A stretch of 64,000 bases of DNA from Flavobacteriales bacterium. Its GTDB lineage: Bacteria; Bacteroidota; Bacteroidia; Flavobacteriales_E; Vicingaceae. The translations under genes and the position numbers were made by a program. Positions 1-64,000 of this stretch are shown in pieces. The DNA is taken from positions 1-64,000 of the forward strand of contig JAJCYO010000055.1 of the NCBI GenBank assembly GCA_029262875.1. The letters run 5' to 3'. The first letter of the stretch is position 1, and the number at the start of each line of letters is the position of its first letter. Below the pieces are notes generated by a model, which was given only the letters and a program-made list of their open reading frames with translations, was not told the origin of the DNA and did not search any database.

Positions 1-418
1 TTTTGCAACAGCATCAACTGTTAATGCTGGATTACCAATGTATGAATTTGATATGACAGGATTAGAGGTTGAATTGGGAAATCAGTCTGCGATGGATTCT
101 GCTTTAGCATTAATTAATGTAGTGCCAAACCCTTATTATGCCTATTCGTCTTACGAAGTAAACGCATTAGATAATAGAATTAAAATAACCAATTTGCCTG
201 CTGAATGTACTATCTCTATCTATAATGTAAATGGCACATTAATGAGGCGTTTCAAAAAAGCAGCCTCAAAAACGAGCTTGGATTGGGATTTAAATAACCA
301 CGTTAATATACCCGTTGCAAGTGGTGTATACTTAATACATGTTAAAGTTCCAGGTATTGGTGAACGAACACTCAAATGGTATGGAGTTATGAAACCTACT
401 GATTTAAATGGGTTTTAA
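1..418 (+). CDS. C-terminal fragment of a secreted T9SS-type protein (5' truncated by window edge)
   Basis: Frame is open from base 2 upstream of the listed ATG (FATASTVNAGLPMYEF...); the C-terminus NPYYAYSSYE...ISIYNVNGTLMRRF...GVYLIHV resembles a secretion/sorting-like beta domain. Confidence 0.7.
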   Translation, partial: FATASTVNAGLPMYEFDMTGLEVELGNQSAMDSALALINVVPNPYYAYSSYEVNALDNRIKITNLPAECTISIYNVNGTLMRRFKKAASKTSLDWDLNNHVNIPVASGVYLIHVKVPGIGERTLKWYGVMKPTDLNGF

Positions 419-423
419 TAACA

Positions 424-490
424 GTAGCTTGAAATATGAAAACAGAAGAAAGGTTTAGTTAGACATTCTACTCTTCTGTTTTCCAGCTAC
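424..490. other. Long imperfect inverted repeat / nested hairpin between T9SS genes
   Basis: GTAGCT (424-429) pairs with AGCTAC (485-490); inner GAAAACAGAAG (438-448) pairs with CTTCTGTTTTC (473-483). No strong T-tract follows. Confidence 0.6.
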
Positions 491-534
491 ATTATCTAAC
501 AAAAAATTTTAGTTAACCTTAATTTAATAAGATT

Positions 535-2355
535 ATGAAAACACGTATAAACTATTTATTAGTTCTTATCATGAGCTGTGCTACTTTAACTCAAATTAGT
601 GCTCAATCATTTGAATACTTAGACATAAATGATGTTAGGGCCAGAATTAATGTAAATGATTTTATTTTTAATGACCCTACCAATGGGTTGCCTTCTTATG
701 AGTACCCTAAAAATAGTGGGAAAAACACCGTCTTTGCTGCCAATTTAATGGTTCTTGGGTTAGACCTTAGTTCGCAGTTATATGGAATGGTTCCACAAAT
801 AAATAACAGCACAGATCTCTATGCTGGTCCAATAATGAATCCATCAGAGTATGCTACATCAGCTCAAATATGGGACAGGGTATGGAAAATTAATTGTTCC
901 ACGATTCAAACATTTAAGGATTGGTATCAAGCCGGTGTAGATGACGCAGCAAATGGCACAAGCACACAATTAAGCAATTTCCCAGGTTATGTCATTCCGC
1001 AATCGATATTAGATTGGCCTGCACATGGTGATGTTAGTAAAGGACAAGCCTTCATTATTGCCCCATTCTTTGATTATGATAGTGATGGCTTCTACAACCC
1101 CGCTTCAGGTGATTATCCATTAATCAAAGGAGATCAAGCTATCTTTTTTGTATATAATAATGAACGACCACTTTGGTCTATTGCTCCTAATAAAATGGAG
1201 GTTAGGGTAATGGCATATGCTTATGGCAATACGTTAGATTCTGCTTTAAATAGCACCACATTTCTTTCCTATGAAATAATTAACAGATCTACCATTACAT
1301 TAAATAACGTGTACATTGGCTTAGATACTGATCTTGATATAGGAGGTTCATCTGATGATTTTATAGGAAGTGATGTAGCGAGGTCTTCTTTTTATGGTTA
1401 CAATGGTGATTCATTTGATGCAGATGCAAATGGCATTTTAGGTTATGGAAATAATCTTGCCGCGCAGAGTATCGTCTTCTTAAATGGACCATTCTTAGAC
1501 AATGATGGAATTGACAACCCCCTTACTCCTATCATACAAGATGTATTAGATTCAAATGGCTCAGCTTATCCTTGCACCGGTATGGGGTTCGGAGATGGTA
1601 TTGTAGACAATGAAACATTTGGTCTCGAAAATTTTATGCAATATGATAATTTTGGAGGCCCGCAAGGCTTTCCTAGTTCTGGAGTTGATTTTTACAATTA
1701 CTTAAGAGGTGTCTGGAAAGATGGTAGTCAATTAGTTTATGGTGGGAATGGTCACTTTAGTGGTGGTGGAACTGTGCCAGCCAACTATATTTATTCTGGT
1801 AATTCAGACCCACTCTTCTATAGCACATCAGGGGTTACTGCTACTCCGTTATCATGGTCTGAAAGTGGAACAGGAAATCCTCCAGGAGATAGAAAAGGGA
1901 TTGGGTCCATGGGGCCATACACACTACAACCAGGAGCTGTTAATCGAATAGATTTTGCATTAGTTTCAGCGGTAGACTATACCGGAAGTGGACCTCAAGC
2001 TTCTCTTACAATAATGAATGAAAGAGTAGATTCTATCAGAAGCTATTTTTGTAATGGGTTAGTTTCTAACTGCGCATCTGGCCCTTTTACAACAGCAATA
2101 AAAACACATACACAAAATCAATCCAACATGGTAATCGCTCCAAACCCTTTTACCAATCAATTTAGTTTCAGCTATGAATTGGAAAATGAAAGTGCAACAC
2201 TTCTAATCTTTAATTTATTAGGTGAACAAATTATGAGTCAAACCATTACTCAGAAAACGACTACTCTCAATTTATCTCAACATCCAAACGGAGTTTATTT
2301 CGTTACGATAGTAGATGGAATTAATAGAGTAAGTAAGAAAGTTATTAAAAATTAA
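535..2355 (+). CDS. Secreted protein with T9SS type A C-terminal sorting domain
   Basis: Signal peptide (MKTRINYLLVLIMSCATLTQISAQ); C-terminal NPFTNQFSF...LLIFNLLGEQIMSQ...GVYFVTIVDGINRVSKKVIKN. Confidence 0.85.
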   Translation: MKTRINYLLVLIMSCATLTQISAQSFEYLDINDVRARINVNDFIFNDPTNGLPSYEYPKNSGKNTVFAANLMVLGLDLSSQLYGMVPQINNSTDLYAGPIMNPSEYATSAQIWDRVWKINCSTIQTFKDWYQAGVDDAANGTSTQLSNFPGYVIPQSILDWPAHGDVSKGQAFIIAPFFDYDSDGFYNPASGDYPLIKGDQAIFFVYNNERPLWSIAPNKMEVRVMAYAYGNTLDSALNSTTFLSYEIINRSTITLNNVYIGLDTDLDIGGSSDDFIGSDVARSSFYGYNGDSFDADANGILGYGNNLAAQSIVFLNGPFLDNDGIDNPLTPIIQDVLDSNGSAYPCTGMGFGDGIVDNETFGLENFMQYDNFGGPQGFPSSGVDFYNYLRGVWKDGSQLVYGGNGHFSGGGTVPANYIYSGNSDPLFYSTSGVTATPLSWSESGTGNPPGDRKGIGSMGPYTLQPGAVNRIDFALVSAVDYTGSGPQASLTIMNERVDSIRSYFCNGLVSNCASGPFTTAIKTHTQNQSNMVIAPNPFTNQFSFSYELENESATLLIFNLLGEQIMSQTITQKTTTLNLSQHPNGVYFVTIVDGINRVSKKVIKN

Positions 2356-2367
2356 ACTCTTTTTATT

Positions 2368-4467
2368 ATGAAAAATATAGCCTTATTAATTGGGTGTTTC
2401 TTAATAACGACACTAAACAGTTATAGCCAAAATAATGCACCAGTAGCTGTAAATGATACTATTTTTATAGCATATAACGATTCTACTCCTATCCAACAAA
2501 CATCTAACGGAACACCAACACTCCCATTTATTGATGATGATTCTGATCCAGATGGAAATTCAATTTATATAGATTCCGCTTTTTATAGTGGGTTAGGAAA
2601 TTTTGATGATACATTGATCACAATAAGCCCTACATTTTTCTTATGGAAATTAGGCTACAAACCACCTATAAATTATATCGGAATTGATAGTATAATGTAT
2701 ATTGTAAAAGATGACGGTATTCCCGTTATGTACGATACCGCCACCATTTACCTTTTTGTAAAACATCAAGAATTTCAACAATTGGATTTAAATAATATTA
2801 ATGCTCGTTTAGGGCTAAATCAACTATTTCATAATCCTGACAACTCTATTTCAGCCTTTGAAGTACCTAAGGGAACTAACCAGCACACCATGTTTGCTGC
2901 TAATTTATGGATAGCTGGAAAAAATCAAGATTCCGTTTATTTAGATGCTGTAACATTTGGTTCAAATAACCCATCAACTCTTACTCAGTTTATATCACGT
3001 AGTGGACCTATTATGGACTCCATTTATTACAAGCAATATGATTATAAATGGGATAGGTTATGGAAAATAACCAACCTCGAAATTATTTTTCATCAAAACA
3101 ATTGGATGAACGTTGGCTATCAACCCATAGAAGTAATTGCCAATTGGCCTGCTCATGGGGACAGTAGTAAAGGACAAGCTTTTTACTTAGCCCCATTTAT
3201 AGATAACAATAATGATGGTATTTACAATCCTTTAGATGGTGATTATCCAAAAATAAAAGGGCAACAAGCTATTTATTTTATTTATCACGATGTCAATTTT
3301 AGCTCTGGTTACTCAGGTGGCCCTGTACTTAATAGCGAAACGCACTATATGGCTTATGCTTACAATTGTCCTTCCGATTCTGCCATTAACAACACTATTT
3401 TTTTAGATTATACTATATACAATCGTTCTAATTTAACGTACGATAGCACTTATATTGGTATGTGGACAGATTTTGATATTGGCAGTTTTTCTGATGACTT
3501 TGTAGGCTGTGATGTAGCGAGAAGTACTTTTTATGGTTACAATGCTGATAATTTTGACGAAGATGCAAATGGAACACTCGGTTATCAAGCCTATCCTCCA
3601 GCACAAGGCGTAACTTTTTTGCAAGGAGCAAAACAAGATGATGATGGAATAGATAATAGTTATGGGATTGCACCAAATGAAACCATTAATGGTTTTGGTT
3701 TTGGAGATGGAACTCCTGATAATGAACATTGGGGCATGGAAGGATTTATGACTTACAGTGGCCCTGCACAACATATCGGTGATGGAGATCCGATATCAAA
3801 TATAGACTATCATAATTATTTACATGGAAAATGGAGAGATGGAAGTCAAATGGTTTATGGTGCAAATGGACACTTCTCAAGCGGTGGAACCATCCCTACA
3901 AAATATTTGTATCCAGGCGTTTCAGACCCTCTTTTTTATGGGACGGGTGGAGTAGCTGCAACCCCAACAAATTGGTCCGAGATGAATTCTTTAAGTCCAG
4001 CTGGTGATAGACGAGGGTTAGGCTCAACGGGTCCTTTTACTTTTGAGTCTGACAGCAGTATTTCCATAACATTAGCCTTTGTTTTTGGTAGAAATTATCA
4101 AACTACAGGTTCCCAAGCAGGTGTTGTAGTGATGCAAGAAAGGGTTGATTCTATTAGAAGTTATTATGCTACTGATTTTGTTTCTGTTTGTGGTGGCGCT
4201 TTAAGTGTTTCCGAAAATGAAAATAATCCTGAATCCACATTAACTGTTTATCCTAATCCATTTAATAATGAGTTAACTATTAATTATGAATCGGAAAATA
4301 ATGCCACAACACTAACTATTTACAATTTAATTGGTAAACAAATTATGAGTCAACACATTACTCAAAAAACAACTGTTCTCAATTTATCGTCACAACCAAA
4401 TGGGATTTATTTTGTTACCGTTACTGATGGCGTTAATAGAGTAAGTAAGAAAATTATTAAGCAATAG
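2368..4467 (+). CDS. Secreted T9SS protein, paralogue of the preceding gene with an additional N-terminal cadherin/Ig-like region
   Basis: Signal peptide; N-terminal APVAVNDTIFI...DDDSDPDGNSIYID; core and C-terminus align with the 535..2355 product. Confidence 0.85.
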   Translation: MKNIALLIGCFLITTLNSYSQNNAPVAVNDTIFIAYNDSTPIQQTSNGTPTLPFIDDDSDPDGNSIYIDSAFYSGLGNFDDTLITISPTFFLWKLGYKPPINYIGIDSIMYIVKDDGIPVMYDTATIYLFVKHQEFQQLDLNNINARLGLNQLFHNPDNSISAFEVPKGTNQHTMFAANLWIAGKNQDSVYLDAVTFGSNNPSTLTQFISRSGPIMDSIYYKQYDYKWDRLWKITNLEIIFHQNNWMNVGYQPIEVIANWPAHGDSSKGQAFYLAPFIDNNNDGIYNPLDGDYPKIKGQQAIYFIYHDVNFSSGYSGGPVLNSETHYMAYAYNCPSDSAINNTIFLDYTIYNRSNLTYDSTYIGMWTDFDIGSFSDDFVGCDVARSTFYGYNADNFDEDANGTLGYQAYPPAQGVTFLQGAKQDDDGIDNSYGIAPNETINGFGFGDGTPDNEHWGMEGFMTYSGPAQHIGDGDPISNIDYHNYLHGKWRDGSQMVYGANGHFSSGGTIPTKYLYPGVSDPLFYGTGGVAATPTNWSEMNSLSPAGDRRGLGSTGPFTFESDSSISITLAFVFGRNYQTTGSQAGVVVMQERVDSIRSYYATDFVSVCGGALSVSENENNPESTLTVYPNPFNNELTINYESENNATTLTIYNLIGKQIMSQHITQKTTVLNLSSQPNGIYFVTVTDGVNRVSKKIIKQ

Positions 4468-7400
4468 CTTTTTTAGCGAATACCCTCATCTTCAATTTTT
4501 CCGCCAGTAAGAATAAAACTGGTACAACGATTAATGTTAAGAATGTTGCCACAAATAAGCCATAAATAATAGTCCACGCCAATGGCCCCCAGAAGATAAC
4601 ATTATCTCCGCCAAAATAAATATGAGGATTAAACTCACTAAATAATGTGAAAAAGTTAATGTTTAACCCTGTTGCTAATGGAAGTAAGCCTAAAATTGTG
4701 GTTATTGCAGTCAACAGTACTGGTCGCAAACGTGCTTTTCCTGAAACTACAATTGTTTCAACCAACGAATCTTTGTCAATCATTTCCTTCTTTCCTAAGC
4801 CTAACTTGATTTTTTTTCTATTAATTAACAGCTGTGTGTAATCGAGTAATACCACCCCATTATTTACTACAATCCCAGCTAAGGAAATTATCCCCATCAT
4901 TGTCATCATTATAACGAAGGGAGATCCTGTAATAATTAACCCACCAAACACTCCGATTAAACTCAAGAATACAGCCAACATAATAATCGCTGGTTTAGAG
5001 ATAGAGTTGAATTGAAAGATTAGGATTAAAAAGATTAAACTAAGGCCTGTTCCAAATGCTCCCATTAAAAAAGCCATTTGTTTATTTTGTTCTTCAATTT
5101 GTCCTGTATAATCAATATTTACTCCATTCGGCTTTTCCGTAAAATTTTCCATTTCTTTTTGAACTTCTGCAACAATTGCTCCCGCATCAGTAAATCCAGG
5201 ACTTAAAGCAGAATAAACCGTAACCACTCGTTTTAAACTTTTATGCTTTATTGCACTAAACCCAGAACTGTTTTTTTGCATTGTAACAGCAGAAATCGGC
5301 ACTTCCTTAATCTGTCCATTTGAAGGGTCTCTAAATGTAATTTTTTGATCAAATAATGCGCTTGTATTGTATTTGTTTTCTTCGTTAAAACGCATATATA
5401 TGTCATAATCCTCTCCATCTTCTTTATAGATTCCTGCTTTTGCTCCAAAAATAGAATTACGTAATTGTTGTCCTACTTGCCCCGCATTTACACCCAATTC
5501 TCCAGCTTTTTTTCTATCCACTTTAACACTCATTCCTGGTTTAGACTTATTTACATCAATCTTCAATTCATCAATTCCTTGAATGTTTTTTGTATTGATA
5601 AAATCTTTCATTTTTTCTGCAGTAGCTATAAGTTCTCCATAGTCTTTCCCTTCTAACTCAATGTTTATAGGATAGCCAGCAGGAGGTCCTGCAGCATCTT
5701 TCTCAACAGAAATGGCAACACCCGGATAAATATCTTTCAGAGCTTCTTGCACCAATTTCTGAAGGTCTTTACTGTCTTCCCCCCTTCTAAACTTATACTC
5801 TCTCATTGAAGCAGTAACCTTTCCTCTATGTGGCATATCCGCTGTCGACCCTCCATCCGTTTGGGGGTTTCCAGCTCCCGCCCCAACCTGAGATACAGCA
5901 CTTTCTACCAAGAAATTATGATCCCCATCCATGTAAGCTGGATTGTTTAAAACGGTGTAAACACGTTGTTCTATTTCTTTTGTAATCGCATTCGTCTTTT
6001 CAATGTCCGTTCCTTGCGGATACTCTATGTAAACTATAATTTGGTTAGGCGTATTGTCTGGAAAGAATTCAATTTTAGTTCGTTGTGTTGCAACAGAACC
6101 ACCAAACCCCATAAAAGTAAAAATCAAAAATAACCCAGTTCCAAAACTTACCAAGTATGGTCTCCATCCTTTTAAAGCTCCACGTAACAGTTTTTCATAT
6201 GTTCTTTCCCAACTTGTCAATATTCTTGTCTGAAAAAAGTTTACCATTCTACGTAAACCTAATCGGTAAATCCATAGCATCACAGCCGTAACTACCATTA
6301 TACTTCCTAAAGAACGATATGTACTCCCCGAAAATAAAATTAACAACCCGATTCCTCCAACTATAGATGTGAGAATAATGATTCGTTTTAACGGCATCTC
6401 CTTATCTTCAGTATTCATAAATTGAGATACTAAAACCGAATTAAAAAATATTGCTACAATCAAGGATGAACTTAGCACCACCGAAAGTGTTACGGGGAAA
6501 TATATCATAAACTCTCCCATTACTCCCGGCCACATCCCCAAAGGAATAAATGCAGCTACTGTTGTTGCCGTAGAAATAATAATAGGAAACGCAATTTCAG
6601 ATATTCCTTGTTTGGCCGCTTTTATTCTGCTCAACCCTTCTTCGTCCATTAAACGATACACGTTCTCTACTACCACAATTCCATTATCAACTAACATCCC
6701 GAGTCCCATGATGAGCCCGAATAGGATCATCGTATTCATGGTGTAGCCCAACATTTCCAACACCATTAAAGACATTAACATTGACATCGGAATAGCAAAC
6801 CCAACAAATAGTGCATTTTTAAACCCTAAAAAGAACATCAAAACCCCTACCACTAAGATTATTCCGAAAATAATGTTATTCACCAAATCATCCACCTGTC
6901 CTATCGTCTTAGAAGATTGGTCATTGGTAGTTGTTATCTTTAAATCCGTAGGGAATACCTCCTTTTTTGCAGTAGCAACAATAACTTCAATTTTTTCAGC
7001 TGCAGCAACCATGTTTTTTCCAGAACGCTTTTTTACATCTAACATCACTGAACTATGACCAAATTCTCGAGCATAAGTCGTTCTTTCTTTCGCTTTAAAT
7101 GTAACTGTAGCAACATCTCTTAAATAAATAGAGTTCCCATTTTCAGCTTTCACAACAAAACTTTCCAGCTCTTTTGGATCTTCAATTTCTCCCAAAATAC
7201 TTATGGTACGTCTTTGTCCACTTGCAATTAAATTGCCTGCAGAAATATTGACATTTCCTCCATTTATTGCATTCCTAATATCATCAAAACTAACTTTAGA
7301 TGCCATCATCTTGTAAATGTCAACCGCTATCTCTACTTCTTTTTCCTGAACCCCACGAATATCCACTTGCTTTATTTCTGACAAATCTTCAATTTCATCT

Positions 7401-7930
7401 TCTAAATATTCTCCAAACTCTTTTAGTTTTGCTATTGGATAATCACCAGAAATATTAATATTTAGAATCGGCATTTGTTCGGACATACTTAAGTCAAACA
7501 CATTAGGTTCTACTTTAGCACCATTAAATGTTGGCCAATCCTCACTTGCCGTTTCCGTGTCTATTTCATCTTTAACTTTCTGTTTCGCCTTATCTACAGT
7601 AATGTTTTCATCAAACTCAACCACCACCATAGAATAGTCTTCTTGTGATGTGGATGTTATTTTGACCACATTACTTACCGTTTTAACTTTATCCTCTATT
7701 GGTTCTGTTATCAGTTTTTCAATATCCTCGGCAGTATTTCCTGGGTAAATTGAGCTGATATATATTTTAGTTTCTTTTATCTCAGGAAAATTTTCCCGAG
7801 GCATACTAAAGTAGGCTCCAACACCCATAAATAGTATAATAATCATCGCCACATAAATAGTGGTTTTATTATTTATTGCCCATGAGGATAAACCAAACTC
7901 CTTATCTACTTTTTGCTGTTCCTTAGTCAT
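4457..7930 (-). CDS. Efflux RND transporter permease subunit (AcrB/HAE1-like)
   Basis: 1157 aa, RND architecture: MPRENFPEI...YPGNTAEDIE, GLIMGLGMLVDNGIVVVENVYR, ARLRPVLLTAITTILGLLPLA; operon with MFP and TolC genes. Confidence 0.93.
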   Translation of the reverse strand: MTKEQQKVDKEFGLSSWAINNKTTIYVAMIIILFMGVGAYFSMPRENFPEIKETKIYISSIYPGNTAEDIEKLITEPIEDKVKTVSNVVKITSTSQEDYSMVVVEFDENITVDKAKQKVKDEIDTETASEDWPTFNGAKVEPNVFDLSMSEQMPILNINISGDYPIAKLKEFGEYLEDEIEDLSEIKQVDIRGVQEKEVEIAVDIYKMMASKVSFDDIRNAINGGNVNISAGNLIASGQRRTISILGEIEDPKELESFVVKAENGNSIYLRDVATVTFKAKERTTYAREFGHSSVMLDVKKRSGKNMVAAAEKIEVIVATAKKEVFPTDLKITTTNDQSSKTIGQVDDLVNNIIFGIILVVGVLMFFLGFKNALFVGFAIPMSMLMSLMVLEMLGYTMNTMILFGLIMGLGMLVDNGIVVVENVYRLMDEEGLSRIKAAKQGISEIAFPIIISTATTVAAFIPLGMWPGVMGEFMIYFPVTLSVVLSSSLIVAIFFNSVLVSQFMNTEDKEMPLKRIIILTSIVGGIGLLILFSGSTYRSLGSIMVVTAVMLWIYRLGLRRMVNFFQTRILTSWERTYEKLLRGALKGWRPYLVSFGTGLFLIFTFMGFGGSVATQRTKIEFFPDNTPNQIIVYIEYPQGTDIEKTNAITKEIEQRVYTVLNNPAYMDGDHNFLVESAVSQVGAGAGNPQTDGGSTADMPHRGKVTASMREYKFRRGEDSKDLQKLVQEALKDIYPGVAISVEKDAAGPPAGYPINIELEGKDYGELIATAEKMKDFINTKNIQGIDELKIDVNKSKPGMSVKVDRKKAGELGVNAGQVGQQLRNSIFGAKAGIYKEDGEDYDIYMRFNEENKYNTSALFDQKITFRDPSNGQIKEVPISAVTMQKNSSGFSAIKHKSLKRVVTVYSALSPGFTDAGAIVAEVQKEMENFTEKPNGVNIDYTGQIEEQNKQMAFLMGAFGTGLSLIFLILIFQFNSISKPAIIMLAVFLSLIGVFGGLIITGSPFVIMMTMMGIISLAGIVVNNGVVLLDYTQLLINRKKIKLGLGKKEMIDKDSLVETIVVSGKARLRPVLLTAITTILGLLPLATGLNINFFTLFSEFNPHIYFGGDNVIFWGPLAWTIIYGLFVATFLTLIVVPVLFLLAEKLKMRVFAKKAIA

Positions 7931-7932
7931 CT

Positions 7933-9129
7933 TTACCTATTTTGGTTTAATACTTTTACCTCTTGTCCATCCTTAATGCTACGAGCTCCTTCTAAAATAA
8001 TTTCCGCTCCATTTTTAATTCCTTCCAATACCTCAATATGGTCTCCTTCTGTTTTTCCCGTTTCAATAATTATCTTTTGAGCAATTCCCAAATTATTTAT
8101 TTTGTTTTTAATCACATAAATATATTGTTGTCCCATTGCATTTTCAGAAATAATACTTTGCGGAATTAATAATGCTTTTTCATTCGTATAATCGTTAATC
8201 CTAATCTTTGCCGTCAAATTTGGTTTTATCATTTTGCTCTCATTGAGCACAGGCACCTCTATTTTAAAGGTCCTGTTGGCAGGGTTAATGTAATTCCCCA
8301 CCTGACTAATTTTTGTGTGAATGACCTCGCCTAAAACAGGTAAGGCTACTTCTACATCCTTATCTTTTGTAACAGTAGTTATATGTCGTTCAGGAACATC
8401 TGTTTCTATAAACATATCACTAAGGTTAACAATTCGAATCAATTGGGATACTCCAGGACTCACCATGTTTCCTTGTTCTGTAATCACCTCATCTATTGTT
8501 CCAGAAAAAGGAGCTTTTACAATCGTTTTAGCTATTTGCTCTTGCATTTGGCTAACCATTTTTGCTTGAGCTTCATAATTTGTTTTTGCCTGAAGGTATT
8601 GTATTTCACTTCCTATTTTTTGTTTCCATAAACGCTCCTGCCTATCATAAGTCGTTTTGGCCAAATCTGCTTGTATCTGAATTTGAGACAGCTGTTGTGA
8701 TAACCCTCCATCATCAATCTTCGCCAATGTCTCTCCCTTACTTACATGCTGACCTTCCTTTACATAAACGGTAGTCAGTATTCCTGCATACTCTGGATAG
8801 ATAACCAATAAGCTTTTGGTGCTAACATTCCCTTGTAGTTCTATATAGTGGTTAAAAACCTCTTCTTTCGTTGTAAAAGAAGAAATTAATGCAATTTTCT
8901 TATTGGTATCTAACTCCGCAATCTTATCATCTAATTGCTTTATCTGCTCCGCATATAAAGTCTGTTTGCTCACAATTTCCGTCCTCTTTTCTCTAATTTC
9001 TATTAAGTTTCCACCTGTAATTATTTCTTCTATGGATTTTTCTTTATTCCCTCCACAGGCAACAAGCAATATTGTTGCTACTATTAATGTTAATCCTCTT
9101 TTCATTTTATATTGAGTTGTAATGTTCAT
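7933..9129 (-). CDS. Efflux RND transporter periplasmic adaptor subunit (membrane fusion protein, lipoprotein)
   Basis: Lipobox LLVACGG; YPEYAGILTTVYVKEGQHVSKGETLAKID; IVKAPFSGTIDEV. Confidence 0.92.
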   Translation of the reverse strand: MNITTQYKMKRGLTLIVATILLVACGGNKEKSIEEIITGGNLIEIREKRTEIVSKQTLYAEQIKQLDDKIAELDTNKKIALISSFTTKEEVFNHYIELQGNVSTKSLLVIYPEYAGILTTVYVKEGQHVSKGETLAKIDDGGLSQQLSQIQIQADLAKTTYDRQERLWKQKIGSEIQYLQAKTNYEAQAKMVSQMQEQIAKTIVKAPFSGTIDEVITEQGNMVSPGVSQLIRIVNLSDMFIETDVPERHITTVTKDKDVEVALPVLGEVIHTKISQVGNYINPANRTFKIEVPVLNESKMIKPNLTAKIRINDYTNEKALLIPQSIISENAMGQQYIYVIKNKINNLGIAQKIIIETGKTEGDHIEVLEGIKNGAEIILEGARSIKDGQEVKVLNQNR

Positions 9130-9131
9130 AT

Positions 9132-10472
9132 TTACTTACCGTATGATTTTTGAACTTCTGATTTTGCTTTTAATAATTCTAATAATGATCTAATGTAGCC
9201 TCCTTCAGAAGTCAAATATTGATTCTGTGTTTGTGATAATTCCAAACTAGTGGCAACACCTTCTTTGTACTTTTTGATCGTTTTATCATATATCTTTTTG
9301 GCAAGAGCCATGTTTTCTTTTTGGTTGAGGTATGTTTCATAATTCGTTTGATAATTTGATTTGGCCAATTGTGATTGGTAAACCAACCCCTGTTCAACTT
9401 CTTTTGCTGTGATCATAGATTTGTCCAATTCAATTTTCGCTTGACTCATTTTAGCTAAACGAGAACCACTGGTTAAAATAGGGAGGTTCAATGAAGCGCC
9501 TATAATTGTAGTTGGGTACCATCGTCCCCCACTAAAAGCATCAAAATCATTATTCATGTTTTGTTGCTGGTGACTTAAAAACACATTTAATGAAGGCATA
9601 AAAGAATATTTTTCTTTCCTAACATTCAATTTCATTAACCTAACATTTGTTTCCACCAGGCTATAATCAATATGATTTGAAACATTAAACTCCTCTTCAT
9701 TTGCAACCAAATTGGTTTCACCTATAAAAACATCTAAATCTTCTGTTAATGTGATTGTATTAGCAATGTCTATCCCCATTTGAAGTTTTAAGAGTTTTCT
9801 TGCAAAATCTATTTGTCCAGCTGCTATTCCCACAGACGTTTTCAACTCATTCGCAGTAAGCGTTAGTTGATCAACGCTCTGCTCATCAATTAATCCTTCT
9901 GCATACAAAGCTTGTGTTTCTTTTAATATTGTTTCCACAGCTGTTAACGATTTTGTCAAAACAGCAGTATTTTCTTCAGCAATCAATACTGTAAAATAAG
10001 CCTGATTGACTTCTTCTTTTAATTCTATTTCTGTCTTTACCTGATTGCTAATTGATAGGTTTTTATACGTTTTAGCAGCTTGTAAGCCAACAATATATGA
10101 GCCATCGAAAATAAGTTGAGTTGCACTTATTCCCACCGTATTATTATATTCTACCCCAAATTGAAGCTCTGTTAATTCACCTTCTGGAGCATTCGGATTA
10201 AAAGAATTTGCTGGTGCCAAACTTATAGGGATATCTATATATTTCTGTAGTTTCCCTTCAGCATTAACCTGAGGTAACCCTATTGCTGTTGTCTCCCAAA
10301 CTTTCTTTTTCGCAATATCTATGTCAAGGATTGCCTTCTTATTTTTGTAGTTGTTTTTTACAGCATAATCCTGAGCTTCTTTTAAATTAAAGCTTAGAGC
10401 TTCACTATTTTCCTGAGCAAACGAAAAGTTCGAAACAAAAACTAACCCTACTATTAAAATTTTCTTTATCAT
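9132..10472 (-). CDS. TolC family outer membrane protein
   Basis: Signal peptide; coiled-coil TolC-like repeats; operon position with RND and MFP genes. Confidence 0.9.
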   Translation of the reverse strand: MIKKILIVGLVFVSNFSFAQENSEALSFNLKEAQDYAVKNNYKNKKAILDIDIAKKKVWETTAIGLPQVNAEGKLQKYIDIPISLAPANSFNPNAPEGELTELQFGVEYNNTVGISATQLIFDGSYIVGLQAAKTYKNLSISNQVKTEIELKEEVNQAYFTVLIAEENTAVLTKSLTAVETILKETQALYAEGLIDEQSVDQLTLTANELKTSVGIAAGQIDFARKLLKLQMGIDIANTITLTEDLDVFIGETNLVANEEEFNVSNHIDYSLVETNVRLMKLNVRKEKYSFMPSLNVFLSHQQQNMNNDFDAFSGGRWYPTTIIGASLNLPILTSGSRLAKMSQAKIELDKSMITAKEVEQGLVYQSQLAKSNYQTNYETYLNQKENMALAKKIYDKTIKKYKEGVATSLELSQTQNQYLTSEGGYIRSLLELLKAKSEVQKSYGK

Positions 10473-10474
10473 AA

Positions 10475-11113
10475 TTAATCAATAAGTAAATGGTTATTCT
10501 CTTCTTTTTTTAAGGTATCTTTTAGTAACTCTATTCCTTTTTCATTTGCGATTCCTTTAATATGGTATCGAATTATTTCTATGTGTAGCTTATCAATGCT
10601 AACTATCTTGTTTATAGGGTTTTCAGGATTCAACATACTGTCAACCATTCCCATATAAATATTCGCAATTACTAAAGGGTTAATATTTTCACGATAATAA
10701 CCTTCTTTAATTCCCCTCTTTAAGTTTTCAAGCATCATTTCATATATGAAGTTCATTTTATGATCCTCCATTATTTTCCACGCTTGAGGGTGGTATTTCT
10801 GAAGGTCAAAAATAACTGAGGGGTGAATTTCTCCTAACTCCTTGCTAACACACCTCGTTGTTCCTATTAACTCATCAATGGCGGTACCACTATTTTCAAT
10901 CACTTCACCCATCATTTCTTTTTCTCCCTCAACCATCAATTTCATTCCTTTCTTTACTAAATCCTTTTTATCAGAAACAAACTGATACAATGTCTTTTTG
11001 GATATTCCTAAATTTCGAGAAATATCATCCATCGTCAAGCTTTTAATTCCATACTTCATAAACAGCTCCATTGACGCCATTAAAAGTTCTATTTCTTTTT
11101 GTTGCTTTTCCAT
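10475..11113 (-). CDS. TetR/AcrR family transcriptional regulator
   Basis: N-terminal HTH ELLMASMELFMKYGIKSLTMDDISRNLGISKKTLYQFVSDKKDLV. Confidence 0.92.
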   Translation of the reverse strand: MEKQQKEIELLMASMELFMKYGIKSLTMDDISRNLGISKKTLYQFVSDKKDLVKKGMKLMVEGEKEMMGEVIENSGTAIDELIGTTRCVSKELGEIHPSVIFDLQKYHPQAWKIMEDHKMNFIYEMMLENLKRGIKEGYYRENINPLVIANIYMGMVDSMLNPENPINKIVSIDKLHIEIIRYHIKGIANEKGIELLKDTLKKEENNHLLID

Positions 11114-11133
11114 TTAACAAAGTTTTAAGAGTA

Positions 11134-11187
11134 CAAACGTACGAAACATTTTTTGTATAGGAAACATTTTTTGTTTTTTTTGTTTCC
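11134..11187 (-). promoter_or_regulatory. Candidate promoter/operator region of the TetR-TolC-MFP-RND operon
   Basis: Minus strand TACGTTTG (11134-11141) matches TANNTTTG; direct repeat GAAACATTTTTTGT at 11143-11156 and 11161-11174 (18-nt period); inverted repeat GGAAACA/TGTTTCC at 11160-11166/11181-11187. Confidence 0.6.
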
Positions 11188-11197
11188 ATCTGGGTTG

Positions 11198-11231
11198 AAA
11201 AAAATCCCAGTCACTTATAAATGCTGGGATT
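11198..11231 (-). terminator. Rho-independent terminator of the 605-aa gene
   Basis: Minus strand AATCCCAG-13 nt-CTGGGATT followed by a T-run, just downstream of the stop at 11244. Confidence 0.75.
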
Positions 11232-11243
11232 AGAAATTCTATT

Positions 11244-13061
11244 TTATGCTAAATTTTGTTCTAATGTTGGCAATTTAATTAAAGATACCACTTCTTTGAA
11301 CTGGTTTAGTTCCTCACTAAATTTTATTTTAATCATTTCTGATTCTTCCTTCATCTCACCAAGCAAATTTTCATAATATTCAATTCCTGAAGTAAGGTTT
11401 GCTTTAAACCCTTCAAAGTATTTTACTTTTTTGGCATTTAACGTTTGCAATGATTCTTCAATCTCTCTGTTTAAATAATCAATATACATCCCCAGTTCTT
11501 TAATAAACATATGAGGCCTATAGGTATCGTTTAACACATTTGCTTTTCCATAAATATGGTCAACCATTTCGTGTAGCGTAGATTCTTTAGAAAAGTAAGC
11601 CATATTCGGTCCAGGACAAAGAGAAATACCTGTTCCGTCTGACTTTTTCAATAAATCATTTTCTGTGTAAGCCGTCATAACCAACCCTGAACAAATACAT
11701 GATTTAACCGTAATTTTATCATACGCTTTCTGATGTTCTTCCGCAGAGAGGTTTTTCTCCTCTAACTCTTTAATTTTTAGCTTTTGATATTGCTTAGATG
11801 CTACACAAATTGGTTTATCTGTAAACTCCGTATTATACAACTTCAAGTATTGGCTCGGACAAGAACTTCCTGGTTTCCCATCTGCTATATTTTCCTCTTT
11901 ATGAATATCCTTCGTATTCCCTTTAACAGAATTAAAAGGAACTCCAATAGGAGAAATATCGCTCAAATAAAGTTCATTTGTTCCTGCTTCAGAAAGTGTT
12001 TTAAAAGATCCAGAGTCTATATTTACCACTTCTGGAACCAATAAAAAAGGTGTTCCCCAACCTACTAAATCAACATCATAATTATCTAATAGTAAATTAT
12101 GTTCATTAGCGGTCCCAACACCACCCTGTGCCGTCACCAATAAATCCAAAGGTTTAGAAAGTCGTTGTCGTCCCATTCCTTCTAAAGCATCATTAAGTAC
12201 TTCATGTACTTCTGATATCAATTGTTGTTTGTTTTGTTTAAACTCTTCTAAGATAGGTCCCATTAAATACCCATCAGTTGCAAATGCATGTCCTCCACAA
12301 TTTAACCCTGATTCTACTCTATACTCGGAAACCCAAATTCCTTTTTTTGCTAAAAATTTTCCTTGAACCAAAGCAGAACGATAATCGCTTACCTTTAAGA
12401 TAATCGTTTTATTTAACTGTTCTTTTTCATCAGGAAAAAACTCATCAAAATTAGCAACATAGCTATAGAGTCTTGGGCTTAACCCTGCAGATAATACTAC
12501 TCCAGAATTTAAATCACTCTTTGCAAAGCCTCTCAATGCTGCATGTGCATCATTCATATCTTGAGGTAGTTGCTCTCCTTTTTTTGAGAAGTTTGCCCGA
12601 TCCAATTTCGTCATAATATTTACATCAATAGCTCCTGCCTCCATGTTATCTTTAAGCCACTGTTGTATTTTTTCTATAACAGAAGAATCACTTTCCTCCA
12701 TCATTCTCTTATATTCTTTTTTAAGGTCATTAATGTCAGGTAGCATTTCAAAATACTTGGTCAATTCACTTCCTTTTTCAAAAGAAGCATCCTTTAACTC
12801 CTGAAATTTATTCTTAACCATTCGATTCATTAGGTTAAGATAAAGCGTAATCCGATGAGCTCTTCTATCAATATCATCTTTCGCCACTTCTATAAAAGGA
12901 ATGTTTAATTTATTACAATAAAACTCCCTCATCCTATCCACCAACAAATCATCTCCTAATGAAATAACAGAAGATATTCCAAAAGGAGCAACCTTAAGTG
13001 GTGTATCTATCGTAAATCCAATTCCCATCACTGGTATTTGGAAAGTATGCTTTTTTACCAT
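11244..13061 (-). CDS. Conserved-looking uncharacterised protein, possible TIM-barrel (nitronate monooxygenase-like) enzyme with a cysteine-rich C-terminal half
   Basis: 605 aa; PVMGIGFTIDTPLKVAPFGISSV at N-terminus, LVTAQGGVGTANEHNLLLDNYDVDLVGWGTPFL, GLNCGGHAFATDG, and cysteines SSCPSQ / PICVAS / KSCICSG / SLCPGP. Family assignment is tentative. Confidence 0.5.
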   Translation of the reverse strand: MVKKHTFQIPVMGIGFTIDTPLKVAPFGISSVISLGDDLLVDRMREFYCNKLNIPFIEVAKDDIDRRAHRITLYLNLMNRMVKNKFQELKDASFEKGSELTKYFEMLPDINDLKKEYKRMMEESDSSVIEKIQQWLKDNMEAGAIDVNIMTKLDRANFSKKGEQLPQDMNDAHAALRGFAKSDLNSGVVLSAGLSPRLYSYVANFDEFFPDEKEQLNKTIILKVSDYRSALVQGKFLAKKGIWVSEYRVESGLNCGGHAFATDGYLMGPILEEFKQNKQQLISEVHEVLNDALEGMGRQRLSKPLDLLVTAQGGVGTANEHNLLLDNYDVDLVGWGTPFLLVPEVVNIDSGSFKTLSEAGTNELYLSDISPIGVPFNSVKGNTKDIHKEENIADGKPGSSCPSQYLKLYNTEFTDKPICVASKQYQKLKIKELEEKNLSAEEHQKAYDKITVKSCICSGLVMTAYTENDLLKKSDGTGISLCPGPNMAYFSKESTLHEMVDHIYGKANVLNDTYRPHMFIKELGMYIDYLNREIEESLQTLNAKKVKYFEGFKANLTSGIEYYENLLGEMKEESEMIKIKFSEELNQFKEVVSLIKLPTLEQNLA

Positions 13062-13091
13062 GCTCTATGTAGACATAAAAAATATCGGGGA

Positions 13092-13099
13092 CAAATATA
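13092..13099 (-). promoter_or_regulatory. Candidate -7 box (TATATTTG) for the 605-aa gene
   Basis: Plus strand CAAATATA upstream of the 13061 start. Confidence 0.4.
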
Positions 13100-13219
13100 G
13101 GTAACTTAAATGGTTAATTATATTCATTTTAAACTTAATATTGTCCCCCTATCCTTTTGTTTAACCGAATTATATGGTTGTTTTTTTGTATCTTTTCATT
13201 ATATAAAATAGCTAATTAG

Positions 13220-13227
13220 TATATTTG
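13220..13227 (+). promoter_or_regulatory. Candidate -7 box (TATATTTG) for the ABC substrate-binding protein gene
   Basis: TATATTTG 23 nt upstream of the ATG at 13251. Confidence 0.45.
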
Positions 13228-13250
13228 GCAAAATCTAAGTTAAAGTAAAT

Positions 13251-14972
13251 ATGAAAAAAGTAGTTCTAAGTTTTGTTGTAATCTCGGTAATGTTATTAGC
13301 CTCGTGTGGTGGTGGAGAAAATTCAACTACAGAAAATGATGGCCAAAATGCTAATTTAAATGGAGATAAAGGGGGTAGTTTAGATTTTGCTATTACCGAA
13401 AAATATCACACATTGGATCCTATTAAGGTGACAAGTGTAGTTTCATTTCATATTGTTAGTCAAATTTATGAACCGTTACTTCGTTTTGACGAAAAAGACT
13501 TGTCGCTGCAACCTTTGCTTGCCGAATCATGGTCTATTAGCGAGGATAATCTTGTACATACCTTTCAATTAAAGAAAGGAATACATTTTCAAGATAATGC
13601 ATGCTTTGAGGGAGGAAAAGGGCGTGAATTAAAATCAGCTGATGTAGTATATAGTTTCAATAGAATTTACTCGAGTACAGAAAAAAATTACGCTTATAGC
13701 TTATTTAAAAACACAATAAAAGGTGGTGAAGATTATAGAAGTTCTGGAGGGGAAATAACTGGAATAAAAGCAATAGACGACTATACTATTGAGTTTACAT
13801 TAAATCACCCTTCCTCAAATTTCATTGCTCTTTTGGCAACTGTTAGTTCTGCTATTGTTCCTAAAGAAGCTATAGAAAAAAATGCTGTGGCTGGGTCTGG
13901 TCCTTTTGTTTACAACAAAGCAAACGATAAAGAAACGGCTATAACTTTATCAAAAAACCAAAATTATCATATCTCTGACAAGAAAGGAAATAAGCTTCCT
14001 TATATAGAAGCTGTTGCTTTCAATTATGTAAAATCTGGACAAGATCAATTGGATATGTTTATGAACGACCAATTAGATGTTATTACGGGGATTCCGCCAG
14101 AGTCAATTAAAGATATTGTCGAGTCGCAAATTGCAGATTTCCAAGATAAACCAGTGAAGTATGTATTGGGTAGATACCCACAAGTTTCGACCTCTTTTTT
14201 AGATTTGAATAATGCTATTGCTCCTTTTAATAATACAAATGTTAGAAAAGCAATTGGTATGGCTATTAATAAAAACCGTATTGTAGATGATGTACTAAAA
14301 GGAGAAGCTTATGGCCCTGGTGATCATGGGATTGTTCCTTCAGCTATTAAAAATTACGATTTTTCTTCAGTAGTGGGTCATGAATATGATGTGAACAAAG
14401 CAAAAGAGCTTTTAGCTAATGCTGGCTATCCTAATGGTAAAGGGTTTCCTACACTTAAGTTTGGAACAGGTAAAGGAAATATTAGTCTTAGAGTCGCTCT
14501 CGAAATCCAAAAGCAATTGCTTGCTAACTTAAATATTAATGTGGAAATTTCATCTCTTTCTCTAAAAGAGCTGATGGAAATGAACAGCAGTTCTCAGCTT
14601 AATATGTCTTTAAGGGGTTGGTTAGGAGAAATTCCTGATCCTGTTACATTTTTGTCATTGTTTTATGGAGCAGATGTGCCTAATTCAAACGAAACAGCAT
14701 CATTTCCTAATGAATCAAGATACAAAAATGCAAAGTTTGATAAGTTATATGAAGAAGCTTTAGTAACCATTGATGCAAAAAAGAGGTATGAATTGTGTTT
14801 AACAGCTGATCAAATAATTGCTACTGATGTTCCTGTTGTACCTCTATGGTATCATGAAAATTATCAGCTTATTCAATCCGTAGTTAAAGATTATCAGCCA
14901 AACTCTATGAATATCCAATATTTAACACATGTTAAATTAGAGGAAGCTGCTCCTGTTGGCGAAAATCAATAA
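13251..14972 (+). CDS. ABC transporter substrate-binding lipoprotein, family 5 (oligopeptide/dipeptide type)
   Basis: Lipobox VMLLASCGGG; YHTLDPIKVTSVVSFHIVSQIYEPLLRFD; LAESWSISEDNLVHTFQLKKGIHFQD; VRKAIGMAINKNRIVDDVLKGEAYGP. Confidence 0.92.
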   Translation: MKKVVLSFVVISVMLLASCGGGENSTTENDGQNANLNGDKGGSLDFAITEKYHTLDPIKVTSVVSFHIVSQIYEPLLRFDEKDLSLQPLLAESWSISEDNLVHTFQLKKGIHFQDNACFEGGKGRELKSADVVYSFNRIYSSTEKNYAYSLFKNTIKGGEDYRSSGGEITGIKAIDDYTIEFTLNHPSSNFIALLATVSSAIVPKEAIEKNAVAGSGPFVYNKANDKETAITLSKNQNYHISDKKGNKLPYIEAVAFNYVKSGQDQLDMFMNDQLDVITGIPPESIKDIVESQIADFQDKPVKYVLGRYPQVSTSFLDLNNAIAPFNNTNVRKAIGMAINKNRIVDDVLKGEAYGPGDHGIVPSAIKNYDFSSVVGHEYDVNKAKELLANAGYPNGKGFPTLKFGTGKGNISLRVALEIQKQLLANLNINVEISSLSLKELMEMNSSSQLNMSLRGWLGEIPDPVTFLSLFYGADVPNSNETASFPNESRYKNAKFDKLYEEALVTIDAKKRYELCLTADQIIATDVPVVPLWYHENYQLIQSVVKDYQPNSMNIQYLTHVKLEEAAPVGENQ

Positions 14973-15074
14973 GATTATCTTGCTTAGGTCGTAAATTATC
15001 CTTTCTATTCACCTTTTCTGTTTGGGATTAATACGATATTTGTAAATTGCAAACCCTTATTAGGATGTTAATGT

Positions 15075-17522
15075 ATGTGGGTTAAATTCTCAAGATTAAT
15101 ATTAAGAAACCGATTGTTAATTCTAATTGTATTAGGGTTTGCAACAGCCTTTTTAGCTTATCGTGTTCAGTTCGTGAGCATGAGTTATCAGCTCGCTCAA
15201 ATGTTGCCAAAGTCTGATAGTACTTATGTTGAGTATCAAATCTTTAAATCTACTTTTGGGAAAGACGGGAGTATTGTTGTCGTTGGAATTAACAATGATG
15301 ACTTATTTCAATTAGACAATTTTAATGCCTGGTACGACTTAACATACAGCATTAAAAACATAAAAGTCAAATTTAATGTTGATAAAAAAGACACCCTCGT
15401 AAATGGCGTAGACGAAGCTTTATCAGTTGCCAATTGCTACACCTTAATAAAAAATAAAACCGAAAAGCGATTTGATTTTGAACAAATAGTAAAACAAAAC
15501 CCTAAAACACAAGTTGAGCTAGATAGTTTAAAAGAGGTGCTTTACAATCATCCCTTTTATGAAGGATATCTATTTACAGACTCAACAGCAACTACACTGA
15601 TTGCAATTACTCTTGACACGAATGTTCTTGATTCGAAGTATCGTAATGAGCTGTTTGAAAAAATAGATGCAGAAGTGTTGAAATTTCATGAAAAAACTGG
15701 GATAAAGATTCACAAATCAGGATTGCCATATATTAGGGCAAATTCTACAACAAAAGTTAAAGATGAAATTCTAATCTTTTTAGTCCTTTCAATTTTAATA
15801 ACCTCTTTTATTCTTTATCTCTTTTTTAGATCATTTAAAGCTACTATATATTCTATGTTGGTGGTGACTGTAGGTGTTATATGGTCTGTTGGTATTCAAT
15901 CTCTTTTTGGATATAAAATAACCATCCTTACAGGCCTAATTCCTCCATTAATTATTGTAATAGGAATACCTAATTGCATTTTTTTATTAAACAAATATCA
16001 CTCTGAATATAAAACCCATGGAAACCAAATAAAAGCATTAAGCCAGGTTATTCAGAAAATTGGAAATGCTATTTTCCTAACAAACACAACAACTGCGTTA
16101 GGTTTTGCGACTTTTATTTTTACAAAAAGTGCCATTCTAATAGAGTTTGGAATTTTGGCTGCTATAGATATCTTTCTTGTTTTTGTGTTATCCATCCTTA
16201 TTATTCCTATCATTTTCAGTTTCTTAAATCCTCCTAAAAAGCGCCATACCAAGCACTTAGAAAATAAATTAATGGTAAAAATTGTCGGGTTTTTAGAATA
16301 CTTAGTTAAGTATCAAAGAAGAGCCGTTTACATTACAACAGTTATCGTTGTTGCATTAAGTATTTATGGTGTATCATTAATTACTACAACAGGTAATATT
16401 ATTGACGATTTACCTAAAAACGATCCAATTGTTGAAGACCTTAAGTTTTTTGAAAAAAGCTTTAACGGTGTTATGCCTTTTGAAATTGTGATAGACACTA
16501 AAAAGAAAAATGGTGTTTTTGCAGACAATGGAAAAACATTGTATAAAATTCAAAAATTACAAAGAGAACTATCAGAATATAAAGAGTTTTCGAAACCCTT
16601 ATCAATAACAGAAGCAATTAAATTTAGTTACCAGTCATATAAAAAAGGGAAGCCTAAATTTTACATTTTACCTCCTGCAACTGAATTAAAAAAACTGAAG
16701 AAATACGTAAAAAATGATGAGCGTAAAAATAATTTTTCATCCTTTATTGATAAAGAAAATCAGGTAACTCGGGTCAGTTTTCAAATGGCAGACATTGGTT
16801 CTAAAGAAATGGATATTTTATTGAATGAAATTCGGCCAAAAATAGATTCAATACTTCCACCAAAAGAATATAATGTAAGTTTAACCGGAACAAGTGTAAT
16901 GTTCTTAAAGGGAACCAATTATTTAGTTGAAAACCTACTTACAAGTTTAACATTAGCCATTATATTGATTGCCTCTTTGATGTCTGTCCTGTTTTCTTCT
17001 GTTAGAATGGTTTTGGTGTCTTTAATTCCAAACCTACTTCCTTTATTAACTACAGCAGGGCTGATGGGCTTTTTTGGCATCCCCATTAAACCTTCAACTA
17101 TTTTAATTTTTAGTATTGCCTTTGGTATATCTGTAGACGACACTATCCATTTCTTAGCAAAATATAGGCAAGAATTAAAACATCGAAAGTGGAACATTAG
17201 AGAATCTGTTCACTTAGCATTAAGAGAAACTGGTGTTAGCATGATCTACACTTCCATTATCTTATTTTTTGGTTTTGGCGTGTTTACGGTGTCAAGTTTT
17301 GGAGGTACTGTTGCCTTAGGTGTTTTAGTTTCTGTTACTTTATTGTTTGCAATGATGGCAGATTTAGTATTATTGCCATCATTATTACTATCTTTAGATA
17401 AAGCATTAACAACTAAAGCGTTTAAAAAAGAGCCTCTAATCGAAATATTTGATGAGGAAGAAGATATAGATTTAGATGAATTGGAAGTAAAACCAATTAA
17501 ACACCAAGAATTAGACACATGA
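15075..17522 (+). CDS. MMPL/RND superfamily transporter (predicted exporter)
   Basis: Two RND-like halves with multi-TM segments; [27 protein letters not shown]. Confidence 0.88.
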
Positions 17523-18382
17523 AAGGAATAGTATTAGCCGGTGGTTCTGGCACTAGGTTACACCCATTAACGTTAGCTGTTAGTAAACAGTTAATGCCCA
17601 TTTATGATAAACCAATGATTTATTATCCTATCTCGATATTAATGAGGGCAGGGATTAAAGAAATATTAATTATTACAACACCTTCTGATTACTCAAGTTT
17701 TGAAAAACTATTGGGAGACGGCCGCCAATTTGGGTGTGAATTTACCTATGCTATCCAAGAAGTTCCAAATGGTTTAGCGCAAGCTTTTGTAATTGGTGAA
17801 GATTTTATTGGGAATGATAGTGTAGCATTAATCTTAGGTGATAATATTTTTTATGGAACAGGATTAGATGGCTTATTAATGGAAAATACTAATTCTGTTG
17901 GTGGTGTCGTTTTTGCCTACCATGTTTCTGACCCTGAAAGATATGGGGTTGTTGAGTTTGATGAGAATCAGAATGCCATTTCAATTGAAGAAAAACCATC
18001 ACAACCAAAATCAAATTATGCTGTCCCGGGATTATATTTTTATGACAATAGTGTGATAGAAATTGCTAAAGGGTTAAAACCAAGCCCTCGTGGAGAATAT
18101 GAAATAACTGATATAAATAGCATTTATTTAGAAAGGCAACAACTAAAAGTTGGTGTATTAGATAGGGGAACGGCTTGGTTAGATACTGGAACTTTTGCTT
18201 CATTAATGCAAGCATCACAGTATGTCCAAGTTATTGAAGAAAGACAAGGGTTAAAAATTGGTTGCTTAGAAGAAATTGCTTTTAAAAAAGGATTTATAAG
18301 CAAAGATGAATTAATAGCTTTAGCAAAACCATTAATTAAAAGTGGCTATGGTGATTATTTAATGCAAATAGCAAATGAATAA
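17519..18382 (+). CDS. rfbA: Glucose-1-phosphate thymidylyltransferase
   Basis: [59 protein letters not shown] overlap with the upstream gene. Confidence 0.93.
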
Positions 18383-19319
18383 TAAAACAAACATATTGGT
18401 TACTGGGGGCGCTGGATTTATTGGTAGTGCTATTACTGAAAAACTTATTAAAGATCAGAATAACTTTGTAGTTGTCGTAGACAATTTACAAACAGGGTCT
18501 AAAAGTAAACTCCCAAAAGCCAAAAATAATAACTTGAAATTTATTCAATGTGATGTAAATCACGAAGACGAAATAACAAGTGTATTTCATACTTTTTCAT
18601 TTGATTATGTTTTTCACTATGCTGCATTAGTGGGTGTGAAAAGAACATTAGATAATCCCGTTAGTGTTTTAAATGATATTGATGGTATTAGAAATGTTTT
18701 AAACTTGTCAAAAAACACGGGGGTAAAAAGAGTTATTTATTCTTCTTCGTCAGAAGTTTATGGGGAACCTGTTGAATATCCTCAAAACGAAGAAACTACC
18801 CCTTTAAATTCAAGACTCCCTTATGCTATTGTAAAAAATATTGGGGAAGCTTTTTTAAAGTCTTACAAACAAGAATTTGGATTAGACTATACTATCTTTC
18901 GGTTTTTTAATACCTATGGCCCAAAGCAAGCCAAAGATTTTGTCATCTCTAAATTCATCAACGCAGCTTTAAACAATCAGGATATTACCGTTTATGGAGA
19001 TGGCTCTCAAACACGAACATTCTGTTTTATAGAAAACAATATTAATGCTTGCATTAATGCTGCCTTTGGGGAAGAATGCAAAAATAAGACCATCAATATT
19101 GGTAATAATATTGAGACCTCAATACTTGAGCTTGCCGAACTCATTATTAAGTTAACTGATTCAACATCTCAAATAAAACATTTACCTCCATTAGAAGATG
19201 GAGATATGACGAGAAGAAATCCAGACATCACCATTATGAAAGGATTGTTAAATGAAGACCTTATTCCTTTGGAAGAAGGATTAAAAAAGGTGCTACAAAA
19301 CACCTCCTTTATTGGGTAG
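18375..19319 (+). CDS. NAD-dependent epimerase/dehydratase family protein
   Basis: [35 protein letters not shown]. Confidence 0.9.
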
Positions 19320-19325
19320 TAAATC

Positions 19326-20300
19326 ATGCAAAAAATCTTAGACTATATTGCACTTGTTGATGAAGCATTAAAAAAAAACACTTCAAAAAAAGACCCCAAA
19401 GAATTGTATGAACCTATTGCCTATACTTTAAATTTAGGTGGTAAGAGAATTCGCCCAGCACTTTTATTGTTGGCTAATAACTTATTTGGAGGAAAGGATG
19501 AGGTTGCTTTGAGTGCTGCTTTAGCCATTGAAGTCTTTCATAATTTTACTTTAGTACATGATGATATTATGGATGAAGCTCCCTTAAGAAGGGGAAGTCA
19601 ATCTGTTTATAAAAAATGGAGTACTAATGTTGCCATTTTATCTGGAGATGTCATGTTAATTCAGTCCATTCAACTATTAAGTAAAGGAAATACAACATCG
19701 TTATCAGAAGTATTAGATGTTTTTAACACAACTGCAGTACAAGTTTGTGAAGGACAGCAATTCGATATGAATTTTGAAAGTTCAACGACTGTTTCTATTG
19801 ATGATTATTTAAAAATGATAGAATTAAAAACGGCTGTTTTATTGGGGTGTAGCTTAAAGATTGGGGCCCTCCTCGGAAAAGCCAATCAAACAAATGCTAA
19901 TCACATTTACGAGTTTGGTAAAAACCTTGGCATTGCTTTTCAGTTAATGGATGATGTGTTGGATTTGTATGGAGACCCTAAAAAAGTAGGAAAACGAGTT
20001 GGTGGTGATGTAATCTCTAATAAGAAAACTTATTTATTATTAAAAGCACAAGAAATTGCTTCTGGGAAGATAAAAAAAGATCTTGATTTTTGTTTAAGCT
20101 CAGTTGTTTTAGATGATGCTTCCAAGGTAGAAAAGGTCAAAGCAATTTTCAACGAGTTAAACATCAAACAACTTGCCATCGATGAAATGAATTTGTTTTA
20201 CAATACAGCCATTTCCCATTTAGATAGCATAGATGCTCCTGCTGAAAAAAAACAAGTGTTTGAACGTTTTTCTAAGAGCTTGATGAACAGAGAAAATTAA
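19326..20300 (+). CDS. Polyprenyl synthetase family protein
   Basis: GGKRIRPALLLLANNLFGG; LVHDDIMDEAPLRRG; FQLMDDVLDLYGDPKKVGKRVGGD (two Asp-rich motifs). Confidence 0.93.
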   Translation: MQKILDYIALVDEALKKNTSKKDPKELYEPIAYTLNLGGKRIRPALLLLANNLFGGKDEVALSAALAIEVFHNFTLVHDDIMDEAPLRRGSQSVYKKWSTNVAILSGDVMLIQSIQLLSKGNTTSLSEVLDVFNTTAVQVCEGQQFDMNFESSTTVSIDDYLKMIELKTAVLLGCSLKIGALLGKANQTNANHIYEFGKNLGIAFQLMDDVLDLYGDPKKVGKRVGGDVISNKKTYLLLKAQEIASGKIKKDLDFCLSSVVLDDASKVEKVKAIFNELNIKQLAIDEMNLFYNTAISHLDSIDAPAEKKQVFERFSKSLMNREN

Positions 20301-20302
20301 CA

Positions 20303-20668
20303 ATGAACTTCCCATCACTTAGTGAACTAACCCCTTATTATAACCGCACCGATTTATTGGAAAAGGTTGTGGAGCAAGTCAAAAAAGATTTTAATTGGTT
20401 CAATTTTAAAATCACTTTTAAAGGAAAAGAGGTAAGTCCATACCAAGAACTTTATAACCAAATTTTACCCTTAATTGATGAGCTGTTAAATGATGATTAC
20501 CCTAAATTAATGGCAATGCTTTATCGAATTGATTTAGATGAAGAGTTCTTAAATAGAAAACTTAAAGAAAGTGAACACGTAGATACAGATGAAGTCATAA
20601 CCGACCTAATTATTAAAAGGGAATTACAGAAAGTGGTTATTAGAGACATGTATAGTTCTAAAAATTAA
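20303..20668 (+). CDS. Hypothetical protein (121 aa)
   Basis: Intact ORF 2 nt after the polyprenyl synthetase stop; no family recognised with confidence. Confidence 0.7.
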   Translation: MNFPSLSELTPYYNRTDLLEKVVEQVKKDFNWFNFKITFKGKEVSPYQELYNQILPLIDELLNDDYPKLMAMLYRIDLDEEFLNRKLKESEHVDTDEVITDLIIKRELQKVVIRDMYSSKN

Positions 20669-20755
20669 TTGCCTTTTATCAATTAATACCTACCGTATTT
20701 AAAGTGATTGTTGGAAGTTTCGAGCAAAAGGTCTATTTTACATTAAATTTTACGT

Positions 20756-22903
20756 TTGAAACCTTTACGAAACATAGGAGTACTCTTTTTTGTCTGCTTT
20801 CAGTTATTTGTTAGTGCACAACAACCCTCTTTCGAAAATATAAAGGCCAAAGAAAACCCTTATCTTCAATTTAATGATGTAGTTGAATACCAACAAAAGA
20901 TTTGGTTTGTTACGAATGAAGGTATTTATCAAAATGTAAACAATCAGCTTAAAGTTATCACACGAAAAGAAAACTTAGTAAAGTTTATTAAAGTTGACAA
21001 GCAACTTTTTGTTTGGTCAATTTACGGAGAGTTTTATAAATTAAAAAAGGGGAAACTAGTCCCCCAGCCATTTAATACTTTGGTAAGTAAAAGATTAAGA
21101 AACAAAATAATCAACAGTGTTACCTATAGTGACAATTCCTTTTGGATAAGTACTGTTATTGGTGGTGGATTAATAAAGGTTGATCAATCAAATGAAGAAG
21201 TAAAAACAACAGAACTTCAGGCAGCCTACCCTTATTATGTATCACAACACGGAAAGCAATTAATCTCAGGAAACAACTCAACGCCCACAAAAAAGCAATT
21301 AGCCATTGATATTAATAATACGCCCTTTTACATTCCATTAGCAGAAAATCTAAGCTTTTCAAAAACAAACGTTTTAAAGTTATCCGATGGGACATTCATT
21401 TTTACGCGCCAATATGAAGCTATCCGGTTCAATAAAAACAAAATTATTAATCGTGTTTTTGTTGAAAAAAATATTGAAAACGTATACCAAAGTAATGATG
21501 GAAAAGTATGGTTTACATTAAACAATGGTGGAACAATTTGTTTTACAGATGGCAATTTTAATTCAAGCAGTTCGATTAGATATTTGGGCAACAAAACAGT
21601 CATTTCGATCACTCAAGATCAAAAAGGAAACATGTGGTTCGGAACGTCAGGAAATGGAGTTTACCTACTTAAGCAAGCCATTCAATTAACCTACAAATCA
21701 CCAAAAATATTCTCAACAACAAACACAGCAACTGAAGAAATAAAAGGGGTTTCTATCCTTTCTGAACTCCCTGTTATAGATGAAAATTCAAAAATCTTAC
21801 GAACGGATATTTTTAAAAACGACAGTATCCCTCCTGTTGTTTTTGTCAATAGTGTTAAAATCAATGGTTCTGATACGACAACCTTAAACTATTATGAACT
21901 GCACCATAATGAAAATAATTTGGAGATAAATATTAGTGGTGTTTTTGGTGGAAAGTCAGAACTTCAATACAAATACATTTTGGAAGGAAAAGAAAAAGAA
22001 TGGAACTATACTACCAATACAAGCATGCATTATACGGCATTAGCCCCTGGGAACTATACCTTTAAGGTGTTTGCCATGAGTGACAGTGGTGTTTGGAGCA
22101 AGGTCCCGGCAGTAATTACTTTTAGCATTAACCCTCCATTGTATACTTCGTTTTGGTTTATATTCTCAATAATACTTGTTTCCATCGCAATTATTTTATT
22201 CGTGATTTTTGTTCAGCATCGAAAATCCCAAAAAAGAAAAACATTATTTGAAGAAGAAAAAAGAAAGGTATTGATTTCAGAATTGCATGCGCTACGTTCT
22301 CAGATGAATCCACACTTTATATTTAATACATTAAGTTCTATTCAAAGTTTCATTACGAAGAATGACAGCAAAGATGCCGTAAATTACCTTTCAAAATTTT
22401 CCAAGCTAATGAGGGCAACTTTAGAAAATACTCAAAAACAGAAAATTCCGATAAAGGATGAAATTGAAACTCTTGAGCTTTATATGGAATTAGAAAAGCT
22501 TCGATTAAATAATAAGTTTTCATATCACATTAACATTGATAATGATATAGATGTCCAGTTTGAAGAGATTCCACCAATGTTGCTTCAACCTTACATAGAG
22601 AACGCCATATGGCACGGAATTTCCCACAAAACAAGTGCGGGGATTATAAAAATAAATTTAACCCTTGAAAATGAAAATTTGTTAAAATGTGAGATAGAAG
22701 ATAACGGTATTGGTCGAAACAAAGCGATGAAAATGAGAAAAGAAGAAAAGCAAAACAAATCCTTAGGAATGAGCATCACTAAAGATCGATTGGAAATTAT
22801 TAATTCTTTAAAAAACAGCAAATTAAATATAAATATTATCGATTTAGAAGAAAACAGTATTCCGTCAGGGACAAAAATTGAATTATTTATACCATTAGAT
22901 TAA
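20756..22903 (+). CDS. LytS/YehU-like sensor histidine kinase with propeller-like and Y_Y_Y-type extracytoplasmic region (TTG start)
   Basis: Signal peptide; WFTLNNGGTICF / GNMWFGTSGNGVYLL; LAPGNYTFKVFAMSDSGVWS; LRSQMNPHFIFNTLSSIQSFI; begins with TTG. Confidence 0.88.
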   Translation: MKPLRNIGVLFFVCFQLFVSAQQPSFENIKAKENPYLQFNDVVEYQQKIWFVTNEGIYQNVNNQLKVITRKENLVKFIKVDKQLFVWSIYGEFYKLKKGKLVPQPFNTLVSKRLRNKIINSVTYSDNSFWISTVIGGGLIKVDQSNEEVKTTELQAAYPYYVSQHGKQLISGNNSTPTKKQLAIDINNTPFYIPLAENLSFSKTNVLKLSDGTFIFTRQYEAIRFNKNKIINRVFVEKNIENVYQSNDGKVWFTLNNGGTICFTDGNFNSSSSIRYLGNKTVISITQDQKGNMWFGTSGNGVYLLKQAIQLTYKSPKIFSTTNTATEEIKGVSILSELPVIDENSKILRTDIFKNDSIPPVVFVNSVKINGSDTTTLNYYELHHNENNLEINISGVFGGKSELQYKYILEGKEKEWNYTTNTSMHYTALAPGNYTFKVFAMSDSGVWSKVPAVITFSINPPLYTSFWFIFSIILVSIAIILFVIFVQHRKSQKRKTLFEEEKRKVLISELHALRSQMNPHFIFNTLSSIQSFITKNDSKDAVNYLSKFSKLMRATLENTQKQKIPIKDEIETLELYMELEKLRLNNKFSYHINIDNDIDVQFEEIPPMLLQPYIENAIWHGISHKTSAGIIKINLTLENENLLKCEIEDNGIGRNKAMKMRKEEKQNKSLGMSITKDRLEIINSLKNSKLNINIIDLEENSIPSGTKIELFIPLD

Positions 22904-22913
22904 ACTAAAAATT

Positions 22914-23663
22914 ATGTACAAAACAATAATTGTTGATGATGAAAAAGGATGTAGAGATTCTTTAGAAAATCTATTGCAGGAATTTCCGGAAATTAACATT
23001 GTTGCCATAGTCGATTCAATCACTTTAGCACAAGAAGCAATAATCAATCTACAACCTCAACTCGTTTTTTTAGATATAGAAATGCCTGGAGGAACGGGTT
23101 TTGAATTACTTGAAAAAATAAGCCCTATTAATTTTGACATCATATTCACAACGGCATATGATCAATATGCCATAAAAGCCATTAAATATAGTGCCCTTGA
23201 TTATTTACTAAAACCGATTGACCCCAATGAATTGGGTGAAGCAATTACTCGTTTTACATCAAAAAAACACGATCAAAATTTAATCAATGATAAGTTTAAA
23301 ACGCTACTTAACAATATTAGTGGTGAAACCACGCACCAAAAAATAGCCATTCCAGACGGTGAGGGGTTAAACTTTATAAAAATTTCAGAAATCATTCGTT
23401 TCCAGTCTGATGGAAGCTACACTTACATGCATACCATTGGAAATAAAAAACCAACATTAATTTCGAAACCCATTGGTGATTATCAAGAAATGTTAACTAA
23501 CGAACCTTTTGCTAGGATTCATAGGTCTCATTTAATAAACTTACAGCATGTTGCCAAGTATGTTAAGGGCGAAGGTGGTTACGCCATAATGAGCGATGAT
23601 TCAAAAGTAGAAGTCTCAAGAAGAAAAAAGGCAGAGTTTATTGAAGTGCTTTCTTCGCTTTAG
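22914..23663 (+). CDS. LytTR family response regulator
   Basis: Receiver YKTIIVDDEKGCRDSL...VFLDIEMPGGTGFELL; C-terminal LytTR IIRFQSDGSYTYMHT...FARIHRSHLINLQHV. Confidence 0.93.
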   Translation: MYKTIIVDDEKGCRDSLENLLQEFPEINIVAIVDSITLAQEAIINLQPQLVFLDIEMPGGTGFELLEKISPINFDIIFTTAYDQYAIKAIKYSALDYLLKPIDPNELGEAITRFTSKKHDQNLINDKFKTLLNNISGETTHQKIAIPDGEGLNFIKISEIIRFQSDGSYTYMHTIGNKKPTLISKPIGDYQEMLTNEPFARIHRSHLINLQHVAKYVKGEGGYAIMSDDSKVEVSRRKKAEFIEVLSSL

Positions 23664-24552
23664 AAGCTTTGTTTTTAAACAACGCATTCAAAAATATAGT
23701 TGCGATAACGATAATCGTTCCCATGTAAAATCCATATGACATCGTTTCGCTTTCTGGCCAAATAAGCAATGCTAAAATAATCGAATAAATCGGCTCCAAA
23801 TTAACGGAAATGGTTACTGTATATGGAGATATCTTTTTCATTACCTCAACACTAACTATAAATGCAAAAGCCGTACAAACTGTACCTAATATAATTAGCC
23901 ATTTTAGATCAGTTTCAGGTACAATAAACTCCCCAACATCTCCCTTCGAGGTGATTAATAAATAAATTGACACGACAATAAATGCTCCCAGTAATTCATA
24001 AAAAGAAATCAACTTAGCTTTAGTTTCTTTAACCAGTATTCCATTCAATACTGTAAACCAGGAAGCCAAAGCCGCAGAAATTACACTTAAAATCATCCCA
24101 ACCAAGTATTTAAATTCAAAACTGAAAATAAAGTACAGCCCAAGAATAATCAAAATTCCAAAGATTAATTCATAAGGCTTTATTTTTCGTTTAAAATATA
24201 GGGGTTCTATTAGCGAAGTAAACAATGTACTACTAGACAAACAAACCAGGGCAACAGATACGTTTGATTGCTTTATAGCTTCAAAAAAAGTAACCCAATG
24301 AACCGCAATAATCACCCCAATCATGAGTGTCTTTATTAATTCTTTTTTTGTGATTTTTAAAGAAAACTTAGTAATAAGGAAATAAACCAGAATTCCTATA
24401 AGTGCTATTCCTAAACGGTACCATACTAATAAATATGAGTCAACTGTGATAAGTTTTCCCAAAATTCCAGTTAAGCCAAAGATTAAGACAATGACGTGAA
24501 GCCAAAGATGGTATTTATATTTCGATAACATAAGTGCCCAAATGTAAATCAA
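23638..24552 (-). CDS. EamA/DMT family transporter
   Basis: 10-TM hydrophobic pattern; AVHWVTFFEAIKQSNVSVALVCLSSSTLFTSLIEPL; AVSVNLEPIYSIILALLIWPESE-type C-terminal repeat. Confidence 0.9.
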   Translation of the reverse strand: MIYIWALMLSKYKYHLWLHVIVLIFGLTGILGKLITVDSYLLVWYRLGIALIGILVYFLITKFSLKITKKELIKTLMIGVIIAVHWVTFFEAIKQSNVSVALVCLSSSTLFTSLIEPLYFKRKIKPYELIFGILIILGLYFIFSFEFKYLVGMILSVISAALASWFTVLNGILVKETKAKLISFYELLGAFIVVSIYLLITSKGDVGEFIVPETDLKWLIILGTVCTAFAFIVSVEVMKKISPYTVTISVNLEPIYSIILALLIWPESETMSYGFYMGTIIVIATIFLNALFKNKASKAKKALQ

Positions 24553-24606
24553 AAAGCAATACGAAAATTGATATTTTTTCGTTTATCCTGTAATTTTTAA
24601 AAGATG

Positions 24607-24614
24607 TATATTTG
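24607..24614 (+). promoter_or_regulatory. Candidate -7 box (TATATTTG)
   Basis: TATATTTG 18 nt upstream of ATG 24633. Confidence 0.45.
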
Positions 24615-24632
24615 GGTACAAAATTTCAATTG

Positions 24633-25115
24633 ATGAAAAAAACTGCTACTTCATTTTCTGTTTTCCTCCTAATGGTTGTTCTTATTTCTTGTGGAGGAAA
24701 AGGCTCCTATTATGAGCAACTTACCAATGATAAGGCTTTTGCTTCTCGAGCGTTAGATTTAAATAAAACAATTGATGAAATCAGAAAAGAAGAAAATGGA
24801 AAATTAATCAGAGATGACATTAATCTTCTTAAATATGTGTATGAGATTGGTAAAAATGACACCTACCAGGTGACTTATCAATTTGATGAACAAGGCTGCT
24901 GGGAAATCGGCATAGATTGCTATTTTGAAAAAGAAGAGGATGCCCAAAATGTTGTAGATGGCATTCGGTCTGAAATTACAGCCACAGCATATGGTTCTCC
25001 CACTGAAGATAACAGTTTATGTCGGTGGAAAAGCCCTGATAAATCTGCTTCTATTGAAGTAGATTATAAAGAAACTTCAAGAGGGTTGGTGATATTGACA
25101 ATTATGGCCAATTGA
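24633..25115 (+). CDS. Putative lipoprotein (hypothetical)
   Basis: ATG at 24633 gives MKKTATSFSVFLLMVVLISCGGKGS (lipobox); the longer TTG-initiated ORF (24612) overlaps a TATATTTG promoter-like box. Confidence 0.75.
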   Translation: MKKTATSFSVFLLMVVLISCGGKGSYYEQLTNDKAFASRALDLNKTIDEIRKEENGKLIRDDINLLKYVYEIGKNDTYQVTYQFDEQGCWEIGIDCYFEKEEDAQNVVDGIRSEITATAYGSPTEDNSLCRWKSPDKSASIEVDYKETSRGLVILTIMAN

Positions 25116-25679
25116 TTACTCTTCTGTTTCCTCTTTTTCTTCTTCAATTTCAGTAACTCCACCAGAAATAATAAACTTCATAATATCTGCTGAGGATCCT
25201 TTTATTGGAGTAACATTTTCTTTGGGAACAATGATTAAATTTCCTGTAACCGCATAAGAAAAAGGAATGTAAACACCAATCTTATCGGCTGAAATTCCTA
25301 AATGTGTTAAATCCTTTTGAGTAATAAACCCTATGCGTTCTACCTCTCCTTCCATCTTAACTAAAACCGGCTCTGTAAACCTTTTTTTCTTTCCTACAAA
25401 AGCTGAAAGTAAATCTTTAACTGAAGTATAAATAATTTTAAGAAGGGGAACCTTATCAATTAATTCCTCTAACCTCAATATTCTTCTTACGATTAACGTT
25501 CCGCCCAAAAACCCTGTAGCAGTAACTACAACCAATATAATTAAAAGTCCTGCTCCAGGAAATTTTATTGGTATTATTCCATCTATAAGCATTACCGCTT
25601 TTACCACCACATAAATAGTTGCAGCAATAGGTACCAAGTACAATAACCCCTGTAAAAAATATCCTAATAGCTTTTTCAT
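25116..25679 (-). CDS. DUF502 domain-containing membrane protein
   Basis: YFLQGLLYLVPIAATIYVVVKAV; IPLKI.YTSVKDLLSAFVGKKKRF; VYIPFSYAVTGNLIIVPKENVTPI. Confidence 0.9.
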   Translation of the reverse strand: MKKLLGYFLQGLLYLVPIAATIYVVVKAVMLIDGIIPIKFPGAGLLIILVVVTATGFLGGTLIVRRILRLEELIDKVPLLKIIYTSVKDLLSAFVGKKKRFTEPVLVKMEGEVERIGFITQKDLTHLGISADKIGVYIPFSYAVTGNLIIVPKENVTPIKGSSADIMKFIISGGVTEIEEEKEETEE

Positions 25680-25680
25680 A

Positions 25681-26034
25681 TTACACGTTTTCTAACTCTT
25701 TCTGCAATTTTTTTGTCAACGATGATACAATCAAATTATAGGAATCATCTATCCATTTATAAATTAATTTGTCAGAAATATCTCCTTTTGTAGAAACACT
25801 ATTCCAATGTACTTTACTCATGTGATAACCTGGTGTTACACCTTGATATTCCTCTCGAAGTTCAATGGCTTTTTCTGGTTCGCACTTTAGATTAACGTAT
25901 GCAAATTCTTCAATTCCAGTGAGCGCAAACATTTTATTCATTACTTTGAAAACCAATGTCGTTTCATCAAAAGGAAAACTTTCGGTAACTCCTTTCTTAG
26001 ATATACAATAAGCTCTGTAATCCTCTATGTTCAT
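25681..26034 (-). CDS. MmcQ/YjbR family protein
   Basis: MNIEDYRAYCISKKGVTESFPFDETTLVFKVMNKMFAL; YHMSKVHWNSV. Confidence 0.92.
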   Translation of the reverse strand: MNIEDYRAYCISKKGVTESFPFDETTLVFKVMNKMFALTGIEEFAYVNLKCEPEKAIELREEYQGVTPGYHMSKVHWNSVSTKGDISDKLIYKWIDDSYNLIVSSLTKKLQKELENV

Positions 26035-26498
26035 TTATATTTATATGGAAGAACTTTTGAATATTTATCTTTAGAAATAACAACCATAGAATGCATGTTT
26101 CTAATTTCAGGAATAGGTGTAAGCTTTTCTTTAACTAATGTATCAAATGCAGTAATGTCTTTAACCATGATTTTTAATAAGTAATCTGCTTGGCCTGTAA
26201 CATTGTAGCACTCCATCACCTCATCAATTTCATCAATTTGATCTATAAAATTATTAATCGCATTGTCTCTTTGTCTTATTAAAGAAATTTGCATAAATGC
26301 TGAAATTCCTAAATCCAATTTTGATTCATCTACTAACGCATGGTAGCTTTGAATAAACCCATTACTCTCTAATTTTTTTACTCTTTCCAACGTTGGTGCT
26401 GGAGATAACCCAATATCTTTAGAAAGTTGAAGGTTGGTAATTTTTCCGTTCTCTTGAAGTCTTTTTAAAATGCTTAAATCTAATTCATCTAATTTCAT
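26031..26498 (-). CDS. Lrp/AsnC family transcriptional regulator
   Basis: LDELDLSILKRLQENGKITNLQLSKDIGLSPAPTLERVKKLESNGFI. Confidence 0.94.
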   Translation of the reverse strand: MKLDELDLSILKRLQENGKITNLQLSKDIGLSPAPTLERVKKLESNGFIQSYHALVDESKLDLGISAFMQISLIRQRDNAINNFIDQIDEIDEVMECYNVTGQADYLLKIMVKDITAFDTLVKEKLTPIPEIRNMHSMVVISKDKYSKVLPYKYK

Positions 26499-26585
26499 CG
26501 CTTTTCCCTTTGTTTAGAATATTCTTTCAACAAATCAAAAATAACGAAATTAAAATTGGATTGGGCTCTTTTTTAAGTTAAAAAA

Positions 26586-27335
26586 CTACGCTTTTATTTT
26601 ATATAAGAGTGGCTTGCTTGGCGAAGCATCATTTTCAAAGCTTGCTATTTGAATGTTTAAAAAATAGGTCCCATTTACAATCGTATCCGGAACGAAAATA
26701 AGCTCAGTAATGGTTCTTTGTTTTTGAATATTATTTGGGTATTCCCAGAATGTGTGATGTGCTTTTAATACCCCATCGTCTTCTTCCCTATCAACAGAAG
26801 GGGTGTCAATTAACAAGTGCTCTACTCCACTATCAATTAGAAATTGAACTGCCTTATAATCCATAAAGGTTGGATTAGTATTAGAGTATTGCATTGAAAG
26901 CTTAGCACTGCTATTTGGTAAGGTTCTAATTACAATTGCTTTTGCCCCATTATTTTCCCACACATCTTTTATCTGCTCTAATGTAATGATACTGTCATCA
27001 TTATTTTGTTCTGGAACGACACTGACAACATTAGCTAAAAAGAAAAATTCTGTTAAACATTGATTAATGGTATGTTTTTCTTTGCTAATATGGCCAACAC
27101 ATTCCGTATGGGTTCCATTCCCATGAGGATTAAAATAAATGTTTCTAAAATTAACTGCCCCTCCTTGATTTACATCTCCAATAAACCCATTTTCCATTAC
27201 AGGTTCAAACTTAGGAACATCAACATACCATGCAGTAAGATTGCTTTTATCTGCTTTTAATGGAATTGATATGTCCATTGGTTTAGATAAGTCTATTTGA
27301 TAATTTTCTTCGTTATATTGAATTGTTGTAACCAT
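26586..27335 (-). CDS. Cyclase family protein (kynurenine formamidase-like fold)
   Basis: NPHGNGTHTECVGHISKE; LLIDTPSVDREEDDG; HHTFWEY. Confidence 0.85.
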   Translation of the reverse strand: MVTTIQYNEENYQIDLSKPMDISIPLKADKSNLTAWYVDVPKFEPVMENGFIGDVNQGGAVNFRNIYFNPHGNGTHTECVGHISKEKHTINQCLTEFFFLANVVSVVPEQNNDDSIITLEQIKDVWENNGAKAIVIRTLPNSSAKLSMQYSNTNPTFMDYKAVQFLIDSGVEHLLIDTPSVDREEDDGVLKAHHTFWEYPNNIQKQRTITELIFVPDTIVNGTYFLNIQIASFENDASPSKPLLYKIKA

Positions 27336-28459
27336 TAAACGTAAAATAAATCTGACGTAATTTTATCCGCAATTAAAACTCCTTCACCAGTTAAAATAAT
27401 CCTATTATTTATTTGTTGAAGATAAGAAGAATTTAAATATGGTTTTAATTCTTGCTTAAAATGCTGGTTTATTTTTTTACTAAAATTAGTTTCAATGTAA
27501 TCTTTTTCAATCCCCCAAATGGTTCTTAATCGAGTAAGGACATATTCATTAAAAGCCATTTTTTCATCTATTATCTCTTCTTCAAAATAAATTTCACCCT
27601 CATTTATAGCCTTAATGTATTTAATGTTATTCGACACATTCCATAAACGTTTATTGTCAATATAAGAATGAGCCGAAGGACCTACTCCAAGGTACTCTTT
27701 TCCTTTCCAGTAATTACTGTTGTGTTGGGAATAAAATCCTTCTTTTCCAAAGTTAGACACCTCATATTGTGTTAATCCAAACGCTGCTGTTTTTTGAACC
27801 AGCGTTTTAAATTGAGCAATTGTCTTTTCATCCGAAAGAGGCGGTATTTGACCCATTTTAATTTGATGATCAAGTGTTGTTTTTTGTTCAACTGTTAAAC
27901 TATAGGCCGAAAGGTGCGGCACATCAAAGTCTTTTACTTTATGCAAGTTAGTTAACCACGTCTCCTCTGTAGATATAGGGGAGCCGTAAATTAAATCAAT
28001 GGTGATGTTTTCAAAACCAGCGTCTTGGCTTTTTTTAATGCTAAATTCTGCCTCTTTAGCATCGTGCGCTCTATTAAAAAACTTAAGCTCATCGTCATTA
28101 AAGGATTGCGTGCCAATACTTAAGCGGTTGACTCCAGTATTCTTTAAAGACTTTAGCTTTTCTTGTGATAAATCATCTGGATTACATTCTAATGTAAACT
28201 CCAGTGTATCGGCAATAGAATAGTTTTTATGCAGTGCATCCGTAATGAGATTGAGCTCATTATCACTTAATATAGAAGGGGTCCCTCCTCCAAAATAAAC
28301 CGTATCAATTTGACTTGAAAAAAGACTCTTTCTGCCCTCAATTTCTTTCACGAGAGCTTGAACTAAGTCTGTTTTATATTTTAAAGAAGTGGAAAAATGG
28401 AAATCACAATAACTACAACTTTGCTTACAAAAAGGAATATGAACATAAATTCCTGCCAA
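27335..28459 (-). CDS. hemW: Radical SAM coproporphyrinogen III oxidase-like protein / heme chaperone HemW
   Basis: MAGIYVHIPFCKQSCSYCDFHFS (CX3CX2C); VYFGGGTPSIL; GVNRLSIGTQSF. Confidence 0.92.
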   Translation of the reverse strand: MAGIYVHIPFCKQSCSYCDFHFSTSLKYKTDLVQALVKEIEGRKSLFSSQIDTVYFGGGTPSILSDNELNLITDALHKNYSIADTLEFTLECNPDDLSQEKLKSLKNTGVNRLSIGTQSFNDDELKFFNRAHDAKEAEFSIKKSQDAGFENITIDLIYGSPISTEETWLTNLHKVKDFDVPHLSAYSLTVEQKTTLDHQIKMGQIPPLSDEKTIAQFKTLVQKTAAFGLTQYEVSNFGKEGFYSQHNSNYWKGKEYLGVGPSAHSYIDNKRLWNVSNNIKYIKAINEGEIYFEEEIIDEKMAFNEYVLTRLRTIWGIEKDYIETNFSKKINQHFKQELKPYLNSSYLQQINNRIILTGEGVLIADKITSDLFYV

Positions 28460-28464
28460 CGCAT

Positions 28465-29991
28465 TTATTTGTTTAGCACAATTCTAAATGTTGTTCCTGT
28501 TGCGTCAGATTGTTTTACGAATATTTTTCCTGCATGGTAATTTTCAATGATTCGTTTTACCAAGGATAACCCTAAGCCCCAACCTCTCTGCTTGGTTGTA
28601 AAGCCAGGTTCAAAAATTGTTTTTTGTTTAGCTCTAGGTATTCCTGTTCCTGTATCCGTAATATCTATGTAAACAAATTGTGTTTGATCAGTAATGTAAA
28701 TGTCAATATTTCCTTCTCCCTTCATCGCATCTACAGCATTCTTAATCACATTTTCAAGTACCCAACTAAACAAAGAAGGATTTAGTTTTGCCAATATTTC
28801 AGCATTGTTCTGTGTCGTAAAAGTGATGTTTACTTTCTTAGAAATTCTTACTCTTAAATACGCAAGCGTGTTATTAATGACTTCATTTAAGGTTTCTTGT
28901 TCAAGTTTTGGAACAGAGCCTATTTTAGAAAATCTTTCTGTTATTGTTTCCAGCCTAGTAATATCTTTTGACAGCTCATTAATTGTGTTGTCATCAACAA
29001 CATCTTTTAATTTCAGGTATTCTACCCAAGCAATCAATGAGGAAAGGGGTGTTCCTAATTGGTGAGCAGTTTCTTTGGCCATTCCTACCCAAACCTGGTT
29101 TTGTTCAACTTTACGAGAAGTACTAAACAGGTAGTAAGAAATCAATAAAAACAATGCTATTATTAATATTTGGAAGTAAGGGTAATACTTCAGCTGTTGT
29201 AATAACTTAGAGTCTTTGTAGAAAATGTAATTACGAGTTTGGTTATTAATTGTAATGCCTATAGGTTCGTTTTGCTCTCTCATATCAGCAATAGTCGCCT
29301 CTAAGAAATCTTGTCCTATTCCTGTTTTTCCGCCTTCCAAATTTCCATATTCAATAATATTAATTTGTGTACTATCGGTATAAATTACTGGAACAGAAGC
29401 AGAGTTAATTACTATTTCAGAAATAAACGATTGAATTAAATCATCCAATACTGTTTTAAGTTCTGAGAATATCTTAGAGTCCTTGTAGTAAAGTTTCTGC
29501 TTAATCGTATAACCAGGTATGTGATAAGTTAAGTCAATGGGTTCATTATTGCTGTTTTTCATTAAAGTCAACTGATCCGCTAAAAATTGAGAAGTATCTT
29601 CTCCTTCTTTAATGTCAAAGTTTCTCCAATTGGCAATGTTTTCTTCATCATCCACAACCATAACAGGGATCGTTGTATTTCTTTCAAGAATATTAAGGTA
29701 AAAAGTTAAATCGCTCCTATTATTTGATGTCGCTATTCTTTTATTTGCTTCGGCCCAAAGCTCTATTTTATTTCGTTCTTCATCAGAAATCTTTTGAAAT
29801 AACTCTCCTGTATAACTTACTAAAGAGGCTTTGTTTTGAATGGCTTCAGCCCATAGCTGGACTTTTTTACGCTCTTCTGTTTCAATTTTTTTAACTAAAA
29901 TATTAGTATACCACAATGAAGCAACAATAATTAAAATTGCCGCTCCTGCCAAAAGCAGTTTCCATCGTTGTTTTTTAGAGTAAATATTCAA
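28465..29991 (-). CDS. Membrane sensor histidine kinase
   Basis: TM segments at both ends of the sensor region; H-box-like MAKETAHQLGTPLSSLIAWVEYLK; N-box NVIKNAVDAMKG; TGTGIPRAKQKTIFEPGFTTKQRGWGLGLSLVKRI. Confidence 0.92.
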   Translation of the reverse strand: MNIYSKKQRWKLLLAGAAILIIVASLWYTNILVKKIETEERKKVQLWAEAIQNKASLVSYTGELFQKISDEERNKIELWAEANKRIATSNNRSDLTFYLNILERNTTIPVMVVDDEENIANWRNFDIKEGEDTSQFLADQLTLMKNSNNEPIDLTYHIPGYTIKQKLYYKDSKIFSELKTVLDDLIQSFISEIVINSASVPVIYTDSTQINIIEYGNLEGGKTGIGQDFLEATIADMREQNEPIGITINNQTRNYIFYKDSKLLQQLKYYPYFQILIIALFLLISYYLFSTSRKVEQNQVWVGMAKETAHQLGTPLSSLIAWVEYLKLKDVVDDNTINELSKDITRLETITERFSKIGSVPKLEQETLNEVINNTLAYLRVRISKKVNITFTTQNNAEILAKLNPSLFSWVLENVIKNAVDAMKGEGNIDIYITDQTQFVYIDITDTGTGIPRAKQKTIFEPGFTTKQRGWGLGLSLVKRIIENYHAGKIFVKQSDATGTTFRIVLNK

Positions 29992-30088
29992 GTTAGGACT
30001 CTTGTTTAAGCTGTGCTGTTTAAAGACGCCCGAAAATAGGAAATAGTTGTAAATATGACTAAAGAATGCGTCAATTATTTCTTAAATA

Positions 30089-30865
30089 CTAATATTTGAG
30101 GACCTTATAGCTTCTTTTTCCGGCAGTAGAGTTAATTATTAAGAAATATGTTCCTTGGTTTAGTCCCAAAGTCGATATTATTAGTTGATTAGGTGAAATA
30201 ACGTCAAAAGAAACATTTTGTCGTTTTCCAACAATGTCAATTAATCTTATTTCTTTTGTTTGAAATGCCTTAGCGTCCATTTCAATAAACAATTTATCCA
30301 TTACTGGGTTCGGATATATTTTGATTGATTGTCTTTCTACTACAGCTACTCCTGTTGGAAGCATTCCAACAACCTCAAACGAATCTACTGCTGTGCAGCC
30401 ATTACTATCAGATACTGTTACGACATAAGTAATCGGTACTGTATCAGCTATAACACAATCTCCTAAGCTGCAATTAATTAAATTAGGTGTCCACGAAACT
30501 GAATAAGGAGGTATTCCGCCAACAATAGTTGGTGAAATTATTGGTAAACTATCCCCAAAAAATACATTGGTATCTGATATCGTTGAAACAATCAACTGAG
30601 GAGGTTCAGCTACAAAATACCCTAAAACACTAAGCAATTGCCCCGTGCTATCCCAAACCGTTACTTCATGAATTCCTGTACAAAGTCCAGTTGCAACCTG
30701 TGTGGTTTGTCCTGTTGGTGACCATAAAAAAGTATAGGGAGGTAGCCCTCCAAAAGGTTGTGTTTGAACAGTCCCGTCACAAGCTCCAAAACATGAAACA
30801 TCAACCGCCTGTGAAAAGGAGGAAAGTGGGAAAAAAAGAATTAATATATAAATATATGTCTTCAC
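30089..30865 (-). CDS. Secreted protein with SprB-like repeats and T9SS sorting domain
   Basis: VDVSCFGACDGTVQTQPFGGLPPYTFLWSPTGQTTQ...; C-terminal IKIYPNPVMDKLFIEM...GTYFLIINSTAGKRSYKVLKY. Confidence 0.82.
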   Translation of the reverse strand: MKTYIYILILFFPLSSFSQAVDVSCFGACDGTVQTQPFGGLPPYTFLWSPTGQTTQVATGLCTGIHEVTVWDSTGQLLSVLGYFVAEPPQLIVSTISDTNVFFGDSLPIISPTIVGGIPPYSVSWTPNLINCSLGDCVIADTVPITYVVTVSDSNGCTAVDSFEVVGMLPTGVAVVERQSIKIYPNPVMDKLFIEMDAKAFQTKEIRLIDIVGKRQNVSFDVISPNQLIISTLGLNQGTYFLIINSTAGKRSYKVLKY

Positions 30866-30881
30866 ATCAGTATAATGTATG

Positions 30882-30889
30882 CAAAGGTA
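30882..30889 (-). promoter_or_regulatory. Candidate -7 box (TACCTTTG)
   Basis: Plus strand CAAAGGTA 17 nt upstream of the minus-strand start at 30865. Confidence 0.45.
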
Positions 30890-30947
30890 TTAACCCTAAC
30901 ATCAAAGAAAAGACAAGAAAAAGACAAACCAACGGAAATTGGCTGTC

Positions 30948-32165
30948 CTAATGTTTGAAAATTTTATACGTTTTTTGTTGTGAAGTAGCTGTCACTTTAA
31001 CGAAATAAATCCCATTTTTCATGCCTGACAAGTTTAACTCAAAAGAATTAATGTTTTCATAGTGTTTGGTCAATACCCTTTTCCCGACCACGTCATAAAC
31101 CAAGACTTCAACTGTTTTTTCTTGTTTAGACGATGAGAATTTAAACCTGTTTTGTGTCACAAATCCCTTCCAGTTATTTTCTGAAATAGTTTCTTCAATA
31201 CCCACATTTACCGGAACGTAAGCCTTTATTGCTATTGGTAAATGATCTGACATAATGTATAAAGCATCAATTACATTGGCTGGCGCTGAAGTATTTGTTG
31301 GCGTAGCATTAATGGATTTATTAAAATGATTACCGTCATTCCCTACTGCTGTATAGGAATTAGGAACATAGGTTAATTTGTTTGATCCTGTAAGTAAATC
31401 ATTGGTAAAAAATATAAAGTCAAACCGGTCGTCCATCCCGCCAAAAGCACCACCATCTCCTAAACTTCCAGATCTCGTACTTTGTGTATGAACATTAGCA
31501 TAAAATGAATTGTTATTCCAATTACCGGGAGTAGAAATAGGGTCTAATAAAGACACATTCCCACCATTTAAAATGGTATTGTGTGCCGCTTCAGCACTTG
31601 TATATAAATTAAAATCTCCTCCTAATATTACATTTTCAATATTTGTTCTGGAGTCCATATAGTTTTTAAGTGTAACTGCTTCTTGGTTTCGTTGTTGTTC
31701 ATTAGCCGCACCAGTACTTGCTTTTAAGTGAGCCATATAACAATAAATAAACACGGTGTCTGATGCAGCAGTCATTCCTGGAGCGTTATAATACAGAACA
31801 TATTCGCTTATGTTTCTAAGTGTTGTCGCTATTTCAAACTGGCTATACAATACCAATTTATCCGAATTGTAATACAACATGTTATCCGTATCAGGACCAT
31901 TAAAATAAGTTGCCTTTTGGTAATAAGTAACACCATCAACATTTAACGCATCGTTTAAAATGGTTGTAGCTCCTGTAGAGGATGTCAGTTCCGTGATCAT
32001 AAAAATATCCGGTTGAACATATTGAATAATCGGTTTTAGAGTGTCTGCCTTAGTTGAATTAGAAAGCGGGTAGTTTAAAATATTATAGGATAAAACCGTT
32101 AATGTGTCTTGTGATTTAACAAGGGTTCCTAAGAGGATGAAAAGTGTAAATAGAATGTGTTTCAT
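30948..32165 (-). CDS. Secreted endonuclease/exonuclease/phosphatase (EEP) family protein with T9SS sorting domain
   Basis: VLSYNILNYPLS; IFMITELTS; NVILGGDFNLYTS; MSDHLPIAIKAYV; C-terminal VEVLVYDVVGKRVLTK...NGIYFVKVTATSQQKTYKIFKH. Confidence 0.87.
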   Translation of the reverse strand: MKHILFTLFILLGTLVKSQDTLTVLSYNILNYPLSNSTKADTLKPIIQYVQPDIFMITELTSSTGATTILNDALNVDGVTYYQKATYFNGPDTDNMLYYNSDKLVLYSQFEIATTLRNISEYVLYYNAPGMTAASDTVFIYCYMAHLKASTGAANEQQRNQEAVTLKNYMDSRTNIENVILGGDFNLYTSAEAAHNTILNGGNVSLLDPISTPGNWNNNSFYANVHTQSTRSGSLGDGGAFGGMDDRFDFIFFTNDLLTGSNKLTYVPNSYTAVGNDGNHFNKSINATPTNTSAPANVIDALYIMSDHLPIAIKAYVPVNVGIEETISENNWKGFVTQNRFKFSSSKQEKTVEVLVYDVVGKRVLTKHYENINSFELNLSGMKNGIYFVKVTATSQQKTYKIFKH

Positions 32166-32172
32166 GAGTAGA

Positions 32173-33249
32173 TTATTTATTTTTCTGTTCCTTAATTAAA
32201 AACAAATATACAGGAAAATGATCGCTGTACCCTCCAGTATAGGCTCCTCCAGCATATGTGCGATGTGGATAACCTTTATATTTTCCAGTAGATTGTATTA
32301 AATAGGCCTTGCTAAAGATTTTTGCCTTGTAATATTTGTAAGACGAATAATCCTCTCCCATTAATGACGGTGTTACTAAGATTTGGTCAAACAAATTCCA
32401 GGCATCTCTATAGGCCAATGTTCCTATTCCTTTCTTAAAATAACCTTCCCATGGATTAAACAGGTCATCGGCTTTAAGCTCATCTTTTTTGCCTACTCCT
32501 TTCAAGTGTTTTTTTATACTTGAATCTGTTGGATCGTCATTTAAATCTCCCATGTACAATATTTTAGCCTTTGGATCAATTGCTTGTAAAGAATCAATAA
32601 TTATTTTTCCTAAATCAGCAGCAGATGCTCTTTTTGGCCGACTACGTTTTTCTCCACCACTTCGAGAAGGCCAATGTGTAACAATTACATGAATTTTTTC
32701 GCCATTTAATAAACCACTTACCAACAATTGGTCTCTTGTATAAAAGGTAGTGTCAATGCTTCTTAACGAAATACTCTTACTCGATGTTACTTCGAAATAT
32801 TTAGGATTATATAATAACCCAACGTCAATTCCTCTTTTGTCTGGAGAGTCATAATGCACAATTTTATATTCTCTACTTTTCAGTTTTTCAGTTTTAACCA
32901 AATCCTCTAAAACAGATCTATTTTCGATTTCAGAAACCCCTAAAATAGCTACTCCATCAGGCGTTACTTCAACACCTAAATCAGCAATGACTTTAGACAT
33001 GTTTTCTAATTTTTCCATATATCTTTCTGAAGTCCACCCCTTTTTTCCTTTAGGAGTAAAATCATCTTGCAAAATTTTATTCGTATCGGAATCAATAAGC
33101 GTGTCAAAGAGGTTTTCTAAATTGTAAAACCCCACTCCTGCAACCTGGTACTCCTTTTTATCCTCTTGAGAAAATATAGGGTTAACAGTAAAGAAAAAGA
33201 GTATTAAGTATAAAAGTAAGCCTTGTTTCATAAGTGTATTTTTTTGCAA
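32173..33249 (-). CDS. Secreted endonuclease/exonuclease/phosphatase family protein
   Basis: Signal peptide; VGFYNLENLFDTLIDSDTNK; VAILGVSEIENR; VTHWPSRSGGEKRSRPKR; ILYMGDLNDDPTDSS; GGYSDHFPVYLFL. Confidence 0.9.
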   Translation of the reverse strand: MQKNTLMKQGLLLYLILFFFTVNPIFSQEDKKEYQVAGVGFYNLENLFDTLIDSDTNKILQDDFTPKGKKGWTSERYMEKLENMSKVIADLGVEVTPDGVAILGVSEIENRSVLEDLVKTEKLKSREYKIVHYDSPDKRGIDVGLLYNPKYFEVTSSKSISLRSIDTTFYTRDQLLVSGLLNGEKIHVIVTHWPSRSGGEKRSRPKRASAADLGKIIIDSLQAIDPKAKILYMGDLNDDPTDSSIKKHLKGVGKKDELKADDLFNPWEGYFKKGIGTLAYRDAWNLFDQILVTPSLMGEDYSSYKYYKAKIFSKAYLIQSTGKYKGYPHRTYAGGAYTGGYSDHFPVYLFLIKEQKNK

Positions 33250-33476
33250 AGTAAGTAAATAAAATTCTATGTGTTTTTTATTAGGGATGCCTAAAGTTCT
33301 TTTTAATATTAATTTTTTATTAACAATTTAATGGTTTTAAGGGTTTTATGAATTATTAAGTTTAATTTTGAATCGTTATTAAATTATTTGCATTAATAAC
33401 AAAAAGTGATTATCCTATGAAGCAACCAAAGTAAGACTTCAAACCGCTTTATTCTTATACTTTTTTTTTAATACTA

Positions 33477-36014
33477 ATGAGAATAATAAACATAATAGCT
33501 GTTGCATTAATTTTTATGACTGTTGCTGTAAAAGCTCAAACAGATTCTTCTGCAACAAACAATGGTGATAGTACACTAAATACAAAAATTGTTCCACCAT
33601 TTACAACATCCTTAGATGCCCTTGAAGATGATTCAGAAGCCCCTCAAGATGTTTCTGGTTTATTACAATCTTCAAAAGATGTATTTTCAAATATTGCTGG
33701 ATTTAATTTTGGTGCGGCACGTTACCGTGTTAGGGGTTATGATTCTGAAAACTTTACGGTAAGTATGAATGGCTTAACTTTAAACAATCCGGAAGGAGGT
33801 AGAGCAATATGGGCTTTTTGGGGTGGGTTAAATGACATTACCCGTTACCAAGAATCTAAATCTGGAATTAGTGCGTCATCATACAATTTTGGAGGAATAG
33901 GTGGTTACTCAAATATTAATGCAAGGGCAACAGCTGTAAGAAAAGGAACAAAAATATCTTATGCTTATTCTAATAGATCTTACAACCACAGGGCCATGGT
34001 TACTCACTCTACCGGAATGATGGAAAATGGACTGGCCATAGCAATATCTGCCTCCAAAAGATCATCTGGAGAGGGTTATGTTGAAGGTACTTATTACAAT
34101 GGTGCAAGCTACTTCTTGTCCATTGAAAAGAAATTAAACGACAAACATAGCTTAGGTATTGTTGGATATGGTGCTCCAACAGTTCAGGGAAAAAGAAGTA
34201 TTTCAACTCAAGAAACCTATGACCTAACAGGAAATAATTATTACAACTCCTATTGGGGTTATCAAAATGGTGAAAAAAGAAACTCTAGAATTCGAACCAA
34301 CCATAAACCAAGAATAATGTTAAATCATTATTTTAAAATGAATGACAAAACAACCCTCAATTCATCACTATACTATTCGTTTGGTAAGGGTGGTAATACC
34401 CGTTTAAATTGGTACAGTGCTGCAGACCCGCGTCCTGATTATTACAGAAACTTACCAAGTTTTTATGGTAATCCTGGTGACGAAGCGATGTTTGATGAGT
34501 TAACTGCTTTGTGGCAGGGAAATGATCCAACAACTACACAATTAGATTTTGACCAAATGTATTTTGCCAATAGCAAAAACCTTTTTACACAAACCAATGC
34601 AGATGGTATTACGGGGAACAATGTAACAGGAAATAGAGCTAAATACATTATTGAAGAAGCCAGGAAAGATATTTCTCATTACGGTTTTAACACCGTAGTT
34701 AGTCATAAAAAAAGTGATAAAATGATGTTGACTGGTGGGTTGACAGTCAGTAAATATAAAAGTGAAAACTTTAAAGTAGTTAACGATTTACTTGGGGCTG
34801 ATTTTTGGGTTGATGTAGATCAATTTGCTGAAAGAGATTTTGCCGATGAATTAGTTGCTCAGAGTGATGTCAATAATCCCAACCGAATTGTCAAAGAAGG
34901 TGATCGTTTTGGATACGACTATGACATAAACATTGACACATACAGTGGGTTTGGTCAAGTTGAAGGAACAACAACTAAAATAGATTGGTTTGCTGGATTT
35001 TCAGTAAAGAGTACCACTTTTTGGAGAACAGGGAATTATCAAAACGGACTATTTCCAGATAACTCTTTAGGGGATTCTGAAAAACAAAGTTTCTTTAACT
35101 ATGGTGTTAAAGCTGGAGGAATATACAAATTAACGGGAAGGCATTTGATTCGATTAAACGGAGCATATTTAACAAGAGCGCCTTTCTCAAGAACGGCATT
35201 TGTTTCACCAAGAACAAGAGACCAAATTGTTCCTGATTTAAAAAGTGAAAAAATTATGTCAGGAGACATCAGTTATATTGTTCGTTATCCAAAAATTAAA
35301 ACACGAGCAACTTTGTTTCACACCACCATTAAAGACAAAACTTGGAGCAGAAGTTTTTACCATGATGATTTAAACACATTTGTAAACTATATGATGACAG
35401 GTGTTGATCAAGTTTTTACAGGTGTTGAGTTTGGTGCGGAGGTTAACATTACATCAACCATTACATTGTCTGCTGCATACGCAACAGGTCAATTCTTATA
35501 TGACTCAAGACCAACAGCAACCATTATTCAAGATAACTCTACAGAGTTATTGGCAGAAAGCAAAACCATCTATTTTAAAAATTATAAAATTGGAGGAATT
35601 CCTCAAACTGCAGGATCGATTGGTATACAATATCGATCTCCTAAGTATTGGTTTACAGGAATTAATTTCAATTACTTTACTGATATCTATTTGGATGCTA
35701 ACCCTGATAGAAGAACAGAAGAGGCTGTTGCAAAATACATCTCTACTGATCCTCAAGTAGATGAAATCATTGACCAAACGAAATTAGATGATGACTACAC
35801 TCTTAATTTCTTTGTAGGTAAATCCTGGAGAATTAAAAATAAATACTATTTAAGACTTAACCTTAATGTAAATAACCTGTTGAATAACACAGATTTTAAA
35901 ACTGGTGGTTTTGAACAGTTGAGATATGATCAAAATGAAATAGGAAAGTTCCCTCCAAAAATTGGTTACATGTATGGAAGAACTTATTTTGCTATGGTTA
36001 GCTTTTCGTTTTAA
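33477..36014 (+). CDS. TonB-dependent receptor
   Basis: Signal peptide; plug DDSEAPQDVSGLLQSSKDVFSNIAGFNFGAARYRVRGYDSENFTVSMNGLTLNNPEGGRA; C-terminal aromatic beta strand FAMVSFSF. Confidence 0.9.
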   Translation: MRIINIIAVALIFMTVAVKAQTDSSATNNGDSTLNTKIVPPFTTSLDALEDDSEAPQDVSGLLQSSKDVFSNIAGFNFGAARYRVRGYDSENFTVSMNGLTLNNPEGGRAIWAFWGGLNDITRYQESKSGISASSYNFGGIGGYSNINARATAVRKGTKISYAYSNRSYNHRAMVTHSTGMMENGLAIAISASKRSSGEGYVEGTYYNGASYFLSIEKKLNDKHSLGIVGYGAPTVQGKRSISTQETYDLTGNNYYNSYWGYQNGEKRNSRIRTNHKPRIMLNHYFKMNDKTTLNSSLYYSFGKGGNTRLNWYSAADPRPDYYRNLPSFYGNPGDEAMFDELTALWQGNDPTTTQLDFDQMYFANSKNLFTQTNADGITGNNVTGNRAKYIIEEARKDISHYGFNTVVSHKKSDKMMLTGGLTVSKYKSENFKVVNDLLGADFWVDVDQFAERDFADELVAQSDVNNPNRIVKEGDRFGYDYDINIDTYSGFGQVEGTTTKIDWFAGFSVKSTTFWRTGNYQNGLFPDNSLGDSEKQSFFNYGVKAGGIYKLTGRHLIRLNGAYLTRAPFSRTAFVSPRTRDQIVPDLKSEKIMSGDISYIVRYPKIKTRATLFHTTIKDKTWSRSFYHDDLNTFVNYMMTGVDQVFTGVEFGAEVNITSTITLSAAYATGQFLYDSRPTATIIQDNSTELLAESKTIYFKNYKIGGIPQTAGSIGIQYRSPKYWFTGINFNYFTDIYLDANPDRRTEEAVAKYISTDPQVDEIIDQTKLDDDYTLNFFVGKSWRIKNKYYLRLNLNVNNLLNNTDFKTGGFEQLRYDQNEIGKFPPKIGYMYGRTYFAMVSFSF

Positions 36015-36060
36015 TCGTGTGCACAGAGAGATTATTTAAGATAAATAAAAATTAAACAAA

Positions 36061-37320
36061 ATGATACGAACAAAAACCCTTTTAGGAATCACTTTATTAG
36101 CAACCACTTTACTTTTTACAAGTTGCGAAAAAGAATTTGACTCGCCTCCGATAAAAGAAATCCCTGTTGGTTCGGTTCTTACCGTTGCTGATGTTAAAGC
36201 TATGCTGGTTCCTGGACAAGAAACAGAATTCACAACAGATTTATCCGTTTATGGTGTTGTGACAATAGATGAATCTACTGGAAACCTTTATAAAGAAACA
36301 TATATTCAAGATGCTACGGGTGGATTGTATTTAAGGTTTACGGCTTCAAGTGGTGTTTATATTGGAGATTCTGTTAGAATCAATTTAAATGGAGGTTCCA
36401 TTTTAGAATATACCGATATGCTGCAGATTAATAATTTAGACCCTGATAACAATGTTGTGAAAATTTCGACACAAAAATTCAAACAACCAGAAGTAACTGC
36501 GATGGCAAGCCTTATTGATACAGCTAACAGCTCCTATTATCAAGGGAGGTTAATTCAGTTAAATGATGTAGAGTTTGATTGTGCTGAAACGGGGAAAACA
36601 TTTGCTGATGCGCTTACACAATCTTCTGAAGATAGAATCTTAAATGACACATCTGGTAATTTCGTTATTGTGCGTTCAAGTGGTTTTGCCAATTTTGCGA
36701 GCACTACCTTACCAACAGGAAAAGGTAACTTGATTGCTGTTGTTTCAGAATACCAAGGTACCATGCAACTTATAATTAGGAATCCTGCCGAATTAACATT
36801 GTATGGAACACGATTTAAAATATGTCCTGATATTTACAAATATTTCAGTGATGAAAACATCACTTCAGGAGGGTGGACAACCCAACTGGTTACTGGCTCT
36901 ATTGACTGGACTACGAGCGACCAAGGTCAATCTGGCAACTTCTATGGAGTAATGAGTAACTACATTCCACCAAATGTCGCTGCCGAAACATGGTTAATCT
37001 CCCCATCTTTAAACTTTGGCGCTTCTACTGCTCCTATTTTCGATTTCCGAAATGCATATAACTTTTCTGGGGCTGCGTTAGAAGTATTGGTGTCAACCAA
37101 TTATGATGGAACAAGCACTCCATCAACCGCGACTTGGACTCCTCTTTCTGTAAAATTATCTTCTGGTGGGTTCGGATGGGTAAATGCAAGTGATCTTCCT
37201 AATGGTCCAGTAGATTTAACGCCATATTTAGTTAACAACGTATACATTGCTTTTAAGTATACCGGAACCAATTCAAACGGTAGTACTTGGGAAGTAGACG
37301 ATATAGAAATTACATATTAA
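36061..37320 (+). CDS. DUF5689-like lipoprotein with C-terminal choice-of-anchor-J-like domain
   Basis: Lipobox LLFTSCEKEFDSPP; VYGVVTIDESTGNLYKETYIQDATGGLYLRF; TWLISPSLNFGASTAPIFDFRNAYNFSGAALEVLVSTNYDG...WEVDDIEITY. Confidence 0.8.
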   Translation: MIRTKTLLGITLLATTLLFTSCEKEFDSPPIKEIPVGSVLTVADVKAMLVPGQETEFTTDLSVYGVVTIDESTGNLYKETYIQDATGGLYLRFTASSGVYIGDSVRINLNGGSILEYTDMLQINNLDPDNNVVKISTQKFKQPEVTAMASLIDTANSSYYQGRLIQLNDVEFDCAETGKTFADALTQSSEDRILNDTSGNFVIVRSSGFANFASTTLPTGKGNLIAVVSEYQGTMQLIIRNPAELTLYGTRFKICPDIYKYFSDENITSGGWTTQLVTGSIDWTTSDQGQSGNFYGVMSNYIPPNVAAETWLISPSLNFGASTAPIFDFRNAYNFSGAALEVLVSTNYDGTSTPSTATWTPLSVKLSSGGFGWVNASDLPNGPVDLTPYLVNNVYIAFKYTGTNSNGSTWEVDDIEITY

Positions 37321-37351
37321 AATAATAATTAACGATTAAAACCTCTTACTT

Positions 37352-38812
37352 ATGAAAAAATTTTACGCTTTATTTTTAGGGTTAATTCTAATTAGCTCTG
37401 TTGCAAATAGCCAAACAATATTTGCAATCCAAACGCCTGGTGCCACAGCAGATACTTCTGCATTTTTTGGTCAATCAGTTAACACAAATGGAATAGTTAC
37501 TGCTGTTACAAGCAATGGATATTATGTTCAAGACGGAGCTGGAGCCTGGAATGGTATTTTCGTTTTTGATTCAGGGAACACTCCAAGTAGAGGAGATGAT
37601 GTTTCTTTTACAGCTGATGTTGATGAGTTCTTTAACTTAACTGAACTTAAAAATGTAACTGCTTTTGTTACTAACTCAACAGGAAATGCCTTACCGGCTG
37701 CAACAGCCCTATCTACATTAGCTGTTAATGATGAACAATATGAAGGTGTTTTGGTTTCAGTATCTACAGCTCAAGCAATGACAACTCCTAACGGTTTTGG
37801 AGAATGGGATGTTAATGATGGAAGCGGTATTGTAACAATTGATGATGCAATGTTTCCTTTCACTCCTGTTGTTTCTAATAATTATGACATTACTGGAGTG
37901 GTTGATTACGCATTTGGTATATACAAGATTGAGCCTAGAGATGCTGCCGATATTGTTGGCGCTACTGGTGGACCAAATTTTGTTTCAATATTTGACATTC
38001 AAAATACAACGGCACCAAGTGGTGATTCTCCAGAGTTAGGAAACATTGTGATGACGAAAGGTGTTGTGACAGGTGTTGTAACTTTTGGTGCTCCTGGAAC
38101 ATTCTTTATTCAAGATGGAAATGGAGCCTGGAATGGGTTGTACGTTTTTGAAAGCGGAACGACTGTAGTTAGAGGAGATAGTGTTGAGGTAACTGGAACC
38201 GTTGCTGAATTCAATAACACAACAGAATTAGTTTCTGTTACCAATGTTACTGTATTAAACTCTGGGAACACACTACCAACCCCATCTGTTTTAACAACAG
38301 GAAATGCTAATACAGAAGATTGGGAAGGTGTCTTAATTCGAGTTATGAATGCCCCTTGTACAAGTAATTCTGTTGGATTTGGAATGTGGGAATTAAATGA
38401 TGCCTCTGGAGTTATTTTGGCTGATGATGACATTTTTCCATATGCATTATCTGCTGTAGTAAGCACGAGTTACAACGTTACTGGAATTGGACATTACTCT
38501 TTTAGTGCGTTTAAAATCTTACCAAGAGATGCCAATGACATCACGCTTGCAACTGGTGTTAATGAATTGAAGAATACGACAGTATCAGTATATCCTAACC
38601 CTGTTAAAAACAGCATTAATTTTGATTTAGATTTTACTGGGTTTAACGTTAAAATTATTGATGTTACAGGAAAAACAGTGAAATCAAGCACTGCAGTAAA
38701 TAGTAAATTAACTATTTCTACATCAAACTTTAGCAATGGAATATACTTCTATTCTATTTCTGATAACAACGAAAATGTAATTGCAACAAATAAGTTTATT
38801 GTTGCAAAATAG
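37352..38812 (+). CDS. Secreted protein with two tandem OB-like repeats and T9SS sorting domain
   Basis: Two copies of YYVQDGAGAWNGIFVFDSGNTPSRGDDVSFTADVDEFFNLTELK / FFIQDGNGAWNGLYVFESGTTVVRGDSVEVTGTVAEFNNTTELV; C-terminal VSVYPNPVKNSINFDL...FIVAK. Confidence 0.82.
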   Translation: MKKFYALFLGLILISSVANSQTIFAIQTPGATADTSAFFGQSVNTNGIVTAVTSNGYYVQDGAGAWNGIFVFDSGNTPSRGDDVSFTADVDEFFNLTELKNVTAFVTNSTGNALPAATALSTLAVNDEQYEGVLVSVSTAQAMTTPNGFGEWDVNDGSGIVTIDDAMFPFTPVVSNNYDITGVVDYAFGIYKIEPRDAADIVGATGGPNFVSIFDIQNTTAPSGDSPELGNIVMTKGVVTGVVTFGAPGTFFIQDGNGAWNGLYVFESGTTVVRGDSVEVTGTVAEFNNTTELVSVTNVTVLNSGNTLPTPSVLTTGNANTEDWEGVLIRVMNAPCTSNSVGFGMWELNDASGVILADDDIFPYALSAVVSTSYNVTGIGHYSFSAFKILPRDANDITLATGVNELKNTTVSVYPNPVKNSINFDLDFTGFNVKIIDVTGKTVKSSTAVNSKLTISTSNFSNGIYFYSISDNNENVIATNKFIVAK

Positions 38813-38832
38813 TTTAGTTTAATTTGATAGGT

Positions 38833-38863
38833 AAAAGGCGAATCCATGTGATTCGCCTTTTTT
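38833..38863 (+). terminator. Rho-independent terminator
   Basis: AAAAGGCGAAT-CCATGTG-ATTCGCCTTTT plus T-run, 20 nt after the stop at 38812. Confidence 0.9.
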
Positions 38864-38909
38864 ATTATCATAAAATGACTTACTTTTAAATACCTAAAAT
38901 GAACTGAAT

Positions 38910-40802
38910 ATGTCTATAAAAATAAACTCCTTAGCAGAATATAATGATCAATACAAACAAAGCGTAGAAAATCCTGAGCAGTTTTGGGAAAAAATAGCGG
39001 ACACGTTCACATGGAGAAAAAGATGGAGCAACGTATTGGATTGGAATTTTGAAGAACCTAACATAAAATGGTTTGATGGAGGGAAGCTAAACATTACAGA
39101 AAACTGCTTGGATAGACATATAGAAACTCGAGGGAATCAAACAGCTATTCTATGGGAACCAAATGACCCAAATGATGAAACAATAAGGTTAACCTATACC
39201 GAATTACATCAAAAAGTATGTGAGTTTGCGAATGTTTTAAAAAACAATGGAGCAAAAAAGGGGGATAGAATATGCTTATATATGCCAATGGTTCCTGAAT
39301 TGGCCATTGCCGTTTTAGCCTGTGCAAGAATTGGGGCCATACACTCAGTTGTGTTTGCTGGGTTTTCTGCCAAAGCTTTAGCTGATAGGATTAATGATGC
39401 AACATGTAATATTGTTTTATGTTCTGATGAAGCTTATCGTGGGGCCAAAATTATTCCTATAAAGAATGTAGTTGATGAGGCATTAGAAAACTGCCCTTCA
39501 ATACAAAAAAACATCGTATTAAAAAGAACTGGCGCATCAGTAAATATGGTTAATGAAAGAGATGTTTGGTGGCATGAAGAATTGAATAAAGTTGATGCCA
39601 ACTGCGAGCCAGAAGAAATGGACTCAGAAGACAAGCTGTTTATTTTATACACATCAGGATCTACGGGTCAGCCTAAAGGAGTTGTACACACAACTGCTGG
39701 ATATATGGTTTATACCAATTATAGTTTTCAGAATGTTTTTCAGTACGAAGAGGGGGATGTCTATTGGTGTACTGCTGATATAGGTTGGATAACTGGTCAT
39801 TCCTATATTGTTTATGGCCCTTTACTGGCTGGAGCAACAACGGTAATGTTTGAGGGGGTCCCAACATGGCCAGATGCTGGTCGTTTTTGGGAAATAGTAG
39901 ATAAACACCAAATTAATATTTTTTATACTGCCCCAACAGCTATTCGAGCATTACAAGCTTGCGATATTGAGTTTGTCAATAAATACAAACTAAGTTCATT
40001 AAAAGTTTTGGGGAGTGTAGGTGAACCAATTAATGAAGAAGCATGGGAGTGGTACCATAAAAATATAGGGAAAGAAAATTGCCCGATTGTAGATACTTGG
40101 TGGCAAACGGAAACCGGGGGAATAATGATTTCTCCTTTAGCAGGGTTAACTCCTTTAAAACCAACATATGCAACTTTACCTTTACCTGGTATTCAGCCTT
40201 GTTTAGTAAACGCTGATGGGGAGGAAATAGAAGGGAATGGCGTTGAAGGAAACCTTTGTATTAAGTATCCATGGCCATCAATACTGAGAACTACTTATGG
40301 AGATCATAAACGTTGTAAAGAGGTTTATTTTTCTACTTATAAAGGAAAATATTTTACTGGGGATGGCTGTAAAAGAGATGAAAATGGAATGTACCGAATT
40401 ACAGGAAGAGTTGATGATGTCATTAATGTTTCTGGCCACAGAATTGGAACTGCGGAAGTTGAAGATGCACTGAATACGCATGAATCTGTTGTTGAATCTG
40501 CTGTTGTTGGCTTTCCTCACAATATAAAAGGACAAGGAATTTATGCTTATGCCATTTGTGCCAAAGAAGTAAATGAGAATGAGTTAAGAAAAGAATTGTT
40601 AGAACAGATAACAAAAGAAATTGGTCCAATAGCTAAACCAGACAAAATTCAAGTAGTCGCTGGATTACCAAAAACACGTTCTGGTAAAATTATGAGAAGA
40701 ATTTTAAGAAAAATTGCTGAAGGAGATACCTCCAATATGGGTGATACCAGTACATTGTTAGACCCGAGTATTGTTGAGGAAATAAAAGGTGGCGCTTTAT
40801 AA
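38910..40802 (+). CDS. acs: Acetate--CoA ligase (acetyl-CoA synthetase)
   Basis: KLNITENCLDRH; LFILYTSGSTGQPKGVVHTTAGYMVY; DTWWQTETGGIMISP; KTRSGKIMRRILRKIA. Confidence 0.96.
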   Translation: MSIKINSLAEYNDQYKQSVENPEQFWEKIADTFTWRKRWSNVLDWNFEEPNIKWFDGGKLNITENCLDRHIETRGNQTAILWEPNDPNDETIRLTYTELHQKVCEFANVLKNNGAKKGDRICLYMPMVPELAIAVLACARIGAIHSVVFAGFSAKALADRINDATCNIVLCSDEAYRGAKIIPIKNVVDEALENCPSIQKNIVLKRTGASVNMVNERDVWWHEELNKVDANCEPEEMDSEDKLFILYTSGSTGQPKGVVHTTAGYMVYTNYSFQNVFQYEEGDVYWCTADIGWITGHSYIVYGPLLAGATTVMFEGVPTWPDAGRFWEIVDKHQINIFYTAPTAIRALQACDIEFVNKYKLSSLKVLGSVGEPINEEAWEWYHKNIGKENCPIVDTWWQTETGGIMISPLAGLTPLKPTYATLPLPGIQPCLVNADGEEIEGNGVEGNLCIKYPWPSILRTTYGDHKRCKEVYFSTYKGKYFTGDGCKRDENGMYRITGRVDDVINVSGHRIGTAEVEDALNTHESVVESAVVGFPHNIKGQGIYAYAICAKEVNENELRKELLEQITKEIGPIAKPDKIQVVAGLPKTRSGKIMRRILRKIAEGDTSNMGDTSTLLDPSIVEEIKGGAL

Positions 40803-40861
40803 AAAACTTTTTGTGTAACTTAACTCCCTAAATATCGTTTTAACCATTAAACTTTGTTCCC

Positions 40862-41491
40862 ATGAAAAAAATCAGCCTTATTCTTTTTTGCTCCATTTTA
40901 ACAACAGCTTGTTTCTCACAAGAACTTAATACTATCGTTAGTCGCGATACATCAAAAGCACTTATTATTGGTGGTTATGGTGAACCTTTTGGTGGTTATA
41001 CCATGCTTAACGATGATGATGGGTTAATGCTTGGAATTAAAGGCGGTATGATGTTTAATCGCAAGTTTGGGTTTGGTCCCATTGCTAAAGTTAATATCGG
41101 CCTATGGGAGTTTCAGGGAAATAACTTAAACCTTAATGATTCTGCCAACTTAGAACTCTATATGGGGTCTGTTGGAATCTTTGTTGAATATGTTTTTAAA
41201 ATGGAAAAGAAGGTTCATTTCTCTATCCCTGTAAACATAATGATTGGTGGTATAGGTATTAATGAAGATAGCGGGTTTAAGGATGACGATCAAAAACCTG
41301 AAAATGTAGAATCCTCTGGAGTTTTTATCATTGAACCAGAGATAAATGTTGATTTTAACATGGCTAAGTTTTTCATCCCGTCCCTAAAGGTTGGTTATCG
41401 AGCAGTTTTTGGGAGTCAACTTGTAAACGTTGAAGATTCAGACCTTTCTGGAGTTTATTTTGGTATTGGGCTTAAGTTCGGGAAATTTTAA
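40862..41491 (+). CDS. Hypothetical outer-membrane-beta-barrel-like protein
   Basis: Signal peptide; Gly/aromatic-rich strands GGYGEPFGGYTMLN...GVYFGIGLKFGKF. Confidence 0.7.
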   Translation: MKKISLILFCSILTTACFSQELNTIVSRDTSKALIIGGYGEPFGGYTMLNDDDGLMLGIKGGMMFNRKFGFGPIAKVNIGLWEFQGNNLNLNDSANLELYMGSVGIFVEYVFKMEKKVHFSIPVNIMIGGIGINEDSGFKDDDQKPENVESSGVFIIEPEINVDFNMAKFFIPSLKVGYRAVFGSQLVNVEDSDLSGVYFGIGLKFGKF

Positions 41492-41718
41492 CAGCAACTG
41501 GCATCTCTGCAATCACCATTTTCTTGAATAGGAGGACAGGGAACTGTTCCATAAGAACAGTAGACACAACAATCGTTATTAATCGGTTTTAATACTTTTT
41601 TACAGTTTTCACATTCATAAAAATACTGGCAAGCATCTGTAGGCATTGTTTCTTCTTTTTTATGTCCACATTCCAGACAAGTAATTGTTGACCGTAGCTT
41701 TACACCTGAATTATTCAT
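41488..41718 (-). CDS. GDCCVxC-domain-like small cysteine-rich protein
   Basis: 76 aa; TCLECGHKKEETMPTDACQYFYECENCKKVLKPINNDCCVYCSYGTVPCPPIQ. Confidence 0.85.
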   Translation of the reverse strand: MNNSGVKLRSTITCLECGHKKEETMPTDACQYFYECENCKKVLKPINNDCCVYCSYGTVPCPPIQENGDCRDASCC

Positions 41719-42574
41719 AAAAACTATCTTTAATACTTACTGACTCTACTTTAACTGATTCCTTTAAGGTTAATATTGAGGTTAACTCTTTGATAGAAAT
41801 ATCACCATCATCAAAAGAGACCAAAGCAATTATGTTGGGCTGTTTATCTGTATCATAATAAGTACAAACCTCAACAACTCCGTTTTGTTCATTTAAAATA
41901 ACGTGAACCTTATCTATACATTCCCCACAGCCTTTTGGGTCTATAATCAACTCTATTACACTATAGAGGTTTTCTTCTTTTTCTAATGCAACATATCCAG
42001 TAGTGTTAATGGCTTTTTTTATGTCTTTAATAGATGTTTTAGACTCATCAAATTGCACAATTGTGTTTCCTTGATCATAAGACGTTGTTACATTAACAAT
42101 TCCTGGTAATTCATTTACGGCATGATTCACATGGTCTTGACATGCATCACAAGTCATTCCCTCAACTTTTACATTTATTTTTTGAACGTTTGAATTCTCT
42201 ATAATTATGACCTCTTTTTTGTTGTCAGGAAAGAAGGTTCCTGAATAATAAGGAAACGCAATGGAAGCGACAGCAAACAAGGTCATTCCTATTAGAAAGC
42301 CCTTGGTTTGGTACCATTTAGGTTTTTCTACATCACAACCGCAATCATCCACTGCTTTAGTTTTCATATGATCGTACCATGCATAACTGATAGCAATTAT
42401 AGCTAATCCAATTAAATACGGTCGGAAAGATTCCATCCAAGATAAATTTCCTGCCGCTCCACCAGCTCCAGCTATTGCTGCAATTACTGGAGGGATACAG
42501 CAAGATGATGCTGCAACAGCAGCAATAACTCCTGTTACAGCAGCTCCTTTCGCGTTTTTCTTTTCTGTTTCCAC
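41711..42574 (-). CDS. Mercuric transport protein MerTP-like, with extra C-terminal domain
   Basis: MerT-like ASSCCIPPVIAAIAGAGGAAG; HMA motif VKVEGMTCDACQDHVNHAV; C-terminal region with CGECIDKV. Confidence 0.85.
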   Translation of the reverse strand: METEKKNAKGAAVTGVIAAVAASSCCIPPVIAAIAGAGGAAGNLSWMESFRPYLIGLAIIAISYAWYDHMKTKAVDDCGCDVEKPKWYQTKGFLIGMTLFAVASIAFPYYSGTFFPDNKKEVIIIENSNVQKINVKVEGMTCDACQDHVNHAVNELPGIVNVTTSYDQGNTIVQFDESKTSIKDIKKAINTTGYVALEKEENLYSVIELIIDPKGCGECIDKVHVILNEQNGVVEVCTYYDTDKQPNIIALVSFDDGDISIKELTSILTLKESVKVESVSIKDSFYE

Positions 42575-42657
42575 TAATCTGGTTTTTCTATAAGGTTTTG
42601 CTTAACCACAAATATAAGAATCATTTTTTCCTGTAATTTAACCCTTCTAAAACAGTG

Positions 42658-43761
42658 TTAAACTAACTTATATAGCTTTCCTGGAAGCATTTTTACGACC
42701 CCATTAAATTCCATTTCTAATAGCATTGCAGTGGTCTTACTCATTGGTATTTTTGCCTGAAGTGAAAGTTCATCAATTCCAATTTTTTCTTGTTTTGACA
42801 GAATCGCTACAATCGTTTTTTCTTCTGAGGAAAGTTCTACAAACAGTTGAGTTTGATTTTGTATCACTTTTTTTTCTGCTTCCCATCCCATGATGTATTC
42901 TATGTCTTTTACCGATTGTATTAGGGCCGCTTTATTGATTTTTATTAAATTATTACAGCCTTCTGACTGGCTATCATTTAATCTTCCTGGTAATGCAAAA
43001 ACATCTCTGTTGTAATCATTGGCAATATAGGCGGTAATCAATGATCCTCCTTTTTTACTTGATTCTATCACAATCGTTAAATCTGAAAGACCCGCAACAA
43101 TTCTATTTCTTTTCGGGAAATTCTCACGATCAGGGTTTGTTCGACTTTTGTAATCAGTTAATAAGCCCCCATTTTCTATCATCTGTTTTGCAACTCCAGT
43201 ATGCTGTGAAGGGTATAATTTATCCAGTCCATGCGCTAAGACCCCAACAGTTGGCAAGTTATTTTTAAGTGCTGCTTTATGTGAACAAATATCTATTCCA
43301 TAAGCCAATCCACTAATAATTAACGGATGGTGTGGTTTTAATTCTTTTACAATTTTATCACAAAAACTTTTACCATATTCCGTTGCTTTTCGAGTTCCAA
43401 CAATGCTAATAACTTTAGGATTATTAAATTCAGCATTTCCTTTTGAATAAAGAAGAATGGGGCCATCTTCACAATGAAGTAACCTTTTTGGGTAGTTATC
43501 ATTTAAATAAAATAGTGGTGTAATGTTGTTCTTTTTAATAAATATTAATTCTTCTTCTGCAATAGCCAACGCCTCTGTTTTATGTTGAATAATTTTCCTT
43601 GCATTAATCCCTCCTATCCCAGGAATTTTTTCTAAAACACCTTTTTTCTCCCTGAAAACTTGTTCTGAACTTCCACAATAAGCAATAAGTTTTTTAGCTG
43701 TAATGTCCCCAATGTTAGGGATGGAAGTAATTGCAATATGGTAAAGTAATTGTTCATTCAT
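42658..43761 (-). CDS. dprA: DNA-processing protein DprA
   Basis: ISIVGTRKATEYGKSFCDKIVKEL; IISGLAYGIDICSHKAAL; FPKRNRIVAGLSDLTIVIESSKKGGSLITA. Confidence 0.95.
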   Translation of the reverse strand: MNEQLLYHIAITSIPNIGDITAKKLIAYCGSSEQVFREKKGVLEKIPGIGGINARKIIQHKTEALAIAEEELIFIKKNNITPLFYLNDNYPKRLLHCEDGPILLYSKGNAEFNNPKVISIVGTRKATEYGKSFCDKIVKELKPHHPLIISGLAYGIDICSHKAALKNNLPTVGVLAHGLDKLYPSQHTGVAKQMIENGGLLTDYKSRTNPDRENFPKRNRIVAGLSDLTIVIESSKKGGSLITAYIANDYNRDVFALPGRLNDSQSEGCNNLIKINKAALIQSVKDIEYIMGWEAEKKVIQNQTQLFVELSSEEKTIVAILSKQEKIGIDELSLQAKIPMSKTTAMLLEMEFNGVVKMLPGKLYKLV

Positions 43762-43895
43762 AGGCAGCTAAAATTAGCTATTCGAATATTGTTGAAATGT
43801 CGTTTAGTAATGATATCCTCATTCTGTTATTTGTCTCTTGCGTATCAAATTCCTATCTTCGTTTCTCAAAAACCTGCTTAGAAAAATATCCATAC

Positions 43896-44630
43896 ATGAA
43901 AATTTTAGGTATAATTCCTTCACGATATGGATCGACCCGATTCCCTGGAAAACCTTTAGTAGATATTAATGGAAAGTCTATGATTCAGCGTGTCTATGAG
44001 CAAGCAAAAAAAGCAGGCTCCTTATCTGATGTTGTTGTTGCTACCGATGATGATAGAATATTTAATCACATTAAATCCTTTAAAGGCGATGTTGTCATGA
44101 CCTCGTCTTCTCATGAAAGTGGAACGGAAAGATGTGCAGAGGTTATTGATAAAATGAATGGGTCTTATGATGTTGTGATAAACATACAGGGAGATGAACC
44201 TTTTATAGACCCTGAGCAAATCAATCATTTGTGTTCTTGTTTTAATGATGCTAAAACAGACATTGCAACCCTCATTAAAAAAATCGATACAACAGAAGAA
44301 CTCTTTAATCCAAACAGGCCAAAAGTAGAAGTTGATGACAACAGTTTTGCTGTAATGTTTAGTAGAAATGTTATTCCAGAACTTCCAAATATCGAAAAAG
44401 AAAATTGGTTAAAGGAGTCTTCTTTTTATAAACATATTGGTATTTATGGTTACCGTTCTAACGTATTGACTAAAATCAGTCAGCTCCCCATTTCTCCATT
44501 AGAACAAAAAGAACGGTTAGAACAATTGCGCTGGATAGAAAATGATTATGCCATAAAAGTGGCAGTAACAACACATGAAGCAATAGCAATTGATACTCCA
44601 GAGGATTTAGAAAAAATTACTTTTAAGTAG
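43896..44630 (+). CDS. kdsB: 3-deoxy-manno-octulosonate cytidylyltransferase
   Basis: From ATG 43896: MKILGIIPSRYGSTRFPGKPLVDINGKSMIQRVYEQA; VINIQGDEPFIDP. The 33-aa extension in the ORF track (43797) is not expected for this family. Confidence 0.95.
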   Translation: MKILGIIPSRYGSTRFPGKPLVDINGKSMIQRVYEQAKKAGSLSDVVVATDDDRIFNHIKSFKGDVVMTSSSHESGTERCAEVIDKMNGSYDVVINIQGDEPFIDPEQINHLCSCFNDAKTDIATLIKKIDTTEELFNPNRPKVEVDDNSFAVMFSRNVIPELPNIEKENWLKESSFYKHIGIYGYRSNVLTKISQLPISPLEQKERLEQLRWIENDYAIKVAVTTHEAIAIDTPEDLEKITFK

Positions 44631-44669
44631 CCTTTCTTTTCTTTATTTTTATACATTCGCAAGCCCTAA

Positions 44670-45731
44670 ATGAAATTAGAACACTACATATCTGAATTAC
44701 TTTTTAAATACGACTGTGTTATTGTTCCTGGCTTAGGTGGTTTTGTTGCCAATTATAAATCTGCAACAATTCAACCCATTCAAAATACGTTTTCTCCTCC
44801 ATCAAAAAGTATTTCTTTTAATAAAAATCTAAACAATAATGATGGGCTCTTGGCTAATTTTATTGTGCAAAAAGAAGGGGTGAATTTTGAAGTTGCTTCA
44901 AAAAAAATTGAGGAGTTTGTTATAGAAATTAATCAAGATTTAAGACTGAAAAAACGCATTTTGTTGAATAACATTGGAACCCTGTTCTTAGATACTGAAA
45001 ATCGAACTCAATTTGAACCACAAAATACGGTCAACCACCTTTTGGGGTCTTATGGGTTGCCCGTTTTCCAAAAACAGCCTATTAAGCATAGTACTATAGA
45101 GGAAAAACTAACCAAAGAATTTAAAGATAGGACAGCTCCATTAACGGTTGTAAAAGAGGCCAAAAGCAGAAAAACGAAATGGGTTGCTGCTGCTGTTATT
45201 GGTATTCCTTTGGCTTTTTTAGCAGGCTGGATGCCGAGCAATGTTGATTTAGGGGGTGATTTGAATTATGCCAACCTAAATCCTTTTAAGCCGGCCGAAA
45301 AAACAATTTATGTACCATCAAAGTCGGGGGTTGTTTTTAATGAAGCCAAAAAAAGTACGGTTAAAGATCAAATTGCATTGGCTGATGAAAACACCTATTT
45401 TTTAGAGATAAGTTTTGATGAAAACAAAACTCCCGTTGTTGTTAAATTAAAAGAGCAGCCAACTGCTGAAGCTGTTTCAACCTACGTAGCGTCTTCATCA
45501 AGAGAGCTTCAATACCATATTGTTGGAGGCTGCTTCTCAAGTAAAAACAATGCAAGAAAAATGGTTAGAAAACTGAAAAGAGCAGGTTTTAACGCTTCCA
45601 TTGTGGGGAAAAGAAAAGGCTTATGGACGGTAAGCTATAACAGTTTTGTAACTCGTAGAGAAGCTGTTAACGCATTGGCTGACGCCAAAGACCACAATAC
45701 AAAAGCTTGGATTTTAAATCAACCCTTTTAA
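44670..45731 (+). CDS. CCDC81-like HU domain and SPOR domain membrane protein
   Basis: N-terminal LEHYISELLFKYDCVIVPGLGGFVANY; central TM; C-terminal SPOR YHIVGGCFSSKNNARKMVRKLKRAGFNASIVG. Confidence 0.88.
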   Translation: MKLEHYISELLFKYDCVIVPGLGGFVANYKSATIQPIQNTFSPPSKSISFNKNLNNNDGLLANFIVQKEGVNFEVASKKIEEFVIEINQDLRLKKRILLNNIGTLFLDTENRTQFEPQNTVNHLLGSYGLPVFQKQPIKHSTIEEKLTKEFKDRTAPLTVVKEAKSRKTKWVAAAVIGIPLAFLAGWMPSNVDLGGDLNYANLNPFKPAEKTIYVPSKSGVVFNEAKKSTVKDQIALADENTYFLEISFDENKTPVVVKLKEQPTAEAVSTYVASSSRELQYHIVGGCFSSKNNARKMVRKLKRAGFNASIVGKRKGLWTVSYNSFVTRREAVNALADAKDHNTKAWILNQPF

Positions 45732-46681
45732 CTGAACTCTTTTTCAATTTTATCTGCTAAAAAAATTGAAAGTTTTACGTAAGATTCTTTTGTCCAACCA
45801 GCAACATGGGGGCTTAATATTACTTTATCAGATTGCACTAAATAATTAAACTCTTCTGGTAATTTTTTCGAGCTTATGGTTTCAAATGATTTCGTTTCAT
45901 ACTCCAAAACATCTAAGCAAGCACCCAGCACCTTGTTTGTTTTTAGTGCCCCCACCAAATCTTCAATACAAACATTATTACCTCGTGCAGTATTAATAAC
46001 GTAAATGGATTTTTTAAACTTTGATAAAAAATCACTGTTTACATAATGTTGTGTTTCTATAGAAAGCGGTAAATGAATGCTTAAAACATCTGTCGATTCA
46101 AAGATAATATCCAATTCCACCTCATCAACATGACTATCGCTAAACCCACTTTTATATTTGTCGTATGCCATCACTCGGCAATCAAATCCAGAAAGTTTTT
46201 TAGCAAAAGCTTTTCCCATGTTTCCATATCCAATTATTCCTATTGTCTTCCCTGAAACTTCTAACCCTCTGTTTCCTTCTCTATCCCAAATTCCTTTTCC
46301 TACTTCGGCATCTCCTTTTTTGAGTTGATTAAACAACATCAACAGCATTCCGAGAGCGTGTTCCCCAACTGCCGTCATATTTCCCTCTGGGGAATTAAAC
46401 ACCTTTATTCCTTTGGTTTCCGCATGGGTTACATCAATGTTTTCTAATCCTGACCCAGAACGAGCTATAAATTTTAATGCGTTTGCTTTATTTAAAAATG
46501 CTGAATCGATGGTAAACCTACTTCTGATGACTATTCCAAAATAGTCCTCAATTTTAGATTCAATTTCTGTCTTCGATGAAGTGACATCTTGTTCACAAGA
46601 ATACCCTAAAGCAGTAAGCTTTTGTTCCAGAACAGGGTGAACAGTATCTAAAAAAAGTATTTTCTTAAAATTAGGCTGCAT
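45728..46681 (-). CDS. D-2-hydroxyacid dehydrogenase (phosphoglycerate dehydrogenase-like)
   Basis: KFIARSGSGLENIDV; GKTIGIIGYGNMGKAFAKKL; HLPLSIETQHYVN; VINTARGNNV; SPHVAGWT. Confidence 0.92.
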   Translation of the reverse strand: MQPNFKKILFLDTVHPVLEQKLTALGYSCEQDVTSSKTEIESKIEDYFGIVIRSRFTIDSAFLNKANALKFIARSGSGLENIDVTHAETKGIKVFNSPEGNMTAVGEHALGMLLMLFNQLKKGDAEVGKGIWDREGNRGLEVSGKTIGIIGYGNMGKAFAKKLSGFDCRVMAYDKYKSGFSDSHVDEVELDIIFESTDVLSIHLPLSIETQHYVNSDFLSKFKKSIYVINTARGNNVCIEDLVGALKTNKVLGACLDVLEYETKSFETISSKKLPEEFNYLVQSDKVILSPHVAGWTKESYVKLSIFLADKIEKEFS

Positions 46682-48026
46682 ACATTAAGTAGCCTATAAA
46701 GAAGTACAAAAACAGTCCAAAAACATCATTAATCGTAGTAATAAAAGGCCCCGTTGCTAAAGCTGGATCTATTTTATATTTGTCCAACATTAAAGGAACT
46801 AATGTTCCGAAAATCGCTGCAAAAACAATAACAGACAAAAGTGATACACTAACAATTATACTTAACGTTAAGTCGTCACTAAAAAAGAAATTATAAATGA
46901 AAATTAAAGACCCTAACACAATTCCGTTAATTAACCCAACCAGCAACTCCTTGAAAAGTTTTCTCCATATTCCATCTAAACCCAACGAGTTATTTGCCAA
47001 TCCTTGTACCACAATTGCCGATGACTGCACCCCTACATTTCCTGCCATCGCAGCAATTAAGGGAATAAAAAAAGCCATTTCTGGATGAATTTGAATTTGG
47101 CCTTCATAAGCCTCAATAACTTGAGCACCTAAAATTCCACCAAACAAACCAATTAGCAACCATGGCAGTCGTGCCCTTGTTAATACCCATGCATTATCTG
47201 AAGATTCCACATTTTCAGAAATACCTGATGCCATTTGATAATCTTTCTCTGCTTCTTCTCGAATAACATCTACCACATCATCAATGGTAATTCTTCCTAA
47301 AAGCCTTCCTATTTCATCAATCACAGGGATTACGACCAAGTCATATTTATCCATTATTTGGGCTACCTCTTCATCATCAGCATCCACCTTCACCAAAATT
47401 ACCTCATCGTTATAAACATCCTTTACCAAGGAGTTTTCCGGAGCTAATAATAATTTCTTTAAAGAAATTCTTCCTTGTAAAATATCATTTTCATCCACCA
47501 CATATACCGTGTACATCTTTTCTACCTCTTCCGCCTGAGCCCTAATTTCTTTGATACATGTTAAGACATCCCAATCTATTTTAACCTTCACTAACTCCTT
47601 CGCCATTAACCCACCAGCAGTATCCTCATCATAATTCAACAGGTCTATAATGTCTCCTGCTTGTTCAATGTCTTCAATGTGAGAAATTACTTCGTCTTGC
47701 TTGCTTTCTGATAATTCCCCAATGACATCAGCAGCATCATCAGAATCTAAGTTGTCAATAATTTTCTCCGCAATTTCTTCTGATGAGATCGCCTCCAAAA
47801 ATTTCTCACGAGTATCTTCGTCTAACTCAACTAACGCATCAGCCCCCAGTTCTTCAGGCAAAAAAGCATAAAATGCTTTCGCCTCATTGGTAGACTGTTC
47901 ATCCAAAATTTCAGCAATATCAACCGCATGAAGCCCATCTATGAGCTCCAGAATTTTAGCCTCAACACTACCCTCTACAGCTGTGTTAAGTTGTTCTAAA
48001 TATTCTTTCGTTAATTCGAATTGCAT
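46671..48026 (-). CDS. mgtE: Magnesium transporter MgtE
   Basis: MgtE N domain, paired CBS domains, C-terminal ARLPWLLIGLFGGILGA...FIPLIAAMAGNVGVQSSAIVVQGLA. Confidence 0.95.
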   Translation of the reverse strand: MQFELTKEYLEQLNTAVEGSVEAKILELIDGLHAVDIAEILDEQSTNEAKAFYAFLPEELGADALVELDEDTREKFLEAISSEEIAEKIIDNLDSDDAADVIGELSESKQDEVISHIEDIEQAGDIIDLLNYDEDTAGGLMAKELVKVKIDWDVLTCIKEIRAQAEEVEKMYTVYVVDENDILQGRISLKKLLLAPENSLVKDVYNDEVILVKVDADDEEVAQIMDKYDLVVIPVIDEIGRLLGRITIDDVVDVIREEAEKDYQMASGISENVESSDNAWVLTRARLPWLLIGLFGGILGAQVIEAYEGQIQIHPEMAFFIPLIAAMAGNVGVQSSAIVVQGLANNSLGLDGIWRKLFKELLVGLINGIVLGSLIFIYNFFFSDDLTLSIIVSVSLLSVIVFAAIFGTLVPLMLDKYKIDPALATGPFITTINDVFGLFLYFFIGYLMYAA

Positions 48027-48048
48027 GATTCCTTGCTTTTTAGCGTTG

Positions 48049-48056
48049 CAAAGCTA
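48049..48056 (-). promoter_or_regulatory. Candidate -7 box (TAGCTTTG) for mgtE
   Basis: Plus strand CAAAGCTA 23 nt upstream of the mgtE start. Confidence 0.4.
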
Positions 48057-48107
48057 CAAAATTATCGTGAGGAGCATTTTATGAAGTGCTTTTTCAAGTT
48101 CAACCAC

Positions 48108-48878
48108 CTATCCTAACAAGTTCGTTAACCCCACAAACTGTTCAACACTTAGTTGTTCTGGTCTTAAGCTAAAGATTTCATTGCTTTTAATGTCATCGTT
48201 AATTACGCTTTTTAGTGAGTTTCGCATCGTTTTTCTGCGTTGATTAAAGGCCATTTTCACAATTGTTTTGAATCGTTTTTCATCACAATCCAACTTGGTT
48301 TTTTTGTTTCGTGTTAAGCGAATTACCGCAGATTTCACTTTTGGTGGAGGATCAAAAACATCCTCATTTACTGTAAATAAGTATTCGATATCATAAAACG
48401 CCTGTAACAAAACACTTGTTATTCCATACGTTTTTGAACCTGGGCCGGCAGCAATTCTTTCAGCAACCTCTTTTTGAAACATTCCAACCACTTCTGGGAT
48501 TTGCTCCTTATAATCCAAGACTTTGAATAAAATCTGAGAAGAAATATTATATGGGAAGTTTCCAATTACAGCAAATGGCTCTTTCTCGATAATATCGTTC
48601 AAATCCATTTTTAAAAAATCTCCATAGATGATGTTTCCTTTTAAAACTGGGTATTTTTCTGCTAAAAACCCGATCGACTCTCTGTCTACGTCAACAGCAT
48701 AGGTTTGGTAATTTTTTTGCTCAATTAAATACTGTGTCAGCACACCCATTCCTGGCCCGACCTCAACAACTTTTTTGTATTGGTCCTTTAAGGAAAGTGC
48801 ATCAACAATTTTTTTTGCGATCTCTAAATCGGTCAAAAAGTGTTGTCCAAGGTGTTTTTTTGCTTTTACTTTTTGCAA
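48108..48878 (-). CDS. rsmA: 16S rRNA (adenine(1518)-N(6)/adenine(1519)-N(6))-dimethyltransferase
   Basis: [73 protein letters not shown]. Confidence 0.96.
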
Positions 48879-48911
48879 TATCGTGGGTTATTTAAAGTTG
48901 TTTGTATATTG

Positions 48912-48919
48912 CAAAGGTA
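48912..48919 (-). promoter_or_regulatory. Candidate -7 box (TACCTTTG) for rsmA
   Basis: Plus strand CAAAGGTA upstream of the minus-strand start at 48878. Confidence 0.4.
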
Positions 48920-48934
48920 ACATAACAAGGCTTA

Positions 48935-50218
48935 ATGAAGGGTTTTTATTTTTTATTACTGTATTGCTGCTCACTATATAGTTCAGCACAAACCTATCGC
49001 GCATTGGTAAATGCTGAGCCTATTTTTGTTAATAAAATTGATATTTCTGAATTAAAGGAAAATCAACTATACATTGCAATGCCTTTCGCAAAAAAAACGG
49101 TTTTAAATCCCAATCAAAAAAAACAGCTTAACGAAAGGGTGGTTATTAAATTAGAATTGGTGTATACAAAATACCGAAAGGCAAGCTCTTTTAATCAAAA
49201 AACACTAAATAAAAACCGACTAAAAGAACTTCATAAATTAGTCCCGAGTTTATTTGAAAATCGCTTTTGGGGTTTCGATTTGGTCAGCCAAACCAATGGA
49301 GATTCTCCCGAGATTTGTAATAAAATGTTTCATGGTTTTATTGTCACTTTCCGTCCAAATTCAACAAATAACATGCTCGATTTAGAAGCCCGTTATTTAG
49401 AAGACATGGTTGAGGCTCTTGTAAAACAAGATAGCTTAGATAACGATACCGTCCCTATGAATTATGACATTAAAACACATTATGACAAACAAATTGGCTA
49501 CGTTCACGATACCATTTGGTATGTAGACACCATAACGGGCCCTGCTCCTCCTGATTTTTTTTACTTGCAAGCCCTCTATAATGATACAACCGTCTTAGGT
49601 GCATTTAAACGAAACACACATTGGAAAAACTTTATTGTTGTTACAGATGTCACTGGTTCTATGTCTCCATATAGTGCTCAAGTTTTTGTTTGGTTAAAGA
49701 AACAAGCAGAACAAAAGACTGCTCAGTATTTTGTGTTTTTTAACGATGGGGACGAAAAGCCATCTGCGAAGAAAAAGCCTTTAGAGACAGGGGGTATTTA
49801 CATTAGTAAAAACAAAAGCTTAGATGCGGTGATTAAAACAGCAACAAAGTGTATGAAGAATGGCTCTGGAGGAGGAGAGCATATGGAAAATGATATAGAA
49901 GCAATTATTGATGGAGCAAAACAATACCCAGAGGCCGATGAAATCATTTTAGTTGCCGATAACATGGAAAGCATGCGTGATTATAAATACATTAAAAAAA
50001 TTAAAAAGCCTGTTCATATTATTCTTTGTGGAGCAGAAAACAGAATTAATGTTCAATACTTAGACTTAGCTCGGCAAACCAAAGGAACCATTCATACGAT
50101 AAATGCTGATGTGGTCAACCTCCAAAGATTTAAAGAAGGTGAGCATTTTTTTATTGATGATAAGGAGTATATGTTCCAAAAAGGAAGGTTCCATGCTATT
50201 TATGAGAAGTTTTATTAA
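48935..50218 (+). CDS. Secreted protein with von Willebrand factor A-like domain
   Basis: Signal peptide; NFIVVTDVTGSMSPYSAQVFVWLKK (MIDAS-like DxTGSM); GGGEHMENDIEAIIDGAKQ; EIILVADNMESMRDY. Confidence 0.72.
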   Translation: MKGFYFLLLYCCSLYSSAQTYRALVNAEPIFVNKIDISELKENQLYIAMPFAKKTVLNPNQKKQLNERVVIKLELVYTKYRKASSFNQKTLNKNRLKELHKLVPSLFENRFWGFDLVSQTNGDSPEICNKMFHGFIVTFRPNSTNNMLDLEARYLEDMVEALVKQDSLDNDTVPMNYDIKTHYDKQIGYVHDTIWYVDTITGPAPPDFFYLQALYNDTTVLGAFKRNTHWKNFIVVTDVTGSMSPYSAQVFVWLKKQAEQKTAQYFVFFNDGDEKPSAKKKPLETGGIYISKNKSLDAVIKTATKCMKNGSGGGEHMENDIEAIIDGAKQYPEADEIILVADNMESMRDYKYIKKIKKPVHIILCGAENRINVQYLDLARQTKGTIHTINADVVNLQRFKEGEHFFIDDKEYMFQKGRFHAIYEKFY

Positions 50219-50910
50219 AAACTTATTTTATTTTTATAATAAGCATATAACCCCTCTGGAGCAACTCCTACAATTTTTTTGATGTGCATAATTGAAAAAA
50301 TAGTTTGCAACTTTACTGCTCCAAGCTTATCATATTTACGGGTAGAAGTAATGACTTTTTGAGGGAGCTTAATGTAGTTTGTGGCCAACTTAATTCTTGA
50401 CATAATTTCAATGTCTTCCATAACCACCCATTCCTCATTAAACCCTCCTATTTGATTAAACAATGTTCTTGTAATAAACAGAGACTGATCTCCTCCGCTT
50501 GCTATGTCCCATTTAAAACGAGTAAACCAACTCCAAAAATTAAAAAAGAAAGTCTTTTTATTAAATGTCATTCTAAAGCTTCCGGCTTGCTTATCGAGTG
50601 AGACAGCTTTTATTATTGCCTCGTCAAATCCTTTTGGAGGAAAAGTATCAGCATGTAAAAAATAAACTATTTCTCCTTCTGCTTTCCTCGCTCCAACATT
50701 TAACTGTTTTGCACGCCCTTTGGAGGAGTTTAATGTAATAACCTCCTTTCGCGATTCAACTAAGGTTGTGGTCTGGTCTGTGCTTTCACCATCAACAACA
50801 ATGATTTCTGAAGTAATATTTTGGGATCTAATTTTTTGAAGATGAGTTAACAATTTTGTGATTCCTTCAGCTTCATTATGGGTTGGAATAATAATGCTAA
50901 GTTGCAACAT
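50215..50910 (-). CDS. TIGR04283-type (arsenosugar biosynthesis) glycosyltransferase
   Basis: LSIIIPTHNEAEGITKLLTHLQ; EIIVVDGESTDQT; NSSKGRAKQLNVGARKAEGEIVYFLHADTFPPKGF; clustered with ArsS-like gene. Confidence 0.88.
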   Translation of the reverse strand: MLQLSIIIPTHNEAEGITKLLTHLQKIRSQNITSEIIVVDGESTDQTTTLVESRKEVITLNSSKGRAKQLNVGARKAEGEIVYFLHADTFPPKGFDEAIIKAVSLDKQAGSFRMTFNKKTFFFNFWSWFTRFKWDIASGGDQSLFITRTLFNQIGGFNEEWVVMEDIEIMSRIKLATNYIKLPQKVITSTRKYDKLGAVKLQTIFSIMHIKKIVGVAPEGLYAYYKNKISF

Positions 50911-51515
50911 TAAATCACATGTTTTATTTCATCATAAATGCTTGAACGCTCTAAATCCTCTATTGTGTCAATATCGTTTAGTGTTTCAAGTAAAGAAAAA
51001 CCAATCCTTTTTTCTGTTAGCTCTATTAAGGTCTTTTCTAATAAATCATTGGTGCTCCAGTGCTTATTTTTAAAAACAGAATAATGTTTTTTAGTCATTC
51101 CCACTAAATAATACCCACCATCTTCTGCAGGGCCAAAAACTACCTCGTTATTATTTAATTCATCAAATCCTTTTTGAATGATTTGAGTTGAAATATCCGG
51201 CAAATCAGAACCTATTAAAATTATTTTCTGAAAACCACTTTTAAAGCCTTTTTCGAAAGAATTTTGCATTTTTTGGCCTAAATCAGCTCCTTTTTGAACG
51301 TTTTTGAGTGTTTTTGGCCATTTTTCTTCAATTATCACATCAGAAAAATAGATGGTTTTATCAGATGAGATTTGGTTGGTAACATTTTCAGTGATTTCTA
51401 CCAAGTGTTTATAAACTTGAAATGCTGCTTCTGTTCCAATGGTTTTAGCCAAGCGTGTTTTGACTTTACCAAGCTTAATGTTTTTTACAAAAACAATGAG
51501 GAGTGTTTTACTCAT
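50910..51515 (-). CDS. TIGR04282-type (arsenosugar biosynthesis) glycosyltransferase
   Basis: LLIVFVKNIKLGKVKTRLAKTIG; IILIGSDLPDISTQIIQKGFDEL; VVFGPAEDGGYYLVGM. Confidence 0.88.
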   Translation of the reverse strand: MSKTLLIVFVKNIKLGKVKTRLAKTIGTEAAFQVYKHLVEITENVTNQISSDKTIYFSDVIIEEKWPKTLKNVQKGADLGQKMQNSFEKGFKSGFQKIILIGSDLPDISTQIIQKGFDELNNNEVVFGPAEDGGYYLVGMTKKHYSVFKNKHWSTNDLLEKTLIELTEKRIGFSLLETLNDIDTIEDLERSSIYDEIKHVI

Positions 51516-52014
51516 AAACCTTCTCTCCTTTCGTTACCCACTTTCCCCATGACTTGTCATAAGCATGAATTTTTTGAGTCTCATTTCCATCATTATCATA
51601 AACAGGATATCCTTTGTTTTTCCATTCAAAAATTCCACCATGTAAATTCATTACTTTTTTAAACCCTGCTTTTTTTAATTTTTCACCAACCTTCTCGCTT
51701 CTATACCCTACCGAGCAATAAACAACAATTGTTGTTGATTTATCAACGCCTTCTGTCTTTGGCATCTTAAAATAATCATAACCAACGTGTTTCGCGCCTT
51801 TTATGTGGCTTACATCATACTCCTTTTTTTCTCGAGCATCCAAAATCAATAATGGTGTTTTGGTGTTTTCTACTTTTTTAAGATTCTCAGCAGAAATTAG
51901 AGGAATCGTTTTAGAAATAATTTCATTTTTCAGTTTTTCAAACGAATCATAGTCTTGAGCAAAAGAGCCTAAGCCTAATGCTAAAAAGAGTAATAGTAAA
52001 AACTGTTTTTTCAT
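51508..52014 (-). CDS. Exported rhodanese-like domain protein
   Basis: Signal peptide MKKQFLLLLFLALGLGSFAQ; LLILDAREKKEYDVSHIKGAKHVG; active loop CSVGYRS. Confidence 0.9.
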   Translation of the reverse strand: MKKQFLLLLFLALGLGSFAQDYDSFEKLKNEIISKTIPLISAENLKKVENTKTPLLILDAREKKEYDVSHIKGAKHVGYDYFKMPKTEGVDKSTTIVVYCSVGYRSEKVGEKLKKAGFKKVMNLHGGIFEWKNKGYPVYDNDGNETQKIHAYDKSWGKWVTKGEKVYE

Positions 52015-52024
52015 TCTTCTTGTT

Positions 52025-53053
52025 TTAAGCTATGCTCCCCTGGCAACTCGATCCCGCTCCCGCTGTACAGCCATAGCAATGTTGTCCTACAATAATGTTC
52101 CTGTTTTTTAATTGTTCATTATTGTAGTCTTTAATGTGCTGACAAGGTGAAGCAACCCCCAGCTTTAACATTTGATTAAAATCACAATCAAATAGCTTGC
52201 CATCCCAACCGACAGAAATTGTATTTCTACACATTACATTTTCAGCCGCAATTGGATTGTATGACTCAATGAGCTTGTTCATGTATTCTTCATACCTGTC
52301 AACTTTTAATAAGAAATCTAAAAAACGACTGATTGGCAAATTGGTTATGGTAAACAATCGATTAAACTCAATATCAAACAATTCCTTTAGCTCCCTTTTA
52401 TAATCTAACTCTAACGCCTTTTGTTCTGGGGGTAAAGATGCCCCTCCTGGGTTAAAAACTAACTCCAGCTCCAGCCCTGTTCCTTCTTTTCCATATCCCA
52501 ATTCGTTTAAGCGTTGCAATGCTTGAATAGACCTTTTAAAAACTCCATTCCCTCTTTGCTTATCCACATTATCCTTTGTATAACAAGGCATAGATGAAAT
52601 GACAGTTACATTATTTTCCTTATAAAACTGAGGAATATCTAAGTAGTTTTTGTAGGTAAGAATTGTCAAGTTACTTCGTACAATAACTTTTTTCCCTAAT
52701 TGAGCTAACTCCGCAACAAACCATCTAAAGTTAGGGTTCATTTCTGGCGCGCCTCCTGTTAAATCAACTGTATGGATGTTTGTATTTTTTGCCACATCCA
52801 AACATTGTTGAAGTACTTTTTTTGTCATTATCTCCGTACGATCAGGACCAGCGTCAACATGGCAATGCTCACAAACCTGATTACATAGCTTCCCTAAGTT
52901 TAGTTGAAGAATTTCTATTTCAGTAGGTTTTAAAGGAAATAGCTCAATATTGTTGAGTTTCTCAGAAAATTTTACTGCTGAAGTATTTTCTAATGTTTTT
53001 ACCTGAAATGCCGCATCAGTTAATTTGTTCTTCTGTTTTTGTAACGTCTCCAT
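52025..53053 (-). CDS. arsS: Arsenosugar biosynthesis radical SAM protein ArsS
   Basis: LNLGKLCNQVCEHCHVDAGPDRTE (CX3CX2C); VDLTGGAPEMNPNFRWFV; LELVFNPGGASLPPEQ; CMCRNTISVGWDGKLFDCDFNQML-type C-terminus with CYGCTAGAGSSCQG. Confidence 0.9.
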   Translation of the reverse strand: METLQKQKNKLTDAAFQVKTLENTSAVKFSEKLNNIELFPLKPTEIEILQLNLGKLCNQVCEHCHVDAGPDRTEIMTKKVLQQCLDVAKNTNIHTVDLTGGAPEMNPNFRWFVAELAQLGKKVIVRSNLTILTYKNYLDIPQFYKENNVTVISSMPCYTKDNVDKQRGNGVFKRSIQALQRLNELGYGKEGTGLELELVFNPGGASLPPEQKALELDYKRELKELFDIEFNRLFTITNLPISRFLDFLLKVDRYEEYMNKLIESYNPIAAENVMCRNTISVGWDGKLFDCDFNQMLKLGVASPCQHIKDYNNEQLKNRNIIVGQHCYGCTAGAGSSCQGSIA

Positions 53054-53216
53054 TAGTCTCCTGGTAATATAGAAAATGCTAAATTCTGATTTTAGTTTGT
53101 TTTATTTTGTCTTTACTCTGACTATGTTTCATCTTGTTTTTTGCCATCAATAAATACCCATATGTCTTATTGCGATAATATCGCCTTCTTTTTCTTAAAA
53201 AACCTGAATTATGTCA

Positions 53217-53251
53217 TTGATTCATTCACAACAATTTTTACATTTGTGAAT
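53217..53251 (+). promoter_or_regulatory. Candidate sdhCAB promoter with overlapping inverted repeat
   Basis: TTG (53217-53219)-N19-TACATTTG (53239-53246); inverted repeat ATTCACAA (53224-53231)/TTGTGAAT (53244-53251). Confidence 0.6.
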
Positions 53252-53281
53252 CTTTTTATTATTAAATAAACGACCGATATT

Positions 53282-53950
53282 ATGAGTAAAGGATTTTCAA
53301 AGTCTTCTGTTGGAAGGAAAGTGCTAATGGCTTTATCAGGTTTTTTCTTGATTTCTTTTTTACTGCTCCATTTTGTAATTAACTTTTTATCTGTTTTTGA
53401 TGCAGACCTCTTTAATGTAGCTTCTCATTTTATGGGAACAAACTGGATAATTCAATTCATTATGCAGCCTGTTTTACTCTTTGGTGTATTGTTCCATTTG
53501 ATTATGGGTATTTATTTAGAGCTAAAAAATAGAGCTGCAAGACCTATAAAGTACGCCATGAATAAACCAAGTGAGAATGCTTCTTGGATAAGTAGAAATA
53601 TGGTGATTACAGGGGTAATGGTTTTGCTTTTTTTAGGGTTACACTTTTATGATTTTTGGGTTCCTGAAATTGTTGACAAATTTGTTGATGGGATATGGGA
53701 TCAACCAACAAAATATTTCACGCATTTGGTTCATAAGTTTGAAGATCCTGTGAGGGTTGGGATTTATTGCTTATCGTTTGTGTTTTTGGGGTTACATTTA
53801 TTACATGGCTTTCAATCTGCTTTTCAATCTGCAGGGTTCAACCACAACAAGTACACTCCTTTAATTAAAAAACTTGGTAATTTATTCGCTATTGTTATCT
53901 CTCTGGGATTTATATTCATAGCTGTTTTTCACCATTTTAATTCTCATTAA
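53282..53950 (+). CDS. sdhC: Succinate dehydrogenase cytochrome b subunit
   Basis: [32 protein letters not shown]; conserved His-containing TM helices; next to sdhA/sdhB. Confidence 0.94.
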
Positions 53951-53967
53951 TCTTTTATCCTTTAGAT

Positions 53968-55983
53968 ATGTCAACATTAGATTCAAAAATTCCAGAAGGT
54001 CCTATTAAAGATAAATGGACAAAGCATAAAAACGACATAAACGTTGTTAATCCCGCTAACAAAAGACTCATTGATGTTATTGTTGTAGGAACTGGCTTGG
54101 CTGGTGGAGCTGCTGCAGCATCCTTGGCTGAAATGGGTTACGCAGTTAAAGCTTTTGCCTATCAGGACTCCCCACGTAGGGCTCACTCTATTGCCGCACA
54201 AGGAGGAATTAATGCTGCTAAAAACTATCAAAATGACGGGGATTCTACTTATCGATTATTTTATGATACGGTAAAAGGGGGGGATTACAGGTCGAGAGAA
54301 GCAAACGTTTATCGCTTAGCTGAAGTTTCAGGAAACATTATTGATCAATGTGTTGCTCAAGGCGTTCCTTTTGCCCGTGAATATGGAGGTTTATTAGACA
54401 ACCGTTCTTTTGGGGGGGTTTTAGTTTCAAGAACTTTTTACGCCAAGGGGCAAACGGGTCAACAATTACTATTAGGTGCTTATTCAGCAATGAACCGACA
54501 AATCGGTAAAGGAAAAATAACCATGTACAATCGACATGAAATGATGGATGTGGTGATTGTTGACGGAAAAGCAAGGGGAATTATTGCGCGAAATATGATT
54601 ACAGGAGAAATTGAAAAGCATTCTGCTCATGCTGTGGTTATTGCTTCTGGTGGTTATGGAAATGTTTTCTTTTTATCAACGAATGCTATGGGTTCTAACG
54701 CAAGTGCTGCATGGAAAATTCACAAAAAAGGAGCTTTTTTCGCTAACCCATGTTACACGCAAATTCACCCAACCTGTATTCCAAGGTCTGGTGACTTTCA
54801 ATCGAAACTAACCTTAATGTCTGAGTCATTAAGAAATGATGGAAGAATATGGGTGCCAAAGAACATGGATGATGTTAAGGCAATTAGAGACGGGAAAAAG
54901 AAACCTACAGATTTAAGTGAAGAAGAAAGGGATTATTATTTGGAAAGAAGGTATCCTGCTTTTGGAAATTTAGTTCCTAGGGACGTTGCTTCTCGAGCTG
55001 CAAAAGAAAGGTGTGATGCTGGCTTTGGGGTAAATGCTACTGGAGAGGCCGTCTATTTAGATTTTAAATCTGCCATCAACAGGTATGGAAATGAAAAAGC
55101 ACACGTTTTAGGCATTCATAACCCAAGTGGTGCAAAAGTCACGGAATTAGGAGAGGCTGTTATCGAAGAAAAATATGGAAACCTTTTCCAAATGTATGAA
55201 AAGATTGTTGCTGAAAACCCATATAAAACACCAATGATGATATACCCTGCGGTACACTATACTATGGGTGGTATTTGGTGTGATTATAACTTAATGACAA
55301 CCATCCCGGGTTGCTATGCTGCTGGTGAAGCTAACTTCTCAGATCATGGCGCAAACAGATTAGGCGCTTCTGCATTAATGCAAGGATTAGCAGATGGTTA
55401 CTTTGTATTGCCTTATACTATTGGTGATTACTTAGCTGATGATATTAGAACCGGAACTATTTCTACAGATTCTTCTGAGTTTAATGACGCAGCAAAAGAA
55501 GTTGCTGACAGGTTAGAAAAGCTAATCAGCATTAAAGGAACTAAGTCGGTTGACTCTTTCCATAAGAGATTAGGAGAGGTGATGTGGAATAAGGTTGGAA
55601 TGGCTCGTAATGCTAAAGGCTTAACAGAGGCAATGGATGAGATTAAGCAAATCCGTGAAGATTTTTGGAAAGATGTTCGCATTCCTGGGGGAGTGAATGA
55701 GCTAAACCCCGAGTTGGAAAAAGCGGGAAGGGTTGCGGATTTCTTGGAGTTGGGAGAACTTTTTGCTAAAGATGCCTTACAAAGAGAAGAATCTTGTGGT
55801 GGTCATTTTAGAGAGGAATCTGTTGAGGAAGATGGTTTACAAAAAGGCGAAGCCAAAAGAAACGATAAAGATTTTACTCATGTTGCTGCATGGGAGTACA
55901 AAGGAGACCCAAGAGAAGCGGTAATGCACAAAGAAGAATTAGAATTTAACGACATAGAACTTAAACAACGTTCTTACAAGTAA
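53968..55983 (+). CDS. sdhA: Succinate dehydrogenase/fumarate reductase flavoprotein subunit
   Basis: [90 protein letters not shown]. Confidence 0.97.
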
Positions 55984-55993
55984 TACAAAGACT

Positions 55994-56743
55994 ATGGATC
56001 TTACATTAAAAGTTTGGAGACAAAAAAATAAAGAAGACAAGGGTGGAATAGAAACATATCCTATAAAAGGAATTTCTGAACATGCTTCTTTTTTAGAAAT
56101 GCTGGATGTGTTAAACGAGCAATTGATAAGCGAGGGTAAAGAACCTGTTGCTTTTGACCACGACTGTAGAGAAGGTATTTGTGGAACGTGTTCTCTATAC
56201 ATTAATGGGGAAGCTCATGGTCCTGATAGAAAGGTAACCACCTGTCAACTGCACATGCGTATGTTTAAAGATGGTGAAACCGTATACATTGAGCCATGGA
56301 GGTCTAAATCAATGCCTGTAATTAAGGATTTAATTGTTGATAGAACTGCTTTTGAAAGAATACAACAAGCCGGTGGTTTTATTTCGGTAAACACATCAGG
56401 AAACACACAAGATGCTAATGCTCTACCAATTGCCAAGCCCATGGCTGACAAGGCAATGGATGCCGCAACATGTATTGGCTGCGGTGCGTGTGTGGCTACT
56501 TGTAAAAACTCTTCCGCCATGTTATTTGTCGCTGCAAAGGTTTCTCAATATTCTTATTTACCTCAAGGTCAGATTGAACGAAAAGAAAGGGTTCTTAATA
56601 TGGTTGAACAAATGGATAAAGAAGGTTTTGGAAATTGCACCAACACTGGGGCTTGTGAAGTTGAATGTCCAAAAGGAATTTCCTTGGAATTTATTGCTCG
56701 AATGAATAAAGAGTATCTGGGAGCATCTATTGTTTCAGAGTAA
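55994..56743 (+). CDS. sdhB: Succinate dehydrogenase/fumarate reductase iron-sulfur subunit
   Basis: [53 protein letters not shown]. Confidence 0.97.
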
Positions 56744-56767
56744 AGCTAATGTTTTATATAATTAAAG

Positions 56768-56795
56768 AAAGCCTTAATTTCTCAAGGCTTTTTTT
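56768..56795 (+). terminator. Rho-independent terminator of sdhCAB
   Basis: AAAGCCTT-AATTTCTC-AAGGCTTT with following T-run. Confidence 0.88.
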
Positions 56796-56851
56796 ATTGT
56801 TTGTCTGCCTGATGACGGCATAAATTATATCATATGTTTATATTTGGCTCT

Positions 56852-57202
56852 ATGGACTTTTTAAAACCACTGTTAGTTATTTTTTCTTTCATTGTCTTTT
56901 TTGCTTGTAGCAAAGATGATGACGAAGTTACAACTACAACATGTGATGGGTCAAATCTAACCTACAACTCTGGGGTCTCAGCAATCATTAATTCTAACTG
57001 CAATGCTTCTGGTTGCCACAACAGCGGCTCCCAACATGGTGACTTCACAACTTACTCTGGGTTACAGGGGGTTACAACCAATGGTGCTTTTAACAGCCGG
57101 GTTATTGTTCTTCAGGACATGCCTCAGGGATCAGCCGTTCTAACCCAAAGTCAATTAAATAAACTCAAATGCTGGGTTGACAATGGTTTTCCCGAAAACT
57201 AA
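56852..57202 (+). CDS. Small lipoprotein with cytochrome c-like CX4CH motif
   Basis: From ATG 56852: lipobox VFFACSKDDD; INSNCNASGCHNSGSQHGDF; VIVLQDMPQGSAVL; LKCWVDNGFPEN. Upstream ATG at 56834 is an alternative start. Confidence 0.72.
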   Translation: MDFLKPLLVIFSFIVFFACSKDDDEVTTTTCDGSNLTYNSGVSAIINSNCNASGCHNSGSQHGDFTTYSGLQGVTTNGAFNSRVIVLQDMPQGSAVLTQSQLNKLKCWVDNGFPEN

Positions 57203-57219
57203 ACCCCTTATCTATTTCT

Positions 57220-57582
57220 ATGAAAACAACATTAATCCTTGGCGCGAGCCCAAATCCAGAAAGATATGCTAATAAGGCAACCTTAATGTTATCAGAAAAG
57301 GGTCATGAAGTTTTTCCGGTTGGTCTGAGAGAAGGGCTAATTGGTGAACATGAGATATTAACAAATACGCCCGTTGTTAAAAATGTTGACACGGTAACAC
57401 TTTATCTTGGGCCAAAAAATCAGCCCCAATATTATGATTACATCTTGAAACAAATTCATCCAAATCGTATTATTTTTAATCCAGGAACAGAAAACGAAGA
57501 GTTGGTAAAACTTGCTCAAGCTCAAGGAATAGAAACAGAAATAGCCTGTACTTTGGTCTTATTATCAATTGGTAATTATTAA
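57220..57582 (+). CDS. CoA-binding domain protein
   Basis: TLILGASPNPERYANKATLMLSEKGHEVFPVGLREG; RIIFNPGTENEELVKLAQAQGIE. Confidence 0.88.
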   Translation: MKTTLILGASPNPERYANKATLMLSEKGHEVFPVGLREGLIGEHEILTNTPVVKNVDTVTLYLGPKNQPQYYDYILKQIHPNRIIFNPGTENEELVKLAQAQGIETEIACTLVLLSIGNY

Positions 57583-57620
57583 TTATATTTAACCTATCAT
57601 TTAACCTAACTATTTTTACC

Positions 57621-60212
57621 ATGAAAAAAAACAACCTTTTTAAACTCCTGGGTCTGCTTCTTGTTGGCTCTTTATTTTTAGCTTCTAACACTCTTTCTGC
57701 TCAAAAGAAAAAGAAAGGGAAAAAGACTCCGGTAGCTACAGAGAAAGCAAAAAAAGATAAAGATGCCCCAAAGAAAATTTCTGAAGTCACTAAAAAATGT
57801 AAAAAAATTGATGGCTTGTTTACCCTCTATCAAGACACAACAACCGGATCTATTAAGATGGTTATTAGTGAAAAACAAATTGGTAGTGAATACATCTATT
57901 TTAGCCAGATAGCGAATGGTGTTGTAGAGGTTGGTGCTTTCAGAGGGTCTTATAGAGGTTCAAAAGTGTTTAAAATTGAAAAGTACTTTAATAAAATAGA
58001 GTTTGTTACTCAAAATACCTCGTCCTATTTTGACCCCAACAGTGCACTTTCAAAATCTTCTGGAGCAAACTTAAGCGAAGGAATTATGGCGAGCTTAAAA
58101 ATAGAAGGAATTGACAAGGAGAAAGGGCTTTACTTAATCAATGCCGACAATTTATTTTTGAAAGAAACATTCTCTCAAATTAAACCTCCAAAATACCCGA
58201 AACAATCGCCAATGGCTTTTTCTTTGGGGAATTTAAATAAAGAAAAGACAAAGGTTGGAGCTATAAGAAATTATCCCGAAAACACTGACCTGGCAATTGA
58301 GTATGTTTACTCAAAAGGAAGTGTCTTAAATGGAGGTTCAAGGGCTGTTTCTGATGGAAGAAATGTAAGCATAAAGGTTTATCATAGCTTAATTAAACTG
58401 CCTGAAAATGATTACAAAATATTAATTGATGACCCTCGTGTTGGTTATTTCACCACACAGGTAACAGACATGACATCAACAGGCTCTGTCCCTTATCGTG
58501 ATTTGGTTCATCGGTGGAATTTAAAGAAAAAAGACCCTAATGCTGCAATCTCCGAGCCTGTTGAGCCCATTGTTTGGTGGATGGAAAATTCAACACCGAA
58601 AGAATGGAGAGAGACCATAAAAAATGGTGTTTTACAATGGAATAAGGCATTTGAAAAAGCCGGTTTTAAAAACGCGATGGTAGTGAAAATGCAACCAGAT
58701 GATGCCGATTGGGATGCAGGAGACATTCGCTACAATGTATTAAGGTGGACCTCATCCCCTCGGGCTCCTTTTGGTGGGTATGGACCAAGTTTTGTAAACC
58801 CTAAAACGGGGCAAATTTTGGGTGCTGACATTATGTTAGAATATGTTCATTTTACCAATAGGGTGATGTATGATAAAATTTTTGACTTGGCAGCAAGTGT
58901 TGAAGAATTTGAGCCTCCTTTGTTTAAAAAGGACAATCAAGTAACATGCTCATCAGGGCATTTAATGCATGAAAATACCATGTTTGGAAATGCTGTTTTA
59001 GCTGTGGAAGGAGCTTCAGATTTAGAAATGAAAAGAATGAAAGAAGAGGCCATGATTGCTTTGATTATGCATGAAGTTGGTCATACGTTGGGGTTAAACC
59101 ACAACATGAAGGCAAGCCAATTATTTTCTCCTGAACAATTAGCTGATGCAGCATTCATAAAAGGAAAATGCTTAACCGGATCCGTAATGGATTATGCAGC
59201 CATTAACCTTACCAAAGACAGAAGCAAGCAAGGGCAGTATTCTGATGTTGCTGTAGGGCCTTATGATGTTTGGGCTATTCAGTTTGGGTACACCTCTTTT
59301 AAATCTGAAAAGGAAAAGAATGCATTGCTTGCCCAATCTACAAAGCCTGAATTAATTTTCGGTAATGATGCAGATGATATGCGCTCTCCTGGAAAAGCAA
59401 TTGATCCAAGAGTAATGACAGGCGATTTGTCTAATGATCAAATTACTTATTCAAACAATATTTTTGAACTGGTTAACACAATGATGAAAGATGTGAAACC
59501 AAAGTTTTCTAAAGAAGGAGAGTCTTATCAAGAGCTTAGAAGGGTGTATTATATTTTAAGCGGACAAAAAGCTCGGGCAGCAGATGTGACTTCTCGTTTT
59601 ATTGGAGGGGTATATGTTGACAGGGCTATGGTTGGTCAAAAAGGAGAAACAAAACCATATACTCCGGTTAGTTTAGAGGATCAAAAAAGAGCAATGAAAA
59701 CATTGTCAACACATGTTTTTGCTCCAAACGCTTTTGATGCTCCGAATGATTTATTCAATTATTTAGCCATGCAAAGAAGGGGTTATGGCTTTTTCAGTGG
59801 ACCAGAGGACCCAAAAATACATTACCAGGTTTTGATGTATCAAACGAGGGTTTTAGGGCATATTCTTCATGCAAATACAGTACAAAGAATTGTTGACTCT
59901 GAGTTGTATGGCAATAAATATTCTCTTTCCTCAATGATGACGGATTTAAACAATGCCATTTTTAAGGCAGATATTGCTGGTAGTGTTAATTCTTTTAGGC
60001 AAAACCTTCAGATTAGATATACCAAAAAACTGATTTCAATGGTTGTTGGCCCAAGAAGCAAAAGCTATATCTCTAATGCTCGTTCAATGGCCATATATAA
60101 CCTAAAAGAAATTCAGAAAATGGCAAGCAATGGCAGCGGAAATGTTTCCACCAAAGCACATAAGGCACACTTGAAAACATTAATTAACAACGCTTTAAAA
60201 GAAGTTAAGTAG
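57621..60212 (+). CDS. Secreted zinc-dependent metalloprotease (DUF5117/DUF4953-like)
   Basis: Signal peptide; metzincin-type motif HEVGHTLGLNHN; PFGGYGPSFVNPKTGQILGADIMLEYVHF; SVMDYAAINLT. Confidence 0.92.
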   Translation: MKKNNLFKLLGLLLVGSLFLASNTLSAQKKKKGKKTPVATEKAKKDKDAPKKISEVTKKCKKIDGLFTLYQDTTTGSIKMVISEKQIGSEYIYFSQIANGVVEVGAFRGSYRGSKVFKIEKYFNKIEFVTQNTSSYFDPNSALSKSSGANLSEGIMASLKIEGIDKEKGLYLINADNLFLKETFSQIKPPKYPKQSPMAFSLGNLNKEKTKVGAIRNYPENTDLAIEYVYSKGSVLNGGSRAVSDGRNVSIKVYHSLIKLPENDYKILIDDPRVGYFTTQVTDMTSTGSVPYRDLVHRWNLKKKDPNAAISEPVEPIVWWMENSTPKEWRETIKNGVLQWNKAFEKAGFKNAMVVKMQPDDADWDAGDIRYNVLRWTSSPRAPFGGYGPSFVNPKTGQILGADIMLEYVHFTNRVMYDKIFDLAASVEEFEPPLFKKDNQVTCSSGHLMHENTMFGNAVLAVEGASDLEMKRMKEEAMIALIMHEVGHTLGLNHNMKASQLFSPEQLADAAFIKGKCLTGSVMDYAAINLTKDRSKQGQYSDVAVGPYDVWAIQFGYTSFKSEKEKNALLAQSTKPELIFGNDADDMRSPGKAIDPRVMTGDLSNDQITYSNNIFELVNTMMKDVKPKFSKEGESYQELRRVYYILSGQKARAADVTSRFIGGVYVDRAMVGQKGETKPYTPVSLEDQKRAMKTLSTHVFAPNAFDAPNDLFNYLAMQRRGYGFFSGPEDPKIHYQVLMYQTRVLGHILHANTVQRIVDSELYGNKYSLSSMMTDLNNAIFKADIAGSVNSFRQNLQIRYTKKLISMVVGPRSKSYISNARSMAIYNLKEIQKMASNGSGNVSTKAHKAHLKTLINNALKEVK

Positions 60213-60964
60213 TGGCTAAAACCGTTTTTATTACTGGGGCAACTTCTGGGTTTGGAAAAGCTACCGCCCTGTTGTTCGCTCAAAATGGTCATGATATTAT
60301 CATTACAGGAAGAAGAAAAGAGCGCTTAGAAAGTCTTGCTAAAGAAATAAAAACCAAATACAGCACAAGTGTTTTACCGTTGTGTTTTGATGTTAGGAAT
60401 AACGATGCTGTGGTCTCTGCCATTCATAGCCTTCCCAATAAGCACGTTGATATTTTAGTCAACAACGCAGGTCTGGCAAGTGGGTTAAACAAAATTCAAA
60501 ATGGCTCCTTGGATGATTGGGAAAAAATGATAGACACAAACATTAAGGGGTTGCTTCATGTTTCTAAAGCGATTATGCCCTTAATGATTGACAATCAAAA
60601 GGGACATATTATTAACATTGGATCTACAGCAGGAAAAGAAGTTTACCAAAATGGAAATGTTTACTGTGCAACCAAACATGCTGTTGATGCCATCTCTAAA
60701 TCCATGCGAATAGATTTATTAGAGCACGGCATAAAAGTGTCTCAGATCTGTCCTGGAGCAGCAGAAACTGAGTTTTCTGAGGTTCGTTTACATGGAGATG
60801 TTGAAAAAGCAAAAAAAGTTTATACTGGTTATGAGCCAATGTCTGCTGGAGATATTGCTTCAATAATTTATTACATAAGTTCACTTCCTGAGAACCTTTG
60901 CATAAATGACTTAGTTGTAACCTCTTTAGCCCAAGCTAATAGCCTTTATATTAACCGAAAATAA
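60212..60964 (+). CDS. Short-chain dehydrogenase/reductase (GTG start)
   Basis: KTVFITGATSGFGKATALLFAQNGHDIIITGRR; VDILVNNAGLASG; YCATKHAVDAISKSMR; stop/start overlap by 1 nt. Confidence 0.94.
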   Translation: MAKTVFITGATSGFGKATALLFAQNGHDIIITGRRKERLESLAKEIKTKYSTSVLPLCFDVRNNDAVVSAIHSLPNKHVDILVNNAGLASGLNKIQNGSLDDWEKMIDTNIKGLLHVSKAIMPLMIDNQKGHIINIGSTAGKEVYQNGNVYCATKHAVDAISKSMRIDLLEHGIKVSQICPGAAETEFSEVRLHGDVEKAKKVYTGYEPMSAGDIASIIYYISSLPENLCINDLVVTSLAQANSLYINRK

Positions 60965-60970
60965 CCTGTC

Positions 60971-61429
60971 ATGAATAAATTGTTTATTGTTTTAATTCCT
61001 TTACTGTTTGCTGTAGCGAGTTCGTCAGCTCAAAAAATGGATAATAAAAAGTTAGAAAAAATATTAAATGTTGTTTCCGATAGTACCCAAGGAGAGCTTG
61101 GTTATTGGCAATTTAAATATTTTGACCGCTATTTTTTATTAATAACTGATGAGAAAAATAATAGAATGAGAATTGTCTCTCCGATTGTGGAAGAAGAAAA
61201 ATTAGATGAAGAATACTATAAAAAATGCTTAGAAGCTAATTACCACACCGCTTTAGATGTAAAGTATGCTCTATCGGATGGTTTGCTTTGGTCTGTTTTT
61301 ATTCACCCTCTAAAAGAACTTTCAGAAAGCCAGGTTAAAGATGCGATCGCTCAGGTATATTCTGCTGCTGCAACGTTTGGTTACTCCTATACAAGCACAG
61401 AGCTTGTTTTTGGAAAATCATCAAACTAA
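60971..61429 (+). CDS. Hypothetical secreted protein (YbjN/T3S-chaperone-like fold possible)
   Basis: Signal peptide MNKLFIVLIPLLFAVASSSAQ; intact 152-aa ORF. Confidence 0.65.
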   Translation: MNKLFIVLIPLLFAVASSSAQKMDNKKLEKILNVVSDSTQGELGYWQFKYFDRYFLLITDEKNNRMRIVSPIVEEEKLDEEYYKKCLEANYHTALDVKYALSDGLLWSVFIHPLKELSESQVKDAIAQVYSAAATFGYSYTSTELVFGKSSN

Positions 61430-62173
61430 GTTGATTCTACTAAAAAGTTCTTCTTTATAAGATCCTCCTATCGGTAATAGTTTTTTTCCTCCCTCAACCA
61501 CAACATTTGGTTGTTCGATTGCTATTATTTTATCTAAACGAACAATATAAGACCTGTGTATTCTTTGAAATTCTTTTGCTGGCAATTTTTTCTGAATTTC
61601 TTTCATTGTTGAGTGAATTGTATATTTCACGTCCCCCACATTCACAACAACATAGTCTTTTAACGCTTCAACAAATAAAATGTCGTTTGTTTTTACTTTA
61701 ACTAACCTTGAGTTCGATTTCACAAAAATAACACCCTCTCCTTCTTGATTCTCAACCAAAGAGTATAGAAAATCCCTTTCTTTTATTACCTCTCTTTCTT
61801 TCGTGTGTTTATAAAGCGCCATTTCAATTGACGTGTGTAGATCAACCTCTTTAAATGGTTTTATAATATACCCATATGGCTCCGTAACTTTTGCTTTTGC
61901 CAAGGTGTTTTCATCTGCATAGGCCGTAAGGTAAATAACAGGAATGCTCAATGCTTCTCTTATTTTTTCAGCAGCATCAATTCCGCTCATGTCTCCTTTA
62001 AGCATAATGTCCATTAATACCAAATCTGGCTTTGTTTCAGAGGCAAGTTCAACTGCCTTTTCTCCTGTTGCGGCAGAGCCAACAATATTGTATCCTAATT
62101 TTTTTAAACTTTGCTGAATGTCTTTTGAAACGATCGCTTCGTCTTCTATAACTAATATGTTGTTTTTTGACAT
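61421..62173 (-). CDS. LytTR family response regulator
   Basis: NILVIEDEAIVSKDIQQSLKKLGY; DLVLMDIMLKGDMSGIDAAEKI; C-terminal LytTR ILFVEALKDYVVVNVGDVKYTIHSTMKEIQKKLP. Confidence 0.93.
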   Translation of the reverse strand: MSKNNILVIEDEAIVSKDIQQSLKKLGYNIVGSAATGEKAVELASETKPDLVLMDIMLKGDMSGIDAAEKIREALSIPVIYLTAYADENTLAKAKVTEPYGYIIKPFKEVDLHTSIEMALYKHTKEREVIKERDFLYSLVENQEGEGVIFVKSNSRLVKVKTNDILFVEALKDYVVVNVGDVKYTIHSTMKEIQKKLPAKEFQRIHRSYIVRLDKIIAIEQPNVVVEGGKKLLPIGGSYKEELFSRINLV

Positions 62174-62175
62174 TA

Positions 62176-64000
62176 TTATTCTTTTTTAAATATAATCGTG
62201 TACTTCGCTCCTTTTTTGTTATCTAACTTAATTGTTCCGCTTATTTGTTCTACCAAAGTCATTACCAATTGCAACCCTAAGGAGTCCGTATTTTTATAGT
62301 TTATTTCTTTTGGCAAACCTAAGCCATTATCTTGTACTATTAAATGTACATCACCATTTTTTTCAAACAATTCAATATTAATTGCACCTTTTTCATTATT
62401 AACAAAGGCATATTTAAGAGAATTAGAGACCAATTCGTTGATGATCAAGCCACAAGGAATCGATATGTCTAAATTCAAAGAAACATTGCCAACCGACAGG
62501 TTTAAATCGATTAAATTGTCATAAGCACCGTATGAATGTACTAAATTTTTAGACAAACTTGTAATATATTCTGAAAAATTTATTTTAGAAAAGTCATTTG
62601 TCTGGTACAAGCTTTCATGAATAAATGCCATTGATTTAATTCTATTTTGGCTTTCCCTTAATATGTTTAATGTTTTCTTGTCTTTAACATATGATGACTG
62701 TAAATTAAGTATACTTGATATTACTTGAAGGTTGTTCTTAACCCTGTGGTGCACCTCTTTTAGCAGTACTTCTTTTTCTTTTAAAGACTCCTTAAGTTTT
62801 TGTTCAGAAAGTGTTTTTTCAGTTATATCATGTGCTATTCCTGATATTTCTGAAACTTCTCCAATGTTGTCATAAATAGGGTTCAAAAAGACCTCTTTTA
62901 CAATCTCCTCTCCTTTGTTGTTTTGTTTTTTTGATATAAAATATTGAGGTTTTCCTTTGTATGCTTTTTCGTATTTATCATCCCAAAAAGAGTATAGTTC
63001 CTCAGTAGAAAACCTCAGCTTCTTTTTATCTTCTTTTTTAATATCTACTTTTTTGTTGTAGGCTTCGTTGATGTAGTCTATAAAGTTTTTATTGCTCGAT
63101 GTAACTCCTTTATCATTATCATAAGTCCAAAACAAGTGAGTGCTGTTCTCTATAATTGCCTTTAACCTAGAGGCCTGCTCAAATATTTTATTTTCATCAA
63201 CTTTTCTTTGAACGGCTAAAGCCAATGCTCCAGAAATAAAGTCTAAAATTTCGACTGATTTTTCGTTGTATTCATTTTCATTGGTGTATGATTGCACAGA
63301 AAGAACTCCAACTGTTTTGTTTTTTATTTTTAATGGAATACCAACAAATACCTGGCTCTTTTGCCCTAAAAGTTTATAGCCTCCTTTATTTATAATTTTA
63401 TCTAATTCCTCTCTTTTTAATAGTTTCGATGTTTTTTGTTTTAAAATAAATTCATTTATACCAGACCCTTTGTTTCTATCTTTTTTATCTACAACTCCCC
63501 CACCCTTTACCATATCATAATAGTATGGAAAGGTAATCGTGTCCTCATTTAGTGAATACGATATTACAAAAACATCAGTGTTCATTACTTTTCCCAACTC
63601 TTTTCTTATTCCCTCATATATTTCTTCTGGACTTACTTTTTCTGTAATAATTTTAGCAATATTATTATACACTAATTGTTTCGTGTTTTCCCATATTTCG
63701 TCAGTAATGTTTCTTAAAATTGCTCTTGTAGATACTGGTTTGCCTTTCTTAAATTTTAAGCTAACATTCCCTTCTAATATAATCTTCTCCCCTTTTTTGC
63801 TTTTTAATTCATAAGATATTTTTTTAGTTTCTCCTTCTGCATTTTTGCTTATTTCTTTAAATAGTTTTTCACACCTCCCTCTACAGTCAGGGTGTATCAC
63901 TTCAAAAATATTTTTATTTTCTATCTCTTTTTCTGAATAACCCACTGTATTCTTCCATGCATCATTAACGTAAAGAATGTTTCCTTTCATGTCCAAACTT
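62176..64000 (-). CDS. PAS-GAF-PAS sensor histidine kinase, HisKA_2 type (N-terminus truncated by window edge)
   Basis: LKEVHHRVKNNLQVISSILNLQSSYVKD; IINELVSNSLKYAF; VQDNGLGLPKEI; frame remains open to the window end (the listed start is an internal TTG). Confidence 0.92.
   Translation of the reverse strand, partial: SLDMKGNILYVNDAWKNTVGYSEKEIENKNIFEVIHPDCRGRCEKLFKEISKNAEGETKKISYELKSKKGEKIILEGNVSLKFKKGKPVSTRAILRNITDEIWENTKQLVYNNIAKIITEKVSPEEIYEGIRKELGKVMNTDVFVISYSLNEDTITFPYYYDMVKGGGVVDKKDRNKGSGINEFILKQKTSKLLKREELDKIINKGGYKLLGQKSQVFVGIPLKIKNKTVGVLSVQSYTNENEYNEKSVEILDFISGALALAVQRKVDENKIFEQASRLKAIIENSTHLFWTYDNDKGVTSSNKNFIDYINEAYNKKVDIKKEDKKKLRFSTEELYSFWDDKYEKAYKGKPQYFISKKQNNKGEEIVKEVFLNPIYDNIGEVSEISGIAHDITEKTLSEQKLKESLKEKEVLLKEVHHRVKNNLQVISSILNLQSSYVKDKKTLNILRESQNRIKSMAFIHESLYQTNDFSKINFSEYITSLSKNLVHSYGAYDNLIDLNLSVGNVSLNLDISIPCGLIINELVSNSLKYAFVNNEKGAINIELFEKNGDVHLIVQDNGLGLPKEINYKNTDSLGLQLVMTLVEQISGTIKLDNKKGAKYTIIFKKE

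Follow-up and report, generated by a model that had tools for sequence, protein, structure and literature searches.

Organization of the locus

In the window, the 64,000-nucleotide stretch of Flavobacteriales DNA analysed here, the gene of an EEP-fold nuclease (EEP3) diverges from that of a TonB-dependent receptor (TBDT), which is followed by a DUF5689 lipoprotein gene. These three genes form the conserved core of the locus (Table 1). An earlier sequence-only reading had described six open reading frames here, from the SprB-like gene to OB2, and profile searches agreed with it on their positions and encoded proteins. The structured leader RNA ahead of the receptor gene and the dprA gene were absent from that reading.

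Table 1. Features of the locus and its surroundings in the window
Feature	Position	Strand	Description
SprB-like gene	30089-30865	-	SprB repeat and T9SS tail; neighbour
EEP_T9	30948-32165	-	Predicted surface EEP-fold nuclease/phosphodiesterase; signal peptide and type A T9SS sorting domain; accessory
EEP3	32173-33249	-	Exo_endo_phos_3 nuclease (PF19580), signal peptide, without T9SS tail; core gene
Bacteroidota-type -7 promoter box (TAnnTTTG), TAATTTTG	33363-33370	+	Kept among relatives
Leader RNA of the TBDT operon	33398-33457	+	Covariance model match, 75.8 bits
TonB-dependent receptor (TBDT)	33477-36014	+	Weak Plug match (PF07715); core gene
DUF5689 and choice-of-anchor J lipoprotein	36061-37320	+	PF18942 155 bits, NF038128 60 bits; core gene
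OB2	37352-38812	+	T9SS-exported, two ExeM/NucH N-terminal (OB-type) repeats; accessory
DprA	42658-43761	-	TIGR00732 222.6 bits (cut-off 191); separate unit, same pathway

Conservation of the gene order

The co-occurrence of these genes in relatives was borne out in 20 loci of the window's own family and in 39 loci opened across the class. In the family set, the DUF5689 and OB protein genes lay 3' of the receptor wherever the contig continued, and EEP3 together with the T9SS-tailed EEP gene lay on its other side in most loci; the outer flanks were variable, unlike the interior of the cassette. In the class-wide set, the DUF5689 gene was directly downstream of the receptor in 39/39 loci. EEP3 was immediately upstream in 32 of them, divergently oriented in 30, and did not adjoin the receptor in the other 7. 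EEP_T9 was present at 14 of the 20 family loci versus 3 of the 39 class loci. Thus, five of the genes that had been read as one locus are grouped beyond chance across relatives. The sixth, the SprB-like gene, is a neighbour and not a component, because it was found at this place in no relative among the 20 family loci.

Within the order, EEP3 was found in all 21 receptor carriers versus 7 of 25 non-carriers (p=2e-7, uncorrected for kinship), so that seven genomes have EEP3 without the receptor. The receptor was missing from 25 of 46 genomes, some of them nearly complete.

The transformation locus of Riemerella anatipestifer

R. anatipestifer is a duck pathogen in which markerless deletion of either RS04915 or RS04920 abolishes transformation, the loss in the receptor mutant being complete and below detection (PMC8459023). 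Transformation is also poor in its tonBA and tonBB mutants (PMC8383284). According to the work of others, transformation in this species needs the receptor, the DUF5689 protein, an HHH protein, ComEC, DprA and RecA; none of the 23 transposon mutants recovered was in EEP3. The locus of strain CCUG25054 was located by means of the published comEC primer. It consists of EEP3 (-), TBDT (+) and DUF5689 (+) on the same scaffold as recA and comEC, about 4 kb from the latter, and the order runs from recA (RS04870) via comEC (RS04895) to EEP3 (RS04910), TBDT (RS04915) and DUF5689 (RS04920).

The window receptor aligned to the Riemerella receptor with 462 bits and 35% identity over 836 aligned positions, and the window genome contained one receptor match only. 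The best match in Riemerella was the TBDT of this trio (583 bits), the next TBDT reaching 239 bits as a whole protein. In the receptor tree, a single clade with 100/100 support comprised the window receptor, RA0C_RS04915 and 42 other cassette receptors, set apart from five other TBDTs. The affinity of the receptor, which the sequence-only reading had left to be checked against siderophore and B12 receptors, is thus to a clade of its own, away from the five other TBDTs tested. By alignment and tree, the window receptor is an ortholog of RA0C_RS04915, and we propose that it may serve as an outer-membrane DNA channel. A search of the PDB with the TBDT profile matched only short segments within designed SAKe proteins, and these matches were dismissed.

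The DUF5689 protein was 24% identical to the Riemerella protein over the full length (E 5e-24) and, on this comparison, is the ortholog of RA0C_RS04920. Its lipobox Cys22 and Lys24 were invariant in 16 aligned rows. The models matched by this lipoprotein were DUF5689 and DUF5017; it had no match to the SusD-family model, and no SusD-like protein was present. The DUF5689 profile aligned to the OB-repeat profile with 93% probability (E 3e-7), and a role as a surface DNA-binding partner of the receptor is proposed. Against the PDB, the protein gave a weak partial match only (8jiy, E 0.004), and single-sequence structure prediction gave a pLDDT of 34.

OB2 matched NF033681 with 79 bits in two stretches, covering the N-terminal domain only, and PF18962 with 51 bits. 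Its profile matched the N-terminus of the solved EEP-domain nucleases 9sf8 and 9sf9. The description of a protein with two OB repeats applies to the window and to one relative; in the other loci, another domain takes the place of the first repeat.

The two nucleases

EEP3 matched PF19580 with 414 bits against a gathering cut-off of 27 and was 41% identical to the Riemerella gene product. Residues N43, E107, E109, H192, D235, N237, D288, D343 and H344 were conserved at 100% in 35 sequences, R. anatipestifer included. EEP_T9 matched PF03372 (39 bits) and PF18962 (38 bits), and its N28, E59, H146, D184, N186, D307 and H308 were invariant in 7 aligned rows. The catalytic motifs that had been read in both proteins are therefore intact and invariant among relatives. 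The sequence-only reading had assigned the cutting to surface proteins, and this does not extend to EEP3. In relatives EEP3 was nearly always a plain signal-peptide protein, and since it carries this peptide without a T9SS tail, its predicted site of action is the periplasm and not the surface. Neither enzyme of the window matched NF033681 (ExeM/NucH). No relative of EEP3 was found in the PDB with either the sequence or the profile, and its single-sequence structure prediction gave a pLDDT of 35.

The strand-processing nuclease that is missing from transformation here may be EEP3, a candidate because the metallo-beta-lactamase nuclease domain was found in 0/29 Bacteroidia ComEC proteins tested, with E. 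coli YcaI positive as the control. ComEC free of this domain was found equally in the 10 genomes that have no cassette. Nearly half of ComEC proteins are without a nuclease domain, and how the second strand is removed there has been stated to be open (PMC8579336).

The leader RNA

The leader element lies downstream of the conserved promoter box and ahead of the start codon of the receptor gene. Its outer stem pairs about 33401-33408 with 33445-33450, the inner stem about 33418-33422 with 33437-33441, and the CCUA and AAACC single strands are conserved. Covariation was 0.298 versus 0.172 in shuffled alignments for 24 sequences, and 0.409 versus 0.217 for 62 sequences. No match to Rfam 15 was obtained at the gathering score at the element in the window and 20 further loci, and a low-threshold scan of 33200-33560 gave chance-level matches only. 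The element is apparently a structured RNA undescribed against Rfam 15, and probably sets the amount of importer made.

Relatives of the leader mostly precede type IX-secreted proteins of varied kinds. In other genomes they also stood before deoC (two cases), a NucT-like PLD protein, a purple-acid-phosphatase-like protein, and ExeM-like lamin-tail proteins followed by a TBDT. The idea that this RNA is specific to DNA uptake is weakened by the varied T9SS proteins that most other copies precede.

The intergenic element could also be a DNA operator for a regulator. Its short, largely palindromic sequence would fit this, as would the exported-protein genes that follow most copies and could form one regulon. 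We consider an operator quite unlikely. The TAnnTTTG box was found at most 80 nt upstream in 49 of 58 copies and a start codon lies downstream, and therefore the element is probably transcribed. Moreover, the length of the inner hairpin differs widely among copies and two-sided changes preserve the pairing, unlike in an operator. CCUA and AACC stay fixed as single strands, and the copies run in one direction.

Competence genes in the same genome

The DprA of the window is the only one of the genome, which also encodes ComEC, NamZ/DUF1343 and an HHH homolog (30% identity, 1e-32) elsewhere. Since ComEC and DprA were nearly universal in the 46 genomes of the order, their presence discriminates nothing, and a comparison of receptor presence with theirs was uninformative. 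No repeated uptake sequence was found within the window. Homologs of the transformation locus occur in the genus Flavobacterium (PMC8459023), yet F. johnsoniae could not be transformed in the conditions used (PMC7965970), and carriage of the locus is therefore no proof of competence.

A probable DNA importer

We consider it probable that the locus encodes a DNA importer of the outer membrane, like the one used by R. anatipestifer in natural transformation. Orthology, gene order, an intact active site and a covarying RNA were observed here; we infer that DNA itself passes the receptor, that the T9SS proteins have accessory roles and that this species may be transformable. The sequence-only reading, in which surface proteins bind and cut an extracellular polymer and the TonB receptor imports the product, pointed in the right direction for DNA. 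A nutrient locus resembling a polysaccharide utilization locus (PUL) is replaced by a transformation-type importer, because the Riemerella orthologs are essential for transformation, a SusD-like protein is absent and competence genes lie nearby.

In the proposed mechanism, the DUF5689 lipoprotein would hold DNA at the surface, helped in the window's lineage by the T9SS-exported OB-repeat protein, while the T9SS-exported EEP enzyme would trim the DNA held there. The receptor would draw on TonB to thread DNA across the outer membrane. Once in the periplasm, this DNA would be bound by the HHH protein, and EEP3 would cut or remove the non-entering strand. ComEC would then pass one strand inward, where DprA and RecA would take over, with DprA loading RecA on the incoming single-stranded DNA. 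The leader RNA in the receptor mRNA would tune the amount of importer. The low identity of the lipoprotein to that of Riemerella, and an EEP3 that is not always beside the receptor, are limits on the importer reading.

The same genes could scavenge DNA for phosphorus, nitrogen or nucleosides, with transformation as a by-product in some species. Two nucleases and a T9SS protein bearing OB repeats of the ExeM type surround the receptor, leader-RNA relatives precede the deoC, NucT-like, ExeM-like/TBDT and purple-acid-phosphatase-like genes described above, and F. johnsoniae was not transformable in the test made (PMC7965970). However, the Riemerella pair is essential for transformation, which needs intact strands to arrive (PMC8459023), the core nuclease is predicted to be periplasmic, and conservation of the surface nuclease stops at close relatives. 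Neither a nucleoside transporter nor a 5'-nucleotidase or phosphate gene was observed next to the cassette, and nothing specific was found in the literature on phosphate-regulated or nutritional versions of it. Scavenging as the main function appears unlikely to us.

TonB-dependent receptors mostly transport small ligands, and the receptor might import a metal complex, phosphoester or peptide instead of DNA, with an indirect phenotype in Riemerella. Iron and phosphate status do alter R. anatipestifer transformation, and the tonBB effect was ascribed to iron by its authors (PMC8383284). Yet the receptor deletion caused no mild decrease but the complete loss, the receptor is phylogenetically separate from the five other TBDTs, a nuclease is its near-constant neighbour, and profile comparison relates the lipoprotein domain to the OB domain found in extracellular nucleases. 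A non-DNA ligand is accordingly very unlikely.

A wider proposal goes beyond the importer at this locus and is, in our opinion, possible but doubtful. EEP3, the receptor and the DUF5689 lipoprotein would be one ancient, pilus-independent machine for DNA import and processing across the Bacteroidota, with EEP3 supplying the nuclease for strand removal that is missing from the ComEC of this phylum. A new class of structured leader RNA, shared with other surface-protein genes that include some nucleases, lamin-tail/TonB pairs and deoC, would control the machine in part of the Bacteroidota.

Significance and comparison with known systems

Most Gram-negative transformers are thought to draw DNA in by pili. 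If true, DNA import by TonB receptors across the Bacteroidota would change the picture of gene flow in soil, water and gut. The constant neighbour EEP3 is a named, deletable candidate for strand removal where ComEC is without a nuclease domain, and the leader RNA offers a new regulatory element that can be tested.

With SusC/SusD-type PUL importers the locus shares a TBDT and a lipoprotein that are encoded in one operon close to enzyme genes. It differs in that the lipoprotein is of the DUF5689 and not the SusD-like type, glycan enzymes are absent and the receptor is without the CarboxypepD_reg extension. The ExeM/NucH nucleases (NF033681; 9sf8, 9sf9) are secreted and have the OB-type N-terminal domain of OB2 adjoining an EEP-type enzyme; in the window these domains are split over separate T9SS-exported proteins, and no protein of the window reaches the 300-bit cut-off. 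The nucleases of transformation, EndA of Streptococcus and the beta-lactamase-like domain of ComEC (PMC8579336, PMC12455585), would share with EEP3 the proposed handling of the non-entering strand outside the inner membrane. EEP3 belongs to another fold family, and its role in transformation is a proposal.

The window lipoprotein also matched NF052645, the M949_1556 family, over its full length and with the same two domains, at 156.7 bits, under the cut-off of 475 bits. The Riemerella transformation lipoprotein RS04920 scored 591 bits and is therefore a member of this family, whose namesake is given as an antigenicity and virulence gene of R. anatipestifer in the passages of PMC12566107 that cite Zou 2015.

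With the Riemerella RA0C_RS04915/RS04920 locus (PMC8459023) the window has in common the order of EEP3 diverging from TBDT and DUF5689. The Riemerella receptor carries an N-terminal CarboxypepD_reg domain that the window receptor lacks, and the window, unlike Riemerella, has the leader RNA, an extra T9SS nuclease and the OB-repeat protein. Competence genes lie near both loci, dprA in the window and comEC and recA in Riemerella.

Conserved gene set

All six genes named by the sequence-only reading were recovered at their positions by a coordinate and domain check. The gaps inside the rightward gene set are 46 and 31 bases, which suggests that the receptor, DUF5689 and OB genes form one operon. 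The catalytic residues expected of both EEP proteins are present: the EEP3 motif (N43, E107, E109, H192, D235, N237, D288, D343, H344) is identical in 35 of 35 sequences including Riemerella, and that of EEP_T9 in all seven compared. In the lipoprotein, no change at lipobox Cys22 or at Lys24 occurs in 16 alignment rows. The two repeats of the OB protein match the N-terminal domain of ExeM/NucH nucleases. This two-repeat form, part of the original description, was seen among the relatives compared only in the window and at locus L041, whereas in most relatives one half is replaced; the first half is an unrelated domain in L027, L031, L034, L037, L038, L040, L042 and L043.

Features of the locus and further copies of the leader RNA in the same genome
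Feature	Position	Strand	Description
SprB-repeat gene	30089-30865	-	beyond EEP3 and EEP_T9, on the far side from the receptor
EEP_T9	30948-32165	-	next after EEP3; PF03372, type A T9SS tail
EEP3	32173-33249	-	PF19580 (414 bits); signal peptide, no sorting tail
Leader RNA	33398-33457	+	conserved element in the gap before the receptor, found by alignment of relatives
TonB-dependent receptor (TBDT)	33477-36014	+	first of three rightward genes
DUF5689 lipoprotein	36061-37320	+	second rightward gene
OB protein	37352-38812	+	third rightward gene; T9SS protein
MerT-like protein	41711-42574		MerT-like membrane part and heavy-metal-binding-like domains, read by eye
DprA	42658-43761		inside this window
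Leader RNA copy	L192 5248-5303	-	
Leader RNA copy	L192 3049-3108	-	
Leader RNA copy	L193 957-1010	+	
Leader RNA copy	L194 965-1020	+	

The window's order was sampled as 46 genomes, all of one family, of which 21 carry the full-length receptor and one more a weakly similar receptor. In 20 family neighbourhoods, as far as each contig extends, one or two DUF5689 genes come after the receptor and the OB gene comes next; the single exception, L044, has the weakly similar receptor and its contig stops there. EEP3 and EEP_T9 are divergent from the receptor in most of these neighbourhoods. Since the outer flanks of this gene group (the cassette) vary between genera, the grouping is not merely general synteny. 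Across the class, the receptor profile at 1e-30 matched 173 of 396 genomes, many only through other TBDTs; 40 loci were opened, and the 39 with full-length receptor matches were used for neighbour counts. The predicted conservation of gene order was borne out, with DUF5689 directly after the receptor in 39/39 and EEP3 immediately upstream in 32/39 (30 divergent; inside the fetched 20 kb in 34/39). EEP3 occurs in 21/21 receptor carriers of the order versus 7/25 other genomes (p=2e-7, kinship ignored). The SprB-like gene, previously counted as part of the locus, was found at the corresponding place in no relative; EEP_T9 and the OB protein count as accessory parts, present in close relatives. 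At L038 3315-4384 (G044:C56), EEP3 is interrupted by in-frame stops and the receptor operon is intact.

Counterpart in Riemerella anatipestifer

The R. anatipestifer CCUG25054 scaffold was retrieved through a comEC primer printed in PMC8383284, and both comEC primers match it. The top match of the receptor profile in this strain (583 bits) lies on the same scaffold, in the order recA, dinB, sdhB, sdhA, sdhC, comEC, two genes, EEP3 (leftward), then receptor and DUF5689 (rightward); the names dinB and sdh rest on blast matches and reading by eye. With recA as RS04870 and comEC as RS04895, we infer from gene order the numbers RS04910 for EEP3, RS04915 for the receptor and RS04920 for the lipoprotein. 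These share 41%, 35% and 24% identity, respectively, with their window counterparts. In a maximum-likelihood tree RS04915 falls with the window receptor and 42 further cassette receptors in a single clade (100/100); five other TBDTs, one of them a second TBDT from Riemerella, lie outside it.

In R. anatipestifer, a transposon screen and clean deletions showed that natural transformation depends on the TonB-receptor-like RA0C_RS04915 and on the gene after it, RS04920 (DUF5689), each being essential (PMC8459023); the EEP3 gene was not among the hits of that screen of 3000 mutants. Transformation is poor in tonBA and in tonBB mutants (PMC8383284). The Riemerella transformation lipoprotein (L119 14386-15795) is a member of NCBIfam M949_1556, whose gene appears in separate reports on antigenicity and virulence, a literature seemingly not linked to that on transformation.

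Leader RNA

The leader RNA has an outer and an inner stem around invariant CCUA and AACC strands. In 24 sequences, two-sided changes occur in 9 of the 13 pairs and the covariation score is 0.298 versus 0.172 shuffled; with 62 sequences, in an alignment fitted to the structure, it is 0.409 versus 0.217 shuffled, with slid versions reaching no more than 0.153. Because a TAnnTTTG promoter box lies within 80 nt upstream in 49/58 copies and, for most copies, a start codon is no more than 60 nt away, the element is very probably an mRNA leader. No Rfam 15 family matches it.

A covariance model trained on receptor-adjacent copies, and not on the additional ones of the same genomes, found the element in 33/396 class genomes, several copies per genome and some in tandem. 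Within the order it occurs in 20/21 receptor carriers and 0/25 other genomes. It was not found at the Riemerella locus or at the majority of distant cassettes, and would therefore regulate only one branch of cassettes. Among 40 downstream proteins, T9SS signals were Por_Secre_tail in 21 and CHU_C in 16; also present are deoC (two cases), one PLD/NucT-like protein and eight lamin-tail proteins. The element may control surface proteins in general and not DNA uptake in particular. A link to deoxynucleosides is also possible, given the copies ahead of deoC (deoxyribose-phosphate aldolase; L219 4349-4431, L231 4310-4391) and one around L219 10146 whose second downstream gene is nucleoside-phosphorylase-like by eye. 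Tandem pairs precede one large secreted-protein gene at L204 1003-1145 and L225 4326-4467, an arrangement resembling one known from some riboswitches. At eight loci (L206, L212, L215, L217, L218, L220, L221, L224) a secreted T9SS protein, in most cases of the lamin-tail kind, comes after the element, and then a TonB receptor that is a distant relative of the cassette receptor; these may be a second surface import system.

Proposed function

The sequence-only reading took the locus for a PUL-like system. The locus is real, and is better explained as a Bacteroidota transformation-type DNA importer with extra surface parts; that this species itself takes up DNA is a prediction. Between the cassette and the dprA gene are 3.8 kb, and two other genomes of the genus (G017, G024) also have dprA close to the cassette. 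ComEC and NamZ/DUF1343 were both found in the window's genome, as was an HHH protein 30% identical to that of Riemerella.

In the proposed importer, the DUF5689 protein would hold DNA at the cell surface; hhalign relates the profile of its domain to that of the ExeM-type OB repeat (93%, E 3e-7), which supports, by inference only, nucleic-acid binding. The receptor would then pass DNA inward using TonB. EEP3 should be periplasmic, since in nearly every relative, read by eye, it has a signal peptide without a sorting tail (the exception, L112, is lipoprotein-like), and it is a candidate nuclease for double- to single-strand conversion of incoming DNA, a step left as unknown by Huang and colleagues. 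A set of 29 ComEC proteins from Bacteroidia, among them those of Riemerella and the window's genome, contains neither the metallo-beta-lactamase domain nor its metal motif; the same library scan found the domain in E. coli YcaI. Almost half of ComEC proteins are without this domain, and strand degradation in those is stated as open (PMC8579336). EEP3 is therefore proposed as the natural candidate for strand processing. Ten cassette-free genomes likewise have ComEC without the domain.

To the extent that this could be checked, the conserved nuclease partner, its spread across the class and the leader RNA are undescribed; the kind of system is already known from one organism, R. anatipestifer.
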